Source: a bacterium
GTDB lineage: Bacteria > B130-G9
NCBI GenBank assembly: GCA_035527515.1
Contig: DATLAJ010000066.1
Location: forward strand, 1-33,564
DNA: 33,564 nt
Direction of reading: 5' to 3'
Part shown: positions 1 through 33,564 of the stretch, piece by piece
Numbering within the stretch: position 1 is the first letter of the stretch
Layout of the letters: each line of letters starts with the position of its first letter
The notes under the pieces: model-generated
Told to the model about the DNA's origin: nothing
The model's database searches: none
What the model saw: the letters and a program-made list of their open reading frames with translations, nothing else
Made by a program: the position numbers and the translations under genes

Positions 1-1280
1 CCTCCAGTTCACCGCCGATGACCAACTGCACGATCGGCGGCAACACGGCGAACTACTACGGCGGGGGCATCTTCTGCTCCTCCTCCAGTTCTCCGCCGAT
101 GACCAACTGCACGATCAGCAGCAACACGGCGAACTACCACGGCGGGGGCATCTACTGCTATGGCGTCTCCAGTTCACCGCCGATGACCAACTGCACGATC
201 AGCGGCAACACGGCCAAATACGGCGGCGGGGGCATCTACTGCGGCTCCTTCAGTTCTCCGACGATGACCGACTGCACGATCAGCGGTAACACGGCGCATG
301 AAGGGGGCGGGATCTACTGCGGCTCCATCAGTTCTCGGACGATGACCAACTGCATAATCAACGGTAACACCGCGACCGATAAGGGCGGCGGCATCGCTTG
401 CTACAACTCATCGCTGACGTTAACGAATTGCACAATTGCGGACAACAAGGCGGATTATGACGAGGATGGCACTGGCGACGGCGGCGGCATCTGTTGCGAG
501 ACGAACGGCTCATTAACGCTGACGAACTGCATCCTTTGGGGCGACACCGCGGGCGGCGCGCCGAATGAGATCAGCGAAGTCGATGCCGGCGCGGTAACCG
601 TCAGCTACTCTGATGTAGATCAGGATGGATATGGCCACTCCGACTCGTGCGATCCCGACTCAGACAGCAATATAAGGTGTGACCCGGAGTTCGTGCCGAC
701 TGCGGACCCGCCATACACATACTACCTGGCGCACACAGGGCCGCAGGCGGGCAACAGCCCCTGCGTGGACGCGGGCTTAGGCGAACTGAGCGACTACGAC
801 CTGGGAGCTGGAATCACCACGTGCACGGACGGCCATGAGGATGGTAATGACGACGGTAACGGGAGCACCGGGCCGATCGACATGGGCTACCACTATGAGG
901 GCGAATACACCGGTAGCGGAAACACCTACATCGAGCTGGTGTCCTTCACTGCGCGGCCGGTTGGCTCTAGCATAGTGCTCACCTGGGAAACCGGCGCCGA
1001 GATCGACAACGCTGGGTTCGTAATCTATCGGGCGATTGCGGGCACGCTCGATTATCAGCAGATAAGCGACCTGATCGCAGCTGAGGGCAGCCCAAGCCTT
1101 GGCGCCTCATACAGCTTCACCGACGGCAACGTCGAGCGGGGCGTTTCATACAACTACTGGCTGATTGACATCGAGACGAGCGGCAAGTGGACATCACACG
1201 GGCCAGTGTCGGTCAAATTGCCAGTGAGCCTCAAATTGATCGAACTGCCAACTGCCAACCGCTCGATAGGAGGTAGATAA
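1..1280 (+). CDS. Secreted parallel beta-helix repeat protein, 5'-truncated by the window edge
   Basis: The frame is open to the first base, so the true start lies upstream. The visible part, about 425 residues, begins with at least five near-identical units of about 27 residues built on 'MTNCTISGNTA...GGGIYC', a pattern typical of right-handed parallel beta-helix or polymorphic-outer-membrane-type repeats. More divergent coils follow. Next comes a segment ending in 'DMGYHYEG', a usual end of such helices. The C-terminal region of about 110 residues contains 'LVSFTARPVGSSIVLTWETG' and 'DNAGFVIYRA', which resembles the fibronectin-like tail often attached to exported surface proteins. No enzyme motif is visible, and adhesion, surface-layer or polysaccharide-binding roles are all possible. 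The signal peptide, if any, is outside the window. The C-terminal codons carry the ribosome binding site of the following 39-codon ORF. Confidence 0.85.
   Translation, partial: SSSPPMTNCTIGGNTANYYGGGIFCSSSSSPPMTNCTISSNTANYHGGGIYCYGVSSSPPMTNCTISGNTAKYGGGGIYCGSFSSPTMTDCTISGNTAHEGGGIYCGSISSRTMTNCIINGNTATDKGGGIACYNSSLTLTNCTIADNKADYDEDGTGDGGGICCETNGSLTLTNCILWGDTAGGAPNEISEVDAGAVTVSYSDVDQDGYGHSDSCDPDSDSNIRCDPEFVPTADPPYTYYLAHTGPQAGNSPCVDAGLGELSDYDLGAGITTCTDGHEDGNDDGNGSTGPIDMGYHYEGEYTGSGNTYIELVSFTARPVGSSIVLTWETGAEIDNAGFVIYRAIAGTLDYQQISDLIAAEGSPSLGASYSFTDGNVERGVSYNYWLIDIETSGKWTSHGPVSVKLPVSLKLIELPTANRSIGGR
3..400 (+). repeat. Tandem coding repeats of 78-84 bp in the beta-helix gene
   Basis: The core 'atgaccaactgcacgatc' or a close variant recurs at about 18, 99, 183, 264 and 342, giving periods of 81, 84, 81 and 78 bp, all multiples of three. 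DNA identity between units is high, including synonymous positions, which suggests recent expansion by unequal recombination or slippage rather than old protein-level repetition. Confidence 0.85.
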
Positions 1281-1282
1281 TA

Positions 1283-1402
1283 ATGAAGACGAATAACGTT
1301 TACGAGGCGCCGAGAGTTCAGACATTTGATAACGAGGCGCTGACTGCGGCGCTTGGCCCGAGCTTATCGTACACGGGCTTTGGCGGCTCGCTGAAATGCT
1401 GA
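1283..1402 (+). CDS. 39-residue peptide, RiPP-precursor-like
   Basis: This is a short ORF starting 2 nt after the stop of the beta-helix gene. An AGGAGG Shine-Dalgarno lies at 1268-1273, 9 nt before the ATG, which is strong support for translation and probably coupling to the upstream gene. The peptide has an N-terminal part with 'NVYEAPRVQTF' (Tyr7, Pro10, Val12), acidic residues at 16 and 18, then a Gly/Ser-rich end 'LGPSLSYTGFGG' and a final Cys39. The YxxPx(V/L) spacing resembles leader motifs recognised by RiPP recognition elements, for example in lasso peptide leaders. The C-terminal part lacks the acidic ring residue a lasso peptide needs. No maturation enzyme is adjacent inside the window. 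The RiPP assignment is an inference; it could also be a short anchor or regulatory peptide. Confidence 0.5.
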   Translation: MKTNNVYEAPRVQTFDNEALTAALGPSLSYTGFGGSLKC

Positions 1403-1474
1403 TATTTCGAGCTGATAGCTGACAGGGTCTCAGGCAAGCCGAATGCCCGGCCACGATATGTCAGGCAGGATACT

Positions 1475-1668
1475 TCAATACTGCTGGAATAGCTGGCCCC
1501 ACTTGGTCTTGAGGGCCTCATCGACGCGCTTCTTGCCGATGAATGGGTACCAGTACCAGTCGTGGTAGATGATTGAGGCGGCGTATGACCAGGGGGCGAG
1601 GAAGGTTCGGAGCAGGAACTTCTCCGCGAAGTGCAGTGGGCCCCAGTATAGTGCCTTTTGGCCACGGC
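1475..1668 (-). pseudogene. 3' fragment of a DUF362-type gene
   Basis: On the minus strand this encodes about 64 residues, 'GRGQKALYWGPLHF' through 'KKRVDEALKTKWG' to a TGA at 1475-1477. It corresponds to the C-terminal end of the intact DUF362 protein at 3347-4432. It has no start or upstream coding region of its own: homology to the intact copy stops abruptly at about 1668, and beyond that lies the 3' end of the AbiEii-like gene. The last few residues differ from the intact copy (LFQQY against LFLSY). It is read as the remnant of a duplicated or interrupted DUF362 gene. Confidence 0.85.
1497..1668. repeat. 172-bp direct repeat, copy 1 (left flank of the AbiE-like module)
   Basis: By eye this copy differs from 3369-3540 at six positions (1514, 1520, 1544, 1613, 1637 and 1664), or about 97% identity, with no gaps and a constant offset of 1872. 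Both copies are in the same orientation. Similarity ends sharply at 1668/3540 on one side and thins out before 1497/3369 on the other. Confidence 0.9.
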
Positions 1669-1679
1669 CATCCCAGGCT

Positions 1680-2594
1680 TCACGACCACGGGCCCGGCGC
1701 GCTCCACGTTCTGTCAAATGTGTCACCCGAGGCTAAAGCATTCGAAACCGGGAGAAGGAAGAGAGAGACAAGCTCAATGACATTTGCCAGTTCGTTCGGG
1801 GCATCGACTATGCGGGTTCTACGCAGGAATGCAGACCATTGTGCTTGCTTTGAGCTGTCTTTGGTGAATGCCTCTGTCAGCGCTACTGGCTGAGACGCGA
1901 TATCCGTTTCTCGATGCGCAAAGGTCTGCTTGATGGCCTCCGCCAGCGTTTCTCCGTCGAAGTCGAACTGAGTAGAAAGGAGCCAGATATCAAAGAAATC
2001 CTTCATCCGGCTGTTCACGATACCAAGCCTGACCATCGCCTCGAACTTCTCGGCAATGGCGCTTTCCCGCGTGTAACCATCAAGTCTTGGGGCCGGCATA
2101 CCCAGGATTGTTGGATAATCCACGGTAACGGGCTCGGGGACCACAACGTCTCCAAATGCCACGTCAACCTGCATGAAAATGCGGGCAGCTCCAAGTGTTC
2201 CACGGAAGCGAACCCGGACTCCCTCGTATGCAGCCGTCTCAATTATTCTCTGACCCTCAACACTATCCGCGTCGAACAGAAGACCGTCGGGCTCCACCTC
2301 TTGAACGCAAATGTCCTTTATCACGTTGACAAGATCGTCAACCTCGTTCCTTGTCCTTCCCAGCAGATCGATATCCCTTGTCGGGCGAGAGATCGGCGCT
2401 CCCCAGACTGCAAACATCGTGGCTCCCTTGATAATGAAGCTGGAAGCATACGAAGATTTGCTGAGCCTGTATAAGAACCGCTCCATTGCGAAATACTGTA
2501 GCCATTCGTTAAACGGCCGTCCGGATCTTCTCGACTTGTTGAGAAGTCGCTGCCGAACGGAGGCGGCCACATCCACAACCGGCAGTTTCGTCAA
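1680..2594 (-). CDS. AbiEii/AbiGii-family nucleotidyltransferase toxin
   Basis: This 304-residue protein is of the AbiEii toxin type, the nucleotidyltransferase partner of type IV toxin-antitoxin and abortive-infection systems. 'KGATMFAVW' at about 56-64 followed by 'RPTRDIDLLG' at 70-79 supplies the GG/GS-like turn and the Asp74-x-Asp76 metal motif. 'AEKFEAMV' (Lys183) and 'NSRMKDFFDIW' (194-204) match the later Lys and R-x-K-D-x-x-D elements of the family. The ATG overlaps the stop of the upstream antitoxin-like gene by 4 nt (ATGA), typical of translational coupling. The stop lies 11 bp from the boundary of the DUF362 direct repeat, so the last dozen residues may be junction-derived. Family members transfer nucleotides to tRNA or other targets; the target here is unknown. 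Confidence 0.85.
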   Translation of the reverse strand: MTKLPVVDVAASVRQRLLNKSRRSGRPFNEWLQYFAMERFLYRLSKSSYASSFIIKGATMFAVWGAPISRPTRDIDLLGRTRNEVDDLVNVIKDICVQEVEPDGLLFDADSVEGQRIIETAAYEGVRVRFRGTLGAARIFMQVDVAFGDVVVPEPVTVDYPTILGMPAPRLDGYTRESAIAEKFEAMVRLGIVNSRMKDFFDIWLLSTQFDFDGETLAEAIKQTFAHRETDIASQPVALTEAFTKDSSKQAQWSAFLRRTRIVDAPNELANVIELVSLFLLPVSNALASGDTFDRTWSAPGPWS

Positions 2595-3202
2595 AACAGC
2601 GCCTCAAGGTATGGCCGAATCACGTTGCTCACGCGGCAGATGCGGGCGAATTCCATGAGCTTGTCTATGCTGAAATCTCTGCGCGTTCGGCACTCTTTCA
2701 GCGCCTCAATCACGACGTCCAGGCCGATTTTGTTGCGGAACTTGAAGCAGTCGGCGACCGTCTTCTCCAGGCAATAGATGCGGACCGGCACACCGTCTAT
2801 CGGGTGTGTCTCTATCCCAGCAGAAAAGGCTTTCCGACTAAACCAGAACACGCGCACAGGGGGGTGCACAAGTCTTGGTGGCTCCGCTCCTTTGATCCGG
2901 GCTATGTGGACCTCATGGGGGACCTGCGTTGTTACCTCGAAAAAGGTCAGTGCCGAGATCAGGCAGATTACGGCCTCGGGTATTCTGAGCGCCACCGTCA
3001 CAAGGTCGGGGTTCCCGATAGGCGGTATGTTCGGAAGTCGATAGAGCCCGCGAGAGACCTTTTCCACAAGCCCGGCATCCCTCATCGCATAAAGTGTTCT
3101 GGGCTGGATACCTGTTTTGAGAGCATCCTTGGTACGCAGGATGCCACCAGAGTGGCAGAAAATGTCCTTTGCCTTTTGGAAGGCGTTTCTAGTCTTGGTC
3201 AT
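2591..3202 (-). CDS. AbiEi-family antitoxin and transcriptional autorepressor
   Basis: The protein has about 203 residues. An N-terminal winged-helix segment, 'GGILRTKDALKTGIQPRTLY' through 'VEKVSRGLYRLP', matches the AbiEi antitoxin N-terminal domain. A C-terminal half of the AbiEi type follows, with 'YCLEKTVADCFKFRNKIGLDVVIEAL'-like sequence. In characterised AbiE systems this protein represses its own operon and neutralises AbiEii without direct contact. I chose the ATG at 3202; the frame also opens at a TTG at 3217, but that has no visible ribosome binding site. A perfect 8-bp inverted repeat at 3233-3250 sits just upstream, as expected for an autoregulated operon. The gene overlaps the toxin gene by 4 nt. 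Confidence 0.82.
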   Translation of the reverse strand: MTKTRNAFQKAKDIFCHSGGILRTKDALKTGIQPRTLYAMRDAGLVEKVSRGLYRLPNIPPIGNPDLVTVALRIPEAVICLISALTFFEVTTQVPHEVHIARIKGAEPPRLVHPPVRVFWFSRKAFSAGIETHPIDGVPVRIYCLEKTVADCFKFRNKIGLDVVIEALKECRTRRDFSIDKLMEFARICRVSNVIRPYLEALF

Positions 3203-3232
3203 CTCTAGCCTGTCCAAAGCATAAAATTACCT

Positions 3233-3250
3233 ATACTTATTCATAAGTAT
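3233..3250. promoter_or_regulatory. Inverted repeat, candidate AbiEi operator
   Basis: ATACTTAT-TC-ATAAGTAT is a perfect 8-bp inverted repeat with a 2-nt spacer, 30-50 nt upstream of the antitoxin start in an AT-rich tract. A related half-site, 'attcttat', follows at 3255-3262. Known AbiEi proteins bind inverted repeats in their own promoter; the assignment here rests on position and symmetry. Confidence 0.6.
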
Positions 3251-3346
3251 CGGTATTCTTATGCAAAAGACTTCGAGAGTCAACCCACGATCCAAGGAAC
3301 AGCTATGCCGTCCTAGATGCGCCGAAAACGCGAATCTCAAGCACAC

Positions 3347-4432
3347 TCAATAGCTCAGGAAGAGCCTCCCCCACTTGGTCTTGAGCGCCTCTTCGACGCG
3401 CTTCTTGCCGATGAAGGGGTACCAGTACCAGTCGTGGTAGATGATTGAGGCGGCGTATGACCAGGGGGCGAGGAAGGTTCGGAGGAGGAACTTCTCCGCG
3501 AAGTGCAGCGGGCCCCAGTATAGTGCCTTTTGGCCGCGGCTGGCGAAGGTGTTGGCTTTCTTCTGGAAGTGCCAATTGACCTCGGAGACGTCCTCACCGA
3601 CTATCTCGATTTCGTTGAAATCACCGCAGCCGAGGCCTTTCTCGTGCGCTATCCGGATGAACCTGATCTCAAGCGGGTCAAATCCCATCATGTGGGCGGA
3701 TACCGCGTCGATGGCAACCAGATCGGCGCTTGCGAGGATGTAGTCCTTGACGTGTGGGACCATGCATCTGGGCCCGGGGCCGTCCCCGGCGAAGGTGCCA
3801 TCCATCACGGCGAAGACGCCCGGGTGTATCTCCTTTTGAATGGTCAAGAGGTCAACAAGCGTCTCGTGAATCACGGAGTGTGTCCAGTGACGCTTCTCGT
3901 GTAATAGGCCGCCGAATGCGTTCTTCATTGCGCCCGTCATCGTCGTGAAGATGTGGGTCTTGATCGTGGGGAGCTGGATGATGTTGCTGCCGATGAGGCG
4001 CTTGGGTATCTGGATGCCGTTCTTGAAGATGTCAAACAGCGCGAGAATCTCGCCCTTGGGGTGGTAGGTTACCCACTCTTCGTCTTTCTCGTAAAGATGG
4101 ATGTTGCGGATGCCGTATTTCTCAAGGACTGGCTTGTGCTTGTTGGCGACCTCCCCTTTCTTGGTGGAGACAACGACGGTCCGATTGTGGGCGCCGTATA
4201 GCGAGTCGGCGGAATAGCCGTCCGCAAGCATTGTCTTAATGACGCCCTCGAGCTGCCAGGGCGTGGTTGAGCAGGCAGGATAGAAGACCTGCCAGGACAC
4301 GTTGATCTTGAGGGCGGTCTCCTTATCCTTCGGCAGATAGCTCTGGTAATTGGCCATCCGCATGAGCTTTGCGTAGTCGTCCAGAACCGTTTCTGGTTGA
4401 GTTTTCAAGACAGCGACGACTGGTTTAGCCAT
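3347..4432 (-). CDS. DUF362 domain-containing protein
   Basis: The protein has about 361 residues and a DUF362-like order: 'ALKINVSW' near the N terminus, 'LPTIKTHIFTTMTGAMKNAFGG' in the middle, 'VMDGTF' and 'ADLVAIDAVSAHMMG' further on, then an aromatic-rich C-terminal tail ('YHDWYWYPF'). No ferredoxin-like CxxCxxC cluster is present, unlike some DUF362 proteins. The biochemical function of this family is not established. I chose the ATG at 4432, which overlaps the leuD stop by 8 nt and is preceded by AAGGGAAC; the frame extends upstream to 4480 inside leuD, which is less likely. It is co-directional with leuC and leuD. The last 172 bp of coding sequence are duplicated at 1497-1668, beyond the toxin-antitoxin pair. 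Confidence 0.82.
   Translation of the reverse strand: MAKPVVAVLKTQPETVLDDYAKLMRMANYQSYLPKDKETALKINVSWQVFYPACSTTPWQLEGVIKTMLADGYSADSLYGAHNRTVVVSTKKGEVANKHKPVLEKYGIRNIHLYEKDEEWVTYHPKGEILALFDIFKNGIQIPKRLIGSNIIQLPTIKTHIFTTMTGAMKNAFGGLLHEKRHWTHSVIHETLVDLLTIQKEIHPGVFAVMDGTFAGDGPGPRCMVPHVKDYILASADLVAIDAVSAHMMGFDPLEIRFIRIAHEKGLGCGDFNEIEIVGEDVSEVNWHFQKKANTFASRGQKALYWGPLHFAEKFLLRTFLAPWSYAASIIYHDWYWYPFIGKKRVEEALKTKWGRLFLSY
3369..3540. repeat. 172-bp direct repeat, copy 2 (right flank of the AbiE-like module)
   Basis: This copy lies inside the intact DUF362 gene and encodes its C-terminal residues. Together with 1497-1668 it brackets about 1.7 kb holding the toxin-antitoxin pair. Confidence 0.9.
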
Positions 4433-5021
4433 ATTCTTGTTCCCTTTCACAGTTTCCACCCCCGATGTTTGCGAACTCAAACAATCCCCCTGCCTCGATA
4501 ATGGACAGGAGCACGGGGGGCATCGGCGCGCATTTGATCGTTTTCCTTCTCCCTCCTGGAAGGGTTATCTCACTGGTTTGGAGGGTTACCGACAGCTCGG
4601 CCCCGTCCTCGAGTCCCTCCAGCAGATGCCTCGCGCCGGCTTCTTCAAACGAGATGATCGCCATGCCGGAGTTTACTGCATTTCTAAAATATATCGGCGC
4701 AAACGACTGGGCGACAATCGCGTCTATCCCGAGGGTTCGGAGGCAATCTACCGCCTGCTGTCGGGACGAGCCAGCCCCGAAGTTGCGGCCTACAATAAGT
4801 ATCTTGTATTTTGACGCGATATCGGGGAAATGCTCCCATCCCTTGAGATTACCGAACGTGTATTGGCCCATTTTTGAGACATCTGTAACGTGTAAGTGGG
4901 CGTTGTGAAATATCATATCTGTGTCGATATTGTCGATCAGCGAGCCCTTCTCGTCACGTATCAGACACGCAGGCCCGGTAATCGGGCTAGTCTTGGGGGC
5001 TTTTGAATCTTGCACAGTCAT
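4425..5021 (-). CDS. leuD: Isopropylmalate dehydratase-type small subunit (LeuD family)
   Basis: This 198-residue protein is the swivelling small subunit of the aconitase superfamily, acting with the neighbouring large subunit. 'NIDTDMIFHN' is the family's DTD motif, but the usual 'IIPA' continuation is replaced by 'IFHN'. 'VGRNFGAGSSRQQA' is the conserved substrate-binding loop, with Ala where most LeuD proteins have Cys. 'FAPIYFRNAVNSGMAII' is also typical. I chose the ATG at 5021; an upstream in-frame start at 5132 would overlap leuC by 50 nt. The gene lies directly behind leuC and overlaps the DUF362 gene. Because leuA and leuB are not nearby and the DTD segment is atypical, the substrate could be a relative of isopropylmalate such as homoaconitate or another 2-alkylmalate. 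Confidence 0.85.
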   Translation of the reverse strand: MTVQDSKAPKTSPITGPACLIRDEKGSLIDNIDTDMIFHNAHLHVTDVSKMGQYTFGNLKGWEHFPDIASKYKILIVGRNFGAGSSRQQAVDCLRTLGIDAIVAQSFAPIYFRNAVNSGMAIISFEEAGARHLLEGLEDGAELSVTLQTSEITLPGGRRKTIKCAPMPPVLLSIIEAGGLFEFANIGGGNCEREQEYG

Positions 5022-5082
5022 TTCACATCCAGTGGTTCGGTCGTTTGACAGCAGCCTCGGCAAGCCTGACCCACATAGTAAC

Positions 5083-6327
5083 TCATTCTGGAACTCGTAT
5101 CTCACCGTAAATCGCCGAATAGGCCGCGACAACTGGGCTGGCTAGATAAGTCTCGCCCTCGCCCTGCTTGCCCAGGAAGTTGCGGTTACCGGTGCTTATT
5201 TGCACCTCGCCCCTACCGGTCATGCCGGCCTGGCCAGCCGCACAGCCGGCGCAGCCAGGGTTGAGTATTATGGCTCCGGCGTCGTATAGTTTTGAGAGTA
5301 TGCCGTCCTTCAATAGGCGGCCATAGATCGCCCTTGTCGTGGGCGCTATTCTCAGCATGAGATCTCTCTTGACCTTCCGACCCTCCAGGATGCTCGCCGC
5401 AATGCTGATGTCCTCGTATCGGCCATTGGTGCAAGAGCCGATCAAGACCGAGTCAATCCGCGTTCCGGCAACTTCGGACACATCCACCACCGAGCAAGGG
5501 TTGCCCGGAAGGGCTATCTTGGGCCTAAGCTCCGAGACATCGATCTCAAGCTCCCGCGCATAAACTGCCCCATCGCCGGGCGAGGCGATCAGCCCTTGGC
5601 GATCGGCCTTGTCAATTCCTAGTTCGTCCAACACTTCGTCATTGGGCGCGATCAGCCCCGCAACGCCGCCCGCCTCAGTAATGAGGCTTGAGAGCGTAAT
5701 ACGGCCCGAAAGGCCGAGCGCATCGACCGCATTTCCGCCGAACTCTATGGCCATACCGAGCGCCCCTGAGGGCCCAATGGTTCCCAAGAGATGAAGCGCG
5801 AGGTCCTTGGCGGTTACCGGGAACCCGAAACCGCCGGACATCATGACGCGCAGCGTCTCGGGCACCTTGAACCAGACCTTTCGCGTTTTGAAAGCAAACG
5901 CCGAGTCCCGGTCGCCCATCCCAAGGCCTAGCGCGCCAACAGCGCCGAGGAGGTTCAGATGGCTATCGGTTCCTGTGACCGTCGAGCCAGGCAGGCAGTG
6001 CCCCTCGTCGATGAGCACGTGCGAACCAATGCCACCGTTGACGTCGTAAACACGTATCCCGTGCTTTTTGGCGAATATGCGAATGGTCTGCTGGTTGTTA
6101 GCGTACCCGATCGTGTTGGCAGGCGCCTGACAGTCGAATGTAAATAGCGTTCCGGACGGGTCCAGGACAGGATTCTCCGGATACTCACGCTCAAGGTGCG
6201 CCACGACGTTTGCGCCGCCGAAATCGCGCGCCGTAACAAGGTCGAGCGAGAGCCAGACGACATCGCCCGGCTTGGCCTCAGCTAGCGTGTGCGCCGAGAC
6301 TATTCTCTCGATGAGTGTCTTAGCCAA
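5083..6327 (-). CDS. leuC: Isopropylmalate dehydratase-type large subunit (LeuC/homoaconitase family)
   Basis: This 414-residue protein is of the shorter LeuC class found in archaea and many bacteria. It opens with 'KTLIERIVSAHT', has 'TVTGTDSHLNLLGAVGALGLG' mid-protein, and carries the three 4Fe-4S ligands Cys299 ('IGSCTNGR'), Cys359 and Cys362 ('NPGCAGCAAG'). 'STGNRNFLGKQG' near residues 378-389 is the usual final active-site loop. The start is TTG at 6327, with GAGG at about 6336-6340 upstream. The enzyme isomerises a 2-hydroxy acid by dehydration and rehydration together with the adjacent LeuD-type subunit. Substrate choice between isopropylmalate, homoaconitate and related acids cannot be fixed from sequence. 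Confidence 0.9.
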   Translation of the reverse strand: MAKTLIERIVSAHTLAEAKPGDVVWLSLDLVTARDFGGANVVAHLEREYPENPVLDPSGTLFTFDCQAPANTIGYANNQQTIRIFAKKHGIRVYDVNGGIGSHVLIDEGHCLPGSTVTGTDSHLNLLGAVGALGLGMGDRDSAFAFKTRKVWFKVPETLRVMMSGGFGFPVTAKDLALHLLGTIGPSGALGMAIEFGGNAVDALGLSGRITLSSLITEAGGVAGLIAPNDEVLDELGIDKADRQGLIASPGDGAVYARELEIDVSELRPKIALPGNPCSVVDVSEVAGTRIDSVLIGSCTNGRYEDISIAASILEGRKVKRDLMLRIAPTTRAIYGRLLKDGILSKLYDAGAIILNPGCAGCAAGQAGMTGRGEVQISTGNRNFLGKQGEGETYLASPVVAAYSAIYGEIRVPE

Positions 6328-6479
6328 AGTTACTGAGCCTCAGTCTTGTCGTCATTTGGACACACCGGCAGTCTTCAAAATGACATCTGCGTGAAAAACT
6401 GGCCCGGCGAACTGTCCATTCCCCAAATAAGGCATGGCCAAATCCCAACATGAACCAGAATCTACACTATTAGGCCATG

Positions 6480-7409
6480 TCAAACCTGGCCCTTGAACCA
6501 ATCGAGCGTCCGCCTCAGGCCCTCTTCGAGGCCGACTTTCGGCTCCCAGGCAAGCACCTCCAGGGCCTTGCTGATGTCAGGCCGGCGACACTTCGGGTCA
6601 TCGACAGGCAGCTGCCTGTAAGCGATCCCCGCCTCGTTACTCGTCAGCTGGTTGATCTTCTTGGCAAAATCGAGAATCGACATCTCGTCTGGGTTACCGA
6701 TGTTCGTCGGGTCTGTTTCGCTCGACGTCGCGAGCCGAAACAGGCCGTCCACGAGGTCGGAGACATAGCAGAACGAGCGAGTCTGCGACCCGTCGCCATA
6801 CACTGTGAGTGGTTCATTCGCAAGCGCCTGACAGATGAAGTTAGGGACAACGCGCCCGTCCCTGAGCCGCATTCTGGGCCCGAACGTGTTGAATATCCTC
6901 GCTATCCTGGTCTTGACTGCGTGGTATCTATGGTAGGCCATAGTCAGGGCCTCGGCAAAGCGTTTGGCCTCGTCATAGACGCCTCGCGGCCCAATAGGAT
7001 TGACGTTTCCCCAATAGCTTTCCTTCTGCGGGTGGTGCTCTGGGTCCCCATAAACCTCCGAGGTCGAGGCAAGGATAAGCGTGGCGTTTTTGGCCTTAGC
7101 AAGCCCCAGGGCGTTCAATGTCCCGAGCGCTCCCACCTTCATCGTCTGGATCGGCAGCTCCAGGTAGTCCACGGGACTGGCGGGGCTGGCCAGATGAAAC
7201 ACGTAATCCAGCGGCCCATTGACGAAGAGGTAATTGGTCACGTTGTATTTCAGAAACGTGAACCGCTCGTTCTTGATATGCGCAATGTTATCTGTTGTCC
7301 CAGTTATGAGGTTGTCGATACAGATAACCTCATGCCCTGCATCAAGCAAGAAATCACACAAATGCGAGCCGATAAAGCCCGCACCGCCAGTGACCAAAGA
7401 CCTAGGCAC
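6480..7409 (-). CDS. UDP-glucuronate decarboxylase (UDP-xylose synthase), extended SDR
   Basis: This 309-residue extended short-chain dehydrogenase has an NAD-binding '[11 protein letters not shown]' at 6-16, '[11 protein letters not shown]' at 72-82 (a UDP-xylose synthase hallmark), '[10 protein letters not shown]' around 114-123, and the catalytic pair Tyr145 and Lys149 in 'YDEAKR'. '[16 protein letters not shown]' and '[13 protein letters not shown]' also match the family. It probably converts UDP-glucuronate to UDP-xylose in the cytoplasm. It starts with GTG, overlaps the end of the UDP-glucose dehydrogenase gene by 8 nt and has GGAGGTGG upstream, so the two are co-translated and form consecutive steps. 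A dTDP-glucose dehydratase or UDP-glucuronate epimerase activity is less likely, given the SPASP motif. Confidence 0.9.
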
Positions 7410-8718
7410 TCACACCACCTCCATAGGGCTGAACGCCCATCCCGTAGTACTCAAAGCCGAGCGCGTGCGTTCTCTTGGCGTCGTAGATGTTCCGGCCGTC
7501 GAACAAGATTGGCTGCCGTATCAGACCCTTGACCTTCTCGAAGTTCAACAGCTTGAACTCGTTCCATTCGGTAACAAGGATCATGGCGTCGGCGCCCTCG
7601 GTCGCCTCGTAGGCATTCTGGCAGTACGTAATCTCGGGGAAGATCTTCTTGACGTTGTTCATCGCCTCGGGATCGTAGGCCCGGATGGTCGCCTTGCTGT
7701 CAAGCAGACCCTTGACCAGCTCCAGCGACTTAGCCTCACGAATGTCATCGGTGTTGGGCTTGAAGGCAAGCCCCAATATCGCGAAGGTCTTGCCCTCTAG
7801 CGACGAAAACCGCTTCTTGATCTTGGCCAGAAGCCTCGTGCTCCTTTGGTCGTTTATGTGGATTATGGCGTCTATGAGCGAGGCGTCCGCTCCATATTGC
7901 CGTGTGGTGTGAGCGAGGGAGCTGCTGTCCTTGGGGAAGCAGGAGCCGCCGTAGCCCAGGCCCGGCTGAAGGAAGAGGCTGCCGATCCTCTTGTCGGTCC
8001 CCATGCCTCGAACGACGTGGTTGACGTTCGCGCCCGCCAGTTCGCACAGGTCTGCGATGAGATTGACGAAGGATATCTTGCTGGCTAGAAAAGCATTGGA
8101 CGCATACTTGATTATCTCGGCGCTATGCACATCGGTGATTATCATCGGACGCTCAAGGACCGCGTAGAGCTCCAGAAGCTTCATGGCCACGTTCTTGCTC
8201 GGCGCCCCAATCACAATCCTGTCAGGCTCCAGCGTGTCCTTGATGGCCGAGCCTTCACGCAAGAACTCTGGATTCGACACGACGTCGAAGTCCACGTCCT
8301 TGTGCTTGTTCTTCTCAATTATCTCTCTCACAAGATCGCCAGTCCCGACGGGAACGGTGCTCTTGTTGACTATGATCTTGTAGTCATCCATCCACTCGGC
8401 GATGCTCTTGGCGACTGCCCTGACGTAACTTAGGTCAGTCTCGCCACCATCTTTGGGGGGTGTGTTCACGCAAATGAATACGATCTCCGATGCCCTGACG
8501 CCCTCCTTTATGTCTGTCGTGAACCTGAGACGTCCATCCCTGGCATTGTGAGTGACCATTTCCCTGAGTCCAGGCTCATAGATCGGCATAATCCCATTCT
8601 TGAGGCTCTCGATCTTCTCCTTGTCAACATCGACGCAAATGACCTCGTTGCCCAGGTCGGCGAAGACCGCTCCAGTCACAAGGCCGACATATCCTGTTCC
8701 AACTGCACAAATATTCAC
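7402..8718 (-). CDS. ugd: UDP-glucose 6-dehydrogenase
   Basis: This 438-residue protein oxidises UDP-glucose to UDP-glucuronate with two NAD+. The N-terminal Rossmann motif '[10 protein letters not shown]' is at 7-16, 'VNTPP' at 84-88, 'NKSTVPVGT' near 118-126, 'NPEFLREG' at 149-156, and catalytic Cys260 lies in '[10 protein letters not shown]'. Length is normal for the family. The start is GTG at 8718, with GGAGGAG at 8722-8728. The gene feeds the overlapping UDP-xylose synthase gene downstream and belongs to the envelope polysaccharide cluster. Confidence 0.95.
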
Positions 8719-8757
8719 TAACTCCTCCGAAAACCTACATTTCTCGACGCAGCCAGC

Positions 8758-9693
8758 CTACGCAAGCTGCCTTATCTGAACTTCTGACCTAATCATATAA
8801 ACATCCTCGTATTTACAGAGCTCCGTGCCGGGCGTGAGGGCACAGGCTGCGCCAGCTGCCACACCCAGTGTGAGACTCTCGCAGAAAGAAAGACCCGTGT
8901 CCAGCCCCAAAACAAAGCCTGCGACAAGCGAGTCCCCAGCCCCAACCGGGCTAAGTGCCTCGACTTTGGGCGGCTTGGCAAAGAAAGACCCCTCCTCACA
9001 AGTCAGAACCGCGCCATCCGCCCCCATCGAGACCAGCACATTCTCAACCCCCATGGCCCTGAGTTTGGCCGCGGCCGACTGAACCTGCTCAACGCCCTCC
9101 ACATCGAGACCCAGGAGCCGGCGGAGCTCGTGACTGTTCGGCTTAATCATGAAAGGCTTGCCCTCAATGCCTCTTCTTAACAGCTCCCCGTCCGCATCCA
9201 GCACAGCGCGGAGGTTGCTCTCCTTAACGATATTGGTGATCTCGTGGTATGCGTCCGCGGGGACTCCGGGGGGTGCGCTGCCTGAAATGACAAAAAACCC
9301 TGACTTGTACTTATATTCCTTGAGCTTCTCCAAGAGCTGTTCGTATTCCACCTGCGTTGCGCAGGGACCGGCAGCATTGAGAGCCGTGATCGAGTTCGCC
9401 TCGATGTCACTAACAATGACGTTCGTTCTCGTCTCGGAGCCTATGTGAACGAAGTCCGTGGGCACCCCCGCCTGCTTCAACCTGCCCTCGAGCTCCGCCC
9501 CTCCGTATCCGCCCACAAACCCGAACGCCACCGTGCTTCCGCCGAGCTCGATCACGACTCGCGACACGTCGATCCCCTTTCCCGCAGCGAATCGCTGCTC
9601 CGATATGACGCGATTGGCATCATCGAACGCCAGTCTTCTCACGCGGAGCGTCCTGTCAAGCGCCGGGTTCAGTGTCAGCGTGTATATCATCAC
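8758..9693 (-). CDS. 1-phosphofructokinase-family (PfkB) sugar kinase
   Basis: This 311-residue ribokinase-fold kinase opens with 'YTLTLNPALDRTL', the signature start of 1-phosphofructokinase and tagatose-6-phosphate kinase. It has 'GKGIDVSR' at 38-45 (usually GKGINVAR), 'SGSAPPG' at 137-143, 'KPNSHEL' at 184-190 and the anion-hole/catalytic 'GAGDS' at 251-255 with Asp254 as base. It probably phosphorylates a hexose phosphate with ATP. Its GTG start overlaps the stop of the glycosyl-phosphotransferase gene by one nucleotide (TAGTG), so it is part of the polysaccharide operon rather than a PTS fructose operon; no PTS gene is visible. The ATG one codon later is an equally possible start. Confidence 0.88.
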   Translation of the reverse strand: MMIYTLTLNPALDRTLRVRRLAFDDANRVISEQRFAAGKGIDVSRVVIELGGSTVAFGFVGGYGGAELEGRLKQAGVPTDFVHIGSETRTNVIVSDIEANSITALNAAGPCATQVEYEQLLEKLKEYKYKSGFFVISGSAPPGVPADAYHEITNIVKESNLRAVLDADGELLRRGIEGKPFMIKPNSHELRRLLGLDVEGVEQVQSAAAKLRAMGVENVLVSMGADGAVLTCEEGSFFAKPPKVEALSPVGAGDSLVAGFVLGLDTGLSFCESLTLGVAAGAACALTPGTELCKYEDVYMIRSEVQIRQLA

Positions 9694-11096
9694 TAATACG
9701 CGTTCTTCTGGTTCAAAGCTCTCGTGACCGTGCGAAACAGTATTTTGAAGTCCATTGACAAGGACCAGTTCTCAATGTAGTAAAGGTCGCTCTTTAGCCG
9801 CTTGCGCATTGACGTGTCGCCCCGCCAGCCATTGACCTGCGCAAGGCCAGTCATCCCTGACTTCACCTTGTGCCTCAACATGTAGTGCGGTATCGTGTTC
9901 CTGAACTCATCGACGAACGCTGGCTGCTCGGGCCTTGGCCCCACAATGCTCATATCCCCCTTAAACACGTTGCAGAATTGAGGTATCTCATCGATGCTGA
10001 ACCGCCGCAGCACCGCCCCGAACCTCGTTACCCTGGGGTCGTTCTTGGTCGTCCATTCTCGCCCGCTCTGGTCCGCTCCATCAACCATTGTCCTAAACTT
10101 GAACATCGTGAACGACTTGCCATCGAGCCCCATCCGGTCCTGTTTGTAAAAAACGGGGCCCCTCGAGGTGCATTTGATAACTACCGAGACCACAAGTAGA
10201 ACCGGCGAAAGCACCACAAGCGCCGCGGCCGATAACGCCAGGTCCTCCAATCGCTTCAGCCTGTACCTCCACCCTGATAGCGGAGTATAGGTCAGGTTAA
10301 CGATAGGAATCCCGTCGAGTTCCTCCACGTAGGAGCGGAGCATGATGTGCTGCAAGATATCTGGGGCGATCTTTATGTCTATCAACGTGTCCTTAAGGTC
10401 ATGCAAGAGCTTGCTCAACGTCTTGTGCTGAGAAAAGGGAAGCGTGATCAGAACCTGATCCGCGCCCAACTCACTGGCGAGGCGCCTCGTCTCCTGAATG
10501 CGGCCAACTATCTTCACATCGTCCCCGACTCTCTCCCCAATTCTTTTGGAATTGTCAACAGCACCGACTATCTTGAGGCCGACATAAGGGTTCTCCTCTA
10601 TCTTGTGAATTACGTTCTTCGCAAGCTCTCCGCCGCCAACTATCAGCAAGCGCCGCAAGTTGTAGCCCGCCTTTCTCAGGTGAGCAAGAACGCTCCGCAA
10701 ACCCATCCTGAACGAGGCAATGGCCGCGATGTCAAGAAACAAGAAAATCAGCAACACACCTCTTGAGAAGAGGTAATCACGATACATGTAGCCCAAGCCC
10801 ATCAATACGAACACTGACAGAATAACCACATAGATTATCTTGAAGAACTCATCGACCCTGGGCTTGAGCCTTCTCGGCCTATACAGGCCTGCTATGCTGA
10901 ACGTGGCTATCCACAGGGCAGCGATCGCGCTCAGCACGATAGGGCCAGTATAGAGCCTAATGTCCGGTATCCCCGCTGGCGCTTCAAATATCGTATAGAA
11001 GCGAATATAGTACGCCGCGATAAATGCGCCTATGGTCGCCGCAACGTCGCAAATAGCGAAGAGAAAAAGGACTGCTCGGTGATGTTCCTTCAACAT
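9693..11096 (-). CDS. Polyprenyl glycosylphosphotransferase (exopolysaccharide initiating enzyme)
   Basis: The 467-residue protein has four or five N-terminal membrane segments in about the first 130 residues, a cytoplasmic Rossmann-like domain ('LLIVGGGELAK' at 150-160), another membrane segment near 287-308, and the bacterial sugar transferase domain. That domain contains 'FYKQDRMGLDG' (317-327), 'FKFRTMVDGAD' (332-342), 'FSIDEIPQ' (366-373) and 'GDMSIVGPRPEQPAF' (380-394). Such enzymes transfer a sugar-1-phosphate, often glucose, galactose or an amino sugar, from a UDP-sugar to undecaprenyl phosphate to begin repeat-unit assembly. A GGAG-containing ribosome binding site lies 8 nt before the ATG. 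It is the first gene of the operon with the PfkB kinase. Confidence 0.93.
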   Translation of the reverse strand: MLKEHHRAVLFLFAICDVAATIGAFIAAYYIRFYTIFEAPAGIPDIRLYTGPIVLSAIAALWIATFSIAGLYRPRRLKPRVDEFFKIIYVVILSVFVLMGLGYMYRDYLFSRGVLLIFLFLDIAAIASFRMGLRSVLAHLRKAGYNLRRLLIVGGGELAKNVIHKIEENPYVGLKIVGAVDNSKRIGERVGDDVKIVGRIQETRRLASELGADQVLITLPFSQHKTLSKLLHDLKDTLIDIKIAPDILQHIMLRSYVEELDGIPIVNLTYTPLSGWRYRLKRLEDLALSAAALVVLSPVLLVVSVVIKCTSRGPVFYKQDRMGLDGKSFTMFKFRTMVDGADQSGREWTTKNDPRVTRFGAVLRRFSIDEIPQFCNVFKGDMSIVGPRPEQPAFVDEFRNTIPHYMLRHKVKSGMTGLAQVNGWRGDTSMRKRLKSDLYYIENWSLSMDFKILFRTVTRALNQKNAY

Positions 11097-11171
11097 AACA
11101 ATTGCTCACTCCATCCACACGCAAATCGGCACGCAAGTTTCGTTTTGCCCGAATATGCTAAGGGCTGCCCG

Positions 11172-12260
11172 ATGGTATGTCAAACGATCGGTCCAAACTT
11201 GAGAGTCGAGACCGCAAACTCACTGGCTTGCAGTCGAGGGCAATCTCACGAATCCGCGCATGATGCGCGGGTTCCCAGCAAGAGGTCCCATGATGCCTGG
11301 ACAGGCTCTAGCCGCCCGCACATTTCCGTCATAATCCCCACCTTCAACCGCCTGGCCAAGCTCAAGAACGCATTGGCATCTCTGCAAAGTCAGATGTGCC
11401 CGCCCGAATCGTTCGACATAACAGTAGTTGACGATGGTTCAACAGATGAAACGCTAGAATGGCTGAAAGAAGCGGCCGGGGAGCTTGGCAACCTGCGTGT
11501 TCTCAGCCAAAAGCACGCAGGCCCTGCCGCCGCCCGTAACCGCGCGGCCTGCGAGGCTTGCGGAGAGATACTCCTGTTCATGGGCGACGACGTAATCGCG
11601 TCAGAACGCCTCTTGGAGACGCACCTAAAAACATACGAGAGAATGGGGGCCAACATCGCAGTCCAGGGCAGTGTTCGTCTCGCACCGTCCGTTCCAACAA
11701 CGCGCTTTGTTCGCTACCTGGACAAGAGAAGCGCAGCCCAGTTCCAACTGAGCGCCGCCGCGCCCGGCGACGCTCTCCCGTTCTTTGGCCTTTACACGTG
11801 CAACTGCTCCATTCCAAAGAAGTTGGTCGAGGAGTGCGGCGGATTCCCCCAAGATGTGGTCTATTATGATGACACATTTTTGGGCTGGATGCTGGACAGA
11901 AAGGGGATTCCTATCATATATGAGCCACTGGCCGAGGCGCTCCACGATCACGCTCAGACGCTCGAGGAGTTCCTTCTGCGACAGCGGCAGGCCGGCAAGG
12001 ACGCCGCCATTCTCGCAGCGCGGCGCCGCGAGCTCCGCAAACCGCTTCGGGTTGATCAAGCGGTCTTGTTTGAGGGCGCCGTTTGGGAAATAGCCAAGAA
12101 GCTGGTGAAGATGCTTCTCTTCAACCGCTGGACAGTCCGCATACTCATGAAGATGTCAGAATCCCGTATCCTGCCATTCGCAATCTCCTGCATCATATTC
12201 TCCGGACTGATCGGCTATGAGCACAAGATGGCGGCACGGGGACAGAAATCGCGAGCGTGA
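11172..12260 (+). CDS. Family 2 glycosyltransferase
   Basis: From the ATG at 11172 the protein has about 362 residues. A GT-A domain begins at 'ISVIIPTFNRLAKL' and continues with 'TVVDDGSTDETLEWL', 'AGPAAARNRAA' and a DxD-like 'FMGDDVI'. A probable catalytic region, 'YYDDTFLGWML', lies further on. The C-terminal stretch, 'LPFAISCIIFSGLIGYE', is hydrophobic and may associate with the membrane. The frame opens further upstream at 11079, overlapping the divergent polyprenyl transferase gene; that extension has no family similarity, so the later start is preferred without certainty. It probably adds a sugar to the lipid-linked oligosaccharide of the neighbouring cluster. Donor and acceptor cannot be predicted. 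Confidence 0.87.
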   Translation: MVCQTIGPNLRVETANSLACSRGQSHESAHDARVPSKRSHDAWTGSSRPHISVIIPTFNRLAKLKNALASLQSQMCPPESFDITVVDDGSTDETLEWLKEAAGELGNLRVLSQKHAGPAAARNRAACEACGEILLFMGDDVIASERLLETHLKTYERMGANIAVQGSVRLAPSVPTTRFVRYLDKRSAAQFQLSAAAPGDALPFFGLYTCNCSIPKKLVEECGGFPQDVVYYDDTFLGWMLDRKGIPIIYEPLAEALHDHAQTLEEFLLRQRQAGKDAAILAARRRELRKPLRVDQAVLFEGAVWEIAKKLVKMLLFNRWTVRILMKMSESRILPFAISCIIFSGLIGYEHKMAARGQKSRA

Positions 12261-12363
12261 GTTCCAGCGTCCAGAGCCCAGGGAAGTCCACCAAATTTCT
12301 TTTCAGCCGATGATGCAGCGACCCTTTGCATACAACGCGCGCTCCCGCGGGCGCTCCAAATCG

Positions 12364-12588
12364 CTAGAGACAGGTGATCGGCCGGGACCTATCGGCCATC
12401 AGTCGTTGGTGCTGGACTTGAAAGCTGGAGCCTTCCACTTCGGACCTCGTCAACACTAGATGCTCCGCCTTGCTTGGCCGCCTCTTAGGCGGCAGCAGTC
12501 GTGAGGCCGTTATCGTCAACAGAAATGAAAGCAAGAACATCACTACCACAAGGAATAACACAACCCAAAACGCTCTCCACTTTCTCAT
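12364..12588 (-). CDS. Small single-pass membrane protein of unknown function
   Basis: This 74-residue ORF has a strong ribosome binding site (AGGGAAGG ending a few nt before the ATG). 'MRKWRAFWVVLFLVVVMFLL' starts the protein: positively charged residues, then a hydrophobic helix to about residue 27. A polar, basic tail follows. It lies 98 nt downstream of the large polytopic membrane protein on the same strand and converges with the glycosyltransferase gene. No family is recognised. Confidence 0.5.
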   Translation of the reverse strand: MRKWRAFWVVLFLVVVMFLLSFLLTITASRLLPPKRRPSKAEHLVLTRSEVEGSSFQVQHQRLMADRSRPITCL

Positions 12589-12686
12589 TGGCCTTCCCTA
12601 AGATTCGCTGCTGACATGAATATCGAGATCAAGTGTAGGACAAGAAACCCGCCTCGGTCAAATCACCAGACAGCTGCGGTTCACTA

Positions 12687-14822
12687 TCAGGGCAGCGTGA
12701 CGCAGCGGTCAATCTCGTGCATCCCCAGGATCAGTCGCAGTTGGGTTGAGCTTGGAGGAGATGGCCGCGGGAGCGTTGCAATGGCCGTCGACTTAGCGTG
12801 AATTAGACCTGCGGTCTGAACAAAGGTTGCCCTCCGAATCGGCAGGCTGGCGCCGTCGGCAAGAACCTTTATGTTGACCTGCCCCAGGTTCTGCGCCAGC
12901 AGCCAGGGCCGCTGCTGATTCAGACGAACGGTCGCCACGGCGCCTTGCATCCGAGCTGACAGCTGAAGCGTAGTGGGACGACCGTTTTCTGTAAACTCCA
13001 GCTGAACCGTTGCCTGGGATGATGCTCTCTCGAGCTCGAGATCGAGCTTGTCAATTAGCATCGAATCGATCTCGGGCTTGAGTCGCAGTTCGCTCGCACC
13101 CGGACTTTCAGCGACAGCCCGGGCGTGTATCACGTCGGAGGACAGTCGGTCGTAGGACCTCTGCCGCTTGAGAACGCGGTCAGCCAGAATAGGGTCTGGC
13201 ACAGCCCTTTGACCGTCGAATCGAAGTGCTACGACTGTCTTGTCTGGCCCGATCGCTTGGTGTTGAAAGCTCCTCATCCAGTCCTCAAAAGCAAGTGCCT
13301 GCACGCTCTTGCCATACTCGGCTCGGACGGGAATATTGATCTGCATCGCTGGAGAGAAGGGGTCGTCAATCGACATGCTATCCGGCAAAACGATTAGCAT
13401 CAACACATTGTCCGGAATGGTTGGCTGCGCCGCGATGACTGCCTTTGGGATGCGCTTTACGTTCTCAGATTCGGTCAGAAACATTCCGAACATCTTCAAG
13501 AAGCCAGCGATATAGAAGGCGATGATCAGCGCGAACACCGCGGCAGATAGAAACCTAAGCGGGACCATAGATAGTCTAGGAACTAAGCTCTTTGTTATCG
13601 CACATATTGCTCCTATTGCGACCACGGCAACTGCCGCAGCGTAGAACCTAAAATGGTATTTCAAGTTCTCCCCGAAGAAGAGCTCTGCCCAGCCCATGTT
13701 CAGAAGCTCAAAGACCCAATAGCCAATCGCAATCACTGTCAACCATTCCAGCAGGCCAGCTAGTGGCCGCCGCCTCTTAGGCTCGAGGATACCGCCTAGA
13801 GACAAGGAGAGATGACCAAGCAGGCCGGCCATCCCAAATGAGGCAAAGTAAACACGTCCAGGCTGAACGTAAGGCTGAGCGTAGTTGAGGGCGGGTGTGA
13901 TTGCTACCCACAGCAGTAGAAACAAGACGAATCGCCAATTTGCCTTGCAGGTCAAACAAAGCAGCAAGATGGCCGCGAAGCAAAGCGCAGGCGACAGTTG
14001 TAGTGGCCGGATGATCTCATAGATAATTGGTATCACTTTCTTTGCTGCCATCGCCGCAGTCAAGCCCTTGGCGGCGGTTAGGTATGTCCCCGCCGCCGCA
14101 CCCACCGTCATAAACTGATAAAACCTCAACCCCAAATACGTGGCAGAAATTATCCAAAGTGGTAGATGCGCTCTGATGAGGCGTCTCTTGAGCGCACCGT
14201 CCTCCCCGCCAATCCCCCACAGCAGCTCGTAGGCAATCAGGATGGGGATGACCAGGATGGTGTCTGGATAAGTCAGCAGCCCGGCTATATATGCGACAGA
14301 TGCAAAGAGGCTCTTGAGCCAGGACGCCTTTTTGCGGAAACTTGGTCCGGCAAGCCAAATAGCCAACATTGAGAAGAAGACCGAATACAGAGTCTGTGCC
14401 GCCATCTGAAAGACCGGCCCAACGTGGCTTGGCATAATGGTGAAGAGCACTGCGCCAACGGCGCCAGTAAGGAAGCTCTGGGACAAGGCTTCGAGGATCA
14501 GGAATGCTAGAACGCAGGTGGCAGCGTACATCGCAAACCTTATCGCCCGAGGTATCAAGGGATTGGTTCCGAACAATCGATACTGGCCGACTAACAATGC
14601 CTGCAGCATGGGCCTGTAGAACCCGTCTATTTGTGGCTTGATAATAGCACCAAGCATTGAAACGCCCCAGTCTTGTGGCGTTATCCTGTTCAGAGATTCG
14701 CCTATGTAGTAAGCGCCGACCCCAGGGCCGGTTAGCAGCAGCGCGAGCAGAACCAATGCAACAATGAACCAGCGCCTCAGTTTGAGATTCTGGGACAGTC
14801 TGTTATCTGGAAAGAGCTGCAT
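12687..14822 (-). CDS. Large polytopic membrane protein, GT-C glycosyltransferase-like, unassigned
   Basis: This 711-residue protein has about a dozen hydrophobic segments between residues 18 and about 450, then a soluble C-terminal domain of about 250 residues rich in beta-strand-like sequence. An early periplasmic loop has 'DGFYRPMLQALL', resembling loops in polytopic lipid-linked sugar transferases, where an acidic residue acts in catalysis. Later segments include 'TPALNYAQPYVQPGRVYF'. This organisation (GT-C-like membrane half, extracytoplasmic soluble half) suggests transfer of a lipid-linked sugar onto an exported acceptor, but no definite family signature is visible. The ATG is preceded by GGAGGGCGG. 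It is co-directional with the SAM hydroxide adenosyltransferase gene, 88 nt upstream. Confidence 0.75.
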   Translation of the reverse strand: MQLFPDNRLSQNLKLRRWFIVALVLLALLLTGPGVGAYYIGESLNRITPQDWGVSMLGAIIKPQIDGFYRPMLQALLVGQYRLFGTNPLIPRAIRFAMYAATCVLAFLILEALSQSFLTGAVGAVLFTIMPSHVGPVFQMAAQTLYSVFFSMLAIWLAGPSFRKKASWLKSLFASVAYIAGLLTYPDTILVIPILIAYELLWGIGGEDGALKRRLIRAHLPLWIISATYLGLRFYQFMTVGAAAGTYLTAAKGLTAAMAAKKVIPIIYEIIRPLQLSPALCFAAILLLCLTCKANWRFVLFLLLWVAITPALNYAQPYVQPGRVYFASFGMAGLLGHLSLSLGGILEPKRRRPLAGLLEWLTVIAIGYWVFELLNMGWAELFFGENLKYHFRFYAAAVAVVAIGAICAITKSLVPRLSMVPLRFLSAAVFALIIAFYIAGFLKMFGMFLTESENVKRIPKAVIAAQPTIPDNVLMLIVLPDSMSIDDPFSPAMQINIPVRAEYGKSVQALAFEDWMRSFQHQAIGPDKTVVALRFDGQRAVPDPILADRVLKRQRSYDRLSSDVIHARAVAESPGASELRLKPEIDSMLIDKLDLELERASSQATVQLEFTENGRPTTLQLSARMQGAVATVRLNQQRPWLLAQNLGQVNIKVLADGASLPIRRATFVQTAGLIHAKSTAIATLPRPSPPSSTQLRLILGMHEIDRCVTLP

Positions 14823-14910
14823 TGGCCGCCCTCCAAGCTATCGATTGTCTGGTGTTTTGCAGGACACGGATTACCTGCGGTGCCCTACAAGGCCGACTTC
14901 TAGCCTGTAT

Positions 14911-15714
14911 CTACGAAAAGGTAAGCGTCAGCTTCTGCCCTTTCTTCAGGCCGAGCATCTCACTTGCGCTCTTTCGCTTGACCGAGAGCTCAAGCTGGGA
15001 AGTGCTGCCGAACAGAAGGGAGGGCTTGCCCGATTCGCATTCAGCGTAGAAGCGCTTGAGTTCGGACAATACAAGGCTGCCGATCTCGAGCTGGAACGTG
15101 TGTTCGGGGGCCTCCTCCAGCATCTGCTCGAACCTGTCCCGAGTAACGTTCGTGATGAGGTTGCCGAATGAATCGATGTGAATGACCTCCCCCTCAAGCT
15201 TCCCATCTTCACTGGCAATAGGGGCAGGCAGCTTGAGGTCAACGTAGTCATCGATCATCTCGCCGAAGTTCTCTATCTCTATTCCCTTGCTCAACCAGGC
15301 TGCGATCGGCGCGAAGATGTCCCGCCCATGGAAGGTTGAGGAGAGCGGCCGGAGGTAGTAGTGCTCCGCGTCGATGGCGAAGACGCTTATGTCCTCCGGG
15401 TCCTGAAAGAGACCCGACAGCACCCCGTTGTCAGGTGCGATGAAGTGATGGCCATTGATCGAGGCGATAAGCGGTCTTCGCTCGCTTCCGACAGTGGGGT
15501 CAACGATGACAACGTGGATAGTCCAATTGGCGAAGTAGTGATAGGTGTTGGCGATGATGAAACAGGCGCCCATTATGTCGTGCCGCCTTATCTCGTGCGT
15601 GATATCGACGATATTCACGTCGGGATTTATGTTAAGCATCACTGCCTTCATGGACGCAGCATAATTGTCCCGCGTGCCAAAATCCGTCGTGAGTGTAATA
15701 ATAGGATTCTTCAT
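14911..15714 (-). CDS. SAM hydroxide adenosyltransferase (DUF62 family)
   Basis: This 267-residue protein belongs to the family that hydrolyses S-adenosylmethionine to adenosine and methionine and is related to fluorinase and chlorinase. Visible hallmarks are 'TLTTDFGTRDNYAASMKAV' at the N terminus, 'VVIVDPTVGSERRPL', 'FIAPDNGVLSG', 'STFHGRDIFAPIAAWL' (conserved Arg and His of the catalytic triad region) and 'DSFGNLITNV' before the C-terminal beta-barrel. The halide-binding loop of fluorinases is not evident, so hydroxide transfer is the default. I used the ATG at 15714; the frame opens at a TTG two codons earlier. The biological role of the family in bacteria is unsettled. Confidence 0.92.
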   Translation of the reverse strand: MKNPIITLTTDFGTRDNYAASMKAVMLNINPDVNIVDITHEIRRHDIMGACFIIANTYHYFANWTIHVVIVDPTVGSERRPLIASINGHHFIAPDNGVLSGLFQDPEDISVFAIDAEHYYLRPLSSTFHGRDIFAPIAAWLSKGIEIENFGEMIDDYVDLKLPAPIASEDGKLEGEVIHIDSFGNLITNVTRDRFEQMLEEAPEHTFQLEIGSLVLSELKRFYAECESGKPSLLFGSTSQLELSVKRKSASEMLGLKKGQKLTLTFS

Positions 15715-15760
15715 TACCAAGGTCTCCCAGGTCTTAACGCGGAGCTAGTCCAAAAAGGCC

Positions 15761-15964
15761 TCATCTCCGCCCAAAGATGTTCAAAAGCAATGTTAGAATG
15801 ATGCTTATCAATATACTTGAGGCGATGGGTATGTAAAGAGCAAAGTTTCTGCGCCTGATCAAAATGTCCCCCGGCAGGTGGCCTATCCCCAACCTCGGGG
15901 CCACCGATACGATTACACCAAGCAAAACAATCGCAACGCCCAAAATTATCAGAAATCTTCCCAA
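15761..15964 (-). CDS. DUF2905 small membrane protein
   Basis: The 67-residue protein has two hydrophobic helices (about 3-22 and 43-64) separated by a basic loop, 'GHLPGDILIRRRNFALYIP'. The LPGDI-x-RRxNF-x-x-x-P pattern is the hallmark of DUF2905. It starts at TTG, with GAGG supplied by the last codons of the upstream sulfatase-like gene (stop 2 nt before), so it is translationally coupled. Its function is unknown. Confidence 0.85.
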   Translation of the reverse strand: MGRFLIILGVAIVLLGVIVSVAPRLGIGHLPGDILIRRRNFALYIPIASSILISIILTLLLNIFGRR

Positions 15965-15966
15965 CG

Positions 15967-18300
15967 TTACCTCACATATCCTAACGTCTTGAGCGCCTCG
16001 CGTCTTCTGGCATCGATCTTGACGGAGCCCACGCTGCGGCTGGACTTCTGGCTTGGCTGGCCCGGGACGCAGAAGATGAGCACGCCCTCCTGTCTGCCTC
16101 GGCCATTCGTTATCGCGATCAACGCATCGAGGTCCACGGCCGCGTCAGCGGGATTGAGGGTGAAGGGGCTAGATTCAGGGCGGCCGCAGCCGGCGCGGAC
16201 GCGGTCGAGGCAGCCTGAGTTGTCATCGATCTTGAGCTCGATAGTCAGCGGCATGTCCGGCGGCTCTACACGAAACGAAAGGAGGCTTTCGTAAGTGCTG
16301 AGGCTCTTGGTGAATTCAATCTGATGATCGTCATGGTCGAGAACCTCGTCGAGACAGCTAAGACTGTAGATGTCCTTGAAGCGGCCCTCAGTCCGTATCT
16401 CGCCCGAGAACTTCGATTGCAGCGGCGTTGAGAACAGAATCCGCCAGCCCGGCGATGATAGGTCGAACAGCTTTCGATATGCCTTTTCTCTGAGGGATTT
16501 CGTGAGCTCTGGCTCGACGGCGATGAGGTTCTCCGTCTCGTGCGGGTCGTTTCGCAGGTCGTAGAGCAGCTCTGGGCTTCGGTAGTTCAAGCCCTTGTAG
16601 TTGTAGATGTTGGGCGTGATGTACTTCAGGACGCTCGAACGCAGGCAAAGCCTCATGACGCCGTGCGCGGCGGTCTCCGACACGTAGAAACGGTCGTCCG
16701 GGAGCGCAGTATTCGGCTCGGCGAAGAGCGACCTGCCGGGGCCAGCGATAGCGCCTCCGAGGCCAACCTCAGAGAGGATGGTCGGCGCCACATCGATGAG
16801 CCCAACCTGATGCTTGACGCGCAGGCCAGCGTTTTGTAAGTGCGGCAGCTTCACGATGAGCGGCACCCGAATCTGCTCCTCGAACAGCCTGAAGCCGTGA
16901 GAAAGCGACCTGTGGTCCCAGAACTCCTCACCGTGATCGGACGTTACGACGATCATTGTGTTCTGCCACAGGCCGAGCTCCTTGAGCCTGTCAAAGAATG
17001 ACGAGAGCTCGTCATCAACGAACCTGATCTCGCCATCATAAAGCGCGATGGAGCCTTGTATGTCGGTCTCGGTGGGCCGTCTCCGCCTGCCCAGGAAGGC
17101 CTTCACTGGGCTTTTGTATTCCTTTCTTAGGCACTCCTTCTCTCCAGAGGGGCAGAACATCGTGTCGTACGGCTCCGGCGGGTTATAGGGATCGTGCGGG
17201 TCGAAAAAATGCAGAAACATGAAGAACCGCTTGTCGTAGTGCCTGTCCAGCATCGCAAGCGCCTCGTCAACCACCTCGTCGGCACGCTGCGGGCAGTGAA
17301 AGTAATACTCGTCAAATCCCTGCGCAAGGCCATAGTCGGGGAACAGATACTCAAAACTCGCCACGCCGAGCGTCAGGAAGGAGTTTTCGCGCATGACCTC
17401 GGCAAGCGTCAGCGCCTCGTCCGAGAGGCCCTGGTAGAAGTTTTGCACGCCGTGCTGAGACGGCATAAGCCCCGTGAAAAGCGAGGCGTGGGAGGGCAAC
17501 GTCCAGGGCGCCGCAGTAATTGCCTGCTCGAAGACGACCGAATCTGCCGCCAGTTTGTCGAGATTCGGCGTGGTGGGACGCTGATAGCCGAGGCAGGACA
17601 GGTGATCTGCCCGCAGTGTGTCGATGCTGATCAGAATGACGTTTACGCTCTCGTGGCACTCGTCGCGGCTTGCGATGAACGGATTGCTCCAAAGCGCGTA
17701 GTCATATCTTGTGTCGGCATTACGGCTGAAAGGAGGCCGAATGGGATAAGTCCCGCGAGTTACGAACCTGAGTGCAATGTCCCGGCCCGAAAACGCCGAT
17801 AGATCGACCCTGGCGTTGAACCACCTTTTGTCCTGCTTGCGCATCTTGGGATCAATATAGTGCGAGAAGAGCATCTGCTCGTGGCCGGCGCGCTCGACCA
17901 AGACGTCGAATTGGCAACCGTCCCCCGCCCTTGACCACGCGTCGGGCGAGATGCCATATCCGAAATCCAGGACGGCGTTGAAGGGGACGTGCACGGTGCA
18001 TTCTATTGAAGTCTGGCTTGGGGCGAATATCGCACTGCGCTGCTCATTGGCGATGGTTACCTTCTTTTTCATTCCCATCCTGTTGGCTACAAGATAGGAG
18101 TCATTGTTCGTCATCACGTCAGCGAAAGGCATTATATCTGATGCGGTGGCGGTCGAGAGGATGCGCCCGTTCTCCAGCGAATCAACCATATTCCAGTGCC
18201 TGATAGCCCCTGAGCCCGGCGCAGAGCTCTCGCTCTGGCACCCGAACATGCCTGCGATCCCAACCGCAAGCAACGATATCGAAAGGCCCCAAGCCTTCAT
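15967..18300 (-). CDS. Sulfatase-like alkaline-phosphatase-superfamily lipoprotein
   Basis: The protein has 777 residues. The N terminus is a lipoprotein-type signal with 'GMFGC' (Cys21 as candidate lipidation site). About 190 residues of beta-rich sequence follow, then the sulfatase domain. 'NVILISIDTLRADHLSCLGY' supplies the first metal aspartate, 'PNLDKLAADSV' follows, and the nucleophile region reads 'APWTLPSHASLFTG'. In formylglycine sulfatases this is C/S-x-P-S-R, but here Thr (about residue 267) takes the nucleophile place and His replaces Arg. 'TSDHGEEFWDH' supplies the later metal ligands. The ending 'LKTLGYVR' is common among such proteins. A Thr nucleophile is typical of phosphoethanolamine and phosphoglycerol transferases, so a phospho-transferase or phosphodiesterase activity is as likely as sulfatase. 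The likely location is the periplasm or cell surface. AAGGGG lies upstream of the ATG. Confidence 0.88.
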   Translation of the reverse strand: MKAWGLSISLLAVGIAGMFGCQSESSAPGSGAIRHWNMVDSLENGRILSTATASDIMPFADVMTNNDSYLVANRMGMKKKVTIANEQRSAIFAPSQTSIECTVHVPFNAVLDFGYGISPDAWSRAGDGCQFDVLVERAGHEQMLFSHYIDPKMRKQDKRWFNARVDLSAFSGRDIALRFVTRGTYPIRPPFSRNADTRYDYALWSNPFIASRDECHESVNVILISIDTLRADHLSCLGYQRPTTPNLDKLAADSVVFEQAITAAPWTLPSHASLFTGLMPSQHGVQNFYQGLSDEALTLAEVMRENSFLTLGVASFEYLFPDYGLAQGFDEYYFHCPQRADEVVDEALAMLDRHYDKRFFMFLHFFDPHDPYNPPEPYDTMFCPSGEKECLRKEYKSPVKAFLGRRRRPTETDIQGSIALYDGEIRFVDDELSSFFDRLKELGLWQNTMIVVTSDHGEEFWDHRSLSHGFRLFEEQIRVPLIVKLPHLQNAGLRVKHQVGLIDVAPTILSEVGLGGAIAGPGRSLFAEPNTALPDDRFYVSETAAHGVMRLCLRSSVLKYITPNIYNYKGLNYRSPELLYDLRNDPHETENLIAVEPELTKSLREKAYRKLFDLSSPGWRILFSTPLQSKFSGEIRTEGRFKDIYSLSCLDEVLDHDDHQIEFTKSLSTYESLLSFRVEPPDMPLTIELKIDDNSGCLDRVRAGCGRPESSPFTLNPADAAVDLDALIAITNGRGRQEGVLIFCVPGQPSQKSSRSVGSVKIDARRREALKTLGYVR

Positions 18301-18571
18301 CTATCAGCCCCTTCAAGCATGTTTTGCGGCCCTATTCCCCGTGGATTAGCTCCGAACTCCAGCAGTTAGCCAGCGACTCAACTGCCTTGGTCCCAAGCGC
18401 CCAAAACCCTATCACCAACCTCATCCGGCTGCAATACCGATGCCGCCTCAAATTATTTGGGTCTGCCCTTTCAGGAGTTTCCCCAAGACCTGGCTTGGGT
18501 AAGTTGTGTTATGGGCTGTGCAGTGGCGATTTGGGCGTTGAGGCAGTGGAATTGGCCAGCTCGGCTGATGT

Positions 18572-18840
18572 GGCCCTAAAAGGGCCTGACGTGAGTAGCC
18601 CCGTGTGCAACGCGGGGTCATGGGCGTGCCCGAATTCGTCTTGGCGACCCTGAAGGGGTCGAACAAATTCAGAGATTAACGGTACCGTTCGACCCCTTCA
18701 GGGTCGCTTTTCAGGAGGTTTGGGACAACCTGTCCGCAGGTTTCACCTGCGGCTACTCACGTGTTCCCCCTACGGGGAAAGGGTCCACAGCCAGGGGAAG
18801 CTGGCCGATGCCGATAACCCATCTGTTCCCGCTTTCGGGA
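18572..18840. repeat. Cluster of palindromic (REP-like) elements
   Basis: Successive inverted repeats are: GGCCCT-aaa-AGGGCC (18572-18586); CCCCG...CGGGG (18599-18617); a 21-bp perfect pair (18644-18707); CCGCAGGT-ttc-ACCTGCGG (18734-18752); TTCCCC-ctac-GGGGAA (18764-18779); and TCCCG-cttt-CGGGA (18827-18840). In addition, acgtgagtagcc at 18589-18600 is the exact reverse complement of ggctactcacgt at 18751-18762, so the cluster is itself nested. The arrangement resembles composite REP/BIME-type intergenic elements. No transposase is present. Confidence 0.75.
18644..18707. repeat. 21-bp perfect inverted repeat (long hairpin)
   Basis: The arms at 18644-18664 and 18687-18707 (core 'gaccctgaaggggtcgaac') are perfectly complementary with a 22-nt loop, and each arm contains a smaller internal palindrome (cccTGAAGggg). 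Four T residues follow on the plus strand, so it could also terminate transcription, but it lies upstream of the rnf promoter. Confidence 0.85.
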
Positions 18841-18871
18841 GAAGAATGGGGAAACTCCTCTGTCCTTTGCC

Positions 18872-18899
18872 TTGACATACGATCGGCCAACCGTATTAT
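18872..18899 (+). promoter_or_regulatory. Sigma-70-type promoter for the rnf cluster
   Basis: A consensus -35 TTGACA (18872-18877), a 16-nt spacer and TATTAT (18894-18899) lie about 90 nt upstream of the rnfD ATG, downstream of the palindrome cluster. It is the best promoter match I saw in the window. Confidence 0.75.
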
Positions 18900-18987
18900 T
18901 GGTGCGTTTTTGACCAAGCTTCACTGTCGCAGGTCAGGCTAAACAGGTATCTGTACAGAGAATCAACAGAGATTTCGAAGCACGATA

Positions 18988-19986
18988 ATGCAGCAGTCTG
19001 ATCTCGCTGACGTTCTGGTCGTCTCCTCCTCGCCGCATATAAGGGCGCAAGAATCCGTTAGCAGGATAATGTGGGACGTCAACCTCGCGCTCTTGCCGGC
19101 CGCGATAGTGGGCGTCTATTTATTCGGGCCGCCGGCTCTTATTACAATCGTGTTGACTGTTCTCTCGACCGTTGTGTCCGAGGCCGTTTTATCGCGGCTC
19201 TTCGGGAAACCCATGAGGCTTTGGGACGGCAGCGCCGTGGTTACGGGCCTCTTGCTGGCGTTCAACCTCCCGCCCTCGGTGCCCTGGTGGTTGGTGGTCA
19301 CGGGTGGTTTCATAGCGATGTTGATCGGAAAGCATCTCTATGGCGGATTGGGGTGCAACCCATTCAATCCAGCGCTCGTTGCCCGCGTCGTTCTTGTCGT
19401 CGCTTGGCCGTCATTTATGACGAGGTTTCCTGCCCCGTTCGGAGGCAGGCACGGTGTTGACGCGGTCTCTACTGCGACGCCGCTCGACTTTCTGAAGCAG
19501 GACGTAACAATGGGGCTTCACCTGAAGAACTCTGCCAACATCTCCCTGTGGGACCTTTTCGTCGGAAACATCCCCGGCTGCATCGGAGAGGTCTCAGCCC
19601 TTGCGCTGCTCCTGGGTGCGGCCTATCTGCTGCTCAGAAAGGTGATTACGTGGCATATCCCAGTGGCCTACATCGGAACGGTTGTTCTCTTCTCAGGCAT
19701 ATACTGGCTCATTGATCCCACAAGTTATGCAAGCCCAGCATTTCACGTCTTCTCCGGCGGCCTGATGCTCGGCGCATTGTTCATGGCAACCGACATGGTT
19801 ACCACACCGGTCACCGCAAGGGGCATGCTCATCTTCGGCGTTGGTTGCGGTCTTCTAACAATGATCATAAGGTTCTATGGCGGGTATCCGGAGGGCGTCT
19901 CGTTCTCTATTCTGATTATGAATGGCCTGACGCCTCTAATAGACAAGTTCACGAAACCTAGGATTCTGGGGGAGGTGAAGAGATAG
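18988..19986 (+). CDS. rnfD: Rnf electron-transport complex subunit D
   Basis: This 332-residue polytopic membrane protein is of the RnfD/NqrB type. 'SSSPHIRAQESVSRIMWDV' at the N terminus is the family's usual opening. 'HLYGGLGCNPFNPALVARV' (116-134) and 'FMATDMVTTPVTARG' are conserved. The covalent-FMN motif S-T-A-T is at 161-164, with Thr164 as the expected attachment site. It acts in the inner membrane as part of the ferredoxin:NAD+ oxidoreductase that couples electron transfer to Na+ or H+ translocation. It is the first gene after a strong promoter; in most Rnf operons rnfC would precede it, but here it does not. Its stop overlaps the GTG of rnfG by one nucleotide. Confidence 0.95.
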   Translation: MQQSDLADVLVVSSSPHIRAQESVSRIMWDVNLALLPAAIVGVYLFGPPALITIVLTVLSTVVSEAVLSRLFGKPMRLWDGSAVVTGLLLAFNLPPSVPWWLVVTGGFIAMLIGKHLYGGLGCNPFNPALVARVVLVVAWPSFMTRFPAPFGGRHGVDAVSTATPLDFLKQDVTMGLHLKNSANISLWDLFVGNIPGCIGEVSALALLLGAAYLLLRKVITWHIPVAYIGTVVLFSGIYWLIDPTSYASPAFHVFSGGLMLGALFMATDMVTTPVTARGMLIFGVGCGLLTMIIRFYGGYPEGVSFSILIMNGLTPLIDKFTKPRILGEVKR

Positions 19987-20555
19987 TGGACAGCGTCCCT
20001 AAGATGGTTGCCGTCCTAACCCTTGTCTGCTGCGCCGCGGCGCTTGCTCTCTCGCAGGTCTATAACGTTACGAAGCAGCCGATTGAGAATGCCGAGAAGA
20101 ATGAGCAGTTGAAGGCGATAAAGGCGGTGCTTCCTCCTTACGACAATGACCCGCTCAAGGAGGTTGATAAGCACAAGTATGAGAAGGTCCAATACGAGTT
20201 CTACGTGGGAAAGAAGGCCGACAAGACCGTGGGCAGAGCCTTCAAGGTCCAGTCCGACGCCGGATATGGAGGCGCTATCGTGATCATGCTGGGGATAGCC
20301 CCAGATGGCAAGATCACCGGGCTTTACATACTCAAGCACTCGGAGACGCCAGGGCTTGGCGCAAAGATCGTTGAGAAGGGTTTTTTGGGCCAGTTCGTTG
20401 GCAAGTCGCTCGCAAACTCAAAGGTATCCGTCAAGAAAGATGGCGGCGACATTGACCAGATCACGGGCGCCACGATCTCACCCAGGGCAGTCTGCCTCGC
20501 CGTTCGGCAGGGGCTTGTGGCTCACAAAGCGATTTACCAGAAGGAGAAGAGCTGA
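19986..20555 (+). CDS. rnfG: Rnf electron-transport complex subunit G
   Basis: This 189-residue protein has an N-terminal membrane anchor (about 6-23) and a periplasmic FMN-binding domain. The motif 'DQITGATISPRAV' (157-169) is the covalent flavin site, with Thr163 as the phosphoester acceptor, and 'HSETPGLGAK' (118-127) is a second conserved signature. It starts with GTG overlapping the rnfD TAG, with GGGGAGGTG upstream. It relays electrons between the Rnf membrane subunits on the outer face. Confidence 0.95.
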   Translation: MDSVPKMVAVLTLVCCAAALALSQVYNVTKQPIENAEKNEQLKAIKAVLPPYDNDPLKEVDKHKYEKVQYEFYVGKKADKTVGRAFKVQSDAGYGGAIVIMLGIAPDGKITGLYILKHSETPGLGAKIVEKGFLGQFVGKSLANSKVSVKKDGGDIDQITGATISPRAVCLAVRQGLVAHKAIYQKEKS

Positions 20556-20598
20556 CAGGGATGGATAGAGGAATATCAGCTGGACGAGGTGTGAACTG

Positions 20599-21192
20599 TT
20601 GAGAGCGTTGGATGAGTTTACAAAAGGGTTCTGGGAGAGTAACCCGCTCCTGAAGTTGGTGCTCGGAATGTGTCCAACCCTTGCCGTAACGACATCAGCG
20701 GAGAACGGTGTCGCCATGGGTCTTGCGGCAACTTTCGTCCTAGTCTGCTCTAACGTCCTGATCTCCGCACTCCGGAAGATCATACCCAGAAAGGTCAGAA
20801 TCCCCTGCTTCATCGTTGTCATCGCATCGTTTGTCACGATCGTCGATCTCGTCATGCACGCCTTTTTCATCGACCTTTACAGGAGCCTGGGTCTTTTTAT
20901 CCCTCTGATCGTGGTCAACTGCATCATCCTGGGCCGGGCAGAGGCGTTCGCATCCCGCAATACAGTCGGTTACTCTTTTCTCGATGGCCTCGGCATGGGG
21001 CTCGGGTTCACGGTTACGCTGATCGTTTTGGGAACAATCCGCGAGCTCATTGGCAATGGGACCGTCTTCGGGCTCGCCGTGATGGGCGCAAGCTATCAGA
21101 AGTTTCTCATTATGATACTCCCTCCCGGCGCCTTCATAACGCTAGGGCTCTTGCTGGGCTTGATGAATAAGATCGAAATTAGCAGAAAATAG
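20599..21192 (+). CDS. rnfE: Rnf electron-transport complex subunit E
   Basis: This 197-residue integral membrane protein of the RnfE/NqrD family has about six hydrophobic helices. 'GFWESNPLLKLVLGMCPTLAV' (Cys near residue 25) and 'IPLIVVNCIILGRAEAFAS' (a second conserved Cys) are the family hallmarks. The paired half-membrane cysteines are thought to bind an iron-sulfur centre together with RnfA. It starts at TTG, preceded by GAGGTG. Confidence 0.95.
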   Translation: MRALDEFTKGFWESNPLLKLVLGMCPTLAVTTSAENGVAMGLAATFVLVCSNVLISALRKIIPRKVRIPCFIVVIASFVTIVDLVMHAFFIDLYRSLGLFIPLIVVNCIILGRAEAFASRNTVGYSFLDGLGMGLGFTVTLIVLGTIRELIGNGTVFGLAVMGASYQKFLIMILPPGAFITLGLLLGLMNKIEISRK

Positions 21193-21211
21193 ATAGTCCG
21201 AGAGAACTCAA

Positions 21212-21793
21212 ATGACCCACATACTACTTCTGATCATTAGCGCCATATTCGTAAACAACTTTGTCCTCGCAAGATTCCTCGGAATCTGCCCATACCTCGG
21301 CGTCTCCAAACGGCTCGAAGCCGCTGTCGGGATGGGTGCGGCAGTCGTATTCGTTATGACGATGGCCTCGATCGTCGCATGGGTTATCCAATACTACCTG
21401 CTTGTCCCGCTGGACCTCGAATACCTTCAGATCATCACGTTCATCCTCGTCATCGCTGCCCTTGTGCAACTGGTCGAGATGTTCATCCAAAAAACCAGCC
21501 AGCCGCTCTACAAGGCCCTCGGCATCTACCTACCGCTGATAACAACCAACTGCGCTGTCCTCGGCGTGTGCATCCTCATTATCCAGAAGAAATACTCGCT
21601 CATCGAAACTCTCTTCTACGGATTCGCCTCATCGGTTGGCTTTGCTCTGGCGCTAGTCATCTTTGCTGGCATCAGGGAGCGCATCGAGCTGATGGACGTC
21701 CCTGAAGCCTTGAAGGGGGTCTCGATAGGCCTCATCACTGCCGGCATCCTCTCTCTTGCCTTCATGGGGTTCTCCGGCCTCGTCAAGGAATAG
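21212..21793 (+). CDS. rnfA: Rnf electron-transport complex subunit A
   Basis: This 193-residue integral membrane protein of the RnfA/NqrE family contains 'FVNNFVLARFLGICPYLGVSK' and 'LGIYLPLITTNCAVLGV', the two conserved Cys-containing half-helices that pair with RnfE. It ends 'LSLAFMGFSGLV'. The stop is followed by a GC-rich stem, GCGGC-GA-GCCGC (21794-21805), and no rnfB follows, although rnfB is the usual next gene. Confidence 0.95.
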   Translation: MTHILLLIISAIFVNNFVLARFLGICPYLGVSKRLEAAVGMGAAVVFVMTMASIVAWVIQYYLLVPLDLEYLQIITFILVIAALVQLVEMFIQKTSQPLYKALGIYLPLITTNCAVLGVCILIIQKKYSLIETLFYGFASSVGFALALVIFAGIRERIELMDVPEALKGVSIGLITAGILSLAFMGFSGLVKE

Positions 21794-22372
21794 GCGGCGA
21801 GCCGCTGCTGGCCTGGCTCGTACGGCCGCGTGACCCGTCTGAGCCGGAAAGCACGACGGGCCGTCTCGATTGCTGGGGATGTTTGTGTTCCAATGCTTCA
21901 CGTGAACTGAACGGTTCGATCCGCGCGCCAGTAGGAGCTCTCCAGCAGGAGATACGAGAGTCTGAGCTATGCTAGAACTTAATGAGCCTGATACAAGGGC
22001 CAAACTCATTGACCCGGCCATACATAAGCGCGGCTGGACATAGGACCTCATTCGGCGCGAACAGACGGCTGGCGCGGTCGAGATTATGAGTGGCCGACCT
22101 ATACGTCTCGACCAGCAATCACCCGCAGAAAACCACCAAAAACAGCCAAAAATCGCCATAGCGACTCTGCTATATACAACATCCTGTCATCCAACCCAAA
22201 ACCACCACCGGTCGCATCTCACCACCACCCAACAACCCACTCCTGCGGAACTGCTGTCCATGCGGCCTGTCGGTTGACAGGCGCCCTCTTTGACGGCTAT
22301 ACTCGCCAAGACCTTGAGGTTTGTCGCCCATCTTAGTTTGATAAGCTTTTATTCTCGGAGGCAATCGGCCAA
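21794..22372. other. Gene-free region after the rnf cluster
   Basis: No convincing gene. A short GC-rich stem begins at the rnfA stop (21794-21805). From about 22120 to 22250 the plus strand is rich in C and A and poor in G (for example 'aaccaccaaaaacagccaaa'), which resembles an unstructured Rho-utilisation tract. A GGAGG at 22357-22361 serves the next gene. Confidence 0.55.
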
Positions 22373-23821
22373 ATGGCTGAAGTTGTTTTGGTGGAGCCGA
22401 TATTCGGGCACTGGGATGCGTTGAGGACGAGGCCGACTCCGCCGCTGGGACTCCTTGCCGCCGCTCGTTTTGTGGCGCGGGAGTTCGAGACGGTGCTCAT
22501 CGACCAGAGAACGGATGAGCACTGGCGGGACAGTCTGCTTCGGGAGCTGAACTCGTCGCCGCTCTGCGTCGGCATCCACAGCCTGACAGGCAACCAGATC
22601 AAACACGCGCTCGAGATCGCCTCATTTGTGCGAGAGCATTCAGACGTGCCGCTCGTCTGGGGCGGTGCACACACGACTCTGCTCCCTGAGCAGTCGCTGG
22701 GCGACCCCTGCGTTGACATCATCGTCGAGAGCGAGGGCGAGGAGACCTTCTTAGCGCTGGTGCGGACGCTCAAATCGGGCGGAGACCTTGGGCAAGTGCG
22801 TGGGCTATGGTTTGTGCGCGATGGCAAGCCACACTACACCGGCCCGCGCCAATTTGTTGAGATGGACACATTGCCTGAGATGCCATACAGCCTGGTGGAT
22901 TTCACTGACTATTTGCCGCTGGAATTCGAGAAGCCGACATTCTACGTCGAGAGCTCCCGCGGCTGCCCCAACAACTGCTCGTTCTGCTACAACAAAGCCT
23001 TCCACAAGCGCACGTGGCGCGCTTTCTCGGCGGACGTTTTCGTCGAGCGAATGCTCAACGCCGCCGAGAGGTTCAACGTGGAACATTTCTATATTGTCGA
23101 TGAGAACTACTCCGTTGACATTGGGCGAGTGAAGAGCATCTCCGAGGCGCTTGTCGGTGCGGGCATCACTTGGACCACGACGGGCGGGCACATCCCAGAG
23201 GCCTCAACGCTGAGCGACGCGGACTTCAAGCTCTTGGAGAGAAGCGGGTGCAGGAGGCTTTATTTCGGGGTCGAGTCGGGCTCGGAGCGCATCCTCAAAC
23301 GCGTTGGCAAGAAGCTGAAGATGCAGCAGCTTTTCGACGTGAACCGGCGCCTCGCCAAAGTCGATATAATCCCACGATACAGTTTCATAACGGGGTTGCC
23401 ATACGAGCGGGGTGCGGACCTAAGAAAGACTGTGGAGCTGATCATGCGTGTCATGCGGGAGAACCCAAAGGCAACGATCACAGCACTCGCGAGTTATATT
23501 CCATATCCGGGCTCCGATCTCTATGAGGATTCTTTGCGTTATGGATTCGAGGAGCCAGGCACGCTTGCCGAGTGGGGCGAGCTGAAGATGGAGCGAGGGA
23601 ACATGCCTTGGCTCTCGAGGCACGACAGGAGAGTGCTTCAGAGCTTATACTTTGTCTCATTCTTCATCGATTCGAAGGCGAAAGATTTTGTGTGCACCAG
23701 GTTGCTGTCGATTTTGGCGTCGCTTTACAGGCCGATAGCGCGGTTTCGGATGAAGCATTTCTTCTTTGGGCTCATGCCAGAGATGAGGATGTCGCAGACC
23801 TATTCTGACCGGGCCAATTGA
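22373..23821 (+). CDS. B12-binding-type radical SAM protein
   Basis: The 482-residue protein starts with a cobalamin-binding-like domain ('PPLGLLAAARFVAREFETVLID', 'VWGGAHTTLLPEQSLG', 'VESEGEETFLALV') that lacks an obvious DxHxxG, so cobalamin would be bound base-off without His or only weakly. The radical SAM core follows, with Cys198, Cys202 and Cys205 in 'SRGCPNNCSFCYN' binding the 4Fe-4S cluster, then 'YIVDENYSVD', 'GVESGSERILKRVGK' and 'ITGLPYERGAD'. Members methylate or rearrange unactivated carbon in lipids, antibiotics or peptides, but the substrate here is unknown. GGAGG lies 11 nt upstream. The FAD oxidoreductase gene follows after about 155 nt on the same strand, hinting at a shared lipid or cofactor pathway. 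Confidence 0.88.
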   Translation: MAEVVLVEPIFGHWDALRTRPTPPLGLLAAARFVAREFETVLIDQRTDEHWRDSLLRELNSSPLCVGIHSLTGNQIKHALEIASFVREHSDVPLVWGGAHTTLLPEQSLGDPCVDIIVESEGEETFLALVRTLKSGGDLGQVRGLWFVRDGKPHYTGPRQFVEMDTLPEMPYSLVDFTDYLPLEFEKPTFYVESSRGCPNNCSFCYNKAFHKRTWRAFSADVFVERMLNAAERFNVEHFYIVDENYSVDIGRVKSISEALVGAGITWTTTGGHIPEASTLSDADFKLLERSGCRRLYFGVESGSERILKRVGKKLKMQQLFDVNRRLAKVDIIPRYSFITGLPYERGADLRKTVELIMRVMRENPKATITALASYIPYPGSDLYEDSLRYGFEEPGTLAEWGELKMERGNMPWLSRHDRRVLQSLYFVSFFIDSKAKDFVCTRLLSILASLYRPIARFRMKHFFFGLMPEMRMSQTYSDRAN

Positions 23822-23976
23822 TGATGCGGCAGACTTCAGCGGCGTGTGTCAGAGGTCGTGTGGTGATTCCGTGCAAGGTTATGTCGCGAGGGGCCTACGC
23901 TGAATAAGTCGGTAGATAAGTGGCCACGCCCGGCTCTTGTGGTCGGAAGATGCGTTAAGTTTCTCAGAGGATTTTG

Positions 23977-25302
23977 ATGAGCAGCAGCAAGAGACGAGTG
24001 CACATAGTCGGGGCGGGCGTAAACGGGCTAACAGTCGGCTACGCGCTGGCTCAGCGTGGTTTTGAGGTCGTGGTGCTGGAGAAGTTGGGATGTGTTGGGG
24101 GGCTGGCGAGGAGTTTCAGGTATGGGGATTTCGCCTTTGACATCGGGCCGCACAGGTTTCATACCGACAATCCGCGGGTGAGCAAGTTCATCGAGAGCAT
24201 ATTGGGCGACGAGGCCTTAACGATTGAGCGGCATTCTAGCGTCCTTCTCTTCGGGAAATACTACCACTGGCCGCTTAGGCCGCACTCGTTACTCAGACTG
24301 CCGAAGTCGGCGCTTGTCAGGTGTTTTTTTGACCTGTTCAAGCGGCCGAAGTTCACAACTGAGCGTTTCGACGACTACATCAAGAGCAAATACGGCCCAA
24401 CTCTTTACGAGATATTCTTTCACGACTACACTCTCAAGTACTGCTGGACTGACCCGGCAAAACTGCACGCAACCTGGGCGTCAGCGAGCATTGACAGGGC
24501 GATCATTGACAAGCGGGCGAGCATGAACACGCTCTTCGATACGCTGAAAGTAACGCTGATGCCGAAGCCCGTTACCACTAAGTTTGTCTATCCCAAGCAC
24601 GGTGTTGACGTGTTCAGCACGAAGCTTGCGGCCCGCATCGAATCGCTCGGGGGCCGAGTAGTTCTTGACGTGGACAACATTGAGCTTTCGACCGCGAAGG
24701 GCCGGGTGACGTCGGTCTCCTACGGTGGCGAGAAGGATGACGTGGATGTTCTTGTCTGGACAGCGCCGATCCCGCTGCTTGCCGAGAAGATCGGGCTTCG
24801 AAAACCGAACCTGCGCTACCTTTCGCTTGTGGCTTTTAACACCGAGATCGATCACAAAGTTGGCCTCGATGACCAGTGGATATACTTCCCCAGCAAGGAC
24901 CTGACGCTCACGAGGGCTTCGTTTCCGGAGAACTTCAGCCCGTTCATGGTTCCCGAGGGCAAAAGCGGCATCTGCGTGGAGATAACAAGCCCGGGGCCAG
25001 CTGACATGGAGTTCGCAGCCTCCAGACAAAAGAACATAATCAACGACCTTGAGAAGGTCCGCCTATGCAGCCGCCAGAGCATTCTAGACATCCACATCGA
25101 GCGAGTGGACAACACATACCCACTTTACGAGCTCGGCTACATTGAGGAAAAGCAGCGCTTCAAAGAGGCGCTCAAGAGCTTTGCCAACGTGCGGCTCGCC
25201 GGGCGAACTGGCCTATTCTGGTATAACAACATGGATAACTCGATTGGGCAGGCGCTTCAGCTTGCCGACGAGCTCGCCCCGGAAGGCGAGCTGCAAGATT
25301 AG
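23977..25302 (+). CDS. FAD-dependent amine-oxidase-fold oxidoreductase
   Basis: The protein has about 441 residues. The N-terminal dinucleotide fold 'HIVGAGVNGLTVGYALAQRG' ends in 'VVVLEKLGCVGGLARSF', and 'FAFDIGPHRFHTDNP' matches the protoporphyrinogen oxidase, phytoene desaturase and UDP-galactopyranose mutase group. The C-terminal 'NVRLAGRTGLFWYNNMDNSIGQAL' is the second flavin-binding strand. The 'GPHRFHT' and 'WYNNMDNSIGQA' pieces look closest to UDP-galactopyranose-mutase-like proteins found in envelope-sugar loci, but no substrate can be assigned. I used the ATG at 23977; the frame also opens at the TTG directly before it. AGAGGA lies just upstream. The era start follows after 4 nt. 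Confidence 0.85.
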   Translation: MSSSKRRVHIVGAGVNGLTVGYALAQRGFEVVVLEKLGCVGGLARSFRYGDFAFDIGPHRFHTDNPRVSKFIESILGDEALTIERHSSVLLFGKYYHWPLRPHSLLRLPKSALVRCFFDLFKRPKFTTERFDDYIKSKYGPTLYEIFFHDYTLKYCWTDPAKLHATWASASIDRAIIDKRASMNTLFDTLKVTLMPKPVTTKFVYPKHGVDVFSTKLAARIESLGGRVVLDVDNIELSTAKGRVTSVSYGGEKDDVDVLVWTAPIPLLAEKIGLRKPNLRYLSLVAFNTEIDHKVGLDDQWIYFPSKDLTLTRASFPENFSPFMVPEGKSGICVEITSPGPADMEFAASRQKNIINDLEKVRLCSRQSILDIHIERVDNTYPLYELGYIEEKQRFKEALKSFANVRLAGRTGLFWYNNMDNSIGQALQLADELAPEGELQD

Positions 25303-25306
25303 GGGC

Positions 25307-26215
25307 ATGGCACAGACCGTTTTTAGGTCAGGTTACGTATCGATTATCGGCCGGCCGAACGTCGGGAAATCGACATTGCTGAACCTCATCGTTGGCGCAA
25401 AGATCGCCATCATCACCGACAAGCCCCAGACAACGCGCAATCGCATTCTGGGCATCAAGAACCTCCCTGAGGCGCAGGCGATCTTTCTGGACACGCCCGG
25501 CATCCATAAGCCGCCCAAATTGATGAACAAGATCATGGTCAAGACCGCGATGCAAGCCACGTCCGGCATGGACATCATCATCTTTCTCACCCAAGTGCAA
25601 AGGAAAGTCCATCCCCAGGATATCTTCATTCTAAAGTGCCTCTGCCGAGCAAAATGCCCGGTTCTTCTGGCGATAAACAAGTGCGACCTGTTGCCAAAGC
25701 ATCCGGAGATCGACATCGAGAACATCACACAACGCTACCAGTCGCTTCTGGATTTCCGTGAGACTTTCCATATCTCGGCACTTGAGAACAGGAACGTCGA
25801 TGCCCTCCTTGAGTCGGTGATTGGCTTGCTGCCCGAAGGCCCGATGTATTATCCGCAGGAGACTGTTACCGACCTTTCGGAGGAGTTCATTCTTGCCGAA
25901 ATAGTCCGGGAGAAGCTGATGATGCTCACGCAACAGGAGCTGCCGTATTCGACGGGCGTTGTGGTCGAGTCTATCGAGGAGCAGGAAAAGGGTGACCAGA
26001 CGCTCGTTCGGATTCACGCTACTATCTACGTTGAACGGTCAAGCCAGAAGATTATAGTGATCGGTAAAAACGGGCAGATGCTGAAAAGAGCTGGGACGCT
26101 CGCGCGCAAGGACATGGAGACGATGTTGGGGTTGCACGTCTTTTTGAAACTGTTTGTCAAGGTCAGGGAGAGATGGACCGAGAACAAGACAATACTCAAG
26201 AGGATGGGCCTTTGA
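25307..26215 (+). CDS. era: GTPase Era
   Basis: This 302-residue protein binds 16S rRNA and assists 30S assembly. G1 'GRPNVGKS' is at 15-22, the switch region 'QTTRNRILGI' at 41-50, G3 'DTPG' at 62-65 and G4 'NKCD' at 124-127. A C-terminal KH domain contains 'VIGKNGQMLKRAG'. The frame is open upstream to 25142, but the ATG at 25307 gives the normal Era N terminus directly after the preceding stop. The 3' end overlaps the flippase-like gene by 43 nt in another frame. Confidence 0.96.
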   Translation: MAQTVFRSGYVSIIGRPNVGKSTLLNLIVGAKIAIITDKPQTTRNRILGIKNLPEAQAIFLDTPGIHKPPKLMNKIMVKTAMQATSGMDIIIFLTQVQRKVHPQDIFILKCLCRAKCPVLLAINKCDLLPKHPEIDIENITQRYQSLLDFRETFHISALENRNVDALLESVIGLLPEGPMYYPQETVTDLSEEFILAEIVREKLMMLTQQELPYSTGVVVESIEEQEKGDQTLVRIHATIYVERSSQKIIVIGKNGQMLKRAGTLARKDMETMLGLHVFLKLFVKVRERWTENKTILKRMGL

Positions 26216-27180
26216 GCCTAATTCACCGGCTGCGAAGGAAGCTCATCGTGGCGATCGTTCTCGGGGCGTGCATCTTCCTTGCCATCTCGCTCTACTCGGA
26301 CTTCGACAAGGTCGCCAAGGCCCTGGCCAGCTTCAAGCTTTACTACCTCCCGCTCGTCCTTGGACTTGCCTTCCTCAACTACATACTCAGGTTCTGCAAA
26401 TGGCACTACTACTTGAGACTTCTGGACGTGAAGATATCCAAGGCCCAGAGCTTCAAGGTCTTTCTGGCCGGGCTCACGATGACGATAAGCCCCGGCAGGT
26501 TCGGGGAGGTCGTGAAGTCGCTTTTCGTCAAGATGATCGATGGCTCACCGATCGCCAAAACAGCCCCAATTGTCGCCGCCGAACGCTTCACGGACTTCAT
26601 CGGTTTCTTGATACTCTCCGCCTACGGCGCCGTCGCATTCGCTACCGGCGGCAAGGTCCTTTTGGTGAGCACCGCGTTTACGGTCGCTGTCATTCTGATT
26701 GTCGGCAGCCGGCGCCTCGCCGAATCGCTTCTCAGACTCATGGGCAGGATACCGCTTCTGCGAAGATTCACCGACAAGGCGTTCGAGGCCTACGAATCGA
26801 TCTACCAACTGATAGCGCTCAGGCGACTCGTGCCGGCCGTGGCGTTGAGCGTCGTCTCCTGGGCCTGCGAGTGCGTTGCATTCTACGTTGTGCTCGAGGC
26901 GCTTGGCCTCACGAGGTGCGTAGGTTTCCTGGACGCGGTGTTCATCTACGCCTTCTCGACCATAGCCGGCGCCATTACGATGATGCCGGGCGGGATAGGC
27001 CTGACCGAGGTCAGCCTCACCGGTCTTTTGGTGAAGATCTCTTGCGAAATCCCCATTCAGACGAGCTTGGCCGCAGCAGCGACGATCATTATCCGCCTGT
27101 GCACGCTCTGGTTTGCCGTCGTGGTCGGCATCATCGCCTCGGCGATGCTGAAGGACGCGGGGGATGCGGAGAAGGGTTGA
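26173..27180 (+). CDS. Flippase-like/LPG-synthase-type transmembrane protein (UPF0104)
   Basis: This 335-residue membrane protein has seven to eight hydrophobic segments and the family signature 'GLTMTISPGRFGEVVKSLF', plus 'AERFTDFIGF' and 'TIAGAITMMPGGIGLTEVSL' near the C terminus. It matches the aglD/YbhN/LPG synthase TM-region family (PF03706), whose members are lipid translocases or the membrane part of aminoacyl-phosphatidylglycerol synthases. No aminoacyl-transfer domain is fused here. It overlaps era by 43 nt, an uncommonly long overlap but well supported by both proteins. Confidence 0.9.
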   Translation: MDREQDNTQEDGPLSLIHRLRRKLIVAIVLGACIFLAISLYSDFDKVAKALASFKLYYLPLVLGLAFLNYILRFCKWHYYLRLLDVKISKAQSFKVFLAGLTMTISPGRFGEVVKSLFVKMIDGSPIAKTAPIVAAERFTDFIGFLILSAYGAVAFATGGKVLLVSTAFTVAVILIVGSRRLAESLLRLMGRIPLLRRFTDKAFEAYESIYQLIALRRLVPAVALSVVSWACECVAFYVVLEALGLTRCVGFLDAVFIYAFSTIAGAITMMPGGIGLTEVSLTGLLVKISCEIPIQTSLAAAATIIIRLCTLWFAVVVGIIASAMLKDAGDAEKG

Positions 27181-27182
27181 TT

Positions 27183-27202
27183 CTGGGCGGCGAGCCGCCC
27201 AG
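27183..27202. terminator. Hairpin between convergent genes
   Basis: CTGGGCGGC-GA-GCCGCCCAG is a perfect 9-bp stem with a 2-nt loop, starting 3 nt after the flippase stop and lying between convergent transcription units. It lacks a T-run, so it may be a stabilising or attenuating stem rather than a classical terminator. The core GGCGGCGAGCCGC is shared with the stem after rnfA (21793-21805). Two further short inverted sequences, 'ctgggcacccag' and 'ccgagagcctcgg', follow directly. Confidence 0.6.
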
Positions 27203-27331
27203 TGTCTGGGCACCCAGCCGAGAGCCTCGGCTCCCATATCTTCTTCTACCAGCGAATGAAAGCTGTCGGCTCGCACGTTCCGAGCTCGCCTCAGGCAGCT
27301 ATCCAGAGTGGGGGTCGATGCTGAAGCGCAG

Positions 27332-27384
27332 CCTCGGCCCAGAGTAAGGGAGCGGGGTTACCGCCCTCGGCCCAGAGTGAGGGA
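27332..27384. repeat. Short direct repeat in the convergent intergenic region
   Basis: 'cctcggcccagagtaaggga' at 27332-27351 recurs as 'cctcggcccagagtgaggga' at 27365-27384 (19 of 20 identical), separated by 13 nt and ending next to the stop of the 755-residue gene. Confidence 0.7.
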
Positions 27385-27391
27385 GGGGAGG

Positions 27392-29659
27392 CTAGATAAC
27401 TCGGACGACAGTGGTGCAGCCGCTGACTATCCTGCCATGGAGGTTCTGCGCGATGCGAACGTAATAGACCGAGCCCGGCTTGGCCTTCTTGGGGACGCGA
27501 ATCTTGACGTCGAACGTATTCGTGCGCTTGCCGCCCATCAGCTTGTAGGGAAGCACCACGCCGCCCATTCGCTTCTCAAGGCCTTTGTTGTCATCCGGCA
27601 GAAACAGGATGCCCTTCTCCTTGTATTCATTGATGGTGGTCAAGGCCTCGCTATCGCCGCACGTCCTCAGGAAGACCTGAAGAGGCGCAGGGTCCTCTGT
27701 CTGGCCCTGCCGGGCCGTCTCGAAGGGATGGCTCACAACGGCCTCCAGCGCCCCCTCGATGCTTTCTAGGTCGTGAGGCGTTCCCAAGAGGCGATGCAGT
27801 GTAATCGCCTGAGCAGGTTCGAGGCTAATGGCCGAGATGTTTCTCATCGCTATGTTGTTGTCCCAAGCTGGCTCCCAGGGATAGACTATCGGGTCTGGGT
27901 TGCACCTGTTCTTCGGGTCGTCGCCTGGCGGAAACCCTCGGTGATTCTCGCACTTGCAGATAGCGTAAACAACCGCGAGAAAGCACACATGAGAGCCCGA
28001 GACGGTCTGGCCGGTGCTCGGGTCGATGAGCTGTGGCGGCGTCCAGTCCGCAAAAGGCGCATTGACCTCGGCGTTGCCGTCACAGCCAGCTCTTCTCGGC
28101 ACAGTAAACGGCCCGAAGTGAGGCGCCCCGCCGCCGCCCTCGGCGGCAGGCGGCCGTATGATCTGCCAGTCGTCCATCTGCGGGGTTCCAGAATACGCCC
28201 AGTAATACCTAATATAGGCGTTCCCAAACCAGTGTTTGCGCTCCGCACCTGGGGGCCATTTCCAGGTCCAGGGATAACCGCCCTGGGCAGGCTCACCGTC
28301 GAGGTCCCGATCGCCTCTGTTCCGCACCTGTGCCCAGATCCTGTATTTAAGGCCGAACTTTATCTCGTCTCCCACATCGACAGCCCGTTCATACCACTGC
28401 TCCTTACTCACGTCAGGGAACGGCCCCTCTACGATCTTGATGTCCGGGCTCTCCCAGAAAGTCTCCTGGGAATACGGCGCGCCATCGTCATCCGGGTGCG
28501 TCTTGATCCACAGGTCGATGATATTGCCCCTGAGGCAATGATTACGCTTCCACCGCCAGATCTTCACAGGGAAATCCTGCGGTTGCCATTTATTCTGATA
28601 AAACAAAGCCTGGTCATAAGGGCTGTGAATCGCCTCTTGGTAAACCTCGTTCAGTTTGCTTCTGACGTGCAGCACTCGTGTCTCATATTGCACTGTGACG
28701 TGGCCAGACGGCCCGGCCGGGGTATTCCAAGCGTGTTCAACTACGTATCGGGCTTTCACGTTCACGGGGGCCACCTTCCACACGACCGCCCAGTGATGTC
28801 CGACAGCATACTCGACGATGTCGCCGACGCGCACGTCATCGTCAGAGAGTACCTGCTCGAGATCCTTGGTGAGGATATGCAATTCCCCGGGCGACCAGGC
28901 ACGTCTGGGCAACCATATTAGTCCGGCGCAGAAATATCTTCCCGTCGGCCCGAGCAACTCCCATGATCTGTCAAAGTGAAAGTACTTACAGGTTTCGCCC
29001 AAGAAGGGCGCGTACACGGGCGGTTCGCCCTCGAGCACCACCCGATCGGCGCCCTCGAACGGAGCTTCCCGGGGCGGGGGCCATCGCACCGTGCACCAGT
29101 TATCCTCGGTACGGCCACCTTCCTCCGCGGGGACAGCCCATCCGAAGTGAGTATCGCCCGTGTCCTCACCATCCCAATTAGTGATTCCCGGAATGGGCCA
29201 CAGCTCTGGAGAAACAGTCCCGCGCTGATAACGGTCAATTGACAAAATAGAAGCTAGAATCGCGGTCGCGTGCGATTCGCCGGATTGCGACCCTGTCATT
29301 CTGCCCGCGAGAAGCAACTCTCTCGAGATCCACTGTGGCGCGAGGCTTTTTAAGAGAGCTGCGGAGTGGTCTGTTGGGCTAGCGAGCGGGGCCATGACAA
29401 GATGCGCCGCCGTATCGGGCGCCGTCTGACACAATATCCAGAACAGACAAGCCTGGGCCAATCGCGGCGTAGCGGCTCCGTTTTTCCGGAGCTCCCAGCA
29501 GATGAGAGGCGCCGCATGACGCCCAGCCTTGAGGAGCCGCTGGACAAGCGGGTCATTCCGAAACGACATCACAAGATCTGACATGAGTCTTGCGCGCTGG
29601 GCCGATGGAATCGCGTTCGGCTGCATGAGCTTCTTGATAATGTAGAGGTAAGTAGCCAT
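27392..29659 (-). CDS. Unknown 755-residue protein linked to a beta-helix gene
   Basis: No family is recognised. The first 130 residues are mainly helical with a HEAT-like feel ('MSDLVMSFRNDPLVQRLLKAG', 'LICWELRKNGAATP'). From about 150 to 690 the sequence is rich in Trp, Pro, Tyr and Asp ('FGWAVPAEEGG', 'WPPPREAPFEGAD', 'GYPWTWKWPPGAERKHWFG'), suggesting beta-sandwich domains. The C terminus, 'FDVKIRVPKKAKPGSVYYVR', looks like a short Ig-like strand pattern often found in exported proteins. There is no signal peptide or membrane segment, so it may stay cytoplasmic or leave by an unusual route. It starts 21 nt after the beta-helix gene and is presumably co-transcribed with it; the ribosome binding site is weak. 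Two cysteine-rich spots ('CKCENHRGFPPGDDPKNRC' and 'VSGC') could bind metal. Confidence 0.8.
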   Translation of the reverse strand: MATYLYIIKKLMQPNAIPSAQRARLMSDLVMSFRNDPLVQRLLKAGRHAAPLICWELRKNGAATPRLAQACLFWILCQTAPDTAAHLVMAPLASPTDHSAALLKSLAPQWISRELLLAGRMTGSQSGESHATAILASILSIDRYQRGTVSPELWPIPGITNWDGEDTGDTHFGWAVPAEEGGRTEDNWCTVRWPPPREAPFEGADRVVLEGEPPVYAPFLGETCKYFHFDRSWELLGPTGRYFCAGLIWLPRRAWSPGELHILTKDLEQVLSDDDVRVGDIVEYAVGHHWAVVWKVAPVNVKARYVVEHAWNTPAGPSGHVTVQYETRVLHVRSKLNEVYQEAIHSPYDQALFYQNKWQPQDFPVKIWRWKRNHCLRGNIIDLWIKTHPDDDGAPYSQETFWESPDIKIVEGPFPDVSKEQWYERAVDVGDEIKFGLKYRIWAQVRNRGDRDLDGEPAQGGYPWTWKWPPGAERKHWFGNAYIRYYWAYSGTPQMDDWQIIRPPAAEGGGGAPHFGPFTVPRRAGCDGNAEVNAPFADWTPPQLIDPSTGQTVSGSHVCFLAVVYAICKCENHRGFPPGDDPKNRCNPDPIVYPWEPAWDNNIAMRNISAISLEPAQAITLHRLLGTPHDLESIEGALEAVVSHPFETARQGQTEDPAPLQVFLRTCGDSEALTTINEYKEKGILFLPDDNKGLEKRMGGVVLPYKLMGGKRTNTFDVKIRVPKKAKPGSVYYVRIAQNLHGRIVSGCTTVVRVI

Positions 29660-29680
29660 TTCAAGTACTCGTCCTACAAT

Positions 29681-31525
29681 TCAAGGCAGTTGGTTTGCTT
29701 TCGTCCACGATTCGAAGGGAATGGGATAATGGTATCCCAAATCGACGGTCCAAAAGTCCGGCGTGCTGCGAGCTTGCGTGGTCATATATAAAAGCCCCGC
29801 ATCGTCCGGGGAGCAGCTACCAGCGTCAACGCATGGGCTATTGGGGTCCAGATAATAGTGACCATAGGGCCCGTCCACAAACAGCGGGTCGGCGTGGATG
29901 TTGCCCTCGCCCTCGTCGGGGTCCTGGACACAGCAATATCTGGCCGTGCAGTTGTAGAGGTCATCCCCGTTGTTCCAGATGATGGAGTCCGTGATCTCGG
30001 AGGGCCCGTAGCTCCAGACTCCCCCACCGAGCCCCCCCGCAACGTTGTCCGCGATGGTGTTATTCTGAAACTCCGTAGGTGGATAATCACAGACCACACC
30101 GCCGCCGTCCAGCCCGGCGCTGTTCAGCGCGATTAAGTTGTTCGATATGATCTCTGCGTATTCACTAAGGATCCCGCCGCCATTGTGTTGGGATGAATTC
30201 TCTATAACGTAGTTACTGAATATGATGATGCTGGTCGCGGCCGTGTATAACCCGCCACCGCTGAGATCTGCGCTGTTGTGCTCAATCGTGTTACTCTGGA
30301 CAGAGGCGTAACTGCACCAGCAGAATACACCGCCTCCGTGAGATCCAGCCGAGTTATCGGCGATCAAGTTGCCAAACACCAGGATCGTATGCCGGTAGTT
30401 GTATATTCCCCCTCCCTCGTCGGCTGAATTACCTCGTATCGTGTTGCACAATACTCCCACCCAGCTTGAGTACGAGCAGCATACCGCGCCACCCCGGCCG
30501 TCGCAGGAGTTACCCTCAATGGCGTTGTTCTGGATGGTCAGAGGGCATTCGGAGTATATCCCGCCTCCGGAATTAGTCGCGTGATTGCCTGATATTACGT
30601 TGTCTCTGACCATAGGCCAACCGCCGCCGCAGAATATCCCACCGCCATTTTGTGCCGAGTTGCCAGTAATAGTGTTGTTCGCGACCGTACAAGAAGCCGG
30701 GCACCACCGATTCTGGGTCTCGCAGTATATCCCTCCACCATCCTTGCTTTTGCCGCCTGTTATCATGAATCCCTCTATCGTCCAGTCATCGACGTAGTAA
30801 CCCCAGATTACGTTGGCCGCGGACTCAGCGTCCAGAACCGTGACGTCTGCGCCGTCGCCGACAAGCGAGACCCAGCTCTTCATGTTAAGCGGGAACGTCT
30901 CGCCGTTGGTGGAGGTAGAATACACGCCGGCCGCGACGTGGATGGTTGCTGGCGCGGCGGGCGAGGCCACGACCGAGTTCAAGGCGTGCGTAATCGTCTT
31001 CCAGGGCAGGTCCTCAGAGCCATCATACCACTCGTAATCCTCTCCTAGTGCGGCGTCAACGTAGTAATCCACGCCCGTAACGGAGAAGACCGTAAATGTC
31101 CCAAAACTGGCCTCACAGACCCAGTTGAATGTGCCCGGTTCGGTCAGGACCGCGGCGAAGGAATACTCGCCAGGGTCTGCGATTGGCGGCATTCCGGAGG
31201 GCAGATCGAACGAGAAAAAGCGCTTTTGGTTCATGGTGAACCCCGCCGGCACGTAGATGCCCTCAATCCACGGGTTGATCGCCTCGGACCAGTACCAGCC
31301 GCATGTCCAGAGCGAGCCGTTGGGCGTCAGCAGACCGATATAAACGTCAACGGACATCCCCTCGCCCTGATTATCCCCCGCCAGGCTCACCTCAATCGTG
31401 TCGCCCGCCTTGTAGCTGTCCCTATCGGTTTCGATGAATACCTGAGGCGCCGCTGTTGACAGAGCCGGCAGGATTGCCAGAAGCATGATGGTAACGATAA
31501 TCAAGCCGAAAACACGTATCTTCAT
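29681..31525 (-). CDS. Secreted right-handed beta-helix protein with DUF1565-like region
   Basis: The protein has 614 residues from the ATG at 31525, which is preceded by GGAGGG at 7 nt; the frame also opens at 31570. A signal peptide, 'MKIRVFGLIIVTIMLLAILP' with cleavage expected after 'ALSTAA', is followed by a beta-sandwich-like domain ('FIETDRDSYKAGDTIEVSLA'). 'VDYYVDAALGEDYEWYDGSE' and 'PWKTITHALNSV' then form a DUF1565-like entry segment. Some twelve coils of the type 'NTITGNSAQNGGGIFCG' follow, ending 'TVDLGYHYPIP'. The coils resemble those of the gene at the left edge, but their DNA is not near-identical. The protein probably lies on the cell surface or is secreted; no catalytic motif is apparent. 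Confidence 0.9.
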   Translation of the reverse strand: MKIRVFGLIIVTIMLLAILPALSTAAPQVFIETDRDSYKAGDTIEVSLAGDNQGEGMSVDVYIGLLTPNGSLWTCGWYWSEAINPWIEGIYVPAGFTMNQKRFFSFDLPSGMPPIADPGEYSFAAVLTEPGTFNWVCEASFGTFTVFSVTGVDYYVDAALGEDYEWYDGSEDLPWKTITHALNSVVASPAAPATIHVAAGVYSTSTNGETFPLNMKSWVSLVGDGADVTVLDAESAANVIWGYYVDDWTIEGFMITGGKSKDGGGIYCETQNRWCPASCTVANNTITGNSAQNGGGIFCGGGWPMVRDNVISGNHATNSGGGIYSECPLTIQNNAIEGNSCDGRGGAVCCSYSSWVGVLCNTIRGNSADEGGGIYNYRHTILVFGNLIADNSAGSHGGGVFCWCSYASVQSNTIEHNSADLSGGGLYTAATSIIIFSNYVIENSSQHNGGGILSEYAEIISNNLIALNSAGLDGGGVVCDYPPTEFQNNTIADNVAGGLGGGVWSYGPSEITDSIIWNNGDDLYNCTARYCCVQDPDEGEGNIHADPLFVDGPYGHYYLDPNSPCVDAGSCSPDDAGLLYMTTQARSTPDFWTVDLGYHYPIPFESWTKANQLP

Positions 31526-31589
31526 GTCGATACCCTCCATAAAAGAGACAAGAGCATAATTCAACCGCATCGGTCTCCTAATCTACTAG

Positions 31590-31716
31590 ATGCTTCGTCC
31601 ACGAAGGGCACTAAGGGCCACGAAGAGAAGAAGCATGTTCAAGAACGCGCCTCGACCATCAATCCCTCCTCTTGCGTTTCCTCCTGCTTCGTGTGTCTTC
31701 GTGTTCTTCGTGGATC
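31590..31716. repeat. Inverted pair of 'ccacgaagg'-type intergenic repeats
   Basis: 'tccacgaagggcactaaggg' (31599-31618) continues as 'ccacgaagag', and the reverse-complement type 'cttcgtgtgtcttcgtgttc' (31687-31706) continues as 'ttcgtggatc'. The left copy is framed by ATGCTTC (31590-31596) and GAAGCAT (31630-31636). Similar cacgaag-rich intergenic elements are common in some uncultivated lineages. The right copy supplies the out-of-frame 3' tail of the neighbouring gene. Confidence 0.65.
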
Positions 31717-32238
31717 ATTCCTACGATCAACCGCCAACCGCCAACGGATAACTATGAATACGGGCCGTCGGCAATGTCGGCATCCTCGACCACCCCGACG
31801 ATCCGAGGGGCGGCCGCCTGTCTGGACCCACTCGCCAGTCGTGTTGTCCAGATAAAACAGACGCTCCAGATAGAGCTTCTTGATGTGCTCGAGGCGCGCC
31901 TCTTTCACAGCATCGTCGGTGAAGCCGACCACACCTGAGCGGCCTTCCTTGTCGCCAAAGGTGGCGCCCATCCGGCCGCCGCGAAGGGCTGTCGTATAGA
32001 CCGTGAGCGTGACTCCGGCGTCCATCGCGATGATGCTGCCGCAGAGGTCGAAGAAGGTGTCGGCGTCCGTCGAGCCGATGACGAGGTCCTTGCTGACGGC
32101 GTATTCGCGGTTGCCGTAGCCGCCAGGCGTCACGTATTGGCCGACGGTGCCGTCCGCATCGAGGTCGGCCATCGTGTATGGGTCGTCCTGACTGCCTCCA
32201 GTTACAAAGATGGTGTCGTTCAGGAACTCAATGCCCAT
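31639..32238 (-). CDS. Unknown protein with probable frameshift near the 3' end
   Basis: GGAGG at 32246-32250, 7 nt before the ATG, is an excellent ribosome binding site. The first 140 residues look like real protein ('MGIEFLNDTIFVTGGSQDDP', 'AVSKDLVIGSTDADTFFDLCG', 'VTLTVYTTALRGGRMG', 'AVKEARLEHIKKLYLERLFY'). From about residue 141 the frame turns Arg-rich ('RRGGRGCRHCRRP') and runs through an intergenic repeat. In the frame reached by skipping one base at about 31811-31830 the sequence reads 'APRIVGVVEDADIADGPYS' and stops at 31752-31754, a far more natural end. The intact gene was therefore probably 31752-32238. No family is recognised and there is no signal peptide. It lies upstream of the beta-helix gene on the same strand. 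Confidence 0.65.
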   Translation of the reverse strand: MGIEFLNDTIFVTGGSQDDPYTMADLDADGTVGQYVTPGGYGNREYAVSKDLVIGSTDADTFFDLCGSIIAMDAGVTLTVYTTALRGGRMGATFGDKEGRSGVVGFTDDAVKEARLEHIKKLYLERLFYLDNTTGEWVQTGGRPSDRRGGRGCRHCRRPVFIVIRWRLAVDRRNDPRRTRRHTKQEETQEEGLMVEARS

Positions 32239-32322
32239 GTCCTTTCCTCCTTTACCATATTACATTATTGAAAAACAACAGAAAAAACCAAATCGCATTT
32301 TAGGCAACCAGAAGGGATTCTA

Positions 32323-32333
32323 CCCCCCCCCCC
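32323..32333. repeat. Homopolymer of 11 C (G11 on the coding strand)
   Basis: An uninterrupted run of 11 C lies 85-95 nt upstream of the start at 32238. On the minus strand it sits just before an AT-rich stretch with promoter-like elements (TTGGTT at 32286-32291, 18-nt spacer, TAATGT at 32262-32267). Confidence 0.85.
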
Positions 32334-32367
32334 GCCGCCTGTCAAGCTTTTCTTGCCGTCATGAGAA

Positions 32368-32427
32368 GGGCGATTCGTGAATCGCCCCTACGGCATATCT
32401 CAGGGCAGGCACGGAGACCTGCCCCTA
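32368..32427. repeat. Palindromic intergenic element at the rimI stop
   Basis: GGGCGATTC-GT-GAATCGCCC (32368-32387) is a perfect 9-bp inverted repeat followed by 'cctac'. GGGCAGG (32403-32409) pairs with CCTGCCC (32418-32424), again followed by 'cctac'. The two units share the pattern stem plus CCCCTAC, as in widespread REP-like intergenic elements. The TAG of rimI (32425-32427) falls in the second 'ccctac'. Confidence 0.75.
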
Positions 32428-32916
32428 CACGTCGAGCGGCTTGACCATTACAAGGCCATCCTCGCCGTCTGGATAGTAGCCCTTTTGGACGTGGTGGAGG
32501 GTGAACCCATGCTTTTCATATAGTTCTCTCGCGATGCTGTTAGAGCTTCTAACCTCCAGCACAGCTTTCGAGAGGCCCTTCTCGAGGAGCCTTTGTATTC
32601 CCGCCACAAGGAGCCGCTCGCCGAGTTTCCTGCCCCTGAAAGGTTTCCGAATTGCGAGGTTGAGGATATGGCCTATCCCCGCTTCCCACATGAGGCATGT
32701 GTAGCCGACAGGCTTGGGCTTTGAATCGGGCGGCCTGTGCTCCAGCAGCAGTATTTCGCCGCGTGTGCCCCACCCAGACTTCGCTATGTAGAGAAAGGCT
32801 GAACGCGGCCAGGGCGGCGTGAATATCTCCTGCTCGATCTCATATATGGCCGGGAGGTCCCGGTCGCGGAACTTGCGGATCGAGAACTCGTCTGCTTTTT
32901 TACGCTCCACGGGCAC
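32425..32916 (-). CDS. rimI: Ribosomal-protein-alanine N-acetyltransferase (RimI-like)
   Basis: This GNAT acetyltransferase has 163 residues. 'IYEIEQEIFTPPWPRSAF' is the RimI-type N-terminal signature. 'GHILNLAIRKPFRGRKLGERLL' contains the acetyl-CoA pyrophosphate loop (R-x-x-x-L-G). 'AVLEVRSSNSIARELYEKHGF' and 'KGYYPDGEDGLVM' complete the family pattern. It acetylates the N-terminal alanine of ribosomal protein S18 in model bacteria. It starts at GTG, 5 nt after the tsaB stop, in the common tsaB-rimI order. Confidence 0.9.
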   Translation of the reverse strand: MPVERKKADEFSIRKFRDRDLPAIYEIEQEIFTPPWPRSAFLYIAKSGWGTRGEILLLEHRPPDSKPKPVGYTCLMWEAGIGHILNLAIRKPFRGRKLGERLLVAGIQRLLEKGLSKAVLEVRSSNSIARELYEKHGFTLHHVQKGYYPDGEDGLVMVKPLDV

Positions 32917-32921
32917 ACCTT

Positions 32922-33563
32922 TCAGGTCGAGCTGTTAGAATTGGAACTCAGGACCTTCTCTTTCGCGAGCTCAGCGTTTGATTTTCTCAAGTATCTGGGC
33001 CTGATCTGCGATGGGTCCACGCCTCCTCGCTCGCTTGCCGTCTGGGCCACGAGGCGCGCGGCACATATTCCACGAGGCTGGGAAAGGTGGATGGGCGCTA
33101 TGACGTATTCGGCCTTCATACCATTCGTGATGGCCTGGGCATAGACATTCGCCCCATCTCCGAGGAATATGGTTTTCTTTTCGGAGGCGAGGCTAACGAT
33201 CTCGGCTGGCCGAACGGCCTGTTCGGGAGCCTCTGGCAGGAGATTAGCGCCGTCAAACCTGAACAGAGCAGTGAAGACCTCACCCATTTTGGCGTCGATC
33301 ATCGGGCAGACGAGGTGAGGGCAGCCGACGTAGTTGTTGGCTAGGGCCTCGAGCGAGCTGAAGGGAGTTAGCATCTTGCCCTGGGCCATCGCCAAGCCCT
33401 GCATGATGCTGATGCCTATGCGGAGTCCTGTGAAGGAGCCGGGCCCGATCGACACGGCGAGGACATCGACCTCTGATAGCGCCCAGCCGAGCGCGCTAAG
33501 CAGGTGATCGATGCTGCCCAACAGGCGCTGCGAGTGCGTCTGGCTGACCGACAGATTGGCCTC
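32922..33563 (-). CDS. tsaB: tRNA threonylcarbamoyladenosine biosynthesis protein TsaB, 5'-truncated
   Basis: The frame runs off the right edge of the window, so the N terminus is missing. The visible 213 residues include 'SVSQTHSQRLLGSIDHLLSA' at the edge (the family's HSE/HSQ helix), 'VDVLAVSIGPGSFTGLRIGI' (glycine-rich loop), 'PMIDAKMGEVFTALFRF' (the DAR/DAK-EVY-like motif) and 'PRYLRKSNAE' at the C-terminal end. TsaB is the inactive ASKHA partner that scaffolds TsaD and TsaE in t6A37 synthesis. Confidence 0.93.
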   Translation of the reverse strand, partial: EANLSVSQTHSQRLLGSIDHLLSALGWALSEVDVLAVSIGPGSFTGLRIGISIMQGLAMAQGKMLTPFSSLEALANNYVGCPHLVCPMIDAKMGEVFTALFRFDGANLLPEAPEQAVRPAEIVSLASEKKTIFLGDGANVYAQAITNGMKAEYVIAPIHLSQPRGICAARLVAQTASERGGVDPSQIRPRYLRKSNAELAKEKVLSSNSNSST

Positions 33564-33564
33564 G

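Follow-up and report, generated by a model that had tools for sequence, protein, structure and literature searches.

The peptide gene and its surroundings

The window analysed here (33,564 nucleotides) is the entire contig G000:C66 of a 3.47-Mb genome in 183 contigs, which belongs to the same genus as G001, another genome used in this study. The gene P0001 encodes the 39-residue peptide MKTNNVYEAPRVQTFDNEALTAALGPSLSYTGFGGSLKC, which carries Y7, P10 and V12 (Table 1). Its ATG at 1283 follows the TAA stop codon of a beta-helix frame (1278-1280) after a gap of 2 nt. The sequence of the ORF, its position behind a repeat protein and the AGGAGG in front of it proved to be exactly as given in the first-pass annotation. 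The large upstream protein is indeed a secreted beta-helix partner, but its gene is incomplete at the contig start, because the window is the whole contig. The peptide tail ends in Cys, as had been described, but the tails of most relatives hold two cysteines (Cys30 and the terminal one). The window copy is not the best representative of the family, since Tyr replaces the core Cys30.

The window codes for a second beta-helix protein (29681-31570), which lacks both the C-terminal domain (CTD) described below and a peptide gene. An AbiEii/AbiEi toxin-antitoxin pair (1680-3217) stands between the two copies of a 194-nt direct repeat (1475-1668 and 3347-3540, 93% identical) that duplicates the end of a DUF362 gene, which looks like the outcome of an insertion of the pair with target duplication.

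Table 1 Features of the peptide locus (window) and of the candidate maturation operon in the same genome (G000, locus L078)
Feature	Location	Coordinates	Strand	Basis or remark
Secreted beta-helix partner gene, 5' end missing	Window	3..1280	+	Pfam Beta_helix, 5.2e-17
FN3-like CTD common to the partners	Window	924..1217	+	Profile A3, 159 bits; model pLDDT 91
Ribosome binding site AGGAGG	Window	1268..1273	+	9 nt upstream of the ATG, within the final codons of the preceding gene; similar in 26/27 copies
Precursor-like peptide gene P0001, 39 codons	Window	1283..1402 (with stop codon)	+	27 full-length homologues, 4/4 genomes
Leader half, residues 1-24	Window	1283..1354	+	Alignment of 27 copies; putative leader/core border
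Leader motif Y7-x-x-P10-x-V12	Window	1301-1318	+	Fits the RRE-binding consensus given in PMC13381572
Core half, residues 25-39 (GPSLSYTGFGGSLKC)	Window	1355..1399	+	Alignment of copies
Tyr30 of the window copy	Window	1370-1372	+	Cys in 25/27 copies
Signal peptidase	L078	2177-2800	Operon strand	Nearest to archaeal-type signal peptidase I, below curated cut-off
PorU-like C25 protease	L078	3095-6355	Operon strand	Resembles gingipains and PorU
HprK-like kinase	L078	6372-7610	Operon strand	HprK-related, below curated cut-off
RRE-radical SAM-SPASM enzyme	L078	7636-9027	Operon strand	Pfam Radical_SAM and SPASM above cut-off
Discrete RRE	L078	9055-9342	Operon strand	PqqD-type, above cut-off

A conserved peptide family

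Within its own genome, the window peptide had matches at six other places. A family profile built on six copies was searched in four genomes of the phylum (Candidatus Coatesbacteria) and gave 7, 2, 15 and 5 matches, respectively, so that none of the four was without a match. These comprise 27 full-length copies, including that of the window, and two remnants (G000:C74 and G002:C354). The window's own genome holds six full-length copies and one remnant, and up to 14 full-length copies occur in a single genome. The absence of homologues at other loci, which the first-pass annotation had named as a sign of chance, was thus not what was found. The motif GPS[LIV]SCTGF was matched by 22 stretches in the GTDB genome collection, and 15 of these could be confirmed. 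They represent 14 loci, of which 13 lie in three assemblies (two of Candidatus Coatesbacteria and one of 'bacterium AUK292') and one on a phage contig. The peptide was without a match in Pfam and NCBIfam (five sequences tested against each).

Six residues (P10, G25, S29, T31, F33 and G34) are invariant in the alignment of the 27 copies, and Y7, E8, V12, T14, P26, S27, C30, G32, G35 and C39 are nearly so. The consensus consists of the leader motif YExPxV and the core GPS[LIV]SCTGFGGS, in its longer form GPSxSCTGFGGSxxC. Codon comparisons were done on 26 copies, the degenerate copy G002:C209:5622 being left out. The core (12 codons) gave pS 0.667, pN 0.084 and pN/pS 0.126, the leader (24 codons) pS 0.698, pN 0.376 and pN/pS 0.54. 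The synonymous sites of the core codons are near saturation while the protein is conserved, and Ser27 is encoded by both serine codon blocks among the copies. Judged by these substitution patterns, both leader and core are under purifying selection. Shine-Dalgarno-like sequences, whose inequality among homologues would have spoken for chance, precede 26 of the 27 copies, and the sole copy lacking one is the degenerate one. On this sequence evidence, P0001 is a real gene and a member of a many-copy family.

Partner proteins share a C-terminal domain

A domain model (A3) made from the C-termini of the partner proteins gave 54 matches (12, 7, 21 and 14 in the four genomes), here called CTD places. 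Every full-length peptide gene (27/27) lies on the same strand as a CTD place and at most 2.2 kb from it, behind it in 22 cases (19 of them within 190 nt) and before it in five. The contigs with the two remnants carry no CTD place. As the copies are paralogues, the 27 pairings are not independent; tandem and paralogous copies are found in G002:C209 and G000:C14. Peptide genes rarely occur near low-scoring CTD places, and several high-scoring ones have no peptide on their contig (e.g. G000:C106, G000:C135, G002:C155 and G003:C59). The CTD was modelled as an FN3/Ig-like sandwich, and the nearest solved structures found by fold search were only generic FN3/Ig folds.

Among the partners are beta-helix proteins, C25 proteases (or proteins with a C25 propeptide) and a papain-family protease. 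The first-pass annotation was right in seeing an unusual pairing with a secreted protein, but not in taking the beta-helix as such for the partner: the constant partner is the CTD, because the same peptide also adjoins CTD-bearing C25 and papain-type proteases.

CTD proteins with a peptide end in Arg or Lys more often (22/27) than unpaired ones (8/17; Fisher p 0.02), in a count with labels assigned by hand and 8 of 52 proteins omitted (six with tails of more than 100 residues, L050:7423 and L145:630). As a pairing signal, a C-terminal Arg/Lys was rejected: it is weak, and in some copies it is explained by the ribosome binding site of the peptide gene in the last codons. A CTD subclass (L132, L134 and L135) consists of proteins ending in MDTNGV or MDTFGV, with no peptide on the contig.

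A candidate maturation operon elsewhere in the genomes

PqqD-type RREs above the cut-off were found in all four genomes, in each as a discrete RRE in tandem with an RRE fused to a radical SAM-SPASM enzyme. All five operon genes of G000 share one strand, and G003 has the same gene order. The contig of G001 stops before the signal peptidase, the other operon genes being present, and in G002 the operon is divided over two contigs with the break inside the kinase gene; the signal peptidase was therefore seen in three of the four genomes. The CxxxCxxC motif and seven SPASM cysteines of the radical SAM enzyme are kept in all four. Its likeness among solved structures is to the anaerobic sulfatase-maturating enzyme, SkfB and PqqE, and no NCBIfam equivalog cut-off was reached among the best 25 of the 82 matches listed. 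The C25 enzyme scored at best 255-267 bits per genome against the PorU model, below the cut-off of 420. The His of GHG and the Cys of CLNG, aligned with gingipain R and kept in 4/4 genomes, are presumably its catalytic residues. Its AlphaFold2 model had a pLDDT of 48. A second PorU-like C25 protein occurs in each genome (L118-L121; G000:C120, G001:C222, G002:C179 and G003:C118), and no RRE-like neighbour was noticed in its surroundings in G000, G002 and G003.

No member of the peptide family lies inside the operon in the four genomes, and no other precursor was recognised by eye near it. An NTP transferase and a transporter were not seen by eye among the operon neighbours at the two loci L078 and L082. 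No YcaO was found in the four genomes (control positive in 5/14), and a YcaO product was rejected on this ground.

The first-pass annotation had proposed a RiPP-like layout, its leader being of the RRE-bound type, and this found good support: both YExPxV and the Gly/Ser/Thr core are retained among the homologues, and the RREs stand beside or fused to a radical SAM-SPASM enzyme. The idea that homologues with the leader motif and the Gly-rich tail might lie beside beta-helix genes or beside radical SAM, YcaO or RRE genes applies to some copies as regards the former and to none as regards the latter: no copy adjoins a gene for a modification enzyme. A pairing without such an enzyme, which had been called unusual, is thus real locally at every copy but not genome-wide, a conserved candidate operon being present elsewhere in each genome. 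Because all four genomes have both the peptides and the operon, never adjacent, the link between the two is made here without a negative control.

A peptide copy on a phage contig

A 67-kb phage contig (G004:C290), binned as a deltaproteobacterium, carries the peptide copy MRYEPPLIITIDNAVLAAAIGPSISCTGFGGAVNCD. Its genes include those for portal, major head protein, terminase, helicase and endolysin, and where the two were compared it hardly differs from an IMG/VR record. The start of the peptide gene (L062, about 9997-10107) overlaps with the stop codon of a gene for a 950-aa protein, which lies in the structural region. The 950-aa protein had no credible family match, and its relatives in viral contigs belong to the same phage only. 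The CTD was not detected among the ORFs of the 20-kb phage locus, a tblastn search of the phage collection gave one chance-level match to the phage peptide, and the PqqD domain is absent from the bin holding the contig. Compared as DNA, the locus had matches in three of the four Coatesbacteria genomes; all of these fell on peptide genes or remnants, the best at 81% over 78 nt. These sequence matches suggest that the peptide gene was captured by a phage of a related, candidate host. An exact 41-nt direct repeat (5706-5746 and 6227-6267 of L062) was noticed via cross-matches between the two records of the phage.

Discussion

A ribosomal precursor with leader and core, as defines RiPPs, is present: the peptides have a conserved leader motif, a variable linker and a near-invariant core. 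Candidate modifying enzymes with a peptide-binding domain occur in all four genomes at a distance from the peptides, to which we link them by inference. Since the leader fits the RRE consensus, maturation in trans by the operon would be the most economical account. We consider it probable, with some reserve, that P0001 is one of many near-identical precursors of an undescribed RiPP-like system matured in trans, the product of which would serve the adjacent surface protein. The RREs would hold the leader through YExPxV. Modification of the core GPSxSCTGFGGSxxC, probably at Cys and Ser/Thr, would be the task of the radical SAM enzyme and possibly also of the kinase; the conserved Ser/Thr residues might be sites for the kinase and Cys the site for the radical SAM enzyme. 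The leader would be cut off by the signal-peptidase-like protein, and the mature product would act on or with the co-encoded surface protein. Against this explanation stand the window copy without Cys30, the several CTD genes without a nearby peptide and the phage copy, which follows a gene without a CTD. The separate positions of peptide genes and operon, the lack of a negative control, the paralogy of the copies and the NTP transferase and transporter of LPP not seen by eye around L078 and L082 also count against it.

In analogy to what PorU does in type IX secretion, the modified peptide might be joined to the CTD proteins by the C25 enzyme. This is the most attractive and the least supported step, and we regard it as rather improbable. 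It is unlikely that the peptide is a covalent or tightly bound surface-protein tag, with an own precursor for each CTD protein, one central operon, PorU-like ligation and a virion protein tagged as well.

The operon and leader evidence would be identical if the precursor gave rise to a free signal, cofactor or antimicrobial and lay behind surface-protein genes for shared expression only. Almost one core across all copies would also fit such a product, but it would be hard to understand why a genome should then have as many as 14 full-length copies with hardly differing cores, each beside a CTD gene of its own, and a transporter was not seen among the operon neighbours at L078 and L082; we hold a free product to be improbable. 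The strictness of the CTD pairing and the distance of the peptide genes from the enzymes would suit an unmodified small partner of the CTD proteins (e.g. a chaperone, inhibitor or secretion helper), with the RRE-radical SAM operon acting on other substrates. This is still less probable, as the part conserved at the end consists of a short run of Gly/Ser/Cys, the leader matches the RRE consensus and near the operon no other precursor was recognised by eye.

The pairing could also reflect repeated co-duplication of a CTD gene with its peptide as a spreading gene pair, the peptide having little function at most loci. The tandem and paralogous copies, the two remnants and the degenerate copy are in agreement with this, but the low pN/pS of the core, the different folds of the partners and the occurrence of both gene orders make it very unlikely. 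A chance ORF, which the shortness of P0001 might suggest and a single copy alone would not rule out, is refuted by the 27 conserved homologues with their ribosome binding sites and by purifying selection on the core, and its probability is practically negligible.

Searches for RiPP precursors usually look next to the enzymes, and the precursors are interpreted as natural products. In the present case, scattered precursor-like genes with nearly identical cores are each tied to a surface protein, and the candidate enzymes are in a single distant operon. If the proposed trans maturation is true, the display or anchoring of proteins would be a purpose of peptide modification, and such systems would escape cluster-based mining. 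The available parts of the literature on radical SAM enzymes with gingipain, on RiPPs with beta-helix proteins or sortase, on RiPPs with phage structural proteins and on trans precursors contained no description of such a system.

Comparison with known systems

According to PMC13381572, RREs bind leaders with [Y/W]xxPx[L/V/I/A/F/Y], and the pathway of linear polyphosphorylated peptides (LPP) of Bacillota combines a discrete RRE, an HprK-like kinase and an archaeal-type signal peptidase, which removes the leader. These three components occur together here as well (the peptidase in three of the four genomes), as does a YxxPxV leader. The LPP leader given there is YxxPxVLxHQxIxFETxxS, of which only the YxxPxV part is present in our family. 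Beyond the LPP components, the system described here has a radical SAM-SPASM enzyme fused to an RRE and a C25 protease of the PorU-like kind; its operon contains no precursor, and many scattered copies share one core. The NTP transferase and MsbA-like transporter of LPP clusters were not seen by eye around L078 and L082.

With sactipeptides, ranthipeptides, PQQ and mycofactocin, the system shares an RRE-fused radical SAM-SPASM maturase with CxxxCxxC and seven SPASM cysteines, and core Cys (two in most copies), whereas its precursors adjoin surface-protein genes and not the enzyme. Lasso peptides have a similar leader motif and RRE type, and a lasso locus (HprK-like kinase, B2, RRE and cyclase) lies in one of the four genomes (L079, G000:C54, 1132-4815), with no precursor recognised by eye. 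A lasso precursor was rejected: positions 7-9 from Gly25 hold Thr, Gly and Phe and no ring Asp/Glu, and a lasso-type RRE occurs in 1/4 genomes only.

Type IX secretion has in common with our system that secreted proteins, C25 proteases among them, carry an Ig/FN3-like domain at the C-terminus, and that there is a PorU-like C25 enzyme in which His and Cys are conserved, here below the curated PorU cut-off. PorV gave a weak match below the cut-off in one of the four genomes; SprA matched in none of them, and the controls matched nowhere either. PMC8545088 ascribes to the type IX secretion enzyme PorU a role in the cleavage of a C-terminal domain and the attachment of A-LPS. A modified peptide in the place of A-LPS, as we may speculate, would be new.

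Follow-up and report, generated by a model that had tools for sequence, protein, structure and literature searches.

An AbiE toxin-antitoxin operon between two copies of a DUF362 gene end: an ancestral neighbour and, most likely, a later recombination scar

The window analysed here, 33,564 bp long and comprising one whole contig of a metagenome-assembled genome (MAG), carries an AbiE toxin-antitoxin pair between two copies of the 3′ end of a DUF362 gene (Table 1). The relatives compared show the link between AbiE and DUF362 to be ancestral, going back as far as the family, so that it predates the tail duplication rather than resulting from it. The second tail copy, found among the family genomes in this one only, is most likely a later scar. 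The most likely reading is one of ordinary DNA recombination and not of a newly found mobile defence cassette.

Table 1. Features at the AbiE-DUF362 locus, in window coordinates.
Feature	Position	Strand	Support or remark
Secreted beta-helix / PMP-like protein, multicopy, 5′ end beyond the contig	3..1280	+	Pfam Beta_helix, Chlam_PMP
39-aa peptide gene, in the flank beyond the distal copy	1283..1402	+	Shine-Dalgarno AGGAGG
Second DUF362 tail, lacking the gene body (distal repeat copy)	1475..1668	-	ends GQLFQQY*
Junction, AbiEii stop to tail copy	1669..1679	.	11 bp
AbiEii nucleotidyltransferase toxin	1680..2594	-	Pfam AbiEii E 2.2e-45; PADLOC E 4.3e-103
AbiEi antitoxin/repressor, likely start ATG 3202	2591..3217	-	Pfam AbiEi_4 E 7.9e-10; PADLOC AbiEi E 5.7e-75
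Perfect palindrome ATACTTAT-TC-ATAAGTAT, putative AbiEi operator	3233..3250	.	just upstream of abiEi
Proximal repeat copy	3347..3540	-	true 3′ end of the DUF362 gene
Complete DUF362 family gene, start probably ATG 4433	3347..4480	-	MAKPVV..GRLFLSY*; Pfam DUF362 E 4.5e-23

On the contig a complete DUF362 gene is followed by the intact AbiEi/AbiEii operon and then by a headless DUF362 tail. The direct repeat formed by the two gene ends spans 194 bp at 93% identity (E 2.4e-78), and a search of the 3.47-Mb genome returned these two copies only. A preliminary description of this DNA had reported a repeat of 172 bp at 97% identity; the repeat is real, and the shorter figure left off the last ~22 bp before the stop codon, where identity falls sharply. 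The alignment bears out the arrangement described there, with the complete DUF362 3′ end on one side of the pair and a headless copy on the far side. The distal copy has no gene body, its reading frame opening only inside AbiEii and in a different frame, and it starts 11 bp past the AbiEii stop codon. As had also been remarked, the module has no recombinase: the gene list and Pfam searches placed abiEi and abiEii, and nothing else, between the repeats.

By its sequence, the module belongs to a known kind, the type IV AbiE toxin-antitoxin operons, and is ordinary and intact. An AbiEi-family wHTH gene lies directly upstream of a DUF1814 nucleotidyltransferase gene, as AbiE type IV systems require, and abiEii starts on a TTG that overlaps the stop codon of abiEi (TTGA). 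In AbiEii, motifs I-IV are intact, with KGA-x15-DID (56-76) and its upstream arginine, AEKFEAMVRLG (181) and KDFFD (198); the published definitions are hG[G/S/A]-x15-DhD, a K..R motif III and +DxxD, and mutagenesis of the Streptococcus agalactiae AbiEii showed that all four motifs are needed for toxicity (PMC3985639). The locus thus shares with the AbiE type IV systems (Dy et al. 2014, PMC3985639) the bicistronic wHTH antitoxin and DUF1814 nucleotidyltransferase, the four toxin motifs, the spacing hGA-x15-DhD and an upstream inverted repeat. The nearest solved structures are those of AbiGi/AbiGii (PDB 9hlo), matched at E 1e-32 by the toxin (AbiGii) and at E 1.1e-8 by the antitoxin (AbiGi); this similarity is moderate only, and PADLOC assigns the pair to AbiE. 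The GC content and base composition of the module are like those of its surroundings.

The core of the palindrome upstream of abiEi recurs at the same position in two relatives; in G003 it is perfect, in G002 one base is mismatched. An operator role can be proposed for it because AbiE systems are known to autoregulate. In S. agalactiae the operator consists of two 11-bp half-repeats 27 bp apart (PMC3985639), whereas the one predicted here is a single short palindrome. By analogy, AbiEi would repress its own promoter through this site and would neutralise AbiEii, a nucleotidyltransferase toxin; we infer both AbiE activity and autoregulation at this locus.

The comparison set within the phylum consisted of four genomes, namely the present one, G001 of the same genus, G002 (JAGHCW01) and G003 (JAFGIT01). 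In both G002 and G003 an orthologous AbiEi lies directly downstream of DUF362, without a tail copy. DUF362 is single-copy in both, its orthologues being 91% (G002) and 87% (G003) identical, and neither has a second DUF362 tail. Two full tandem DUF362 genes, the arrangement that had been named as evidence against an insertion, were found in no family genome. AbiEi is 69-72% identical among the three loci and at most 60% identical to anything else in 193 genomes. Moreover, at third codon positions AbiEi is 45-47% identical, on a par with the 35-48% of neighbouring genes. Because AbiEi sits beside DUF362 in G002 and G003 with divergence like that of neighbouring genes, the link goes back as far as the family itself. 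All three genera have conserved synteny to the right of DUF362 but differ from one another on the left side beyond AbiE, so that AbiE lies at the edge of a conserved block; with the left flank different in all three, loss of a tail copy from G002 and G003 is conceivable in principle. In G001 the region is missing altogether, including DUF362 and the neighbouring LeuCD genes, and this genome was rejected as an empty-site relative on that account.

The toxin has fared differently in the relatives. In G002 AbiEii is a frameshifted remnant, of which residues 1-91 and 254-304 only are left, in different frames, and no AbiEii was found in G003. The search for relatives with an uninterrupted DUF362 gene lacking the pair, which the preliminary description had proposed, gave a divided answer: both genomes have DUF362 without a tail copy, but both hold AbiEi there. 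As a separate observation, AbiEi and the operator palindrome are retained with AbiEii pseudogenised (G002, L019:10163-11200) or absent (G003, L020:12430-13038), an arrangement amounting to an orphan antitoxin or regulator.

Beyond these genomes, DUF362 loci were checked for a repeat of their own tail (87 loci, a few genomes, G002 and G003 among them, having been entered twice). Tail duplication, or cargo between tail copies, was seen in 0 of the 86 testable loci from other genomes, and the suggestion that other cargo might be found between copies of a DUF362 3′ end was therefore not borne out. One apparent second case, L056 (Aminicenantes), was discarded as an assembly artefact; its contig (JAUWYH010000018.1) is a perfect 13.3-kb palindrome in which positions 1-13294 equal their own reverse complement. 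No AbiE was found near DUF362 loci outside the family among those examined.

A closer inspection of the two tails reveals a mosaic. Aligned in codon register, they differ at 6/170 positions before the last 24 bp, all of them third codon positions (five synonymous changes and one E to D). Within the last 24 bp they differ at 8 positions, a step in divergence that is significant by Fisher's test (5/156 vs 8/24, 2.6e-5), although this mosaic evidence amounts to 24 bp within a fast-evolving C-terminus. The distal end, GQLFQQY, is identical to G003 at 22 of 24 positions, and the proximal GRLFLSY resembles the GRLFLEY of G002. Both types of ending match genuine DUF362 C-termini in other phyla. Because of this substitution pattern and the two genuine-looking termini, the distal copy resembles the terminus of another functional allele and not a decaying piece of pseudogene, and the mosaic fits two functional alleles set in tandem. 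The insertion footprint proposed in the preliminary description survives in part, since the mosaic fits incoming DNA that supplied the present 3′ terminus and left the other 3′ end on the far side. However, the pair itself does not appear to have arrived with the tail copy, AbiEi standing beside DUF362 in G002 and G003 where that copy is missing.

With moderate confidence, we attribute the tail copy to one-sided homologous recombination within the DUF362 tail, the other end having been joined illegitimately close behind the AbiEii stop codon. One parental DNA would have contributed AbiE together with the terminus of a closely related DUF362 allele; in the other parent, a chromosome, the DUF362 allele would have ended in GQLFQQY with the peptide/PMP locus immediately behind it. 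If the two crossed over by homology within the DUF362 tail and were fused non-homologously at the opposite end, 11 bp past the AbiEii stop, two DUF362 3′-end alleles would lie in tandem around AbiE, which would account for both the gene order and the mosaic. We infer from which donor, in what order and by what mechanism this came about; no donor or empty-site chromosome was seen among the family genomes compared, of which G001 lacks the region. Homology-facilitated illegitimate recombination, with one homologous anchor and one illegitimate end, leaves displaced downstream genes or orphaned 3′ regions and has been proposed for T6SS and Rhs loci (PMC5361080). The likeness to the present locus lies in the inserted toxin-protector module, anchored by homology at one end only, and in the older 3′ region moved downstream of it. 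There, however, the displaced piece comes from a toxin or immunity gene, whereas here it is the tail of the conserved DUF362 gene and the module had already been at the site ancestrally.

A local origin needs no donor. If the DUF362 tail, perhaps together with AbiE, had been tandemly duplicated within the lineage and the second unit deleted down to its tail, later gene conversion could have homogenised the inner 170 bp and spared the last 24 bp, which then diverged; direct repeats ~1.9 kb apart are prone to conversion, and a conversion tract that stopped 24 bp short of the end would produce such a step. We nevertheless think this rather unlikely, as no AbiEi or spacer sequence is present to the left of 1475, the deletion would have had to stop almost exactly at the DUF362 stop codon, and an unconstrained tail should not differ solely at third codon positions (6/6). 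A second, tandem DUF362 paralogue that lost its body to AbiE and kept only its tail would explain the functional-looking C-terminus and constrained substitution pattern of the distal tail, but DUF362 is single-copy in G002 and G003 and AbiE adjoins that single gene there, so no second gene is needed; such an origin seems very unlikely. The assembly itself might be at fault, the AbiE-DUF362 locus of one strain having been joined to the DUF362 tail and PMP locus of another. The MAG consists of 183 contigs with 3.57% contamination, the distal copy lies ~1.5 kb from the contig end and the two tails resemble two alleles. Against this, the AbiEii end and the tail start have no shared sequence to mislead an assembler, the copies differ and so are not a simple repeat error, and the flank carries PMP and peptide families of this same phylum. 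We consider a chimera unlikely.

In the main reading of the preliminary description, an element carrying defence genes had integrated into the DUF362 3′ end; if it did so site-specifically, the tail copies would be its attL and attR. A direct repeat of a gene 3′ end does flank accessory genes here, and the gene is rebuilt. At 194 bp, the repeat is longer than is usual for an attachment core. Moreover, integration predicts that the tail was duplicated when AbiE arrived, which the repeat-free AbiE loci of G002 and G003 contradict unless both lost the distal tail. Together with the core-gene-like divergence of AbiEi, the lack of a recombinase between the repeats and the lack of any such arrangement or cargo in the 86 testable loci, this argues against a minimal mobile cassette at this site, and we hold integration to be highly improbable. 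A more general mobile-element reading was set aside for want of a recombinase and since, of the AbiEii relatives in viral contigs (up to 54%) and plasmids, none encodes this locus. An inversion was also considered, as rnf lies directly left of the AbiEii remnant in G002 and at 19-22 kb on the other side in the window; it was dropped because rnf lies elsewhere in G003, so that neither an ancestral order nor an inversion scar could be derived. Nor did the tail copy stand up as a terminator or RNA element: the downstream stretches fold no better than shuffled sequences, and the tail ends have no terminator-like site.

Three features of the window outside the AbiE locus were also recorded. The short peptide gene beyond the distal copy belongs to a family of ~39 aa (consensus YEAPkVxTLdxxxLxxxLGPSLSCTGFGGSxxC) with 29 matches in the phylum's four genomes and none in 56 other genomes searched, and without a Pfam or NCBIfam match. 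Paralogues include G000:C22:10114, C14:15633, C14:13536, C57:75825 and C132:14892, with others in G001, G002 and G003. They adjoin beta-helix/PMP-like secreted proteins, and AGGAGG-like ribosome sites precede nearly all copies inspected. The peptide looks like a leader-core (RiPP-like) precursor; no obvious maturase was seen beside the copies looked at. The PMP/beta-helix secreted proteins themselves form a large paralogous family in the phylum with a shared C-terminal domain (24 matches in the own genome, 45 in G003). Lastly, the interval ~18469-18861, between a sulfatase gene and rnfD, is a dispersed intergenic repeat that is matched ~40 times within its own genome (at best 92% over 390 bp) and ~39 times in its congener G001, with almost no match in G002 and G003; a MITE- or REP-like element may have expanded within the genus.

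On paper, a crossover between the two DUF362 tails would remove the AbiE pair and leave an intact DUF362 gene, a point of the preliminary description that follows directly from the sequence; the predicted product ends in GQLFQQY. It is conceivable, if distinctly doubtful, that AbiE pairs beside a conserved gene are spread and lost by plain homologous recombination through the 3′ end of their anchor, without a recombinase, the tail repeats acting as a reusable insertion and excision site that always leaves the host gene intact. The locus illustrates how a suggestive insertion footprint can mislead, as relatives place the toxin-antitoxin pair beside the gene before its tail was duplicated. It also traces, on a small scale, how an AbiE locus has fared in a phylum about which little is known: one relative has a broken toxin gene and another none, antitoxin and operator persist in both, and the one intact AbiE pair sits between repeats that could remove it in a single step.

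Follow-up and report, generated by a model that had tools for sequence, protein, structure and literature searches.

P0001, the 755-residue protein encoded on the minus strand of the 33,564-nucleotide stretch of DNA analysed here (the window), is best read as consisting of four parts: a helical N-terminus, an NlpC/P60-like middle domain, a CARDB-like beta domain and a C-terminal beta domain. In our best explanation, to which we give an even chance, P0001 is a putative cysteine hydrolase of several domains that lies in one operon with a leader gene and a beta-helix protein, this operon being one among several mosaic paralogous loci. The features discussed below are as follows, with the basis of each in brackets.

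27392..29659 (-), P0001, the 755-aa protein under study, ATG start, 755 codons (open reading frame, paralogue, codon-position pattern)
29225..29659 (-), helical N-terminal domain, residues 1–145 (low-confidence AF2 model, own-genome search)
28520..29047 (-), putative NlpC/P60-like cysteine hydrolase domain, residues 205–380 (motif positions, profile tests, DUF7689-like Flavonifractor protein)
27830..28516 (-), CARDB-like WESPDI beta-sandwich domain, residues 382–610 (tblastn, Pfam of the matches, shuffles)
27395..27826 (-), C-terminal beta domain, residues 612–755 (common to the paralogue on contig C86; 30-aa remnant on contig C121)
29681..31570 (-), exported right-handed beta-helix protein with an N-terminal Ig-like domain (Pfam, own-genome matches)
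31639..32238 (-), leader ("MGIEF") gene (relatives in genomes G000–G003)
32317..32345 (-), sigma-70-type promoter TTGACA-17-TAGAAT (scan with 11/12 matches; alignment)
27249..27355 (-), 3' non-coding element (91% shared with the terminal part of the C120 locus; partly within a dispersed repeat)

The P0001 gene and its operon

The gene proposed in the original prediction holds, the frame at 27392–29659 on the minus strand being intact over its 755 codons. Its coding nature is supported by the distribution of changes over the first, second and third codon positions, which is 0.195/0.150/0.398 for 113 codons compared with the copy on contig C120 and 0.502/0.403/0.644 for 620 codons compared with the paralogue on contig C86. 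P0001 had also been described as unrecognised and as having no export signal, and both descriptions were borne out: no family or sequence match was found in Pfam, NCBIfam, PHROGs, PADLOC or the PDB sequences, and the highest 15-residue hydropathy mean within the first 60 residues is 0.55, versus 3.13 in the beta-helix protein. Searches with P0001 gave no match in phages and plasmids and 11 stretches, 0 confirmed, in viral contigs, and a search of genome contigs with the alignment of P0001 and its C86 paralogue gave 29 stretches, 0 confirmed.

The order of the operon would be leader, beta-helix protein and P0001, all three probably carried on a single transcript driven by the strong sigma-70-type promoter, which by scan and DNA alignment is conserved upstream of related loci. 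The window copy of the leader gene has an additional base towards its 3' end (at about 31,819) compared with those of C86 and C120, and for this reason its open reading frame as read is longer than in its relatives. Leader relatives were found in all four genomes examined from the same bacterial family (G000–G003) and credibly nowhere else among 386 genomes; a leader-profile match in genome G297 (E 0.002) falls within a large protein of propeller-like type and was attributed to chance, and 6 stretches from viral contigs included 0 confirmed.

The beta-helix frame encodes 629 residues, starting instead at 31525 if an internal Met ahead of the hydrophobic segment is taken as the start, and matches DUF1565 (1.7e-14), Chlam_PMP (1.7e-11) and NosD (6.8e-8) in Pfam. 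Its product belongs with the beta-helix surface proteins of these families, whereas P0001 has no such repeats; the beta-helix protein is likely exported to the surface and is at most a possible substrate. P0001 does follow directly behind the beta-helix gene, as had been described, with 21 bp between the beta-helix stop and the P0001 start and a AGGACGAG-like ribosome site. Of the repeat proteins reported at both window ends, the left one matches Beta_helix (5.2e-17).

Domain composition of P0001

The helical N-terminus of the original prediction stands in part: nine helices are modelled up to residue 145, solely in an AF2 model of low confidence (mean pLDDT 44.5, with about 62–67 for residues 1–40). 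In the own-genome search, residues 1–113 are 71% identical in the C120 copy and residues 1–45 are 67% identical in the C47 copy, and the N-termini of P0001 and the C86 paralogue align with a shuffle Z of 10.5. At the other end of the protein, the C-terminal domain resembles the C-terminus of a Streptomyces subtilase weakly (Z 2.1 by shuffles). A Foldseek fold check with both low-confidence AF2 models, the one just mentioned (pLDDT 44.5) and one of the middle domain alone (pLDDT 36.8), gave no match at E<=0.001, and for the middle domain no usable match.

The CARDB-like domain is shown by sequence comparison to be homologous to a domain that lies C-terminal to S8 subtilases. In the shuffle test it reached Z 6.3–6.6 for P0001 and 17.8–18.6 for the C86 paralogue, and 0/1000 shuffles attained the score. 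A pattern scan for the domain gave 32 loci, of which four are backed by tblastn with the C86 protein (L019, L023 and L029 firmly, L022 at E 0.011; best E 7e-10 in this set of 32), and two of these four are subtilases by Pfam. The same query searched by tblastn against all plasmids found S8 peptidases of Sinorhizobium (E 8e-4) and Agarilytica (E 8e-3). According to Pfam analysis of the tblastn matches, the domain is present in subtilases and in one secreted protein with a sorting tail; CARDB in subtilases is treated in PMC2605481. The S8 subtilases of Minicystis, Streptomyces and Sinorhizobium share the WESPDI/VRNRG/NNIAMRN domain with P0001 and carry it directly behind their catalytic domain, whereas P0001 has a different putative catalytic domain in that place, Peptidase_S8 being absent by Pfam from both P0001 and the C86 paralogue. 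An unambiguous match to a family of cytoplasmic enzymes, named beforehand as evidence against the proposed role, was not found; the one firm domain match is this subtilase accessory domain.

The middle domain

The middle domain of P0001 bears a resemblance to the NlpC/P60 (papain-like) cysteine hydrolases that is weak but above controls, with Cys 244, Asp 280, His 288/289 and His 345 as putative active-site residues. The candidate residues comprise Cys 244, Gly 279–Asp 280, His 288/His 289, Ser 334–Lys 335 and His 345, with counterparts Cys 193, Gly 230–Asp 231 and His 246 in the C86 paralogue, so that both proteins have Cys, Gly-Asp and His in the order of the NlpC/P60 motif and at similar spacing. 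It is in this order and spacing that the likeness to PF00877 consists; there is no significant profile match, the stretch from the catalytic His to the second His is longer in P0001 than in the NlpC/P60 domains compared, and the P0001 domain is flanked by the helical module and CARDB-like domains. A loose Cys/GD/His pattern, written with the target sequences in view and matched also by 1598/200000 shuffles of P0001, was found in 460,014 aa of open reading frames in P0001, the C86 paralogue, a Flavonifractor protein, one true NlpC/P60 protein and one unrelated frame (15 rows of output over redundant loci).

The hand alignment underlying the hhalign, shuffle and control-window tests was built to bring the His motifs together. 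A profile of the P0001 and C86 middle domains scored 12/30 true NlpC/P60 domains above 1.0 bit versus 13/166 control windows, and in the best of the NlpC/P60 alignments listed the two Cys residues are aligned and the His regions meet. Against the NlpC/P60 profile, P0001 was equalled by 8/2000 shuffles, while the C86 paralogue was within chance (152/2000). The comparison of 30 NlpC/P60 domains with the two middle domains by hhalign returned a probability of only 2.4%, hmmscan found no PF00877 match over the family cut-off in either protein, and the middle domain is without any Pfam match.

The Flavonifractor protein resembles DUF7689 (PF24738) with E 0.025, below the family cut-off, and shows P0001-type columns (Y-x-C, D-x-x-x-Y, S-K and H). 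Its domain was not recovered by the two-sequence profile (368/2000 shuffles), the pairwise Z is just 1.7–1.8, and no paper on DUF7689 was found in the literature searched. The Flavonifractor domain gave 3 stretches, 0 confirmed, in viral contigs; the C86 middle domain gave matches at chance level only in plasmids and phages; and a motif query gave 17 stretches, 0 confirmed, in viral contigs and two matches (E 0.6–0.9) in phages. Among 372 genomes, 27 including that of P0001 had a match to the middle-domain profile at E<=0.5; the matches in the 26 others (fragments, E 0.001–0.5, several with stops) were taken as chance, as were the PDB matches of this profile (E 1.4 and above) and a TNT toxin match of the C86 protein (E 0.13).

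On the preferred reading the middle domain would have the fold and chemistry of a papain-like hydrolase, and P0001, which also has a helical module at its N-terminus and two beta domains at its C-terminus, would be a peptidase or amidase acting on a peptide or amide bond, presumably outside the cell or at its surface despite having no signal peptide.

Mosaic loci and alternative explanations

The only full-length relative of P0001 found is the 634-aa paralogue on contig C86 of the same genome (37% identity), and 386 sampled genomes yielded no further one. The operon is shown, on comparison with its counterparts, to be one of several mosaic paralogous loci whose large genes have been duplicated, truncated and exchanged. 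A 225-aa protein on C120 joins the P0001 N-terminus to a C-terminal piece of an 878-aa protein of genome G002, and the leader is lost in C120 according to the DNA alignment. Different signal-less and exported proteins stand behind the leader at different loci, the signal-less ones being P0001 and, in relatives, proteins of 878, 1011, 402 and 442 aa; leader and promoter are mostly kept across loci while the large genes downstream are exchanged. P0001 appears to be a new architecture within a mosaic, lineage-specific locus.

Repeated pairing with beta-helix genes, proposed as a check, was seen within the genome, where P0001-related sequence occurs at five loci and directly behind a beta-helix gene at three (the window, C120 and C47). 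These three are one duplicated stretch, with about 72–73% DNA identity over the beta-helix end and the P0001 start (89% at the beta-helix start between C120 and the window) and with the P0001 part truncated in C120 and C47, so the pairing was not found in independent contexts. The C86 locus, with its full-length copy, has no beta-helix, that slot being taken by a small exported protein of 153 aa. Of nine leader-gene loci in four genomes, three have a beta-helix that Pfam recognises as Beta_helix or DUF1565 (the window, C120 and contig C236 of G002). Adjacency alone is therefore no argument for a dedicated partner, and the partner or processing-factor idea of the original prediction gains no support from it; the link between the two genes appears to be mainly inheritance by duplication. 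Since the operon genes are duplicated and swapped, the beta-helix protein is probably a neighbour rather than a dedicated partner, and P0001 is a possible co-exported effector.

That P0001 nevertheless processes or chaperones the upstream protein, for instance through trimming ahead of or during export, is suggested by the shared strand and close spacing, by the recurrence of the P0001 N-terminus beside a beta-helix at three loci and by the putative hydrolase domain; the C86 arrangement speaks against it, the putative catalytic domain is missing from the copies on C120 and C47, whose accompanying beta-helix genes are still open, and 161 beta-helix/Ig matches in the genome face only two full-length P0001-type proteins. 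We consider such a role quite unlikely. Loss of catalysis, leaving a papain-like domain in a structural or binding surface protein, is unlikely to a lesser degree: compared with the C86 paralogue, P0001 carries insertions around its His motif and has Phe-Cys-Ala in place of Asn-Cys-Trp, but each of the two proteins has an assignable Cys, Asp, His and second His, and third codon positions show an excess of changes.

This concentration of changes at third positions, together with the 755 intact codons and the intact promoter and ribosome site, also makes it highly improbable that P0001 is a degenerating recombination product that is no longer functional, despite the truncated copies at C120, C47 and C121 and the single base inserted into the leader gene of the window. 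Slightly more improbable still is a role for P0001 inside the cell, as a conflict or immunity protein with a helical adaptor and a protease-like effector. The lack of a signal peptide and the joining of a hydrolase-like domain to a helical N-terminal module would fit that role, but PADLOC gave no match to known defence families, the window neighbours scanned with Pfam include no sensor or NTPase of known defence kind, and the CARDB-like domain was found in subtilases and in a secreted protein bearing a sorting tail.

If the preferred reading of P0001 as a putative cysteine hydrolase is true, it would add a family of such enzymes missed by every profile library used, and a subtilase accessory domain would be joined to another catalytic domain. 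It is conceivable, if very unlikely, that the MGIEF leader, kept with its promoter ahead of changing signal-less and exported repeat proteins, is the fixed component of a lineage-specific system by which interchangeable leaderless enzymes are carried or displayed, P0001 being one cargo. On the preferred reading, the conserved leader gene would also serve as a marker of loci whose exoproteins are exchanged in a little-known bacterial family, and would provide a handle on how that family uses proteins without signal peptides.

Gene order and relatives of P0001

The window corresponds to contig C66 of its source genome, a 3.47-Mb draft that is 95.6% complete, and the 755-residue protein under study (P0001) lies there in the following arrangement:

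32345–32317, minus strand: promoter TTGACA-17-TAGAAT, found by scan, preceding the leader
32238–31639, minus strand: leader (MGIEF), an upstream open reading frame of 199 codons
31570–29681, minus strand: exported beta-helix gene, separated from P0001 by 21 bp
29659–27392, minus strand: P0001, an intact open reading frame of 755 codons

The genes next upstream of the leader and promoter resemble rimI and tsaB, and downstream of P0001 lies a convergent gene with the Pfam domain LPG_synthase_TM. The original prediction of an unrecognised, signal-less protein behind an exported beta-helix protein was borne out. P0001 has no match in Pfam, NCBIfam, PHROGs, PADLOC or the PDB sequences. Elsewhere in the window, a 711-residue reading frame (12687–14822, minus strand) has no Pfam match at E ≤ 1.

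Unrecognised as it is, P0001 is no orphan, with relatives in its own genome, where six further stretches from four contigs match it at E ≤ 1. Contig C86 encodes a full-length paralogue of 634 residues (identity 31% over 744 columns by BLAST, 37% by MAFFT), C120 carries residues 1–113 (71%), C47 a short remnant of the N-terminus and C121 the final 30 residues. P0001 as query matched 1 of 60 genomes and a two-protein profile of P0001 and the C86 paralogue 1 of 386, in both cases its own; the same searches found no relative in a same-genus genome or in two same-family genomes.

The beta-helix protein contains, at about residues 40–163, an Ig-like domain with the pattern YxxGDxxxV...VDVYxGLLxPxG that recurs in very many proteins of its genome, frequently in a C-terminal or nearly C-terminal position, and may serve in sorting or attachment. 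It also ends a Peptidase_C25 protein in the family genome G002 (locus L057, 701–3997).

Domain composition of P0001

Residues 1–145 form nine helices in a low-confidence predicted model, and this N-terminal module is common to P0001 and the C86 paralogue (Z 10.5 against shuffled sequences). Residues 382–610 share homology with a domain of CARDB-like type. In proteins of Sinorhizobium, Agarilytica, Minicystis and Streptomyces this domain is C-terminal to a subtilase domain, and it is also found in a Saprospiraceae protein carrying a sorting tail. Against the Minicystis and Streptomyces domains, Z was 6.3–6.6 for P0001 and 17.8–18.6 for the paralogue, and none of 1000 shuffles scored as high. 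The last 144 residues resemble the paralogue strongly and the Streptomyces C-terminus weakly (shuffles as good: 47 of 1000 for P0001, 21 of 1000 for the paralogue). P0001 is a signal-less protein with domains of extracellular type. At the Streptomyces cyaneus locus L023, the subtilase with a CARDB-like domain (2604–5747) has no obvious signal peptide and is flanked on one side by a PKD-like protein and on the other by a putative metallopeptidase with HEMGHTYGLGH, both named by eye.

The middle domain (residues 205–380; Z 18.1 with the paralogue) has the motif residues C244, G279-D280, H288/289, S334-K335 and H345 in P0001 numbering. A profile built from these two sequences scored above 1.0 bit with 12 of 30 genuine NlpC/P60 domains vs 13 of 166 windows of other reading frames, and its best alignment to this papain-like hydrolase family places Cys on Cys, with the GD and His regions meeting. 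Against the NlpC/P60 profile, 8 of 2000 shuffles were as good as P0001; the paralogue alone was within chance (152 of 2000). A motif query matched, at E 1e-7, a hypothetical Flavonifractor plautii plasmid protein (L137, 1754–2800). This protein has an apparent signal peptide, and one of its domains resembles DUF7689 below threshold (E 0.025). It has Y-x-C, D-x-x-x-Y, S-K and H columns in common with P0001 and the paralogue. None of 2000 shuffles matched its score against the NlpC/P60 profile, which suggests that DUF7689 itself could be papain-like; the two-protein profile did not recover its domain (368 of 2000 shuffles did as well). Counting against an NlpC/P60 reading, besides the chance-level score of the paralogue and the failure to recover the Flavonifractor domain, are an hhalign probability of 2.4%, pairwise Z scores of 1.7–1.8 with that domain, and predicted structure models that were unusable. 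Searches of the four family genomes analysed gave no match to NlpC/P60 (E ≤ 1e-5) or to CHAP (E ≤ 1e-4). P0001 is not classed as an NlpC/P60 member; we lean towards a papain-like middle domain and regard its being catalytic as an even call. The analysis recasts P0001 as a putative cysteine hydrolase that carries an accessory domain of the subtilase type.

The leader and its exchanging neighbours

The leader occurs in each of the four family genomes analysed. The source genome has three copies and a remnant, G001 one copy, G002 four copies, one of them interrupted by an in-frame stop, and G003 a 24-residue fragment; the only other leader match in 386 genomes was judged to be chance. Compared with C86 and C120, the window leader contains a single additional base close to its 3' end, which is either genuine or an error of assembly.

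Gene order at the nine leader loci (the tandem pair in G002 C115 counted as one)
Window: leader, beta-helix, P0001
C86: leader, small exported protein, P0001-type protein
C121: leader, GNAT, P0001 C-terminal remnant
C120: leader remnant only, beta-helix, chimera, propeller
G001: leader, exported protein at contig end
G002 C115: leader (tandem pair), 878-residue protein, propeller
G002 C236: leader, 1011-residue protein, DUF1565 protein
G002 C235: leader, 402-residue protein, 275-residue protein, two further reading frames
G003: leader fragment, 442-residue protein, propeller

Propellers are named from PQQ_2 (Pfam) in the C120 protein and otherwise by homology to it. The 878-, 1011- and 402-residue proteins have no N-terminal hydrophobic stretch and no Pfam match, and the 442-residue protein matches WbsX only below threshold (E 0.017).

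When the window DNA was aligned to the C120 and C47 loci (alignment offset 25999), it was 89% identical to C120 over 31309–31852 and again over 32267–32358, and C120 lacks the leader gene that lies between these two stretches, about 414 bp of window sequence. Identity to C120 was 72% over 29320–29854, spanning the end of the beta-helix gene and the start of P0001, and 91% in the 3' non-coding part 27249–27355; identity to C47 was 72–73% over 29526–31567. Part of the 3' element is a dispersed non-coding repeat (window 27213–27292), present in 24 places in all. The repeat has a nearly invariant 28-base core. The 225-residue protein of C120 joins the P0001 N-terminus to a C-terminal piece of the G002 878- and G003 442-residue proteins, and the propeller gene behind it is related to those behind the same two proteins (45% and 33%, respectively).

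The pattern is one of exchange among paralogous loci and does not amount to an independent pairing of P0001 with beta-helix genes. Duplication accounts for the beta-helix neighbour of P0001. The P0001 operon reads as an exchanging one in which the leader and promoter are the parts mostly kept.
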